Source of the DNA: a virus
Direction: 5' to 3' (one strand)
DNA length: 33,910 bases
Virus record (IMG/VR): IMGVR_UViG_3300044710_000131
Coordinates: 1 to 33,910 of that record
The translations under genes were made by a program, and so were the position numbers. This document shows, in pieces, positions 1-33,910 of the stretch. Below the pieces are notes generated by a model. The model was not told where the DNA came from. It made no database searches and saw nothing but the letters and a program-made list of their open reading frames with translations. The first letter of the stretch is position 1, and each line of letters begins with the position of its first letter.

Positions 1-127
1 ACAAGAGCATTTGTTTATGGAGTTACTGGCGTTGGTGTAGCTGGTGCTGCTGTTTTAGTTACAGCCGGCAATCAGCTTGGTGTTGCTGTTTCATCAATCA
101 AATACAAAACCAATATCAGACAGATGG
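1..127. repeat. Terminal direct repeat (circular contig overlap), left copy
   Basis: These 127 bases are identical, as read by eye, to 33784-33910. The tail-fibre reading frame is continuous across the join. A length of exactly 127 equals a common assembler k-mer size, so this is most simply the overlap left when a circular or circularly permuted genome is linearised, and not a biological terminal repeat. The unique genome length would then be 33783 bp. Confidence 0.95.
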
Positions 128-369
128 AAGATGAGTCTGAGGATATTTATAAATTAACTCCTGTAATATTCAATTATAAAGATGATGAAGATGGTCCTGA
201 TTGTTGGGGATTAATTGCAGAAGAGGTTGAACAATTTATGCCTAGACTTGTGGCATATGATCAACATGAGTTACCTATGTCTGTTAAATATCATGAACTA
301 CCAATCTTATTGTTAAATGAAATTAAAAAGCTCAAAAAAGAAATAGATGATTTAAAGCGTAGATTTTAA
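1..369 (+). CDS. Tail fibre C-terminus with S74 endosialidase-type chaperone domain (3' part of the gene starting at 32164)
   Basis: This is the last 122 codons of the fibre gene that begins at 32164 and runs off the right end of the window. The frame is open from base 1. After the end of the fibre shaft comes SSIKYKTNI (codons from base 91), which matches the Ser-containing autocleavage site of the Peptidase_S74 intramolecular chaperone. It is followed by the family's WGLIAEEVEQFMP, VKYHELP, LLLNEI and a Lys-rich coiled coil. In this family the domain trimerises the fibre and then cuts itself off. The domain call rests on motif recognition. The gene ends before a hairpin and faces the minus-strand operon. 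Confidence 0.9.
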   Translation, partial: TRAFVYGVTGVGVAGAAVLVTAGNQLGVAVSSIKYKTNIRQMEDESEDIYKLTPVIFNYKDDEDGPDCWGLIAEEVEQFMPRLVAYDQHELPMSVKYHELPILLLNEIKKLKKEIDDLKRRF

Positions 370-380
370 ATTCTGTAGAA

Positions 381-411
381 AAGCATGGAAGTTTATCAAA
401 AAACCATGCTT
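381..411. terminator. Hairpin between convergent genes, possible bidirectional terminator
   Basis: AAGCATGG (381-388) and CCATGCTT (404-411) form an 8-bp perfect stem with an A-rich loop. The hairpin lies between the end of the fibre gene (369) and the end of the convergent minus-strand operon (434). A clear U-tract is missing on both sides, so termination is an inference from position. Confidence 0.4.
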
Positions 412-433
412 CTCTACTAAGAGAGTAATGAAA

Positions 434-604
434 TCATGCTTTATTAATAGTATAAACAAGTGACCAATTTGGCGAATTATCATCTGATGAATTTTGTTGA
501 TACACATCTATTCTATCATTATAGGTCACATGAATAATTGTTCCCTTTGGCAATTGATCCAAATGGGTTGGCTCACTAAGCCTATATAATATTTTGTCTT
601 TCAT
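434..604 (-). CDS. Small hypothetical protein (56 aa)
   Basis: A 56-residue reading frame starting MKDKILYRLSEP and ending VYTINKA. It is preceded on the minus strand by AAGGAG about six bases before the ATG, which makes it a convincing gene despite its size. It is the last gene of the leftward operon and stops shortly before the fibre gene's terminator hairpin. It has no membrane segment; the protein is polar with a central Asp/Asn/Ser-rich stretch. I recognise no family. Confidence 0.65.
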   Translation of the reverse strand: MKDKILYRLSEPTHLDQLPKGTIIHVTYNDRIDVYQQNSSDDNSPNWSLVYTINKA

Positions 605-623
605 TATTACTCCTTCTATTTAG

Positions 624-743
624 TTATCTTTTTTTAGAATCTGCAATCTTTCCAGCTTGTTTAACGCCATCTGTTCTGCCCCAAAAATACATTAATTGGC
701 AAATCAAAATAAAGCTTAAAGTTATTGATATATAAAAAAACAT
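624..743 (-). CDS. Small single-span membrane protein (39 aa)
   Basis: The frame starts MFFYISITLSFILICQLMYF, an almost uninterrupted hydrophobic helix, then a polar tail rich in Lys. It starts 11 bases after the stop of the upstream gene (755), so it is probably co-translated; the ribosome site is weak (CGGGA). Predicted to be an inner-membrane peptide with a short cytoplasmic tail. Phages often carry such peptides near early genes for host takeover or lysis timing, but no function can be assigned here. Confidence 0.5.
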   Translation of the reverse strand: MFFYISITLSFILICQLMYFWGRTDGVKQAGKIADSKKR

Positions 744-754
744 ATTATCCCGAA

Positions 755-994
755 TTATTCCTTGTTAATAGTTGGTAAAACCATCCATTGATCATTTGGA
801 TCAATAATTAGTTTGCAATTACAATCATCATAAATCCAATTACATTTAATATCATTACAATAATAGTTATCTGAATAAATTCCATTTTCAGTTATGTTAG
901 CAATTGTTATATTATTTTCTTTAGAATCATAATATAAAATTCTTTTAAAAATCTGCATTGGCCATGTTTTTTTAAATTTAATCCATTCTGGCAT
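755..994 (-). CDS. DUF551-like small protein (79 aa)
   Basis: It begins PEWIKFKKTWP and ends DQWMVLP, matching the two anchors of the phage DUF551 family (N-terminal WIxVKDxLP, C-terminal HWMxLP), with a divergent Asn/Tyr/Cys-rich middle. A good ribosome site (AAAGGAATTTA) lies just before the ATG. The gene is in the leftward operon downstream of the ERF gene, and the leader carries a strong hairpin at 1015-1049. The function of DUF551 is unknown. The family assignment is weaker than for 3923 and 14856 because the middle is so different. Confidence 0.6.
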   Translation of the reverse strand: MPEWIKFKKTWPMQIFKRILYYDSKENNITIANITENGIYSDNYYCNDIKCNWIYDDCNCKLIIDPNDQWMVLPTINKE

Positions 995-1014
995 TTTAAA
1001 TTCCTTTAATTTTC

Positions 1015-1049
1015 ACCACCATAAATTCCCAGTCAGGGTTTATGGTGGT
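1015..1049. promoter_or_regulatory. 11-bp perfect hairpin in the leader of the gene at 994
   Basis: ACCACCATAAA (1015-1025) pairs with TTTATGGTGGT (1039-1049) around a 13-base loop. In the leftward transcript it lies just upstream of the ribosome site of the gene starting at 994. No U-tract follows, so it looks more like a processing or stability element than a terminator. Confidence 0.5.
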
Positions 1050-1063
1050 ATCTGAAAGACTGA

Positions 1064-1089
1064 CACAATGGAAATGAATAATCATTGTG
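1064..1089. promoter_or_regulatory. 7-bp hairpin just downstream of the ERF gene
   Basis: CACAATG (1064-1070) pairs with CATTGTG (1083-1089). It starts nine bases after the ERF stop in the leftward direction and, with the 1015-1049 hairpin, makes a tandem pair that separates ERF from the next gene. Either partial termination or mRNA protection would fit. Confidence 0.4.
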
Positions 1090-1097
1090 CCATTCAA

Positions 1098-1697
1098 TTA
1101 TCCTTTTGAAGCCACCAATTCCCTTATTCTTTTTATTGATGCTAAAAACTTACTTTTGGGCATATCGGCTAATCTTTTAATATTTAACCCATTAAGAACC
1201 TGAACTGCAATATCTGCATGATTTTCAAGTTCCATTTCAAGCTCATCTAATTGGTCTGGAGATATAACTGGCTCTTGTGGTTGAAATGATTGTTTATAGC
1301 CCATCCTCGTTTCATTTACAGACTCTTCGCCATCATCATCTTCTGTAATAACTCCAACAATAGCAGCATAACTATATCTTTTTAAATATGTGATAAATGA
1401 CCCCAATGATTGCACATCTGTTTTTGGTGGATTTATTCTGATCTCACTTGATATGAATTCACCACTTGAATGCATTAATATAGTTTCCAATAAGACTATA
1501 TCTTCAACAATTTTAAATATCTGTGTTACAGCTAATCCGTGTTTTGTTAATGCTGGTCTTGATGATTTAACAATTTCACCAAAATCTGCATATTTGCTTT
1601 TATAGAATGGATTACTTGAACTTAATCGAGCCGATTCCATTTCTGCTTGTGCCTTAGCCAATGCACCTGATAGTTCTTTTATTGATTCACTTTTCAT
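1098..1697 (-). CDS. erf: ERF-family single-strand annealing recombinase
   Basis: This is a 199-residue protein with the ERF superfamily hallmark near the N-terminus: a helix with ALAKAQAEM, then NPFYKSKYADF and a Ser-Arg-Pro-Ala-Leu stretch ending KHGLAVTQ. The middle has LGSFITYLKRYSYAAIVGV. An acidic stretch follows the core domain, and the tail is helical. In P22 Erf the protein forms rings on single-stranded DNA and anneals complementary strands, allowing circularisation or recombination of phage DNA. Its start overlaps the stop of the upstream gene by four bases, so the two are translationally coupled. No exonuclease partner is seen beside it. ERF-type annealing would suit a genome packaged with terminal redundancy. 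Confidence 0.9.
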   Translation of the reverse strand: MKSESIKELSGALAKAQAEMESARLSSSNPFYKSKYADFGEIVKSSRPALTKHGLAVTQIFKIVEDIVLLETILMHSSGEFISSEIRINPPKTDVQSLGSFITYLKRYSYAAIVGVITEDDDGEESVNETRMGYKQSFQPQEPVISPDQLDELEMELENHADIAVQVLNGLNIKRLADMPKSKFLASIKRIRELVASKG

Positions 1698-2077
1698 TCG
1701 GTTTCCTTTGGTTCATTTAATCTCTGCCAATACACTATATCTTGAATTGAGAATTTTTGTTTTGGTTGTTTAATATATTCATCTACTTGAAAATTACTAA
1801 CATATTCATTCTTGTGTTCTTCATCTGAACATTGTATTTTTACTTTAGAGACATTATCTGTAGTTAATTTTATTTCATATTTATCACTAAAACCATCCAT
1901 ATCCGGAAAGCCTATCCAAAAAAATTTAACACTAATTAAACATGTTTGATCAATTTTCTTTTTATTTTCGCATCTCAATTCATCAGTAATATCAAGATTA
2001 TATAACCTTACTGCAGCAATTATTTGATTATCACATCCCCTTGGAGGCATAAATTTATAAATACTAATCCATTCCAT
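1694..2077 (-). CDS. DUF551-like protein with a long insertion (127 aa)
   Basis: It starts MEWISIYKFMPP and ends VYWQRLNEP, the paired N- and C-terminal anchors of DUF551, but it carries about 50 extra residues between them compared with the 77-79 residue copies elsewhere in this genome. It overlaps ERF by four bases and shares one base with the TPR gene stop, placing it firmly in the operon. Function is unknown; placement next to ERF suggests an early role. Confidence 0.6.
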   Translation of the reverse strand: MEWISIYKFMPPRGCDNQIIAAVRLYNLDITDELRCENKKKIDQTCLISVKFFWIGFPDMDGFSDKYEIKLTTDNVSKVKIQCSDEEHKNEYVSNFQVDEYIKQPKQKFSIQDIVYWQRLNEPKETE

Positions 2078-2631
2078 TAGTTCCTTTCATTAATCTCTTT
2101 TAAGTACATATCTAAGATATCACCAATTTCATAATTTGTTCTGCCTGTAAATGTATATTCTTGATACTCCTCTAATGGATCATGACAAATAAATGGTTTT
2201 ATTTTATTTTTTGCTCTATAAATCTCCTCTTTTGCCTTTGAGAACTTCCCCTGCTGTTTTAATGCAAATGCCAATAATAATCGTGGCCAAGGCCATTTGG
2301 GTTGAGCTTTCAGGACGGTCTTTAAATAATTGATATATTCTTCAAATTCCCAATACTCGGGCTCAATATATTCAAAGGCCATAGCAGCTACCAAATTCAA
2401 ATAGGCATTCTTTGGATTGAACTTTAGCCCTTCTTGTGCTATTTTCAATCCAACCAATGGTCCTTGGCCGTAGTAGGTCTCATTTTCTGATAGCCAAACA
2501 TAGGCTATTGGCAATTCTGGCAATAATTCAATTGCCCTTCTCCATAATTCGCAGGCCTCTTTATTATTCATGGACTGCATTAAATAAAAGCCCTCTGTTA
2601 TTAAACTATTATATTTATGTAATTTGCTCAT
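2077..2631 (-). CDS. TPR-repeat protein
   Basis: The protein is all-helical. Recognisable TPR motifs include one around EACELWRRAIELLPELPIAY and others around LKIAQEGLKFNPKNAYLNLV, YLKTVLKAQPKWPWPRLLLA and AKEEIYRAK. TPR arrays bind partner proteins. I chose the ATG at 2631, not the more upstream in-frame start at 2703, because it overlaps the previous gene's stop as ATGA, the usual coupling signal; this gives 184 residues. TPR proteins are uncommon in genomes this small, so it may have been captured from a host and could target a host complex. No catalytic domain is visible. Confidence 0.75.
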   Translation of the reverse strand: MSKLHKYNSLITEGFYLMQSMNNKEACELWRRAIELLPELPIAYVWLSENETYYGQGPLVGLKIAQEGLKFNPKNAYLNLVAAMAFEYIEPEYWEFEEYINYLKTVLKAQPKWPWPRLLLAFALKQQGKFSKAKEEIYRAKNKIKPFICHDPLEEYQEYTFTGRTNYEIGDILDMYLKEINERN

Positions 2632-3206
2632 GGTATTATAGGTGCTGGTGGATTGGGTGTAATAAATTGTGCTGCTTTTGCTGGCACATGTGAGCATAGC
2701 CATGATGTTAAAAATAGTGTTCCAATATCAATGGCTTTTGCTGTTACCCAAACCTTAACAACCAATACAACTCCTTTTGATATAACTTTTTTTAGAACAT
2801 ATTGACCCTCTTTAACAAACTGTTTATTTTTTTTTGCATAATCAATCATATCATATGCATCATTTAATCTGGGTTCACTGTCACCTCTTTTGAATCCATG
2901 CTTTTTTCTGGCACCATTATTATCACCAAACCAATGGAGCCATTTATTGCTTCCCCTTTGATATTTGCCCCTTGGTGTCTTACCGGGCTCAAATTTATAA
3001 ATGAATTCATTATAGATCCATTTAGTTAATAAAACTCCACCAGCAATATAAATAGTTGTAGGATTTACAGCAAGGCCAAATATTGTAACACCACTTTCTG
3101 CTGTTGTTGCTGCAATTACAGGAGCCCATTCTGCTGGTTTACAATTGAATGTAAAAAATAAAAAAAAGAATAATAATTTAAATTTATTATCCATTTGGTT
3201 TTCCAT
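2628..3206 (-). CDS. Membrane or exported protein (192 aa)
   Basis: The N-terminus is a signal-peptide-like stretch: MDNKFK, then about ten hydrophobic residues and FNCKP, with a Cys placed like a poor lipobox. A second hydrophobic segment spans roughly residues 40-62 (VNPTTIYIAGGVLLT). The middle is basic and hydrophilic with a GDNNGARKKHGFKRGDSEPR region. A hydrophobic segment follows near residues 140-170, then a Pro-rich tail. The start may be 3206 or the second Met (3194); both overlap the upstream 50-residue frame. It is coupled to the TPR gene by an ATGA overlap, so the two products may act together at the envelope. I do not recognise the family. Confidence 0.6.
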   Translation of the reverse strand: MENQMDNKFKLLFFFLFFTFNCKPAEWAPVIAATTAESGVTIFGLAVNPTTIYIAGGVLLTKWIYNEFIYKFEPGKTPRGKYQRGSNKWLHWFGDNNGARKKHGFKRGDSEPRLNDAYDMIDYAKKNKQFVKEGQYVLKKVISKGVVLVVKVWVTAKAIDIGTLFLTSWLCSHVPAKAAQFITPNPPAPIIP

Positions 3207-3339
3207 TTTCTAATATATTTCTATGATCTTTTATTTCTTTTGCCAATTGCATTTCATATAGCTTAATTTTATATGAATTATGTGATTCATTTTGATATAG
3301 ATCTTCCAAGATTAGTTCCAGAGATTTAATGTTGTTCAT
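3187..3339 (-). CDS. Small helical protein (50 aa)
   Basis: The frame begins MNNIKSLELILEDLYQN and ends ENGKPNG. It is strongly helical and charged, consistent with a short coiled coil. A GGGGA site lies just before the ATG. The 3' end overlaps the start region of the membrane protein gene by about 20 bases, as expected for a packed phage operon. It is the second gene of the leftward operon. No family recognised. Confidence 0.6.
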   Translation of the reverse strand: MNNIKSLELILEDLYQNESHNSYKIKLYEMQLAKEIKDHRNILENGKPNG

Positions 3340-3347
3340 TGATTCCC

Positions 3348-3479
3348 CTATGAATGCCAAATATGTACTACACTACAAATTTCTTTGCCAAAACGAGTGT
3401 ATTCTTGGCATTTTTCGCAAAATAATTCTTCATTAAGTGATTCGAATATTTCTTGGAGTTCTTTTTGTATATCGTTCAT
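3348..3479 (-). CDS. First gene of the leftward operon: small Cys/His protein (43 aa)
   Basis: It starts MNDIQKELQEIFESLNEE, a helix, followed by LFCEKCQEY and then single Cys and two His residues, enough for one zinc site (CxxC plus C/H). A strong AAAGGAAA ribosome site precedes the ATG. It is the first gene read from the leftward promoter at 3512-3539, so it would be made earliest. A small zinc-binding regulator is a reasonable guess, not shown. Confidence 0.6.
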   Translation of the reverse strand: MNDIQKELQEIFESLNEELFCEKCQEYTRFGKEICSVVHIWHS

Positions 3480-3511
3480 TGTTTCCTTTCAATTAATTTA
3501 AACTTACTCTG

Positions 3512-3539
3512 ATAATAACATATTTATAATAACTTGCAA
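3512..3539 (-). promoter_or_regulatory. Leftward promoter of the 3479-434 operon
   Basis: On the minus strand TTGCAA (3539-3534) is followed after 16 bases by TATTAT (3517-3512), a good sigma70-type match upstream of the operon. The -35 hexamer is palindromic and also serves the rightward promoter. The spacer contains the left arm (3524-3535) of a long inverted repeat. Confidence 0.5.
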
Positions 3540-3561
3540 ATTATTTAAGAAGTTATTATAA
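3524..3561. promoter_or_regulatory. 12-bp inverted repeat, probable operator of a divergent switch
   Basis: TTATAATAACTT (3524-3535) and AAGTTATTATAA (3550-3561) are perfect inverted arms with a 14-base spacer. The arms cover the leftward spacer region and most of the rightward -10 hexamer, so a protein bound here would block both promoters. The HTH product encoded just downstream (3630) is the obvious candidate ligand; this is inferred from position. Confidence 0.55.
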
Positions 3562-3562
3562 T
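3534..3562 (+). promoter_or_regulatory. Rightward promoter of the 3630 operon
   Basis: TTGCAA (3534-3539), a 17-base spacer and a perfect TATAAT (3557-3562). It faces the HTH gene, and its -10 hexamer lies in the right arm of the inverted repeat. Confidence 0.55.
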
Positions 3563-3629
3563 AATTACATATCGAAAAATAACAATGAAATGTTTTCTTT
3601 TTTTTAGTATGAAATATTTAAAGGGCAAA

Positions 3630-3836
3630 ATGATAACAATTGAAGAAATAAAAAGCAAACTTAATGACATTATGATTATAGAAAATAAGGAGATTAGTGA
3701 AATTTGTAGAGAATTAAATATGCACTGGAATACCCTAAATGGTTTTTTGAATAAAGGTAAAGGCGTCAGAATCGATACATTGCATAGATTATATATGTTT
3801 GTAAAGAAGAGAGACGATGAACAAAAGTCTAGCTAG
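3630..3836 (+). CDS. Small Cro/XRE-like helix-turn-helix regulator (68 aa)
   Basis: The core EISEICRELNMHWNTLNGFLNKG followed by RIDTLHRLYMFV has the helix-turn-helix plus helix pattern of XRE/Cro-type repressors, where the second helix contacts DNA. I chose the ATG at 3630 (MITIEEIK) because AAAGGG precedes it; the upstream in-frame ATGs at 3585 and 3609 lack a ribosome site. It is the first gene of the rightward operon, beside an inverted-repeat operator, the place for a Cro- or CI-like autoregulator. It is too short for a dimerisation/protease domain, so Cro-like fits better than CI-like. Confidence 0.7.
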   Translation: MITIEEIKSKLNDIMIIENKEISEICRELNMHWNTLNGFLNKGKGVRIDTLHRLYMFVKKRDDEQKSS

Positions 3837-3930
3837 GCAACTGGCAATCTTAGTAATTTTATTTTTATTGATAGCAATTTTTTTTATCTATAATCCATAT
3901 CCAACAAGGCTGGAGAGAATTTATGAGTAA
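3817..3930 (+). CDS. Small single-span membrane protein (37 aa)
   Basis: The frame MNKSLARQLAILVILFLL continues as one long hydrophobic helix to about residue 25, then a short charged tail ending RIYE. It overlaps the HTH gene by 20 bases and the DUF551 gene by eight. AAGAGAG lies upstream. The overlaps, hydrophobic pattern and positive N-terminus support a real inner-membrane peptide. Function unknown. Confidence 0.5.
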   Translation: MNKSLARQLAILVILFLLIAIFFIYNPYPTRLERIYE

Positions 3931-4156
3931 ATGGATATCTGTAAAAGATAAGTTGCCAGATAAAAGTAAAGAAGTATTAGCTTATGGATCTGGTTATGCA
4001 TTTAATCATAATGGTAATCCAACAATGGTTATAAAAGTATGTTGGTTTGATAAAGACGATAAAAATTGGTGCTATTACTATGATTATGATGAGCATGATA
4101 TTTATTTAATGGGAAATGTAACCCATTGGATGGAATTACCCGAAAATCCTGAATGA
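3923..4156 (+). CDS. DUF551 family protein (77 aa)
   Basis: A clear DUF551 protein: MSKWISVKDKLPDKSKEVLAY at the start, a Trp/Tyr/Asp-rich middle containing VCWFDKDDKNW, and THWMELPENP at the end. Length is typical for the family, which is common in phages and prophages and has no established function. This is one of two clear copies; three divergent relatives lie at 755, 1694 and 14581. It is read with the HTH gene in the rightward early operon. Confidence 0.85.
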   Translation: MSKWISVKDKLPDKSKEVLAYGSGYAFNHNGNPTMVIKVCWFDKDDKNWCYYYDYDEHDIYLMGNVTHWMELPENPE

Positions 4157-4183
4157 TTTATTGTAGGAACAAAGGAATAAATA

Positions 4184-4540
4184 GTGGAAATAGATTACAA
4201 AAAAGAATATCAAGAATTACTTGAACTAATATTAAGTGAAGTTATGAGTGCAAAGTATCAACAGGATGATGTAGACAAGAAATGTGAAGAACCTAATATT
4301 TCTGAAAGACATAAAAATATTTATCACAGTTTGGGTTACACATATAGATTGGTGGGATTATCATTTGCTGAACTTTTATTAAATAGAGTTAATCATATGG
4401 GTTTTCCAGCTGACGAAATAAAATTATCTGTTATTGAAGAATTATTAAGAACATACATTAAAGATGTAAAAGAAGAGGGCATAGAAAGAAATGTTAAAAA
4501 GGTAATTTGGAGTAATAATGAAAAGAGTTTTACAGGTTAA
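4184..4540 (+). CDS. Hypothetical helical protein (118 aa)
   Basis: The gene starts with GTG, supported by AAAGGA seven bases upstream. The product is acidic, helical and soluble, with no signal, membrane segment or recognisable motif. It lies between the DUF551 gene and the replication-type genes, so an early role is likely. A strong hairpin follows at 4624. Confidence 0.6.
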   Translation: MEIDYKKEYQELLELILSEVMSAKYQQDDVDKKCEEPNISERHKNIYHSLGYTYRLVGLSFAELLLNRVNHMGFPADEIKLSVIEELLRTYIKDVKEEGIERNVKKVIWSNNEKSFTG

Positions 4541-4623
4541 AAATCAGAAAATTGCTTGTTTTTTGAAAAAATCAAGAGTAAGATAGCCCTATAGAGTTTT
4601 TGAAAAATAAGTTTAAAAAAAAT

Positions 4624-4661
4624 AAAGAAGTTTGGTTCCGCTTAAGTAATCAAACTTCTTT
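4624..4661. promoter_or_regulatory. 11-bp perfect hairpin before the replication gene
   Basis: AAAGAAGTTTG (4624-4634) pairs with CAAACTTCTTT (4651-4661) across a 16-base loop. It lies in a 150-base gap that otherwise holds only A-rich sequence. The 3' arm ends in T-rich sequence but lacks a run of Ts after it. It could be a terminator/attenuator for the early operon or a binding site for the initiator encoded next. Confidence 0.45.
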
Positions 4662-4693
4662 ATAACGAATACATGACACCACCAAAGGAATCA

Positions 4694-5281
4694 ATGTATA
4701 TAAATCAATCTACCATCAAAAAAAGCCCAAATCAAGCACAATTTTCACAACAACCTAAATATTATATTCAACATTTATCTCAAGGGTTTAAACAGGTTCT
4801 TAATACGTATGCTGGTTACACCAATAGAAAAATAAAACATATATTTCCAACAATAGAAACTATAGCTGGAGAATCTGGTGTTTGTGAAAACACTGTAATT
4901 GCAGCAAATAGTTACTTTGAAGAGATTGGAATTTTAATAAAATTAAAAAATTGTGGTAGAAGATCAAATGAATATATTTTGCATCCCTATTTTTATGTTT
5001 CTGAATTTAGAAAATGGGCGTCATCTATTTTAAATAATCTTAAAAATAAATTAGTGGAGATAGTAAATGCTTATAAAGTTTTCTATTATACACAAAGATC
5101 AATTTCAAATAGAGCTTTTGATTTCAATGGGAATATTGGAGTCTATTTAAATAAAAGTATTTATTTAAAAAAGAATTTAGTAACTAGTGATATTAAATAC
5201 ACTAGTGATAGTAAGGTAACTAGTTATGAAGATTTAATAGGATACAAATCCTTATCAAATAGAAAATATGGAGATGGATAA
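4694..5281 (+). CDS. Replication-initiator-like winged-helix protein (HTH_36-like)
   Basis: Residues around 60-95 read as a winged helix-turn-helix: IETIAGESGVCENTV, then SYFEEIGILIKL, then a wing GRRSNEYILHPYF. This is the arrangement of HTH_36 domains in phage O-like and plasmid Rep proteins, which bind iterons at an origin. The C-terminal half is basic, Lys/Tyr/Ser-rich and probably flexible. I chose the ATG at 4694 because AAAGGA precedes it; the in-frame ATG at 4673 has no ribosome site. The stop overlaps the next start as TAATG. The genome has no polymerase or helicase that I can see, so this protein would have to recruit the host replisome. Confidence 0.6.
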   Translation: MYINQSTIKKSPNQAQFSQQPKYYIQHLSQGFKQVLNTYAGYTNRKIKHIFPTIETIAGESGVCENTVIAANSYFEEIGILIKLKNCGRRSNEYILHPYFYVSEFRKWASSILNNLKNKLVEIVNAYKVFYYTQRSISNRAFDFNGNIGVYLNKSIYLKKNLVTSDIKYTSDSKVTSYEDLIGYKSLSNRKYGDG

Positions 5282-5871
5282 TGTTACAAGATGAATTAAA
5301 TGAACTAGTTATCTCTGCTTTTGTAGCAGATGTGGCTAGAAAAATGAATTTGTCTGAAGATCAAGAAGTAAAACTAGCGGCCTACCCTGACCAGTTAGTA
5401 AAGAAGGCTTTTGAAATAACAAGAAAAAAGAAACTAGATAACCCGTTTACTTACATGTACAAGATTGTTTCTGTTGAAGCAGATAAATTAAAAGACCAAC
5501 CAAAAAGAACAATAATCAGGGAATCAATTCGGGAACTAGTTGATGTAAAACCACTGGTTATTTTAGTAGATCCTCCTAAACCTTGGTGGTCTAAGTCTTA
5601 TGATGACAACCTAGTTATGTTCAATAACTGGTACCTTGAACATGGCGATAAATACGCCAATTATTATAGAAAGGACAAGTTGTTTTACAGTAACAGGTTC
5701 ATGGAAGAACTGAATCGAAGATTCAAGGATCCTGACGAAGTCCATCGGATAAACAATAAAGCAAAAGAGTTTGAATCCATTTTGATGAAGTATAAACCAC
5801 AATCGAATACAATAAGCGAAAATAACAAAGTTGATATACTTGTCGGTGAGATAGTTAAAAAGTTAACGTAG
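5281..5871 (+). CDS. Hypothetical protein coupled to the replication initiator (196 aa)
   Basis: A soluble mixed helical protein. The N-terminal third is acidic, followed by a basic stretch (ITRKKK) and DNPFTYMYKIV. A central VDPPKPWW segment is followed by helices containing YYRKDKLFYSNRFMEELNRRF. It is translationally coupled (TAATG) to the HTH_36 protein and followed by RusA. The position resembles that of helicase loaders in lambdoid phages, but no Walker motif is seen, so loader activity is only a possibility. I do not recognise the family. Confidence 0.6.
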   Translation: MLQDELNELVISAFVADVARKMNLSEDQEVKLAAYPDQLVKKAFEITRKKKLDNPFTYMYKIVSVEADKLKDQPKRTIIRESIRELVDVKPLVILVDPPKPWWSKSYDDNLVMFNNWYLEHGDKYANYYRKDKLFYSNRFMEELNRRFKDPDEVHRINNKAKEFESILMKYKPQSNTISENNKVDILVGEIVKKLT

Positions 5872-5895
5872 GGGCAAAATTGAAAGAATTTGGCT

Positions 5896-6303
5896 ATGAT
5901 GTACAAATTTATAATACCTGGAAAACCAATAGCATGGAGTAGACCCAACCCATCATATAAAGACCGACTTATGTTTGATGGACAAAAGAAGCTTAAAAGA
6001 GACTGGGCTATATATTTACAGTCACAGTTTAAGGATGAGCCATTAAAAACAATCCTTTCTCTTGATGTAGTATTTTTCTTTGAACCAGCAATTAGAATGG
6101 CCCAGAAAAAGAGGGCGGCGGTCTCGGGGCGGTCACATTTCTCCAAGCCCGATCTTTCTAACTTAGTAAAATTCCTTGAGGATGCATGTAATGGAATTGT
6201 TTTTCAAGATGATTGCCAAATCACTCAAATATGTGCTAAAAAGATATATGACCTAGAACCAAGAACAGAGTTTACAATTATGGAGATAAATGGCAAGGAT
6301 TAA
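5896..6303 (+). CDS. rusA: RusA-family Holliday junction resolvase
   Basis: The N-terminus FIIPGKPIAWSRPNP and the core HFSKPDLSNLVKFLEDACNG followed by VFQDDCQI and a K are the RusA signature. RusA dimers cut four-way junctions symmetrically and help resolve recombination or replication intermediates before packaging. In the usual catalytic motif PDxDNL the second Asp is present; here it is Ser (PDLSNL), while the first Asp and the later DD pair remain. Start uncertain: ATG 5896 or 5899 or TTG 5890. It overlaps the next gene by 14 bases. Confidence 0.9.
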   Translation: MMYKFIIPGKPIAWSRPNPSYKDRLMFDGQKKLKRDWAIYLQSQFKDEPLKTILSLDVVFFFEPAIRMAQKKRAAVSGRSHFSKPDLSNLVKFLEDACNGIVFQDDCQITQICAKKIYDLEPRTEFTIMEINGKD

Positions 6304-6775
6304 AAAGACTCAGAAATCCGATCCAATCAGCAAATATCCTCGCGGGCGTGCGGGAAATAAGTTCTACATTAATTTACCACCAAAAGACCCCTTAGAACAA
6401 AATAAACTCGGCAATGAAATGTGTGACTGGATAATTGAAAATTATAATTGTGTTACACTTGAAGATTTTCCAATAGGAAAAAGATATGCACCATCAAGAT
6501 TTTATAAAATGGCAGAACAAAATGAATATTTTGATAATTGTTTAAATTTTGCACGTAGATTAGTTGGTTCAAGATTAGTTAATGGCTGGAAAAATGATCT
6601 TTTTGAAAAAGATTTCTGTTTACGCTTATTGCCTTTATATAATGAAGAATATAGAGATTATATAAATGAAAAAACATTGCATGATGCTAAAGGAAAAGGT
6701 TTAGCCACCTTTATAATTAATTCAGCAAGAGCTGAAGATTGTCCCGAAGTACCTGAAAGGAAAAAAGATGATTAA
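6290..6775 (+). CDS. Candidate terminase small subunit
   Basis: A 161-residue protein with a basic, Gly/Arg-rich start (YPRGRAGNKFY), a helical section containing LEDFPIGKRYAPSRFYKMAEQNEYFDNCLNFARR, then GSRLVNGW and an acidic/basic tail. The pattern of a recognition helix followed by a helix with SRL and a Trp resembles phage small terminases, which bind the packaging site and feed DNA to TerL. It has a strong GGAGATAA site and lies upstream of TerL, although three small genes intervene. The call combines position with a weak pattern. Confidence 0.45.
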   Translation: MARIKKTQKSDPISKYPRGRAGNKFYINLPPKDPLEQNKLGNEMCDWIIENYNCVTLEDFPIGKRYAPSRFYKMAEQNEYFDNCLNFARRLVGSRLVNGWKNDLFEKDFCLRLLPLYNEEYRDYINEKTLHDAKGKGLATFIINSARAEDCPEVPERKKDD

Positions 6776-7190
6776 ATATCTAGTTTTCTTTTGTTGTATA
6801 TTTCTTAATTCTATTTCTTTAGAACCAGAAACTAAACTTAAACAGGATGTTCAACCTTGTAATCTGGAACCTAAGCTTCCAAAAAGCAAGGATATTCTTT
6901 GGGAAAAGGCTCAAAAGATTATTAGCGGGCAAGATAGTCAGACAAAGAAAAGCTTCACCTATCTCTTTAGATTATTGAATAAATATATACAGAAATTAGA
7001 AATAATTACCGAACTTTATAAACGTCATCAGACCAAAGAACTTGAAACTGAATATAATCAATTAAACACTAGAATAACAACAATCAAAAACTATCTACCA
7101 AATGATAATACAAAATTTACTGATCAGGAAATTGAACAGTGGAGAAAATGGGGTATTTCTGAATTTGGGAGGGGTCATCATGAAGATTAA
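6768..7190 (+). CDS. Exported coiled-coil protein, possible lysis accessory
   Basis: The start MIKYLVFFCCIFLNSISLEPE is a signal peptide, with a possible cleavage site near residue 18. The mature part is helical with a coiled coil around residues 65-115 and one further Cys. The protein is therefore probably periplasmic. It overlaps the small-terminase candidate by eight bases and the next signal-bearing gene by 11. An exported coiled-coil protein beside two small membrane proteins resembles Rz-type spanin arrangements, but Rz usually keeps its N-terminal anchor and lacks this spacing, so this is tentative. Confidence 0.5.
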   Translation: MIKYLVFFCCIFLNSISLEPETKLKQDVQPCNLEPKLPKSKDILWEKAQKIISGQDSQTKKSFTYLFRLLNKYIQKLEIITELYKRHQTKELETEYNQLNTRITTIKNYLPNDNTKFTDQEIEQWRKWGISEFGRGHHED

Positions 7191-7410
7191 ATTATTACTT
7201 TGTTGGTCATTGTTATTTAATTCAATATTATCAACAGAAAAAGATCTTTCAGAAGATTTCTTTGAAAAGATTGATGATATTCCACAACCAATTTGTACAT
7301 CATCCAATAAGGTTAAGCTTGCTCTTATTGGTTTAGGTACAACAACTATAACTTCAGTAATAGCAATGATAATCTATATATATAAGTGTAAGAATGATGA
7401 ATCTATTTGA
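7180..7410 (+). CDS. Small membrane protein with signal and C-terminal anchor (76 aa)
   Basis: MKIKLLLCWSLLFNSILS is a signal-like hydrophobic start; a short acidic segment with one Cys follows; VKLALIGLGTTTITSVIAMIIYIY is a clear transmembrane helix near the C-terminus. I chose the ATG at 7180 because GGAGGGG precedes it; the longer frame from 7102 lacks a site. The topology would place the acidic segment in the periplasm. It sits in the cluster of small envelope genes upstream of TerL. Confidence 0.55.
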   Translation: MKIKLLLCWSLLFNSILSTEKDLSEDFFEKIDDIPQPICTSSNKVKLALIGLGTTTITSVIAMIIYIYKCKNDESI

Positions 7411-7573
7411 GCATTTTATTAATCTATGTTTCATTTATTTGATAGCTTTCTTTAGTCTAATACTATCAAGTTTTCTTCCAATTCCATTTAGTGGTAAGAT
7501 GTTGGTTTTATTTGTAGTAGGTATTTTTGTTGGTTATTTAATTTATTATTTTTTTGTGGCTGATGAAGATTGA
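7394..7573 (+). CDS. Two-span membrane protein, candidate holin (59 aa)
   Basis: A 59-residue frame, almost entirely hydrophobic, with two helices: LCFIYLIAFFSLIL and MLVLFVVGIFVGYLIYYFF, joined by a short Pro/Gly/Lys turn, and a short acidic tail (ADED). This is the layout of class II holins, which form membrane holes to release endolysin. It overlaps the gene before it by 17 bases and the TerL start by 11. The ribosome site is poor, suggesting coupled translation. No endolysin was recognised in the genome, so the lysis role is not confirmed. Confidence 0.45.
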   Translation: MMNLFEHFINLCFIYLIAFFSLILSSFLPIPFSGKMLVLFVVGIFVGYLIYYFFVADED

Positions 7574-8903
7574 AACACAAATTCATTTAAATAAATTTTC
7601 ACCAAGACATTACCAGAAACAACTTTTTGATGCAGTCCTGAATAAGAAATATAAACGTATAATGTTAATTTGGCCTAGACGAGCTGGTAAAGATCTTGCA
7701 GCATTTAATTTATGCATTAAACAGGCAATTGAAAGGCCACAGGTTATCTATTATATATTTCCTACATATGCACAGGGCAAAAAAGTTATCTTTGATTCTA
7801 TAACAAATACAGGCGAACGAATTCTTGATTATATCCCCGAAGAACTTGTTGAAGGTATGAATGCTCATGAAATGAAAATTCGCTTTAAAAATGGCTCTTT
7901 ATTGCAGGTTGTTGGTTCAGATAATTATGATAGTTTAATGGGTACAAACCCTAGAATTTGTGTCTTTTCTGAATATGCATTACAAGATCCAAGAGCATAT
8001 CAATTTATTAGACCAATTCTTACAGCAAATGACGGTTTGGCAATATTTTTATCTACACCAAGGGGAAAAAATCATCTATTTGAATTATTTCAAATTGCTG
8101 TCCAGAATCCAGACTGGTATTGTCAAAAGTTAACTGTAGAAGATACTCAGCACATATCATTACATGAAATTGCAAAAGAACAGGCTTCTGGTGAAATGTC
8201 ACTAGATCTTATACAGCAAGAATATTACACATCCTTTGATATGGGCGTTGAGGGTGCATACTATTCTAAATATCTAGACCAGATGAGAGTAAAAGGGCAA
8301 ATTAGCACAGTTCCATGGGAGCCCGCATTTAAAGTATTAACAGCTTGGGATTTAGGGGTTCGTGACTCAACCAGTATAATATTCTTTCAAATCATTGGTC
8401 ATACAATTAGAATCATAGATTGTTATGAAAAATCTAAAGAAGGGCTTGAACATTATGTAAAAGTTCTTGAATCTAAACCATATTCATATTCAAAGCATAT
8501 ATTCCCACATGATATTAGAGTGATGGAATTGGGGTCAGGAATTACACGCATCGAAAAACTTAGACAATTGGGCATAAAAGCAACAGTTGCTGAAGATGTT
8601 CCTCTTATTGATGGTATTGAGGCTGTTAGATCTACATTCAATAAGGTCTGGATAGATCAATTCAAATGTAGCCCGCTTATTAAAGCTCTTGAAAACTATC
8701 GCCAAGAATTTGATGCTAAAAGAAAAGTTTATAAATCTCAGCCTTTGCATGATATTAATAGTCATTTTGCAGACGCTATGCGATATTTATGCGTATCATT
8801 ACCAAAAACATATGATTCACTAAGTCCAGAAGAATTGGATAAGAGATATAATGAAGCAATGTTTCCTAACAAATTAACAGGCTTTTTTGGAGATCAATAT
8901 TGA
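7563..8903 (+). CDS. terL: Terminase large subunit (packaging ATPase-nuclease)
   Basis: TerL pumps DNA into the prohead through the portal and cuts it. With the ATG at 7563 the protein has 446 residues. Walker A is WPRRAGKD (about 37-44, an Arg-Arg variant without Ser/Thr after Lys). Walker B with catalytic Glu is ICVFSEYAL (132-140). The coupling motif is LSTPRGKN (163-170). The RNase H-like nuclease domain starts at TAWDLGVRDST (D263, D268) and has further acidic residues at HDI (about 317) and HFADAMRYL (404). All parts are intact. It is followed by small genes and then the portal. Confidence 0.95.
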   Translation: MKIETQIHLNKFSPRHYQKQLFDAVLNKKYKRIMLIWPRRAGKDLAAFNLCIKQAIERPQVIYYIFPTYAQGKKVIFDSITNTGERILDYIPEELVEGMNAHEMKIRFKNGSLLQVVGSDNYDSLMGTNPRICVFSEYALQDPRAYQFIRPILTANDGLAIFLSTPRGKNHLFELFQIAVQNPDWYCQKLTVEDTQHISLHEIAKEQASGEMSLDLIQQEYYTSFDMGVEGAYYSKYLDQMRVKGQISTVPWEPAFKVLTAWDLGVRDSTSIIFFQIIGHTIRIIDCYEKSKEGLEHYVKVLESKPYSYSKHIFPHDIRVMELGSGITRIEKLRQLGIKATVAEDVPLIDGIEAVRSTFNKVWIDQFKCSPLIKALENYRQEFDAKRKVYKSQPLHDINSHFADAMRYLCVSLPKTYDSLSPEELDKRYNEAMFPNKLTGFFGDQY

Positions 8904-9175
8904 ATAAAGAGATGCAACAAATCGAAAATCAACAAAATAGATATCATATTTTATTACAAAATTATATTCCAATGATAGAACAATTGTTATCAAGCGATGA
9001 TGTTGAAACAATTATTTATAAAAATACTGTAAAAGATATTAGAGCAAAATTTGATAAATTTGCTGACTTTGTAATAAAGGAACTTGATAAAATTAAATCT
9101 ACATGTCCTTGTAAAATGTGTAATTCAGCATCTGAATATACACTTAATGTTTCTAAACCCTACGAAATAAAATAA
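8900..9175 (+). CDS. Hypothetical Cys-rich protein (91 aa)
   Basis: It starts with TTG overlapping the TerL stop, supported by GGAGAT seven bases upstream. The N-terminal two-thirds are helical and Gln/Asn/Asp-rich. Near the C-terminus is TCPCKMCNS, which may bind a metal. No family recognised. Tight coupling to TerL suggests a virion or packaging-related role. Confidence 0.55.
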   Translation: MNKEMQQIENQQNRYHILLQNYIPMIEQLLSSDDVETIIYKNTVKDIRAKFDKFADFVIKELDKIKSTCPCKMCNSASEYTLNVSKPYEIK

Positions 9176-9176
9176 C

Positions 9177-9341
9177 ATGGAAGAAATTATAAAAAGATTA
9201 GATAAATTGGAAAAAGATCTATTTGAATTACAGAAAACATTTTATAAATCATATAATGATTTTATGATAGAGAGAATTAAAGTAGAAGAATTGGCTAAAC
9301 AATTAAAAGAAGATTGGAAACATTCAAAAGGAATTAAATAA
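9177..9341 (+). CDS. Small coiled-coil protein (54 aa)
   Basis: MEEIIKRLDKLEKDLFELQK sets up a regular heptad pattern of Leu/Ile that continues to KVEELAKQLKEDW. It is highly charged. It begins two bases after the preceding stop. No good Shine-Dalgarno is visible. A short trimeric or dimeric coiled coil is likely; the partner is unknown. Confidence 0.5.
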   Translation: MEEIIKRLDKLEKDLFELQKTFYKSYNDFMIERIKVEELAKQLKEDWKHSKGIK

Positions 9342-9342
9342 T

Positions 9343-9474
9343 TTGAAAAGTTTAGTAGAATTTTTGATTGGGTTTTCTATTATATTTGGTATTCCATATA
9401 TTATTTACCGTGAATACTTAGAGATACAATTATATAGATCTCAAATTAAATGCTTAAATAAATATTCTTCTTGA
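9343..9474 (+). CDS. Small single-span membrane protein (43 aa)
   Basis: The start is TTG, one base after the preceding stop with AGGA upstream. LVEFLIGFSIIFGIPYIIYR is one hydrophobic helix, followed by a polar tail. Its use of TTG and small size lower confidence, but spacing and composition fit the neighbouring genes. It could belong to the envelope or lysis set upstream of TerL. Confidence 0.4.
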   Translation: MKSLVEFLIGFSIIFGIPYIIYREYLEIQLYRSQIKCLNKYSS

Positions 9475-9507
9475 TCATAATAAATTGAACTTTTAAACTT
9501 AAATTAA

Positions 9508-9571
9508 TGGCCGGTAATTTAATTTAAACTTCTATCCTATTCTTTAATGTATTAGTTCCTTTAGCCGGCCA
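9508..9571. repeat. GC-rich inverted repeat before the portal gene
   Basis: TGGCCGG (9508-9514) and CCGGCCA (9565-9571) are perfect inverted arms with a 50-base AT-rich spacer. They stand out in a very AT-rich 175-base gap between the small ORFs and the portal. The site may mark the boundary between two transcription units or a protein-binding loop; no U-tract follows. Confidence 0.45.
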
Positions 9572-9584
9572 GTAAAAATAATTC

Positions 9585-9613
9585 TTGATCAACTCTCTTT
9601 ACAAATCTAGACT
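9585..9613 (+). promoter_or_regulatory. Possible promoter of the virion operon
   Basis: TTGATC (9585-9590), a 17-base spacer and TAGACT (9608-9613) match sigma70 hexamers at four of six positions each. The expected start would give a short leader that includes the portal ribosome site. A 12-bp palindrome TTACT-AC-AGTAA follows at 9614-9625. Confidence 0.3.
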
Positions 9614-9649
9614 TTACTACAGTAAGTTTAAAAAAGTGAGGAGACGACA

Positions 9650-11689
9650 ATTTTATTTCCAGAATTAGGCCCTCAATATTACACTGAAAAAGATCGCCCA
9701 GTCTTATCTTTAATGGAAGCATTTTATGCTGAAGCAATATCAATAAACCAATCGCAATGGTCAGAGGCTGATACAGACCTTAGATTCTATCTAAACGATC
9801 AGACAATTTGGACAGATTACTACGGTAATCTCCCTGCCAATCGAAGAAGACAGTTTAATTTTAATAAGATTAGACGTGTTGTTGATATGATTTCTGGACA
9901 TCAAAGACGTAACAGAAAATCTATTATTGCAGTTCCAATTGAAAATGGTGATCAAGTTACAGCCGACCAATTTAGTAAAGTATTAATGCATATTACAAGA
10001 AATGGAAATGTTTTAGAAACTGTATCAGAAACTTTTCAAAATGCTTTAATTACTGGAATGAACCTACTTGAAGTCTGGATGGACTATAGAACAGATCCAG
10101 TATCAGGTACAATAAGAGTAGACAATTGCAATTACAATGATTTCCTTATTGATCCCTATTTTAGAAAATTAGATCTCTCAGATTGTAAAGGCCTATGGCG
10201 TCGTAAGTTTCTATCAAAAAGAGAATGTATCTCATTATTACCAGACCATATGGATGAAATCCTTGGTCTTATTGGTAATGATTATGGAAATGGCCGTGAT
10301 GGCAAATTTCAGTTCCAAACTGAAGCATATAACTATGGATTAAAAAATTTATTAACATATGACACATTCTATTACCGTACCTATAGAACTCAAAAGATAT
10401 TAATCGATACAGAAACCGGCGAGATGATGGAATGGAAACAAAAAGATGAAGAAAAACTTAAACAATTCCTTCAAACATATCCACAAATAACAGTATCAGA
10501 AAATGAAATTCCGTCACATAATGTAGCAATAGTTGTTCAGGGTAAGGTAATGTATGATGGTCCAAATCCTATGGGTATAGACCAATACCCATTTGTACCC
10601 ATTGTTGCTTATTACCATCCCGAATCGCCCTATTTTCCATATAGATGCCAAGGGGTTGTTCGTGGAATCAGGGATGCACAATATCTATATAACCGAAGAA
10701 AAGTTATTGAATTAGATATACTAGAATCTCAAATTAACTCAGGCTGGATATATAAAGAAAATGCCTTAGTTAATCCAAAGGATGTGTTCCTTTCTGGTCA
10801 AGGTCGTGGTCTTGCATTAAAACAAGAATCTCAAATGACAGATGTTCAACAGGTACAGGCTCCTAGAATTGATCCATCAATGATTCAACTTTCTGAAATA
10901 TTATCTAAAGAAATTAATGAAATTGCTGGTATCTCTGAAGAACTTTTAGGATTTGATAATGCAGATACAAAATCTGGTTATCATGCAATGTTGAAGCAGT
11001 CATCTGGTATAACAACCTTACAGGGCCTTTTTGATAATCTTGATTATTCCACCAAGCTTTTAGGTAATCTTCTTATTGATCTTGTTCAAATGAACTATAT
11101 GCCAGGTAAGATTCAACAAATTCTTGAAAATAATCAACAACCTGCTCCACAGTTCTACAATAAGGCATTTGGTAAATATCATGCAGCAGTTGAAGAGGGT
11201 CTCAATACTACCACTCAAAGACAAATGCAATTTGCACAGCTATTACATCTTAAAGAGATTGGAGTACCGATTCCAGATGAACAGCTATTAGAAGCATCAA
11301 CATTACAAAATAAACCTCAACTTATTGAAGCAATTCAAAAGAATCAGCAGCAACAACAGCAATTACAGCAACAACAGGCCCAATTACAAATGCAAGAACT
11401 TGAAGCCAGAACCAATCTTGCTAATGCTAGAGCAATGGCAGATCAGGGTCTAGGGATTGAACGTGTTTCTAGAGTTGAAGAAAATAAAGCTTTAGCCCAA
11501 GAAAGACGTGCACAAGCTGCTAAGGATGAGGATATTGCTTTATTGAATTTAATTAAAGCTTTAAAAGAAATTGATGATATTGACATAACTCAAATACAAA
11601 AGTTATTATCAATATCGAACGTTATAAAATCACAAGAAAATACCACTGCGTCTCAGAGTGGTTCTGAGGCTATAGTTAGAGGTATTTAA
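9650..11689 (+). CDS. Portal protein, P22-type
   Basis: The portal is the dodecameric DNA channel at one capsid vertex and docks TerL and the tail. The sequence has the family's early block (EAFYAEAISINQSQWSEAD, DYYGNLPANRRRQF, ISGHQRRNRKS), a long central wing/clip region, then a Gln-rich stretch near residues 560-580 and a coiled-coil tail. The first ordinary start codon is ATG at 9713, but homologous coding sequence (residues ERPVLSL-like, here DRPVLSL) continues upstream without a stop to an ATT at 9650, six bases after a perfect GAGGAG. I therefore place the start at ATT, giving 679 residues; the ATG start would give 658 and no ribosome site. Confidence 0.9.
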   Translation: MLFPELGPQYYTEKDRPVLSLMEAFYAEAISINQSQWSEADTDLRFYLNDQTIWTDYYGNLPANRRRQFNFNKIRRVVDMISGHQRRNRKSIIAVPIENGDQVTADQFSKVLMHITRNGNVLETVSETFQNALITGMNLLEVWMDYRTDPVSGTIRVDNCNYNDFLIDPYFRKLDLSDCKGLWRRKFLSKRECISLLPDHMDEILGLIGNDYGNGRDGKFQFQTEAYNYGLKNLLTYDTFYYRTYRTQKILIDTETGEMMEWKQKDEEKLKQFLQTYPQITVSENEIPSHNVAIVVQGKVMYDGPNPMGIDQYPFVPIVAYYHPESPYFPYRCQGVVRGIRDAQYLYNRRKVIELDILESQINSGWIYKENALVNPKDVFLSGQGRGLALKQESQMTDVQQVQAPRIDPSMIQLSEILSKEINEIAGISEELLGFDNADTKSGYHAMLKQSSGITTLQGLFDNLDYSTKLLGNLLIDLVQMNYMPGKIQQILENNQQPAPQFYNKAFGKYHAAVEEGLNTTTQRQMQFAQLLHLKEIGVPIPDEQLLEASTLQNKPQLIEAIQKNQQQQQQLQQQQAQLQMQELEARTNLANARAMADQGLGIERVSRVEENKALAQERRAQAAKDEDIALLNLIKALKEIDDIDITQIQKLLSISNVIKSQENTTASQSGSEAIVRGI

Positions 11690-11692
11690 CCT

Positions 11693-11740
11693 TGCAGTTT
11701 CAATTGTCGACGAGTTGTCGACAGTTTGTCTACAACTGCA
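11693..11740. repeat. Three 11-bp tandem repeats enclosed by an inverted repeat
   Basis: TTGTCGACGAG, TTGTCGACAGT and TTGTCTACAAC lie head to tail at 11704-11736, one helical turn apart. They are enclosed by TGCAGTT (11693-11699) and AACTGCA (11734-11740). The array fills the only gap between the portal and the next gene. It looks like a protein-binding or RNA-structure element. Confidence 0.6.
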
Positions 11741-11758
11741 GTTACTATAGGAGCCATA

Positions 11759-12298
11759 ATGGCAAAAAAAAGACATTACTCATCAAAAAGACATATTACT
11801 GCCCATGATAGAGAAATGGACAGAGAAAATTTAATGGGTCATCATGGTGCTGAAATGAAGCATGAAAAAATGGCCGAAAAACATTCAAAAGGTCAACATT
11901 CAATCTATCCAGCAAAAGGATATGATGCATCTGATTCTGGTTCAAAAGAAGGAGCAGGAGACAGATCATCTCATAAGGGCCAAATGTATAATGATGAAAA
12001 TCACAAAGACAGAGGTCCAGAAAGAGCAGCTGAAAATAGATTCAGAGCTTTAGGTTCTGATAGAGATTTCTATGCTGGAATGGATGCAAGACGCAGACGT
12101 GAAATGGAAGATGCAGGCATGCTTTATGAAGATCAAAATGCAGTAGCCAATCTACCTCAAGAAGTTATGATGAAGCCCTATGAACATGTTGGGCCATATA
12201 TGCCAGAAGGTCTTAATGACGATATTCGTGGCGTAGATGCTCAAATGGGTTATGATGATGATCAAAGAAGAGCTCATTGGTATCCGAAGAAAGTTTAA
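11759..12298 (+). CDS. Hydrophilic virion-associated protein (179 aa)
   Basis: The start at 11759 has AGGAG upstream. The N-terminal half is extremely polar, rich in His, Lys, Asp and Glu, and probably disordered. The C-terminal half has DFYAGMDARRRREMEDAGM followed by EDQNAVANLP, a motif also present in the protein at 13085. Location between portal and scaffold suggests a head or packaging accessory protein. Related sequences sit beside portal genes in similar podoviruses, as far as I recall; no biochemical function is known to me. Confidence 0.65.
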   Translation: MAKKRHYSSKRHITAHDREMDRENLMGHHGAEMKHEKMAEKHSKGQHSIYPAKGYDASDSGSKEGAGDRSSHKGQMYNDENHKDRGPERAAENRFRALGSDRDFYAGMDARRRREMEDAGMLYEDQNAVANLPQEVMMKPYEHVGPYMPEGLNDDIRGVDAQMGYDDDQRRAHWYPKKV

Positions 12299-12317
12299 AT
12301 TGTAAGCAATTAGTTCT

Positions 12318-12346
12318 TTGACATTTATCGCCAATATAATTAAAAT
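12318..12346 (+). promoter_or_regulatory. Sigma70-type promoter of the homing-type gene at 12364
   Basis: TTGACA (12318-12323), a 17-base spacer and TAAAAT (12341-12346). It is followed by GAGGTG and ATG at 12364. The gene therefore appears to carry its own promoter, as inserted elements often do. Confidence 0.55.
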
Positions 12347-12363
12347 AAGCCTTGAGGTGAAAT

Positions 12364-12870
12364 ATGGCTCAAGGCAAAAAATTAGATTGTAAAATAGAAA
12401 GTAATGGAATTGAATATGAAATTACTACAAAACATCCAATTTACCATCTTAGGTATACCATTATGACTAGATGTTATAATGCATCTGGATCTGACTTCCG
12501 ATTCTATCAGGGTCGAGGAATTAAAGTTTGTGATGAGTGGAAAAATGATTTTATCGCATTCTTTAAATGGTGTATCGATAATGGATGGCAAAAGGGATTA
12601 GTTTTAGATCGAATAAACAATTCCAAAGATTATACACCTGAAAATTGTAGATTTATTACCAATTCTGAAAATCTTAAAAAAATGCATAAAGATAATGTTA
12701 TGTATGGAGTTAAAGCATCAAACGTTAAACTTACCGAAAAAGAAGTTTGGGAAATAAGAGAAAAACTACAAAATGGAGTTGTCGGAACTCGATTAGCTAA
12801 AGATTATAAAGTTAGCAAAGGTGCTATTTATGCGATAAAAAATGGAAGTAATTGGAAAAAATTGAAATGA
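12364..12870 (+). CDS. Putative homing-type DNA-binding protein (HNH/AP2-like) with C-terminal HTH
   Basis: The N-terminal 110 residues show a pattern common in phage mobile genes: TIMTRCYNA, YQGRGIKVCDEW, FFKWCIDNGW, then LDRINNSKDYTPENCRFI. This resembles HNH/AP2-type homing proteins, with the LDRI-x-PENC segment at the usual HNH position. The C-terminus NVKLTEKEVWEIREKL plus GTRLAKDYKVSKGAIYAI is a helix-turn-helix that also occurs in the HNH protein at 30441. It interrupts the head operon, has its own promoter and is followed by a terminator, all signs of a self-contained insertion. Nuclease activity is uncertain because the His pair is not clear. Confidence 0.65.
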   Translation: MAQGKKLDCKIESNGIEYEITTKHPIYHLRYTIMTRCYNASGSDFRFYQGRGIKVCDEWKNDFIAFFKWCIDNGWQKGLVLDRINNSKDYTPENCRFITNSENLKKMHKDNVMYGVKASNVKLTEKEVWEIREKLQNGVVGTRLAKDYKVSKGAIYAIKNGSNWKKLK

Positions 12871-12894
12871 TCAGTTTTTCGTATCATTGCAAGA

Positions 12895-12917
12895 GGGGAA
12901 ATCCTATTTTCCCCTTT
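12895..12917 (+). terminator. Intrinsic terminator after the homing-type gene
   Basis: GGGGAAA (12895-12901) pairs with TTTCCCC (12908-12914), followed by a short T-rich run. It isolates the inserted gene from the downstream head genes. Confidence 0.5.
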
Positions 12918-12935
12918 AAATAAAAGGAGAAATCT

Positions 12936-13085
12936 ATGCCGGTTATGCCAAGAATAAAAAATAACTCTAAAAAGATCGCATATAAAATATTGGGCCAGCC
13001 CGCCAATTTGGCCCATAAACCTACTAAAGAAGAAATCTATATAAATAAAAGATTACTTTACGATGAATCGTACAGGGTGAGATAA
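12936..13085 (+). CDS. Small basic protein (49 aa)
   Basis: MPVMPRIKNNSKKIAYKI begins a 49-residue basic protein with a central Gly-Gln-Pro-Ala segment. AAAGGAGA lies seven bases before the ATG. The stop overlaps the next start as TAATG. The neighbours are small basic virion-type proteins. No family recognised. Confidence 0.6.
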   Translation: MPVMPRIKNNSKKIAYKILGQPANLAHKPTKEEIYINKRLLYDESYRVR

Positions 13086-13363
13086 TGGAAAAATTTAGTT
13101 TAAAAATAATGGCCAAGTCTTTTTATGATGAAGTTGATCCTCGTAGAAGACAGGAAATGTCTGATTCTAGAATGATTAGTGAAGATTCTAGAGGATTTGC
13201 AAATTTATCACCAAATTTTATTCATCAAACTTTCAATCAGGATAGATTTAAACATGATTCTAATAGTGCAGGATCACCAAGATGGAAATTTAGTGAAATA
13301 GGTTATAACAATGAAATGGCTATGAGAGAGGTAGACGATAATGAAGGACAAACCCAGTTCTAA
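13085..13363 (+). CDS. Virion-associated protein, paralogue of the 11759 product (92 aa)
   Basis: The segment SFYDEVDPRRRQEM followed by an ED and FANL matches the C-terminal motif of the 11759 protein (FYxxxDxRRRxEM...ED...ANL). Here it makes up most of the protein, without the polar N-terminal half. It is coupled to the preceding gene by TAATG, with GGTGAG upstream. A duplication followed by insertion of the homing-type gene between the copies would explain the arrangement. Function unknown. Confidence 0.65.
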   Translation: MEKFSLKIMAKSFYDEVDPRRRQEMSDSRMISEDSRGFANLSPNFIHQTFNQDRFKHDSNSAGSPRWKFSEIGYNNEMAMREVDDNEGQTQF

Positions 13364-13679
13364 AAAAGTTACAATTGCAAAAGGCGTTAAAGTTAAACGT
13401 GGTGTTGAAGAAAAAATTAGATCCAAAAAGGGCTCAGGTTCTGCTGGAAAATATAAAACTGTAGCACCAAAAGAATTTGCTGGTAAAGCAGGGGGTGCTT
13501 CTAAAGTATCATATCCAATTAATACATTAGCCAGAGCCAGAAATGCTTTAGCTAGGGCACATTATGCACCACATCCAGAAGGGATCAGGGCTAAGGTTTA
13601 TAAAAAATATCCACAACTTAAGTTAAATTATGAAAAACGCCATGGTGGTAAATCTAAACATAAGGAAAAACATGGCTAA
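13341..13679 (+). CDS. Basic protein with a DUF6582-like motif (112 aa)
   Basis: A Lys/Gly-rich, positively charged protein. The central SYPINTLARARNALARAHY, followed by HPEGIRAKVYKKYPQL, resembles the short Pro/Ala/Lys motif found in DUF6582 sequences that occur beside phage head genes. It probably binds DNA or packs with it. It starts inside the previous gene (23-base overlap) and contains the start of the next one. Confidence 0.6.
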   Translation: MKDKPSSKKVTIAKGVKVKRGVEEKIRSKKGSGSAGKYKTVAPKEFAGKAGGASKVSYPINTLARARNALARAHYAPHPEGIRAKVYKKYPQLKLNYEKRHGGKSKHKEKHG

Positions 13680-13914
13680 AAAACTATTTAAAAGCGATAA
13701 GGCTTTATTTAAAAAAGCTAAAAAGATTAAAAAATCTAATGTTAAAAAAGAAGGAAAAGTAGAAAAGGTCCTTCATGAATACAAGGAAGGTTCTTTACAT
13801 TCAGGTTCAAAAAAAGGACCAAAGGTAAAAAATAGAAAACAAGCAGTTGCCATCGCTTTATCTGAAGCTAGAAAAGCCGGAGAAAAAGTTAAACCCAAGC
13901 GTAAGAAAAAATAA
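13672..13914 (+). CDS. DUF6496-like basic protein (80 aa)
   Basis: The start at 13672 follows GGAAAA. VLHEYKEGSLHSGSKKGP followed by RKQAVAIALSEARKAG matches DUF6496, a small family in phages and bacteria whose function is unknown. A Lys-rich N-terminus and tail make it strongly basic, like a DNA-compacting virion protein. It ends the small-protein run and is followed by an intrinsic terminator. Confidence 0.75.
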   Translation: MAKKLFKSDKALFKKAKKIKKSNVKKEGKVEKVLHEYKEGSLHSGSKKGPKVKNRKQAVAIALSEARKAGEKVKPKRKKK

Positions 13915-13971
13915 TTTCGGTTCTTTTTTGTTCTCCAATTGCTTATCTCTAGACTCTGCCGATTTGTTTGG

Positions 13972-14000
13972 AGTTGCTCATTAAGTTGGGCAACTTTTTT
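13972..14000 (+). terminator. Intrinsic terminator
   Basis: AGTTGC (13972-13977) pairs with GCAACT (13990-13995), followed directly by five T residues. An alternative inner stem AAGTTG-GG-CAACTT also exists. It lies in the 180-base gap after the DUF6496-like gene. Confidence 0.65.
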
Positions 14001-14051
14001 ATTGTGCTTCTATTCAAAAAAATGTTATTTTTATTGCAATATTCATTAACT

Positions 14052-14081
14052 GGGATCACCAAGTGCTGCTCCGGTGATCCC
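14052..14081 (+). promoter_or_regulatory. 9-bp hairpin in the leader of the 14096 gene
   Basis: GGGATCACC (14052-14060) pairs perfectly with GGTGATCCC (14073-14081). It is unusually GC-rich for this genome and ends 14 bases before the ATG, just upstream of the GAGG ribosome site. Likely a transcript-processing or 5'-protecting structure, or a second terminator. Confidence 0.5.
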
Positions 14082-14095
14082 TATTATGAGGCAAT

Positions 14096-14581
14096 ATGAA
14101 AAAGGAAAAAAGAAAATCAGCGGGCCAAATATCGGCTGAATTATTACAAAAAAAGCATGAAAAAATACCTATTATTGAACAATCTGAGGCTATGCTTGAT
14201 GAATATTGGAAAAATCTTGTACAGGCAGTTGATAGGGGCTATAAAAAATATCAAGGGAATTTCTATATTCATGTAGAAACAAAAAAAGAACCACTGTTTT
14301 ATCATACTTTTAGAAATTATTTTATTGATAGAAAATCATGTCCCACTCCAAACTATGATCAATCTGTATTTAGATATAATAGACAATTAGGTCAAATAGA
14401 ATATTTATGGACCATTCCAAGTAGAGATACATGCTTCCATTTAAAAGAAAATGCTTTAATTGTTGCACCACAAGAAAGACAATTATTAGATTTTATTTTA
14501 AAATTTGACGATGGGACATTATTTAAATTATGTAAAAAGTTCAATGGTGAACAATTAGATAGTCCCTTATTGGAGAATTAA
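14096..14581 (+). CDS. Conserved head-region hypothetical protein (161 aa)
   Basis: A soluble protein with a helical N-terminal section (residues 10-55) and a mixed domain containing NFYIHVETKKEPL, FRNYF, SCPTPNYDQSVFRYN and EYLWTIPSRDTC. This combination recurs, as far as I recall, in N4-gp56/P22-portal podoviruses between portal and capsid genes. The role is not established. Its stop shares a base with the next gene's start. Confidence 0.65.
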   Translation: MKKEKRKSAGQISAELLQKKHEKIPIIEQSEAMLDEYWKNLVQAVDRGYKKYQGNFYIHVETKKEPLFYHTFRNYFIDRKSCPTPNYDQSVFRYNRQLGQIEYLWTIPSRDTCFHLKENALIVAPQERQLLDFILKFDDGTLFKLCKKFNGEQLDSPLLEN

Positions 14582-14859
14582 TGGAATGGATTAAGATACA
14601 AGACCGTAAACCCAAATGTAAAGAAAGAGTATTGTTTCTTAGGGCATATCTTTTAGATGGCATGAAAAATGAAGATGGAAGTCAAAAATATCATAATTGG
14701 CTTTCTATTGGTTATTATTATTGTGATGATAATAAATATAAAATGGAAAATGATATAAGGCCTGAGGATGATGTTATAGCATGGATAGAACTTGATGAAT
14801 TAGTTAAAAATATTGAATTAGCAAGAATTCTTAATATGGATAACAATAAAAGAATATGA
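14581..14859 (+). CDS. DUF551-like protein (92 aa)
   Basis: MEWIKIQDRKPKCKERVLFL matches the N-terminal anchor of DUF551, and VIAWIELDEL is a degenerate C-terminal anchor. A 17-residue extension follows the C-terminal anchor. It sits directly beside a clear DUF551 copy with which it overlaps by four bases, suggesting tandem duplication and divergence. Function unknown. Confidence 0.65.
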   Translation: MEWIKIQDRKPKCKERVLFLRAYLLDGMKNEDGSQKYHNWLSIGYYYCDDNKYKMENDIRPEDDVIAWIELDELVKNIELARILNMDNNKRI

Positions 14860-15095
14860 ATTGGATTAATGTTAAAGACAAATTGCCAGAATTAGGACAA
14901 AAAGTATTAGCATATCGTAATTATGGAGTTTCTTTTGGTGGTTATCCAAGTGGTATTTATATAGCTATATTTGCTCATATAAATCACTATATTTTTATAA
15001 TTGCAGATAATGAAACTAACCATAATAATTATAGACCTATGATTGAATTTTCTCATTGGATGTCATTGCCAGAGAAACCACAGGAGAACAAATGA
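14856..15095 (+). CDS. DUF551 family protein (79 aa)
   Basis: MNWINVKDKLPELGQKVLAY and FSHWMSLPEKP are textbook DUF551 anchors, and the length is typical. It overlaps the previous gene (ATGA) and the scaffold gene (ATGA), so all three are translated together. The location inside the head operon, away from the early-operon copies, is unusual. Confidence 0.85.
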   Translation: MNWINVKDKLPELGQKVLAYRNYGVSFGGYPSGIYIAIFAHINHYIFIIADNETNHNNYRPMIEFSHWMSLPEKPQENK

Positions 15096-15850
15096 CAGAT
15101 GAAAAGAAATTTGAACTACATCCAGAATTAGCAAAATCTATACCCCAACCGGATTCGAACCCTGAAGAAGCGGTACAGGTGCAGGAATCTGTCGTCGAAG
15201 AACCAGTTCGTGACGAATTGTCACAACCTGAACCACAACCTATTAAAAAATCACCACAAGAAAGCTTTAATGAACTCAAAAAAGCAAAAGAAAGAGCTGA
15301 AAGAGAAAGAGATGAGCTTTTAAGACAAATACAACAAAAGCCTGCTAACATTGAAGAGGACTTAGAGATTCGCATTAATCCTGAAGATCTTGTTGAAGGA
15401 AAACATCTTAATAAGTATGAGAAAAAGCTTAAAAAACTTGAACAACAACTTCAACAATATCAACAACAAACTGTATCAATGTCCGTAGAAACAAGACTAA
15501 AAACAATGTATCCAGATTTTGATAAGGTTGTATCGGCAGATAATATTTCAGCATTAAATGAAAATTATCCTGAACTTGCTGCTACATTGAGATCATCAAA
15601 TGATCTATATAATACAGGCGTTTCTGCTTATACACTCATAAAAAAACTTGGAATTTCTCAATCATCAGATTATTCAAATGAAAAAGAGAGAATTCAGCAA
15701 AATTTAGCCAAGCCAAGATCTGTTAAAAGTATATCTCCGCACCAATCAGATAGTCCATTAACACAGGTTAATGCATTTTCTGAAGGACTTACTGATGAAT
15801 TGAAAAAACAGTTACATAAAGAAATGATTCAGGCTATGAAAGCCAAATAA
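15092..15850 (+). CDS. Scaffold-like protein
   Basis: I place the start at 15092, with AGGAG upstream and an ATGA overlap. The 252-residue product is highly charged and helical, with an acidic, Pro/Gln-rich N-terminus, a coiled coil near residues 60-130 (KAKERAERERDELLRQI, KKLEQQLQQYQQQ) and a basic C-terminal helix (DELKKQLHKEMIQAMKAK). Directly upstream of the capsid gene, this is the layout of phage scaffolding proteins, whose C-terminal helix binds coat protein during prohead assembly. The inference is from composition and position. Confidence 0.75.
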   Translation: MTDEKKFELHPELAKSIPQPDSNPEEAVQVQESVVEEPVRDELSQPEPQPIKKSPQESFNELKKAKERAERERDELLRQIQQKPANIEEDLEIRINPEDLVEGKHLNKYEKKLKKLEQQLQQYQQQTVSMSVETRLKTMYPDFDKVVSADNISALNENYPELAATLRSSNDLYNTGVSAYTLIKKLGISQSSDYSNEKERIQQNLAKPRSVKSISPHQSDSPLTQVNAFSEGLTDELKKQLHKEMIQAMKAK

Positions 15851-15872
15851 AAATCACTACATTCTTCTATTG

Positions 15873-15902
15873 AAATAGCAGCTTTACATTGGGCTGCTAT
15901 TT
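15873..15902 (+). terminator. Terminator-like hairpin before the capsid gene
   Basis: AAATAGCAGC (15873-15882) pairs perfectly with GCTGCTATTT (15893-15902), followed by T-rich sequence. The capsid gene is usually expressed at much higher level than scaffold, and a partial terminator or processing site here would fit. Confidence 0.55.
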
Positions 15903-15925
15903 TAGTTATTATATTCTTAGCCCAA

Positions 15926-15946
15926 TTGAGAAATGGCTATTCTCAA
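15926..15946 (+). promoter_or_regulatory. Second hairpin in the capsid leader
   Basis: TTGAGAA (15926-15932) pairs with TTCTCAA (15940-15946). The following 100 bases up to the capsid start hold two CTGGTCAA repeats (near 15962 and 15993) but no clear promoter. Confidence 0.35.
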
Positions 15947-16047
15947 ACGACCTAATTGAGCCTGGTCAACTCATCTAGACCCAAAATGCTAAGATCTGGT
16001 CAATCTTAAAGTGAAGATAAAAAAGGCTTTAACTTTAAGGAAATACT

Positions 16048-16329
16048 ATGGCAATAACAACCACTAGTACTTTACCTGCACCAGTGCAACAAAGCTTTTC
16101 GTATAAACTGCTTTCTGTTCCGGTGCCGAACATGATCCACAAAATACCGGCAATGAAGAAAAATATGCCGAGAAATGGTGGTACAACTTTACGTATGAGA
16201 AGATATAATCCTCTCAATACAGCTATGGTTCCATTGGGGAACAGCGGTGTTACTCCGCCGGCTCAAAATTTGACCGCGGTTGACATCGACGCCAAGATTT
16301 CATTTTACGGTATAAGTGCCGTAGCAGTT
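16048..16329 (+). CDS. Major capsid protein, N4-gp56 family, exon 1
   Basis: This encodes the N-terminal ~94 residues of the coat protein. The start has AGGA upstream. The pattern NGGTTLRMRRYNPL, GVTPPAQNL and IDAKISFYG is the opening of the N4-gp56 family. The frame reaches a TAA at 16330-16332, and the rest of the coat protein resumes in the same family register about 800 bases later, so the gene is split by an intron and not truncated. The last exon codon is uncertain; coding-like sequence ISAVAV continues up to the TAA. The spliced protein would be about 315 residues. Confidence 0.85.
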
Positions 16330-16483
16330 TAATTGGGAAAAGACTTATGTCCAATTAAACGAGCAGGTTAACAAATTAGATCTTTGAAATTCTTGATTTT
16401 TGTAGATAAATAGCCTGCTTTAAACCCGCGGTGATTGACTTGGAAGCGCTAACGTAAAGTCGAGCGTGACAAGGCGCAAGTGT

Positions 16484-16963
16484 TTAAGGCTTATTGCTAT
16501 AATTACGTACGTGAAGCGATCTCATTTCATCAAAATATTGCTTTCTAAGGCGTAAAGTTTCAGAATCTAAAGGCTGAATGCCTTGTTTACCTTTTTGCAT
16601 TCCAGTTTTTTGAAAAGTTTTACGCATTTCAATCATGATTTCACATTGGCGTTTTTTGATGATTAAATATGGTAATAATAAATAACATAATTGAGTTAAT
16701 AAATCGCCACTAACTATCCATCTATAAACATCTCTTCTTGAATTTTTAGGGGTTTGTTTAAATGTATATTTAGATTTTCTTCCGCCTATATTATTTATTA
16801 ACCAATCAATTAATTTTTCATCAGTGTTGGTTACTTCCATATTAGTTTGATAATGCAAAGAACCAGTTTTTGGATTGGAACTAAAATTTCCAATATAAAT
16901 ACTACCTTCACCATCGATAATTCCAGCTAAATAAGCTATTTGAGATATAGTATACTCTTTCAT
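16484..16963 (-). CDS. LAGLIDADG homing endonuclease (intron-encoded, antisense)
   Basis: A 159-residue protein with the motif YLAGIIDGEGSI at residues 11-22, which is the LAGLIDADG helix with its catalytic Asp/Glu region. Later blocks IGGRKSKYTFKQT, DVYRWIVSGD and IIKKRQCEIMIEM fit the single-motif family, whose members dimerise and cut intron-less alleles so that the intron is copied in. It is encoded opposite to the capsid gene, which is unusual but lets it be expressed from its own promoter (16994-17022) without disturbing splicing. AAGGAT lies before the ATG. Confidence 0.9.
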   Translation of the reverse strand: MKEYTISQIAYLAGIIDGEGSIYIGNFSSNPKTGSLHYQTNMEVTNTDEKLIDWLINNIGGRKSKYTFKQTPKNSRRDVYRWIVSGDLLTQLCYLLLPYLIIKKRQCEIMIEMRKTFQKTGMQKGKQGIQPLDSETLRLRKQYFDEMRSLHVRNYSNKP

Positions 16964-16993
16964 TTTATCCTTATATTTAAAGTGTATGTATAC

Positions 16994-17022
16994 ATTATAT
17001 CTTAGATAAAATTAAATGTACA
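16994..17022 (-). promoter_or_regulatory. Promoter of the intron endonuclease
   Basis: On the minus strand TGTACA (17022-17017), a 17-base spacer and perfect TATAAT (16999-16994), about 30 bases upstream of the ATG. It abuts the 5' edge of the intron's P7 strand. Confidence 0.5.
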
Positions 17023-17137
17023 GCGTGAGAGACTAAGTCCATGGGGATTTCATCTGAAATCAAGCGATAGTCCGAGCTTAATCGAGAGATTAAGAGGAAG
17101 GAATAACAAGACTTCCCGCCAGAAATGGTCATATAAG

Positions 17138-17805
17138 TAACAGGTATCTGTACACTCCAAAATCAAGACCCTGTTTTGAACGAATGCGCCGCTCGTCTTG
17201 GTGTGTCACTCCGTCAAACAGAAGACCAATTAACAAGAGATATGTTAGCTGGAACTGCTGGATTCATTAACTGCACAGGCGGTCCAAATGGTGACGTTCC
17301 AACAAATATTGCGCTTTCTGATGTTCAAACAGTTGTAAGAACATTATTAAATAATAATGCCTATACAATAATGGATAACATCGAAGGTGAAGATAAATTT
17401 GGTACAGCTCCAGTTCGTGATGCATATTTTGCATTATGCTCAACTCAGCTAACAGGTTCATTGGAAAACGTAACAGGATTTATTCAAAAGAATCAATATC
17501 CTGCTCCTATGAATGCTCTTAGATCTGAATGGGGCGCTATTGGAAACTTAAGATTTTTAGTTTCATCTATTGGTTCATTTAGTCCAAATGCTTCTTCTAT
17601 GGGTGCTAACGTTTACAACATTTTCTGTGTTGGAATGGAAGCCTATGCCTGTGTTGAACAAGATGGATATAGTGCAACCTTTATATATAGACCTCCAATT
17701 TATGATGGTCCATTAGCTCTCAATGCGTCTGTTGGTTATAAATTTGCGGAAGTACCTAGAATCACCAATGATCTCTGGGTTATTAACCTACGCGCAACAT
17801 TATAA
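17138..17805 (+). CDS. Major capsid protein, N4-gp56 family, exon 2
   Basis: This holds the C-terminal ~221 residues of the coat protein: LQNQDPVLNECAARLG, RQTEDQLTRDMLAGTAGFI, NCTGGPNGD, AYTIMDNI, GTAPVRDAYFAL, NQYPAPMNALRSEWG, NIFCVGMEAYACVEQDGYSA and the typical VGYKFAEVPRITNDLWVINLR end. The frame is closed by a TAA at 17134 upstream, so it cannot start as an independent gene at a good ribosome site; only TTG 17176 is available and no Shine-Dalgarno is present. It must be joined to exon 1 by splicing. It is followed immediately by AAGGAGAG and the next virion gene. Confidence 0.9.
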
Positions 17806-17814
17806 GGAGAGAAT

Positions 17815-19017
17815 ATGTCATACGGTACAATAATCGGACAAGGTGTTTTTACAGCTTCTTCAATTGGATTGGCTAACCCTAATCCAGGTGTAGGATCAGT
17901 TGGACAAGCAAACCCTGCCTATATAGCTATTCCTTCAAACGTTGATTGGATGGCCGTTCGTAATTACACAAGATTTGGTACGGCTGGAATTAATACTGCA
18001 TATTTTAATGGTGTTGCTAATGCTTTTGTTGGTGTAGAATTCTACTGGCAAAGAGGAATGGCAATAGGAACTGGTATTGTAAAATACTACGGCAATGGTG
18101 GCCAAGTTTTAAATGGTGATACATTGGTTTCCGGTGGATTTACACTTTATGATCCATCTGGACAAACACCAAATGCTTTACCATTGTTATCTGCTGCAAT
18201 TGCTACAACAGCTTCTACTAACGTTACAAGACCTGTAGTAAGTACTGCTAATACATCAGGCTTGGCTGTTGGTTCTATTGTTAGATTAAGTAATACAGCT
18301 CAAACAGATATTAATGGTATTGATTTTGTAGTTGGTGCTATTAACCCAGGCGTTAGCTTTACATTGTTAACAGCTAGCAACCCATTGGCTACAGCTCCAG
18401 GTGCAATAGGCGGTGCCGGATTCTATAGAATTGTTAATTACAATCCTCTATTCTATCCTCGTAAACTTAATATTGTTAATATTACACAAGCTGTTAATGC
18501 TCAAGTTTCTACTTCTATAGCTCATGGATTAACTGTGGGTCAAGAAGTTAGATTCTCAATTCCTTCAGTTTCAGGAATGATTCAATTGAATTATAGTGCA
18601 TCAAGCAATACAAATGGTGCTACTATAGTTTCAGTTATAGATGATTATAATTTCACAATTAATGTGGATACTACTGGTTATACAGCCTTTACATATCCAA
18701 CAATTGCACAACAACCTTCATCCTTCCCTATTGTTATTCCTATCGGTGAAGATACAGCTGCTTCAATTTCTTCTGTAGCTGCTCAAACCCCTTCTATTGG
18801 CGGTGTTCAGATCTTTAATACCAATACTGGTCTTTTAGCTGATTCTACTGTTAATACAGGATATCTAGGAATGATTCTAGGTAATGGTGGTAATGGAACA
18901 GTTCTTGGTACACCAATATTAGGACCTTCTGGTGCTATATCTTGGTCTGCTGGCAACGTTCCAACAGGTGATGTAGTTTACTGGTTAGCTGGTAAATCAG
19001 AATTTGGTGGACTTTAA
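17815..19017 (+). CDS. Virion protein with two E1-FCCH-like beta modules (400 aa)
   Basis: A Gly/Ala/Thr/Asn-rich structural protein. Residues 1-110 form a domain with FVGVEFYWQRGMAIGTGIV. Residues 135-190 and 220-295 are two related beta modules with the pattern HGLTVGQEVRF, then LN, then IVSVIDDYNFTINVD, similar to the FCCH module seen in phage structural proteins. The C-terminus has GSxGYLGMILG- and WLAGKSEF-type segments. It follows the capsid gene directly with a strong ribosome site, so a capsid decoration or head-surface role is likely, though a tail component is possible. A TAATTGATTAATTAGAGAGGAG spacer follows. Confidence 0.65.
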   Translation: MSYGTIIGQGVFTASSIGLANPNPGVGSVGQANPAYIAIPSNVDWMAVRNYTRFGTAGINTAYFNGVANAFVGVEFYWQRGMAIGTGIVKYYGNGGQVLNGDTLVSGGFTLYDPSGQTPNALPLLSAAIATTASTNVTRPVVSTANTSGLAVGSIVRLSNTAQTDINGIDFVVGAINPGVSFTLLTASNPLATAPGAIGGAGFYRIVNYNPLFYPRKLNIVNITQAVNAQVSTSIAHGLTVGQEVRFSIPSVSGMIQLNYSASSNTNGATIVSVIDDYNFTINVDTTGYTAFTYPTIAQQPSSFPIVIPIGEDTAASISSVAAQTPSIGGVQIFNTNTGLLADSTVNTGYLGMILGNGGNGTVLGTPILGPSGAISWSAGNVPTGDVVYWLAGKSEFGGL

Positions 19018-19067
19018 TTGATTAATTAGAGAGGAGATTAAATCTCCTCTCTCTTATTGGAGAAAAT

Positions 19068-19535
19068 ATGACAGAAAGACCAATGGATTTAACTCCTAAA
19101 AAACCTATTTCTAAAAAAACAAAAGAAGAACAAGAAAAAGCACATAAATATCAAAGAGATAAGGACCGCGAAATGGTAAAAGGTAGATTTCTATTTCATG
19201 AGGTCCCAGGCGGAGTATTAAGTTTTCCATTCAAAAAGTGGAAAGAAGATGAAGTTGAAGTTTATCATTTAACAGACGGTCAAATATATACATTACCACT
19301 TGCTGTAGCTAAACATTTAAACCAAAATTGTGCATATCCAGAATATGGATATATACAGGGTGAACCTGGCACCGTTGGCGGTTTTTCACATGTTGGCCAT
19401 ACAATGAAGGTTACTAAGTGGATTCGAAGAACAAGTTTTCAAAGTCTTGAATTCTTGGATATCCCTGATTTAGATAGTACAGGTGGTAAAATTGTAACCG
19501 TAGAGTACGCCAATGGTAATACTAGCGCAAAGTAG
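19068..19535 (+). CDS. Conserved virion-region protein (155 aa)
   Basis: A Lys-rich N-terminus (TPKKPISKKTKEEQEKAHK) precedes a beta-rich domain: KGRFLFHEVPGGVLSF, VYHLTDGQIYTLPLAVAKHLN, CAYPEYGY and RTSFQSLEFLD. This order recurs in related podoviruses after the capsid protein, as far as I recall. It likely belongs to the head-tail interface. It overlaps the next gene by 23 bases. Confidence 0.65.
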   Translation: MTERPMDLTPKKPISKKTKEEQEKAHKYQRDKDREMVKGRFLFHEVPGGVLSFPFKKWKEDEVEVYHLTDGQIYTLPLAVAKHLNQNCAYPEYGYIQGEPGTVGGFSHVGHTMKVTKWIRRTSFQSLEFLDIPDLDSTGGKIVTVEYANGNTSAK

Positions 19536-19902
19536 TAGTGTTTTTTTCCCTCAAATGCGGATAATAATATCTATTACAAATGCCTTTCCTGCAGTTGTTA
19601 CAACTAGTATTGATGGAGTAAATCCTGCAAATCATAATTATATTAATGGATTAATTATTAGAATTGATGTGCCCGTTGGATTTGGAATGCAGCAAATAAA
19701 CCAGCAATTTGGTCCAATTACTGTATTAACACCAACAACATTTTCAATTCCAATTGATACTACATTATATGATGTTTTTGCTGTTCCCGCTTCGGGACCA
19801 ATGTATTTTCCCATTAATTATCAGGCTGCACAAAGTGTCCCAATTGGGGAATTAACATCTATGATTACAGGTGCTACGGTAAATGAATTAAATCCTTCAT
19901 AA
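19513..19902 (+). CDS. Small virion protein with an FCCH-like module (129 aa)
   Basis: The core ISITNAFPAVVTTS, then YINGLIIRIDVPVGFGM and LTPTTFSIPIDTTLYDVF is a shorter version of the beta module repeated in the 17815 protein. The C-terminus has VPIGELTSMITGAT. The start is uncertain: 19513 and 19555 both lack a clear ribosome site, so translation may be coupled to the preceding gene. Structural role by context. Confidence 0.55.
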   Translation: MVILAQSSSVFFPQMRIIISITNAFPAVVTTSIDGVNPANHNYINGLIIRIDVPVGFGMQQINQQFGPITVLTPTTFSIPIDTTLYDVFAVPASGPMYFPINYQAAQSVPIGELTSMITGATVNELNPS

Positions 19903-19958
19903 AAAACTGGATATAGGTTCAGGTTTTTTGTTAGGATTTAGAAAACTGGGAGAAATTT

Positions 19959-21104
19959 ATGGCAGTATCGGGTAGCTTACAGGATATTAGAACTAAGTTC
20001 AGAAGAATTACGCGGTCTCCGTCACAGAATCAAATATCAGACTCTGATGTTGATGATTATATAAATACCTTTATATTGTGGGATTTTCCTGAACATTTAA
20101 GAACTTTTAACTATAGACAACAATTTAATTTCTTTACAAACCCCGGACAAGATGTTTATGATACCGATACTGCTTCATTCGCAGGAGCTACCAATAATAT
20201 TTTATATAACTTCCAGAACAATTATATTTCTGTACATCCACCTGTATATATAGCAGGTTTTAATTCACTTTACACACAATCAAGAGAACAATTTTTTGGA
20301 ATATATCCAATTCTTAATAGTATCGCCTCTATTGGTGTTACAGGTAATGGTACATCAGGGCCATTTACGGGTGTTGTAAATAGCGCCCAAGCAATAATTC
20401 CATCAAATTTTACTCAACAAACTTTTCTATTACAAAATAATGTAACATTTAGTGCAATAGGCACTCCAGGTACAAGTGAACAATTAGGGATGGCTCTTGT
20501 TGATGTTCCTGTTGTTGATCCAACTACTGGATTTAAATTAAACTATGGAAATCTATATGATCCAAATAGTGCAGCATATCAAGCCGCATTGGCAAATCCA
20601 CCAATTGCAATTGATGCAAATAATAATATAAACTACCAAACTGGCCAATTTACTTTAAATTTCCCAATGTTAACAGTTGCAGGAACTCCAATAAATAGCC
20701 AAACAGTTCCACAAATTGCTACATTACCACAAGCAATGATGTTCTATGAAAATCAATTTGTAATTAGACCTGTACCGGATCAGGCTTATAGAATTAATTT
20801 TGAAGTCTTTGTAAAACCAACTGCTTTAATTGCATCTGCTTCAGCTCCAGCCTCTACTTTATTTCCCGATCTTTATGAATATTGGCAATATATTGCCTAT
20901 GGTGCAGCCAAAAAAAGATTTGAAGATCAGATGGATCTTGATTCTGTACAATTAATTATGCCTGAATTTAAAAAACAGGAAGCTATGATGTTAAGAAGAT
21001 CTCTAGTTCAATGGACTAATGAAAGAGTGGCTACCATTTATACTGAGCAAACCAATTTTGGAAATGGTTATAACGCATGGGGTAATGGCAATGGAGCATT
21101 CTAA
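19959..21104 (+). CDS. Putative tail adaptor or head-tail connector (381 aa)
   Basis: The N-terminus LQDIRTKFRRITRSPSQNQISDSDVDDYIN, then ILWDFPEHLR, is a helical adaptor-like start, recalling P22 gp4-type adaptors that bind the portal. The middle is a beta-rich insertion with Asn/Thr/Gly. The end returns to helices: DLYEYWQYIAYGAAKKRFEDQMD and MPEFKKQEAMMLRRSLVQW. Position after head genes and before the hub protein supports a tail-completion role. Ribosome site GGGAGA. Confidence 0.6.
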   Translation: MAVSGSLQDIRTKFRRITRSPSQNQISDSDVDDYINTFILWDFPEHLRTFNYRQQFNFFTNPGQDVYDTDTASFAGATNNILYNFQNNYISVHPPVYIAGFNSLYTQSREQFFGIYPILNSIASIGVTGNGTSGPFTGVVNSAQAIIPSNFTQQTFLLQNNVTFSAIGTPGTSEQLGMALVDVPVVDPTTGFKLNYGNLYDPNSAAYQAALANPPIAIDANNNINYQTGQFTLNFPMLTVAGTPINSQTVPQIATLPQAMMFYENQFVIRPVPDQAYRINFEVFVKPTALIASASAPASTLFPDLYEYWQYIAYGAAKKRFEDQMDLDSVQLIMPEFKKQEAMMLRRSLVQWTNERVATIYTEQTNFGNGYNAWGNGNGAF

Positions 21105-21351
21105 TTGTAAATTGTGTAAAAGTCCTATTACTATCCTGAATGGAATTAGAAAATCTGGTACATCTAAAGAGTTTGCTAATATATGCAAATTTTGTTTCAA
21201 AAAGAAGATGACAGAAATAAAATTGCGTAAAATTAAACAAAAAATACCCTCAATGGCCAATAAGCTTAAAATTAAAATTTCTTGGCTTATGGGTCATTTT
21301 AAATCGATTTATTATAAATTAGATAAAACTATAGAAAAATTGGAGAGATAG
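21085..21351 (+). CDS. Small zinc-ribbon-like basic protein (88 aa)
   Basis: CKLCKSPITI and CKFCFKKK give two CxxC knuckles about 22 residues apart, suggesting a structural zinc site. The rest is Lys-rich helix. It overlaps the previous gene's end by about 20 bases and ends one base before the next start, so it lies inside the tail operon. Start could be 21085 or 21091. A zinc-ribbon protein among tail genes is odd: it could be a late regulator rather than a virion part. Confidence 0.6.
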   Translation: MAMEHSNCKLCKSPITILNGIRKSGTSKEFANICKFCFKKKMTEIKLRKIKQKIPSMANKLKIKISWLMGHFKSIYYKLDKTIEKLER

Positions 21352-21352
21352 C

Positions 21353-21964
21353 ATGCCATATAATTATAATATTCCACAGGCAACTGATCAGTTAAATGTG
21401 TCACAACCTCAAATATTAGCAAATTTTTCTGCATTGGGTGTAATTGGTGGTAATACAAGTGCAAACAGTTCGGCACTTAATGGCACTGCTGGATTAAATT
21501 ATTTATTTTTAGCTTCTGGTGGAGCTAATCCTCCAGTTGGAACTACATTCGGAGCTAGTAATGCAATATTTTCATCGGTATTTGTTGTTGGTGCTGGCCC
21601 AAATCAGAATGAAATTTTTATAAACAAACAAAATCAGGCTACTCCAAATGTTACTATCCCTATGACGGCTTCTATACTTAGCCAAAATTCAGCTCCTGGC
21701 GCAAATTCAACTGGATGGACATATTTACCTTCTGGAATTTTAATGAAATGGACACAAAGCGTAGGAGCGCATGGAATTAATTTTAATGCTGGTGGTGCAT
21801 TTGGTCCCAATTTTACACAGGTTATAATGGCTTGGGTTACTGGTAATACAGTTACCGCCGGTGTTGCATCTACTTTTGCAGTAACATCAATTGGTGGTGC
21901 AGCTACTGTGAATGTTGGTGGGGCGGCTCCGGGAAATTATTATGTATTAGCAATAGGATATTAA
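21353..21964 (+). CDS. Short tail fibre or spike protein with a gp53-like C-terminus (203 aa)
   Basis: The N-terminus YNIPQATDQLNVSQPQILAN is a common anchor of podovirus fibres. The C-terminus (GWTYLPSGILMKWTQSVG, then FGPNFTQVIMAWVTGN, then YYVLAIGY) has the compact receptor-binding fold pattern seen at the end of many phage fibres (gp53-like). GGAGAG precedes the ATG. It may be a host-range determinant, placed directly before the hub gene. Confidence 0.65.
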   Translation: MPYNYNIPQATDQLNVSQPQILANFSALGVIGGNTSANSSALNGTAGLNYLFLASGGANPPVGTTFGASNAIFSSVFVVGAGPNQNEIFINKQNQATPNVTIPMTASILSQNSAPGANSTGWTYLPSGILMKWTQSVGAHGINFNAGGAFGPNFTQVIMAWVTGNTVTAGVASTFAVTSIGGAATVNVGGAAPGNYYVLAIGY

Positions 21965-21965
21965 T

Positions 21966-24257
21966 ATGCCATTTGATCGTTTTTTGATTGCACCTATAAA
22001 TACAGGTCTCGAAACAGATGTCAAACAATGGCAGATAATGGATGATGCTTTTACAAATTTAGAAAATGCTTATGTATTTAGAGGAAGAGTTAGAAAAAGA
22101 TTTGGCACGCAGGTTATGGTTGCTGGGCAAGACCCGCAAACTACCAGATTAAGAATTAATATTGGCAATACACCTGGACCAATAAATGTTACTCAAACAG
22201 ATAATGCAGCAAATAAAATACAGATAGGACAAACTTTTACTGTGGGTACTGATGTATTTACAGTTGTGGTTTTAGGTGCGGCAGCTGCTTTATTATCTAC
22301 AAATACAGGTGCTACTGCAACAATTAATACAACGGTAACACCAAACACTATTACATTTACGGGTGAACCTGGTGGAACAGCTGTTTATTGGTATCCAAGT
22401 TTTCCTGTTATGGGTTTAACTCAATATGAATCAGGTGCTATAAATAATCATCCATCCTATGCATTTGATACCAGATTCGCCTATGTTTTTACTGCAGGTA
22501 CTGGTTGGAACAGATCGGGAACTGGAGCAAATCCAATTTGGCACGGAACTAATTTACAATATTTCCAAATTTGCAATTGGAAGGGAGTAACAGCTAATCT
22601 TGTAGCAATGTTCGTGACAAATTTTAATGCTACAATTAATGCTGCACCAGCAGCTACAGATGATCCAATTTGGACTACACAGGATGGATCAACTTGGACA
22701 AATTATAGCGCACTTATTATTTATAGAGCAGCAAATGATGCAGCAAATCCAGGTGCTTATGTAGCAACTGCCAGAATAATAATAAATTTTAAAAATAGAC
22801 TTTTATTACTTAATACAATTGAAAATACAGGCGGGGCTCCTGCCGATGGAAATAATTATTCATTTGTTAACAGATGTAGATATTCTGCTAACGCATCTCC
22901 ATTTGCTGTAAATGCCTGGTACGAACCAAATCAAAAAGATGGTGCTGGTAATGTTAGCATAGGTGCAGGATTTATCGATGCAACAACTGATGAGGCAATT
23001 GTATCAGCAGAATTTATAAAGGATCGTCTTGTTGTATATTTTGAAAGATCTACATGGGAATTAGTTTATACAGGTAATGAGGTACTACCATTTGTATGGC
23101 AAAAGATTAATACAGAACTTGGATCTCAAGCACTACAATCAACTGTTCCATTTGATACACAAGTATTAACAATTGGAAATACTGGAGTACATGCTTGTTC
23201 TGGTGCAAATGTTCAAAGAATTGATCAAAAAATTCCACAATATGTGTTTGATTTAAGTATTTACAATAATCAATCAAATAGAATTTCAGGTATAAGAGAT
23301 TATATACAGGAATGTGTTTATTGGTCTGTATCAACAGATAATTTCTTTACAACCCAACCATTTACAAATCAAATTCTTTTATACAATTATAGAAATAATA
23401 GCTGGGCCACAAATGATGATTGTTTTACAACATACGGTTATTTGGAACAGACATCTGCCCCAATTTGGCAAACATCAACACAACCATGGGAACAATCTAA
23501 TTTTACTTGGAACTCAGGGGTAACAGAAATACAACGACAAATTATAGCTGGAACTCCTGAAGGATATGTATTAATAATTAATCCTAACATTTCTAGAAAT
23601 GCTCCAGCAATGTATATAACAAATGTATTAACTGTTGGAATTGAAACACAATTAACAATAATCAACCATAACTTTGCTACTGGAGATTATATATTAATAG
23701 AAAATACTCAAGGCATTACAGGATTAAATGGAAATGTTTATTGGGTTATTGTTATTGATGCAAATACTATTAATCTACGAGATATTAATAATGTTCCTCC
23801 AGTATTTACTGGAGTTTATACAGGTGACGGAACAGGTGCAAGGGTCTCTGTTATAAATATTCAAACAAAACAGTTCAATCCGTATGATAAAGAAGACACG
23901 GACCTATATCTTCAAAAAGTAGATTTTGCAGTAGAAAAAACATCCAACGGACAGGTTTTTGTTGATTACTATCCATCTTCTACTCAGCAATCAATGGTTG
24001 GCGATGGCGAAGCTTCAGGTGCATTAACAGGTACAAATATTCTGGAAACATCACCATATGACCCAACATTTTATCCACTTGAACAATTACAGGAAAGATT
24101 ATGGCATCCGATTTATTTCCAGACTTTTGGAGAATGTGTTCAATTAGTTATTACATATAATGAAGATCAAATATTTAACACGGATTATTCACTTGAAGAT
24201 TTTCAATTGGAAGCATTTTGTTTATATACTCAAAAAACATCTAGAAGGATGGAATAA
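21966..24257 (+). CDS. Tail hub/stabilisation protein, P22 gp10-like (763 aa)
   Basis: The N-terminus PINTGLETDVKQWQIMDDAF, NLENAYVFRGRVRKRFG is characteristic of the large tail hub proteins of P22-like podoviruses, which plug the portal and mount the needle and spikes. Long beta-rich stretches follow with VYFERSTWELVYTGNEVLPF and QTIGNTGV-type segments. Residues ~550-605 contain another FCCH-like module (NHNFATGDYILIEN, then LNGNVYWVIVID). The C-terminus carries LWHPIYFQTFGECVQL. It is the largest protein in the genome. Confidence 0.7.
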   Translation: MPFDRFLIAPINTGLETDVKQWQIMDDAFTNLENAYVFRGRVRKRFGTQVMVAGQDPQTTRLRINIGNTPGPINVTQTDNAANKIQIGQTFTVGTDVFTVVVLGAAAALLSTNTGATATINTTVTPNTITFTGEPGGTAVYWYPSFPVMGLTQYESGAINNHPSYAFDTRFAYVFTAGTGWNRSGTGANPIWHGTNLQYFQICNWKGVTANLVAMFVTNFNATINAAPAATDDPIWTTQDGSTWTNYSALIIYRAANDAANPGAYVATARIIINFKNRLLLLNTIENTGGAPADGNNYSFVNRCRYSANASPFAVNAWYEPNQKDGAGNVSIGAGFIDATTDEAIVSAEFIKDRLVVYFERSTWELVYTGNEVLPFVWQKINTELGSQALQSTVPFDTQVLTIGNTGVHACSGANVQRIDQKIPQYVFDLSIYNNQSNRISGIRDYIQECVYWSVSTDNFFTTQPFTNQILLYNYRNNSWATNDDCFTTYGYLEQTSAPIWQTSTQPWEQSNFTWNSGVTEIQRQIIAGTPEGYVLIINPNISRNAPAMYITNVLTVGIETQLTIINHNFATGDYILIENTQGITGLNGNVYWVIVIDANTINLRDINNVPPVFTGVYTGDGTGARVSVINIQTKQFNPYDKEDTDLYLQKVDFAVEKTSNGQVFVDYYPSSTQQSMVGDGEASGALTGTNILETSPYDPTFYPLEQLQERLWHPIYFQTFGECVQLVITYNEDQIFNTDYSLEDFQLEAFCLYTQKTSRRME

Positions 24258-24796
24258 TGGCATTACAATTTTCTATACCACAAAATGTGGGATCTTATGT
24301 AGGATCAACACAAGTTTGGGATGTTAATGAAATATATAAGCTTAATATAGATCAAGCATTTAAAGAACTCCTCGTTCGTCTTTATCAGAATATAAATAAT
24401 GTTAATAATGTATTAAATCTTAAAACTACAGGTTTATATCCATTATCTGAATTTGTTACTTCAGGGCAATTTTTTCCAGATCCCAATTTTTCTTCTTTTA
24501 CTGGTACCGTACCAGCAAATAGGCAAATATTTAGAACTACTGTAAATACAGGAGCCTTAGCGGGTGGAGCAAAAGCCGTAGCTCATGGAATTCCAGTTAC
24601 AAGTGCATTTACATTTATTTATATTGGCGGAGTTGCCTCGGATCAAGTCGGATTAAATTATTATCCATTCAATTATGCAAATTCTTCAGGAAATGATTTA
24701 AGAATGTATGCAGATGGTACTAATATAAATATCGTTAATAATACTGGAATTAATTTTACTGCTAGTTATGTTGTATTAGAATATATCAAAACATAA
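24257..24796 (+). CDS. Tail-associated protein (179 aa)
   Basis: The N-terminal part FSIPQNVGSYV plus FKELLVRLYQNINNV is helical, followed by TSGQFFPDPNFSS and the beta-rich block NRQIFRTTVNTGAL, AVAHGIPV, ASYVVLEYIK. This second block recurs at the end of fibre-associated proteins in related phages, as far as I recall. It is coupled to the hub gene (TAATG) and likely binds it. It closes the plus-strand run before an orphan minus gene. Confidence 0.6.
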   Translation: MALQFSIPQNVGSYVGSTQVWDVNEIYKLNIDQAFKELLVRLYQNINNVNNVLNLKTTGLYPLSEFVTSGQFFPDPNFSSFTGTVPANRQIFRTTVNTGALAGGAKAVAHGIPVTSAFTFIYIGGVASDQVGLNYYPFNYANSSGNDLRMYADGTNINIVNNTGINFTASYVVLEYIKT

Positions 24797-24798
24797 AA

Positions 24799-24823
24799 CC
24801 GCATTGCATACATTGCAATACGG
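24799..24823. terminator. Hairpin between convergent genes
   Basis: CCG-x-ATTGCA (24799-24808) pairs with TGCAAT-x-CGG (24814-24823) around a 5-base loop. The leftward side is T-rich in the minus transcript, so it suits the minus-strand gene at 24851 and may also act rightward. Confidence 0.55.
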
Positions 24824-24850
24824 CAAAAAAAGAGTTGATATGAAAATAAT

Positions 24851-25099
24851 TTATTTTAATCTATCATTTGGTTGTACAAAATCAAAATAAATTTTGTATT
24901 CCATATTATATAAATCAAAATCAATATTATTTATATATTTCATGAATAATTTTCTTGATTCTTCTTTATCAATCAATAATTTTGTAAATTGGTTCATTTC
25001 ATAATGACTTAAGACTATAGCCATTTTTTTTGGATATTGGTTTGGATTATGTTCCATAATATTAATAAATCCAAGGGCCAACAATATAGCATGTATCAT
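24851..25099 (-). CDS. Orphan minus-strand membrane or exported protein (82 aa)
   Basis: The N-terminal MIHAILLALGFINIMEH is a short hydrophobic helix or signal, then a basic/acidic soluble domain. AAGGA is well spaced before the ATG. It is the only gene read leftward inside the 19 kb virion block before the immI-like island, with its own hairpin terminator, the usual form of a moron (cargo gene). Its lysogeny or exclusion role is a guess. No family recognised. Confidence 0.6.
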   Translation of the reverse strand: MIHAILLALGFINIMEHNPNQYPKKMAIVLSHYEMNQFTKLLIDKEESRKLFMKYINNIDFDLYNMEYKIYFDFVQPNDRLK

Positions 25100-25185
25100 T
25101 TTATTCCTTACAATAAAATTATTATGGAAAAAGTTTATAACAAATACTAAGATTTAAAAGAGAAATTAAAATTCGGGAGAAAATG

Positions 25186-25836
25186 ATGGCATTTCTAGAT
25201 TTTCTTTTTGGTAGACCTGAGTATTTACAAAAATTCCAAAATTTTACACCACAACAACAAGGATTACAAAATCAATCTATTGCTGGATCCATGGATCTAT
25301 TAAAGCAAATATTGGGTAATCAATTTGATTTTGGACCCATAGAACAACAGGCAAGACAACAATTTCAAACTTCTACGATTCCAGGACTTGCTGAAAGATT
25401 TACATCGTTGGGATCAGGCGCTCAAAGATCAAGTGCGTTTCAAAATGCATTGGGATCAGCAGGTGCTGGATTAGAATCAAATTTAGCAGCTTTAAAAGGT
25501 CAATATGGATTGGGTCAAAGAGGCCAAAATATAAATTTATTAGGTAGTTTATTGGGACTTGGGATGCAGCCGGCATTTAGTGAATCTTTAGTAAATAGAT
25601 CTCCAGGAATATTTGAAAGCCTTGGAACAGCTGCTGCTGGTGGTTTGGGTGCATCTGCAGGTCAAGCAGGTCCGCTATTACTATTATTAAAAATGTTGTC
25701 AGGTGATCAACAACAAACATCATCATCTCCTACTACTCCACAAAGATTAGGTGGTGTTGGTGGTACAGTTTCAGGTGGCTCTAGAGGTACTCCAGGATTG
25801 CCTGGATCATTCACTTTGGGACAAGGAATAATATAA
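25186..25836 (+). CDS. Internal virion protein (216 aa)
   Basis: FGRPEYLQKFQNFTPQQQ, then FDFGPIEQQARQQFQTSTIPGLAERF, SGAQRSSAFQNALGSAGAGLE and a Gly/Leu/Ser-rich end. This composition is typical of small podovirus internal proteins that accompany DNA ejection. The ATG at 25186 has better spacing from GGGAG than 25183. It is coupled to the next gene by TAATG. Confidence 0.6.
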   Translation: MAFLDFLFGRPEYLQKFQNFTPQQQGLQNQSIAGSMDLLKQILGNQFDFGPIEQQARQQFQTSTIPGLAERFTSLGSGAQRSSAFQNALGSAGAGLESNLAALKGQYGLGQRGQNINLLGSLLGLGMQPAFSESLVNRSPGIFESLGTAAAGGLGASAGQAGPLLLLLKMLSGDQQQTSSSPTTPQRLGGVGGTVSGGSRGTPGLPGSFTLGQGII

Positions 25837-27083
25837 TGGTGCAAATAATTAATAAGCCAGGATTTGGTGAATTATTAGGAACTTCGCTTGGAAGTGGCTT
25901 GAGTAAAGGTTTAGAAACGGGACTTGGACAAGGTTTACAATTATTAGTTAATCAGAGAATGCAGGATTTAGCACAAAGAAATCTACGTCAAAGATTAACT
26001 CAGGGTCTAGAACCTTTTTATGGCGAACAGGCTGCTGCTTATGCCAATCTCCCAGAGAGTACGATAAATACCCTATTAAAAGAAAAAGTTAGAGAACCTT
26101 TATATAAATCAGAAGCAGAATTAATTAAACAATTATTTCCACAAGGACAAGTTCAAACTACTACAGAAGGTGGAGCAGTTGCTGCTCCAACAGAAGCGGG
26201 TGTTCCAGTAACTGCAGCGGAGCAAATATCACCAGCATTGGCTAGACCAGGAAAAGCTTTAGAAATTGCCAAATTTCGACAACAGGCACAGCAACATAAA
26301 GAAGCTCAAGAATTAAAAAAACAGATTCATAAAGAAAAGCAGCAATTGGCTGAAAGAAAATTGGGAACTCAAGAAAAACAAATTCAAAGAACCAATGAAG
26401 CTGAGTTAGTTAAAAATTATTTAAATCCTTTAAGAGAAAAATATGAAACATCTAAAAGAAATATAGAAGATTATAAAAATCTTATTAAAATTGCAAAAAC
26501 TCCGGGAGCTTTAAGAAATCAAACAGCTCAAACAGTTTTGCAAAGAGTTGGGCTTGGTGACCTATGGGCAAGCACTGGACAACAATTAGCTAGTACAATT
26601 ATTAATGGTTTAACTACAGGAGCTGGATCTGCTTTCAATACATCCAGATTAACCAATCTTGATGTTAATTTATATAAAAATTCATTAGCTAGATTAACTA
26701 ATACTCCAGAAGCAATAGAAGCTATTTCAAAAAATGAAATATTGGGCAATGAGGCTAATGTAGCTCAATATAAAGCCGCAGCTGAAATCCTAAAAAAGAA
26801 TCCTACTATTACTCCACTTCAATTTGAATTGGAATTTGAAGAAAAAGTTGAACCCAAATTAAAAGAATTAGCTGAGCAAACCCAAAGAAATATTGATGAT
26901 GTATTAGCAATGCAACAAGGATTAAGTGAAGAAATGGAGACATTACCATCACCTAATCAGACAAAAGGTGAAAAATTTTATGTTTCTGAATTGGGAACTC
27001 AATTAACATCAGACGGAACCAATTATTATGATTCCAATGGTAATTTATTTGATTGGCAATCTTATAATAAAGGAGCCAAATAA
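25836..27083 (+). CDS. Internal virion/ejection-like protein (415 aa)
   Basis: The N-terminus has Gly-rich repeats (LGTSLGSGLSKGLETGLGQG). It is followed by a long helical section with Lys/Glu/Gln coiled coil around residues 150-220 (QAQQHKEAQELKKQIHKEKQQLAERK). The C-terminal part is helical with a short beta end. Large helical, Gly-rich proteins in this position are ejection proteins in P22-like phages. It overlaps the next gene by one base. Function is inferred from architecture and order, not from sequence identity. Confidence 0.6.
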   Translation: MVQIINKPGFGELLGTSLGSGLSKGLETGLGQGLQLLVNQRMQDLAQRNLRQRLTQGLEPFYGEQAAAYANLPESTINTLLKEKVREPLYKSEAELIKQLFPQGQVQTTTEGGAVAAPTEAGVPVTAAEQISPALARPGKALEIAKFRQQAQQHKEAQELKKQIHKEKQQLAERKLGTQEKQIQRTNEAELVKNYLNPLREKYETSKRNIEDYKNLIKIAKTPGALRNQTAQTVLQRVGLGDLWASTGQQLASTIINGLTTGAGSAFNTSRLTNLDVNLYKNSLARLTNTPEAIEAISKNEILGNEANVAQYKAAAEILKKNPTITPLQFELEFEEKVEPKLKELAEQTQRNIDDVLAMQQGLSEEMETLPSPNQTKGEKFYVSELGTQLTSDGTNYYDSNGNLFDWQSYNKGAK

Positions 27084-28237
27084 TGCCTATAACAAGAGTT
27101 AAAGAAGCACCACAAGTTCAAGATCCCGGAACTTTAGCTAAAAGTATTGATTATTTACTGGGTGGATTAACAGTTCCATCTAATATTTATAAAAATGTAT
27201 TGGGCTATCTTGGTGAACCAAGCAATTTGGGACCAGGTTTTCAAGAATTATATCGACAAAAATCGGGTTATACTCCACAACAATTACAACCGTCTGCTTT
27301 TGGTGAAAATGTATTACAAAGATTTTTAGAATATGCCCCTATTACTGCAGCAACTGGTGGAGGTATACCTGGACTGGCTTCAACTGGTATAGGTGCTGGT
27401 TTGGCTACAGGAGGTAAAGAATTAGGATTACCTGAATGGGCTCAAACGCTATTACATTTGGGTGGTGAATTGGCATCAGGAAGAGCAATTTCAGCAATTC
27501 CAACGACTGGTAAACAGGCTGCAAGATCTTTTGGTGGATTGCCTGAATTATATAACACTGAACGTTTAGCAGCAGAAGCTGCAGCTGGCGTTAAACCAAC
27601 TGGTCCTATAAGTGATTTCTTGGCTAAACCATTTGCTAAAGCAGAAAAGCTTTATGATACGTTGCCAAAAGAATCTCAGGGAATTTTGAAAGAAGTTCAA
27701 CGTATTATGAGAAACCTAAAAGGTCATAAAGGTACAGGTAATTTTTTAGAAGCATTAAATGCAAGAAGATCCTTAGATGAGATTTCAAAAAACGCTCCTA
27801 AACAACTTTATGATGTATTGGGAGATTTTAGAAAAGAATTAAATAATTTCTTGAAATATAATAATCCAGTGAATCCTGAATTTGCAGCAAATTTAACTAG
27901 GGCAGATAAAATTAAACAATTAGAAGAACTTATTAAACCGATGAATAAAATGGTTCAAGATTGGGAAAAAGGTTTTTTCTTGGGCAAAATTGGTGGACCA
28001 TTAAGAAAAATTTTAGCAAAAGGAACCGAGTCATTATCAAGGGCTGCAATACTAATTAAAAATGATCCTGAATTGGCTTTAAAATACTTTAATAAACTGG
28101 GCAATGCCGTAATTAAAGACAATGCACCTGCAGGTGCCAATGTATTAAGTCAAATTAATAAAGCGGTCACTAAAGAAAATAATAAGCCTAAAATAACTTC
28201 AGTAAAACGCGGTAAAATTTATAGGTTGCAAACCTAA
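27083..28237 (+). CDS. Internal virion/ejection-like protein (384 aa)
   Basis: A Gly/Ala-rich hydrophobic stretch near residues 90-115 (APITAATGGGIPGLAS) could insert into a membrane. The rest is helical and basic, with VKRGKIYRL at the end. It is the third of three internal-type genes that share TAATG coupling. Its end is overlapped by about 50 bases by a minus-strand membrane gene at 28188. Confidence 0.6.
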   Translation: MPITRVKEAPQVQDPGTLAKSIDYLLGGLTVPSNIYKNVLGYLGEPSNLGPGFQELYRQKSGYTPQQLQPSAFGENVLQRFLEYAPITAATGGGIPGLASTGIGAGLATGGKELGLPEWAQTLLHLGGELASGRAISAIPTTGKQAARSFGGLPELYNTERLAAEAAAGVKPTGPISDFLAKPFAKAEKLYDTLPKESQGILKEVQRIMRNLKGHKGTGNFLEALNARRSLDEISKNAPKQLYDVLGDFRKELNNFLKYNNPVNPEFAANLTRADKIKQLEELIKPMNKMVQDWEKGFFLGKIGGPLRKILAKGTESLSRAAILIKNDPELALKYFNKLGNAVIKDNAPAGANVLSQINKAVTKENNKPKITSVKRGKIYRLQT

Positions 28238-28388
28238 AAATATCTTTTATATATTTTAATATTTCAATGATGTAAAACAACGCACTACATACTATGCCTA
28301 TTATTGTTGAAATGAGCCAAATAGTAGCTGCAAAAGAAAAAATTATAATATGTATCCAAAATATAAAATATAATAAAGCTACAATCAT
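28188..28388 (-). CDS. Multi-span hydrophobic membrane protein (66 aa)
   Basis: Two hydrophobic helices: MIVALLYFIFWIHIIIFSF and ATIWLISTIIGIVCSALFY, then a basic/aromatic tail. GAAGGT sits before the ATG. It overlaps the end of the convergent ejection-like gene by 50 bases, which is unusual but the frame is well supported by the ribosome site. It could be an exclusion or holin-like protein. It is the last gene of the leftward island. Confidence 0.5.
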   Translation of the reverse strand: MIVALLYFIFWIHIIIFSFAATIWLISTIIGIVCSALFYIIEILKYIKDIFRFATYKFYRVLLKLF

Positions 28389-28390
28389 AT

Positions 28391-28636
28391 TTAACCTTCA
28401 TGCTCCAAACAACGACAATCTGAATTATCATGACAATCAAAACAATGCTCTTCATGAAATGGTACACAAACTTCAAATTGAAGTTCTTGGCCATGTCTTA
28501 TTTCTTTTCTTATTTCATGGCAATGTTCTTCTGGACTACATGCCCCACATTTTAAACATCTAAGTTCATTTTCTCCAAAAAAATAGCCACAATCAGCACA
28601 GAAACTATTAAAATCTTTTACGTTCCATTCTTTCAT
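28391..28636 (-). CDS. Cys/His-rich zinc-binding-like protein (81 aa)
   Basis: Pairs CADC, CLKCGAC, HCFDC and CRC with several His suggest two or more zinc sites. The protein is acidic. I chose the ATG at 28636 because GAGGGTG precedes it; 28651 is also in frame. It lies directly after the third RHH gene and before the two-span membrane gene. A regulatory or scaffold role within the island is plausible; no family recognised. Confidence 0.6.
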   Translation of the reverse strand: MKEWNVKDFNSFCADCGYFFGENELRCLKCGACSPEEHCHEIRKEIRHGQELQFEVCVPFHEEHCFDCHDNSDCRCLEHEG

Positions 28637-28637
28637 A

Positions 28638-28769
28638 TCACCCTCTATCATTCTCTAGTTTATTTACAATTGCTTCTACAATATATTGTCTTGGAGTTTG
28701 GGATTTTTGTTTGCTTTTAATCCAAATCTCAGGCCAATATTCTTTAGGAACTATGCTTGTTACTATCAA
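28638..28769 (-). CDS. Putative ribbon-helix-helix protein (43 aa)
   Basis: A beta strand (IVTSIVP), a helix (KEYWPEIWIKSK), a turn with SQTPRQ, and a second helix (YIVEAIVNKLEN) make a ribbon-helix-helix pattern like Arc/CopG. The start is TTG, which lies just after GGAGGAG but with tight spacing, so the exact start is unsure. It overlaps the end of the gene at 28744. It may be an accessory repressor of the island. Confidence 0.45.
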   Translation of the reverse strand: MIVTSIVPKEYWPEIWIKSKQKSQTPRQYIVEAIVNKLENDRG

Positions 28770-28998
28770 CTCCTCCGTCAGAATCTTCTTGGTCCTTTTC
28801 ATTGTTCTCTGCTATATCCTCTAATTGTTCAAAATGGTCATAATATAAATCACAATCTAAGTCATATTCTTCTATTGGTGGTTTAACATCAATAAATCTA
28901 ATAAATACTGATTCTCCATAAGGTAAATATTCGGCTTCTGGATCGTAAGTATTATTTATCGGAAAATTCATAAGAAAAATAAGCAATAAAGCATTCAC
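28744..28998 (-). CDS. Acidic protein with hydrophobic N-terminus (84 aa)
   Basis: The start GTG overlaps the stop of the RHH gene as GTGA. A hydrophobic segment (NALLLIFLM) is followed by a very acidic domain (EEYDLDCDLYYDHFEQLEDIAENNEKD). It is probably membrane-anchored or exported. An acidic protein next to a DNA-binding RHH protein could be a DNA-mimic-type antagonist like an antirepressor, but nothing specific is recognised. Confidence 0.5.
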   Translation of the reverse strand: MNALLLIFLMNFPINNTYDPEAEYLPYGESVFIRFIDVKPPIEEYDLDCDLYYDHFEQLEDIAENNEKDQEDSDGGVDSNKHSS

Positions 28999-29144
28999 TT
29001 TTCAATGGGCTCCGTTTCTTTCATAATCAATTTAATACCTTCTAAAATTAACTTTTTTAATGTCATATTTAATTCTATAGCTTTTATTTTCATTTCCTTA
29101 TGTAATGTTTCATCAATATCAATTGATGTTCTAATATGTTTCAT
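28995..29144 (-). CDS. Ribbon-helix-helix DNA-binding protein (49 aa)
   Basis: HIRTSIDIDETLHKEMKIKA is the strand and first helix, then LNMTLKKLILEGIKLIMKE the second helix, a clear Arc/CopG-type fold. AAGGAG precedes the ATG. It is read from a consensus promoter (29165-29193). RHH dimers bind short direct or inverted repeats through the strand. It probably represses its own operon. Confidence 0.75.
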   Translation of the reverse strand: MKHIRTSIDIDETLHKEMKIKAIELNMTLKKLILEGIKLIMKETEPIEK

Positions 29145-29164
29145 ATTTGGTCTCCTTAATTAAG

Positions 29165-29193
29165 ATAATACTTACTTACTTATAATATGTCAA
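29165..29193 (-). promoter_or_regulatory. Consensus sigma70 promoter with a TAAG repeat in the spacer
   Basis: On the minus strand TTGACA (29193-29188), a 17-base spacer and TATTAT (29170-29165). The spacer includes three AAGT repeats, a natural operator for the RHH proteins encoded on both sides. P22 Arc also binds between -35 and -10. Confidence 0.65.
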
Positions 29194-29354
29194 TCTTTTT
29201 TATCTAATTGTTGTTGTAATAATAATCTCTGTTTTATTAATCTAAGTACCATTTTTGTTATGGTTATATTATAAAACTTACACAAGCACTTTAACTCTTT
29301 ATGCATATCCATAGGCATATCAACAGTTAATCTTTTTCTATGTAATCTGGGCAT
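29190..29354 (-). CDS. Ribbon-helix-helix DNA-binding protein (54 aa)
   Basis: RKRLTVDMPMDMHKELKCLC followed by NITITKMVLRLIKQRLLLQ is a textbook ribbon-helix-helix repressor of Arc/Mnt/CopG type, with the strand near the N-terminus and a Lys/Arg-rich start. AGGAG sits before the ATG. It is the first gene of the leftward island; its stop overlaps the -35 of the next promoter. It likely dimerises and represses the island and perhaps the fibre genes. Confidence 0.8.
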   Translation of the reverse strand: MPRLHRKRLTVDMPMDMHKELKCLCKFYNITITKMVLRLIKQRLLLQQQLDKKD

Positions 29355-29370
29355 TAAATCTCCTAAAAAT

Positions 29371-29382
29371 ATGTACGTACAT
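29371..29382. promoter_or_regulatory. 12-bp palindrome upstream of the RHH island
   Basis: ATGTACGTACAT is a perfect palindrome 17 bases before the first RHH start, in the 98-base gap between leftward and rightward genes. It may be an operator for the divergent pair (29354 leftward and 29453 rightward). No strong promoter was found here. Confidence 0.5.
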
Positions 29383-29452
29383 TGAAAGATTAATTTGGTT
29401 TTTATGTTAGATTCAAGCAGATAGTAAAATTTTAACTTTTAAAGGAGAAATA

Positions 29453-30343
29453 ATGAGCACAAATTTAGTGCCACAAAATATAGCCTATTCACTTAATCAG
29501 CCATTAAGTGCAATTTTTAATCCTCCATTTGTTGCTAATAGAGCACCGACTATTAATGATGCAGCTTCTATTGGTCAAATATGGGTATATCCTGCAGCAA
29601 ATGGACCATATATTCTTACCTCTATTACTGGTAATGCCCAATATAACTGGCAATTACTGGAAGCTGGTGGAGGAGCTGGTGTATTTGCTAATTTAACAGT
29701 AAATCCTGGACCAACAAATTTAACAGGTGCATTTACATTACATACAAACGGAAGTGTTGCAAATATAGGTACGGATGCTTCTAATGATACTATTAATATA
29801 GGTACTGCAGGAGCAAGAACATTAAATATTGGTAATAATAATGGTCTTACTGATTTTCAAATAATTGGTGGAGCTGCTTCCACTATTACAGTTGTAAATG
29901 ATCCGTTAACCATTGTAACTGGAACAGGAAATTTAAATATTGCTAATGATGCAACAGCTCAGAATATAAATATAGGTACAGGTTTAGGAGCAAAAATAGT
30001 AACCGTTGGAAGCGTAAGTGGCGCAAGTAGTATTGAACTAGATTCTGGAACAGGATCTGCAAGATTAGCTTCAAATGCTACAGACCATACAACATTCCTC
30101 GGCTCAACAACTGGTGTATCGGCTACTAATCTACAATCAGGAACTGGTGGAATAATAACAGCAGCTCCATTTGTAAGATTAAATGGCACAGTAAATATTT
30201 ATGTTGGCGCAGGAGTACCTGCTAATGGGCTTGCCCTAGAAACAGGTGACCTTTATATCAACTCAACTGCCGCAACCGCAGTCACTAGACTTTATATTAG
30301 TACAGGCGCAGGGGCGTGGACTAACTTTACAGCATCTGCATAG
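29453..30343 (+). CDS. Fibre-like virion protein with beta repeats (296 aa)
   Basis: After an N-terminal anchor (QNIAYSLNQPLSAIFN, then WVYPAANGPYIL), the protein repeats short beta strands such as NIGTDASNDTINIGT and NIGTG-type segments. These suggest a trimeric beta-helix shaft. The end TRLYISTGAGAWTNFTAS is a common fibre C-terminal motif. GGAGA precedes the ATG. It opens the fibre module. Confidence 0.65.
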   Translation: MSTNLVPQNIAYSLNQPLSAIFNPPFVANRAPTINDAASIGQIWVYPAANGPYILTSITGNAQYNWQLLEAGGGAGVFANLTVNPGPTNLTGAFTLHTNGSVANIGTDASNDTINIGTAGARTLNIGNNNGLTDFQIIGGAASTITVVNDPLTIVTGTGNLNIANDATAQNINIGTGLGAKIVTVGSVSGASSIELDSGTGSARLASNATDHTTFLGSTTGVSATNLQSGTGGIITAAPFVRLNGTVNIYVGAGVPANGLALETGDLYINSTAATAVTRLYISTGAGAWTNFTASA

Positions 30344-30358
30344 AAATCACCAAGATCT

Positions 30359-30364
30359 TTGACA
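30359..30364 (+). promoter_or_regulatory. -35-like TTGACA before the HNH gene
   Basis: TTGACA at 30359-30364, in the context TCTTTGACAT, recalls the element before the other homing-type gene (12318). The -10 (AACATT at 30382-30387) is poor. The promoter may be weak or controlled. Confidence 0.3.
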
Positions 30365-30387
30365 TAAAAAGTTGTCATAAAAACATT

Positions 30388-30431
30388 CTTGTTATATAGT
30401 TTGCTTAGAAATAAGTGAGCTATATAACAAG
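30388..30431 (+). promoter_or_regulatory. 12-bp inverted repeat covering the HNH ribosome site
   Basis: CTTGTTATATAG (30388-30399) pairs perfectly with CTATATAACAAG (30420-30431). The right arm overlaps the start of the AAGGA site. Folding would hide it and lower translation of the endonuclease, keeping expression low. Confidence 0.5.
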
Positions 30432-30440
30432 GAACAATTT

Positions 30441-31073
30441 ATGAAAATGATGAAACAATATGAGTTTGAATGTTTGATTTGCAAAAAAAAATGTATCAAA
30501 TATAGAACTATAAAAGTACCCATCCCAAGATTTTGTAGTACATTCTGTTACAGAAAGGCCTCACCTTCTTGGATTAATAAAACAAAATTGGTTTGGGCTG
30601 ATGCAAGTCCCGAACAAAAATTTGAACATATAAAGAAATATTATGAAAGAAATGTAATCAAACGAGGAAGCTGTTGGGATTGGAAAAGGAAATGTGAAGG
30701 TGAAAGATATCCACGTATGCATTATAGTAGATCGGAACCTAGAATTACAATACATAGAGCCTCATGGTTAATTCATAAAGGTGAAATTCCAGAGAGAATG
30801 TTTGTTTTGCATAAATGTGATAATACAAGATGTTCCAACCCAGAACATCTTTTTTTGGGAAATGCTAAAGATAATTATCAAGATGCAAAATATAAAAGAA
30901 GACATACTCATGGAATAATTAGTGGAAATGCAAAACTTGATAATAAAAAAGTTAAGAAAATTAGAGAATTATTAATTATGGGCATTAATATGAAAAAAAT
31001 AGCTGAAAAATTTAATGTTTCATATTATACAATATATAGAGTTAAACATAATAAAAGTTGGCAGAATATTTGA
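30441..31073 (+). CDS. HNH homing endonuclease with C-terminal HTH (210 aa)
   Basis: Two CxxC pairs near the N-terminus (CLICKKKC, CSTFC) suggest a zinc finger. The core CWDWKRKCEGERYPRM, HRASWLIHKGEIP, VLHKCDNTRCSNPEHL is a complete HNH nuclease motif. The C-terminal NAKLDNKKVKKIREL then MKKIAEKFNVSYYTIYRV is a helix-turn-helix shared with the 12364 protein. HNH homing genes copy themselves into phage populations. It is inserted between fibre genes, with a leader hairpin that may limit expression. Confidence 0.85.
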   Translation: MKMMKQYEFECLICKKKCIKYRTIKVPIPRFCSTFCYRKASPSWINKTKLVWADASPEQKFEHIKKYYERNVIKRGSCWDWKRKCEGERYPRMHYSRSEPRITIHRASWLIHKGEIPERMFVLHKCDNTRCSNPEHLFLGNAKDNYQDAKYKRRHTHGIISGNAKLDNKKVKKIRELLIMGINMKKIAEKFNVSYYTIYRVKHNKSWQNI

Positions 31074-31082
31074 AAGGAATAA

Positions 31083-31301
31083 ATGTTAGATCAAGTAGGA
31101 TTTATACATATTAAATTAGAAAAAGCTGATAATAGACAATACCAATTGATCATTCCTATGAATGCACCAATTGGCGAACTATTTGATGTTTGTTTTCAAT
31201 TATTACAACATGTTTCAGAAATAGCTAAACAGGCAGCTGATCAGGCACAGGCTCAGGTTCAACAGCCTCAACCAGCTCAACCTGAAGTTGTAAATACTTA
31301 A
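31083..31301 (+). CDS. Small fibre-module protein (72 aa)
   Basis: RQYQLIIPMNAPIGELFDVCFQLLQHVSEIAKQAADQAQAQ with a Gln/Pro tail. A similar small protein sits among fibre genes in related phages, as far as I recall. AAAGGA precedes the ATG. It may be a chaperone or a fibre connector. Confidence 0.55.
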   Translation: MLDQVGFIHIKLEKADNRQYQLIIPMNAPIGELFDVCFQLLQHVSEIAKQAADQAQAQVQQPQPAQPEVVNT

Positions 31302-31318
31302 AAATTAGAAAGGAGAGT

Positions 31319-31660
31319 ATGCCAGATTTATCAATTATCTTATATCCAGAAACAATTAGATCCCTTGCTTTTGGTGCAATTGGCGCAGGTTATACTGCCG
31401 TCGGAACTCCATTTGCAAATCCATCAAGAATAGTTAAATTTCATAATTTTACAAATGCCAATCTTTTAATATCGTTTGATGGTGTAAATGATCATGATGC
31501 AATATTTGCATCATCTTCACAGGTAATGGATTTGACAACAAATCATACATCACAAGCAGGAGAGGCATTCTTTAGAGTTGGTACTACTATATATGTGAAA
31601 GAAGAAACAGGTGCACCAACTGGTGGTAATTTCTATGTCGTAACCTATTTTGGAGAATAA
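31319..31660 (+). CDS. Conserved fibre-module protein (113 aa)
   Basis: RIVKFHNFTNANLLISFDGVNDHDAIF followed by VMDL, then YVKEETGAPTGGNFYVVTYF: this pattern is widespread in phage tail and head accessory proteins. A compact beta-rich fold is expected. AGGAGAG precedes the ATG. It could decorate fibre tips. Confidence 0.65.
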   Translation: MPDLSIILYPETIRSLAFGAIGAGYTAVGTPFANPSRIVKFHNFTNANLLISFDGVNDHDAIFASSSQVMDLTTNHTSQAGEAFFRVGTTIYVKEETGAPTGGNFYVVTYFGE

Positions 31661-31661
31661 T

Positions 31662-32153
31662 ATGTCACAAATTACACAATATGTAACTGCTGGGTCAAGC
31701 CCAGTAGCTGGTACTAATGCATTTTCATATTATTTAGCCAATACCACAGGAAATGTAATTGCTAATGGTGTTAATTATGTACCATTATTTGATACAGCTC
31801 TTGTTGCTAATGCTAATTATGATCCAGCAACAGGAATGTATACAGCTCCTGCAACAGGTACTTATCAATTTTTTTATAATATTTCAGTAACTAATATAAC
31901 TGCTGCTATGACCTATGGACAAATACAATTTAATAGTAGTTCTCTTGGATTTCAACCAAGTCCCACGGTTTTAAATCCAACAGCTACTGCATCCGTGGTT
32001 AATAATCAATGGGGTAATGCAGGATATGTTATTATCCCTATGACAATGGGTGACACAATTGATATTGAAATATTATTCATTGGCGATGCTATGAATAATG
32101 CAGCATTATATGGTGGTGGCTTTAATATTTTTGGTGGTTGTCAATTAGCTTAA
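31662..32153 (+). CDS. C1q-like fibre protein (163 aa)
   Basis: NYVPLFDTALVANANYDPATGMYTAPATGTYQFFYNISV matches the opening of the C1q/TNF-like fold (strand, Y-D-x-x-x-G-x-[YF]-T-A-P-x-x-G-x-Y-x-F), which forms trimers and binds ligands. The rest is beta-rich to the C-terminus. I chose 31662, not 31650, because GGAGAA precedes it. A trimeric receptor-binding tip is the natural interpretation. Confidence 0.7.
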   Translation: MSQITQYVTAGSSPVAGTNAFSYYLANTTGNVIANGVNYVPLFDTALVANANYDPATGMYTAPATGTYQFFYNISVTNITAAMTYGQIQFNSSSLGFQPSPTVLNPTATASVVNNQWGNAGYVIIPMTMGDTIDIEILFIGDAMNNAALYGGGFNIFGGCQLA

Positions 32154-32163
32154 GGAGATAACG

Positions 32164-33910
32164 ATGCCTACAGGACTAACTGGGAGACATAGTGGTTCGG
32201 CCTATATTGGAGTAGAAGCGCCGCAGCCGCCAAATATGTTATCCTTCCCAAGAAATCCAACAACAACTGATTATCAAGATTATTTTACTGGTGATTTATG
32301 GCTAAATAATAATAGAAACGATTTAGCAAACTTTCAGTCCTTGTGGTATTACGCTAGTCAATTAGGTAATGTAGCTACATGGATAAGATTGTCGGGGGGA
32401 GCAGGAAACCTTCAAACTTTAACGGGTGATGTTGGTGGTCCAGTATTTCCATTGGCCAATAATATAAATATTAATGGTCTAAATGGGATTGTTATTACTG
32501 GTAATATTGCTCCAGCTTCGCCACATCAATTGACAATAGGATCATCAAGTGGTTTCAATTTCTTAGAATCCATTAGTGGTAATGACATGATTAAAGTATA
32601 CCCAGATGGTACAGGAAATATTCAAACACTTGGTGCTGGAAATGTTGGGAATCCTTTTGAACCCGTAAACAATTTATTTAATAATATTTGGACATATACC
32701 ATTTCAGCCAATACAGAATTGTTTGCATTGGCCAACTCAATTATTCAACCACCGACACAAACAACTGGGGGACGTGTCAGTGGGATGTATGCATTGGGTA
32801 CCACGGGTCTTACTACTGATAGATTTATGCATAATTATGGCACACAAAATACTTGGTTGGGTTATCAAGCTGGAAATTTAACCCTAACTGTTGCTGATGC
32901 GACCAATAACGTAGGTGTGGGTTATCAAAGTCTTACAGGTTTAACTACCGGGGATGGTAACAGTTCGGTAGGATTCTTTGGATTATTAAGCTGTACTACT
33001 GGAAGTACAAATAGTAATATCGGAGGCGGTGGAATCAATCTGCTTACTTCGGGCTCTGGGAATAGTAATTGCGGATATTCTGGACTCAATAATTTACTAA
33101 CTGGAAATAATAACTGTTCATTGGGTCTATTGGCTGGTAGTAATTTTACTGGTGCCGAATCAAATAATATTAATATTGGGGCCAATAACGTTGGAATTGT
33201 GGGACAAAATAATATTATAAATATTGGTACCACAATTATTACGGGCGATGAAAACGTTTTTATAGGACAAGGAACTGCTAATATTAATTATACAGTTGGA
33301 ACTGCGGCAACAAATACTGGGGTAGGAAGCTCTGTTTTTACAGCTGGGCTGACTACGGGCGTCCAGAATAGCGCTTTTGGAGCAGGTGCGCTCAAAAGCA
33401 TGACGTCGGGATCAGCGAACACCGCGATAGGACAAGGTGCCCTTCAAAACGCTCAGGATGCGTTACATAACACCGCGGTGGGCTTCGGAGCTATGCTGGG
33501 AGCAGTTACTAATGTTAATCTTGCCAATTTATCTGTTGGTCTTCAATCAATGTTAAATGGAACCCAACTTGTTCAAAATACTGCTATAGGTGTTCAAGCC
33601 TTGTGGGATGTGGGTCAAGGCGGCTCTACAGCAACTGGTAACGTAGCTGTTGGTTATACAACAGGTATAAACTACACAACAAATGAGAGCTATAATATTA
33701 TTCTTGGATATAATAACAGAGGTGTCATTGGTGAAAGTAACACTATGCGACTTGGTGTTCAAAATGGTGGTCCTGAAGATACAACAAGAGCATTTGTTTA
33801 TGGAGTTACTGGCGTTGGTGTAGCTGGTGCTGCTGTTTTAGTTACAGCCGGCAATCAGCTTGGTGTTGCTGTTTCATCAATCAAATACAAAACCAATATC
33901 AGACAGATGG
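32164..33910 (+). CDS. Large tail fibre (5' part; continues at 1-369 across the circular join)
   Basis: The start has AAGGAG upstream. N-terminal region: PNMLSFPRNPTTTDYQDYFTGDLWLN, followed by GNLQTLTGDVGGP, a recurring fibre motif. A middle of NIGxN-type beta repeats follows, then NTAIGQGAL-type repeats near 33410-33440, and the S74 chaperone at 1-369. Joining the ends gives 662 residues. It is likely the main receptor-binding fibre. A GC-rich patch lies at about 33355-33500. Confidence 0.85.
   Translation, partial: MPTGLTGRHSGSAYIGVEAPQPPNMLSFPRNPTTTDYQDYFTGDLWLNNNRNDLANFQSLWYYASQLGNVATWIRLSGGAGNLQTLTGDVGGPVFPLANNININGLNGIVITGNIAPASPHQLTIGSSSGFNFLESISGNDMIKVYPDGTGNIQTLGAGNVGNPFEPVNNLFNNIWTYTISANTELFALANSIIQPPTQTTGGRVSGMYALGTTGLTTDRFMHNYGTQNTWLGYQAGNLTLTVADATNNVGVGYQSLTGLTTGDGNSSVGFFGLLSCTTGSTNSNIGGGGINLLTSGSGNSNCGYSGLNNLLTGNNNCSLGLLAGSNFTGAESNNINIGANNVGIVGQNNIINIGTTIITGDENVFIGQGTANINYTVGTAATNTGVGSSVFTAGLTTGVQNSAFGAGALKSMTSGSANTAIGQGALQNAQDALHNTAVGFGAMLGAVTNVNLANLSVGLQSMLNGTQLVQNTAIGVQALWDVGQGGSTATGNVAVGYTTGINYTTNESYNIILGYNNRGVIGESNTMRLGVQNGGPEDTTRAFVYGVTGVGVAGAAVLVTAGNQLGVAVSSIKYKTNIRQM
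33784..33910. repeat. Terminal direct repeat, right copy
   Basis: Exact copy of 1-127. It lies inside the fibre gene, which is why that gene has no stop in the window. Confidence 0.95.

Follow-up and report, generated by a model that had tools for sequence, protein, structure and literature searches.

Between the ejection-type genes and the fibre-like gene of a podovirus lies a small group of genes that runs against the surrounding late operon, and its first gene encodes a ribbon-helix-helix (RHH) protein that recurs at the same junction in nearly all related phages. The reading favoured here, with a probability of about 0.72, is that this island is an autorepressed accessory operon or “moron,” which opposes the late operon and whose first gene encodes a dimeric RHH repressor. 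Its computed basis is the RHH family assignment, a place and strand conserved among relatives, and, across the lineage, a leftward promoter signal together with repeats. The locus was known from temperate P22-like phages, where it is explained by lysogeny; here it is near-constant in a different lineage without detected integrases. This makes an old question testable, namely whether the repressor at this junction serves accessory genes, fibre dosage, or both.

Organization of the locus

The window, meaning the whole stretch of DNA that was analysed, corresponds to a 33,910-base virus record. It encodes a P22-like portal (Pfam P22_portal, E 2.6e-71), and also an ERF recombinase, RusA and a Cro/C1-type HTH protein. 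According to the list of open reading frames (ORFs), six frames, all on the minus strand, form a leftward island between 28188 and 29354. On one side, in the place of the P22 ejection genes, is a late gene (27083–28237, plus strand) recognized by synteny with relatives and without a match in family searches. On the other is a fibre-like gene (29453–30343, plus strand), which has an N-terminal domain conserved in relatives (phmmer/HMM) and a repeat-rich body, and which matched no family and nothing in cultured phages. The labels “ejection” and “fibre” rest on position and repeat character rather than on database matches, the former on position. An HNH endonuclease gene is found directly 3′ of the fibre gene (30441–31073), and HNH-like frames also occur in the islands of loci L005 and L090.

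The island begins with RHH1 (29190–29354, minus strand, ATG at 29354), a 54-residue RHH protein identified by HMM, AlphaFold and relatives, and the counterpart of the RHH protein at the same junction in those relatives. Only 98 nt, without any gene, separate it from the fibre gene. It is followed on the same strand by RHH2 (28995–29144, ATG at 29144), an RHH protein of 49 residues identified by HMM, whose stop codon is overlapped by the GTG start of a very acidic small protein with a hydrophobic N-terminus (28744–28998, minus strand). Then come RHH3, a divergent RHH-like protein (28638–28802, minus strand, ATG at 28802 with an alternative TTG start at 28769), a Cys-rich, zinc-ribbon-like small protein (28391–28651, minus strand), which like the acidic protein is called from its ORF, and a final frame for a membrane protein predicted from ORF and hydropathy (28188–28388, minus strand). 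This last frame is the least certain: it overlaps the end of the preceding plus-strand gene, and codon usage and coding score speak against it. Codon usage is supportive for RHH2 and the acidic protein, and neutral for RHH1, RHH3 and the Cys-rich protein. Good Shine-Dalgarno sites precede RHH1 and RHH2, that of RHH2 being AAGGAG.

Family and fold of the three small proteins

A sequence-only reading of this DNA had proposed three tiny RHH proteins in the island. All three frames are confirmed, and their family was assessed with a leave-window-out profile, built from other phages only with all window proteins excluded, and with E-values for 9,741 ORFs. RHH1 reached 49.2 bits (E 2e-13; best of 5,000 shuffles 13.9 bits), RHH2 31.9 bits (E 5e-8; best of 5,000 shuffles 16.1 bits) and RHH3 18.6 bits (E 7e-4; best of 5,000 shuffles 9.7 bits). 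RHH1 and RHH2 are clearly RHH proteins, RHH2 by sequence, while the assignment of RHH3 is weaker but significant. The Arc-like repressor family PHROG_582 was matched by RHH1 and RHH2, each at E 9e-4, and by 34 of the 38 members of the lineage set at E up to 0.05. When a profile of these 38 RHH proteins was compared with solved structures, it matched ParG (2e-5), Arc (3e-5) and ORF56 (9e-5), and more weakly the ParD and CopG structures. The Pfam Arc family PF03869 matched no window protein at E up to 1, and a single one of the 38 members at E 0.077, short of the curated cut-off.

Fold prediction of the single chains bears out RHH1 and, in part, RHH3. In the AlphaFold (AF2) model of RHH1 (pLDDT 91.8), helices 15–28 and 32–53 follow an extended N-terminus, and the top PDB matches in Foldseek are RHH proteins (MatP, CopG, AmrZ and Arc), with E-values above 0.1, which is not surprising for a protein of this length. 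The model of RHH3 (pLDDT 84) contains the two RHH-like helices, but its N-terminus is a low-confidence helix in place of the N-terminal strand, and its fold matches are weak.

Conservation at the junction

Using the adjacent tail-hub protein as query gathered more than 80 relatives. RHH1 alone, as a single-sequence query, recovered about 30 RHH frames, almost every one of them on the minus strand at this junction. The conservation count was restricted to the loci whose sequence extends 4.5 kb or more past the hub gene. In 36 of these 39, an RHH gene on the minus strand is present at the junction, in almost all cases pointing directly away from the fibre gene; RHH is missing in L002 and L089 and weak in L038. 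The P22-like position between ejection-type and fibre genes, claimed from the window, is in this way supported by a search of the relatives that had itself been proposed. The deeper relatives L109 and L110 also carry RHH. From RHH start to fibre start, the median distance over 37 pairs is 129 nt, with 34 of them within 98–155 nt and the three longest at 196, 499 and 764 nt. The lineage proteins have 47–67 residues and are diverse, 37 of them falling into 33 clusters at 60% identity, with mutual identity mostly below that value.

In the branch around L002, the leftward islands lack RHH. At the same leftward junction of L089, also without RHH, a 278-residue protein (16646–17482, minus strand) resembles SPFH/HflC-type membrane proteins by eye, and the first leftward gene of L108, in the place of RHH (17118–17324, minus strand), looks by eye like a small excisionase-type HTH. 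Only one other RHH match was present in these data, in the early region of L012 (1483–1830, plus strand; relative G005), where a longer RHH protein of 115 residues shares the locus with an ERF-like frame. Overlapping tandem RHH pairs occur in L017 (16270–16619) and L056 (8527–8834, minus strand), so RHH duplication is not unique to the window. Tandem fibre genes with a common N-terminal domain were seen in L041 (15409–17087) and L049 (16546–20233).

Promoters and candidate operators

Lineage-wide, a leftward sigma-70-like promoter of its own precedes the RHH gene, and inverted repeats lie on this promoter or beside it. Over 37 loci, the best sigma-70-like promoters upstream of RHH beat those of shuffled sequences (Fisher p 1e-7), this and the other promoter and repeat p-values being optimistic, since relatives were counted as independent despite their common ancestry. 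In 24 of the 37, the best −10 box is located 20–40 nt upstream of the RHH start. The same test gave no sigma-70 promoter signal upstream of the fibre genes (p about 1). Perfect inverted repeats with arms of at least 6 are present in the 70 nt before RHH at 20 of 37 loci, versus 6.65 ± 2.4 after shuffling (200 shuffles, maximum 14), and on the fibre side at 10 versus 5.6 expected; a paired comparison of the RHH-proximal and fibre-proximal halves of the intergenic region modestly favours the RHH side (p 0.03). At 14 loci examined, most of them partial genomes, exact copies of the chosen repeat are confined to the junction region.

A de novo motif search returned mainly −35-like words (TTGCAA/TGTCAA). 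A specificity code linking a strand residue to the site reached p 0.03 in one of two tests, uncorrected, and is not claimed. The roughly 40 diverse RHH proteins of the lineage, many with an adjacent candidate operator, offer material for studies of how RHH specificity changes.

In the window itself, the perfect 12-bp palindrome ATGTACGTACAT (29371–29382, unstranded), 17–28 nt upstream of the RHH1 start, is a candidate RHH1 operator. It is the sole exact copy in the window and, taken alone, is not significant (p 0.36). No convincing sigma-70 promoter was found upstream of RHH1 (p 0.56). Before RHH2, a sigma-70-like promoter TTGACA-17-TATTAT (29165–29193, minus strand) with 11 of 12 consensus matches is the only such 11-of-12 site on the window's minus strand; when the upstream 70 nt were shuffled 2000 times, its score was reached in 10 cases. 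Its spacer contains ACTT direct repeats at about 29170–29182, a candidate RHH2 operator. An Rfam scan of 27000–30500 gave no match.

Cargo genes behind the RHH gene

What follows the RHH gene varies from phage to phage. Across the lineage the cargo comprises acidic, Cys-rich, zinc-ribbon-like, and membrane or secreted-type proteins, the last kind in many islands. Family searches with the cargo proteins gave no useful match and no recognizable function. In a scan of the viral collection, neither the acidic protein of the window (28744–28998), which also matched no family, nor the Cys-rich protein (28391–28651) found a relative. The C-terminal HCxxCHD motif of the latter resembles one in the island of L035, the two proteins being weakly similar by BLASTP (E 0.008 for a single comparison).

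A model for the island and its alternatives

Arc, Mnt and CopG are small RHH repressors that repress their own operons. By analogy, the island would be a small inserted moron, read opposite to the late operon and separating its ejection-type genes from the fibre gene. RHH1, with RHH2 as a second unit in the window phage, most likely binds the repeats on or beside its own leftward promoter, as the sequence signals suggest, and once bound most likely represses its own operon. The protein would act as a dimer, and autorepression would go with early or low-level expression of the island. The acidic, Cys-rich and membrane genes would then be exchangeable cargo acting plausibly on the host envelope, for instance in superinfection exclusion, the process in which SieA, encoded at this site in P22, acts. 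An RHH gene with its own promoter and repeats next to a fibre gene that shows no such promoter signal fits such an autorepressed moron set against the late operon. The RHH repressor probably regulates the small accessory operon to which it belongs, and it might influence the amount of fibre as well.

Against a role confined to moron control is the fact that four phages (L043, L056, L076 and L091, or five with the weak L038) keep RHH without any cargo. Could the RHH protein then be chiefly a regulator of fibre dosage? Bound before the fibre gene, it would slow or block late RNA polymerases reading through, or leftward transcription would interfere with them, a variant compatible with autorepression. 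Besides the cargo-free phages, this somewhat unlikely alternative has in its favour the confinement of the candidate operators to the junction in the 14 loci, and the fibre gene's want of a sigma-70 signal, because of which that gene probably depends on read-through; the promoter test, however, covered the sigma-70 type, and a promoter of another type is possible. For P22, PMC2629481, citing Adams et al. (1985), states that the region is thought to affect the tailspike level via read-through of late transcription into the tailspike gene, a process in which Mnt and Arc may play a part. On the other hand, the repeats and −10 boxes lie near the RHH start and not the fibre start, three of the 39 relatives have no scoring RHH (L002 and L089, with L038 weak), and the L002 branch maintains islands without it. 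The stronger claim that the junction RHH protein is a standing fibre-dosage regulator, gating late RNA polymerase into the fibre gene, is an unlikely one; if true, the tailspike effect of the P22 ant moron would be an older, general function to which immunity was added later. Late-gene control, which the sequence-only reading had offered beside immunity, is possible on these sequence grounds, as the region lacks any further rightward gene and is the one place where the candidate operators turned up.

Secondary immunity as in P22 immI, independently evolved, had been the other proposal; taken as a function exerted in lysogens, it fares far worse. Site, RHH fold and leftward orientation are those of mnt, the orientation being a match on which the earlier reading had laid no stress. 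That the region “runs two-way” holds only insofar as the fibre gene is taken as the rightward partner, since the island genes themselves run leftward only. There are no arc- or ant-like rightward genes, and the 98 nt between RHH1 and the fibre gene leave no gene for such a role. Immunity in a lysogen is moreover unlikely because neither a tyrosine integrase (26 records) nor a serine integrase (25 records) was found, many of the records in both sets being near full length. Two scans of bacterial and archaeal genomes, with hub and portal, yielded no convincing prophage. An immI-type secondary immunity is therefore rejected as highly improbable. The portal relatives L099, L100 and L101 come from bins labelled Chlamydiia, Methanomicrobiales and Lokiarchaeota; their contigs are probably mis-binned phage contigs. 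No close cultured relative was found; the cultured podoviruses nearest by hub or portal are LUZ24 and KPP25, whose structural gene stretches, as far as viewed, contain no opposing island. The lineage is a large, uncultured and apparently non-temperate podovirus group.

Two further readings concern the island's small proteins, and both are very improbable. Several lineage members resemble antitoxin RHH profiles (ParD, HicB, CopG_antitoxin), as they would if a small neighbour were a toxin; but no toxin family appeared among the searched neighbour proteins, neighbours vary between phages and some RHH genes are solitary, so that a toxin-antitoxin module was rejected for want of a toxin partner. 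Barely more probable is a lysis cassette (holin or spanin) under RHH timing control. Small membrane proteins do occur in many islands, and no endolysin or holin was recognized among the searched window proteins, yet no lysis family was matched, cargo is missing in several relatives, and the strand is opposite to that of the late genes.

Comparison with P22-type loci

The P22 record shows, after gene 16, three leftward genes (sieA, orf59a and mnt) and then rightward arc, ant and gene 9. The likeness to immI is that the interval from the ejection genes to the spike gene holds a leftward RHH gene and, behind it, small genes along with one for a membrane protein. The lineage differs in having no rightward arc and ant and no detectable antirepressor, and the window in its tandem RHH duplication. 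The sar antisense RNA is a further feature of P22 immI. That neither type of integrase was found also sets the lineage apart from a temperate phage, while the Cro/C1-type HTH protein at 3585–3836 leaves a repressor side possible. Arc itself is alike in length (about 53 residues) and fold, with a PDB profile match (E 3e-5) and a profile comparison spanning 47 columns, but arc is on the opposite strand, and the Pfam Arc family was matched by one of 38 members (E about 0.08).

This region has been named the “ant moron,” and its variability noted (PMC2629481); in P22-like prophages sieA is located at this site (PMC10883804), and in phage L it contains just orf62 and a poorly conserved mnt homologue (PMC8022706). 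As in the P22-type ant moron, a variable gene set stands between ejection and fibre genes, and an independent leftward promoter is suggested by the lineage-wide signal, though not convincingly for RHH1 of the window. In ST64T, only mnt, pointing leftward, stands between the gene 16 homologue and the spike gene. ST64T and phage L are temperate, whereas the lineage has no detected integrase. Mnt is longer (82–83 versus 47–67 residues), its extra C-terminal part being missing here, and the similarity of the lineage proteins to Mnt, as to Arc, is at the level of the RHH superfamily, which bears on the idea of independent evolution. The arrangement is nevertheless the same: a rightward ejection gene, a leftward RHH gene alone or nearly so, and a rightward fibre or spike gene, without arc or ant, and with a gap to the spike or fibre start of 135 nt in ST64T against a lineage median of 129 nt. 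The closest known case is the P22-like ant moron, in particular the solitary leftward mnt seen in ST64T and phage L.
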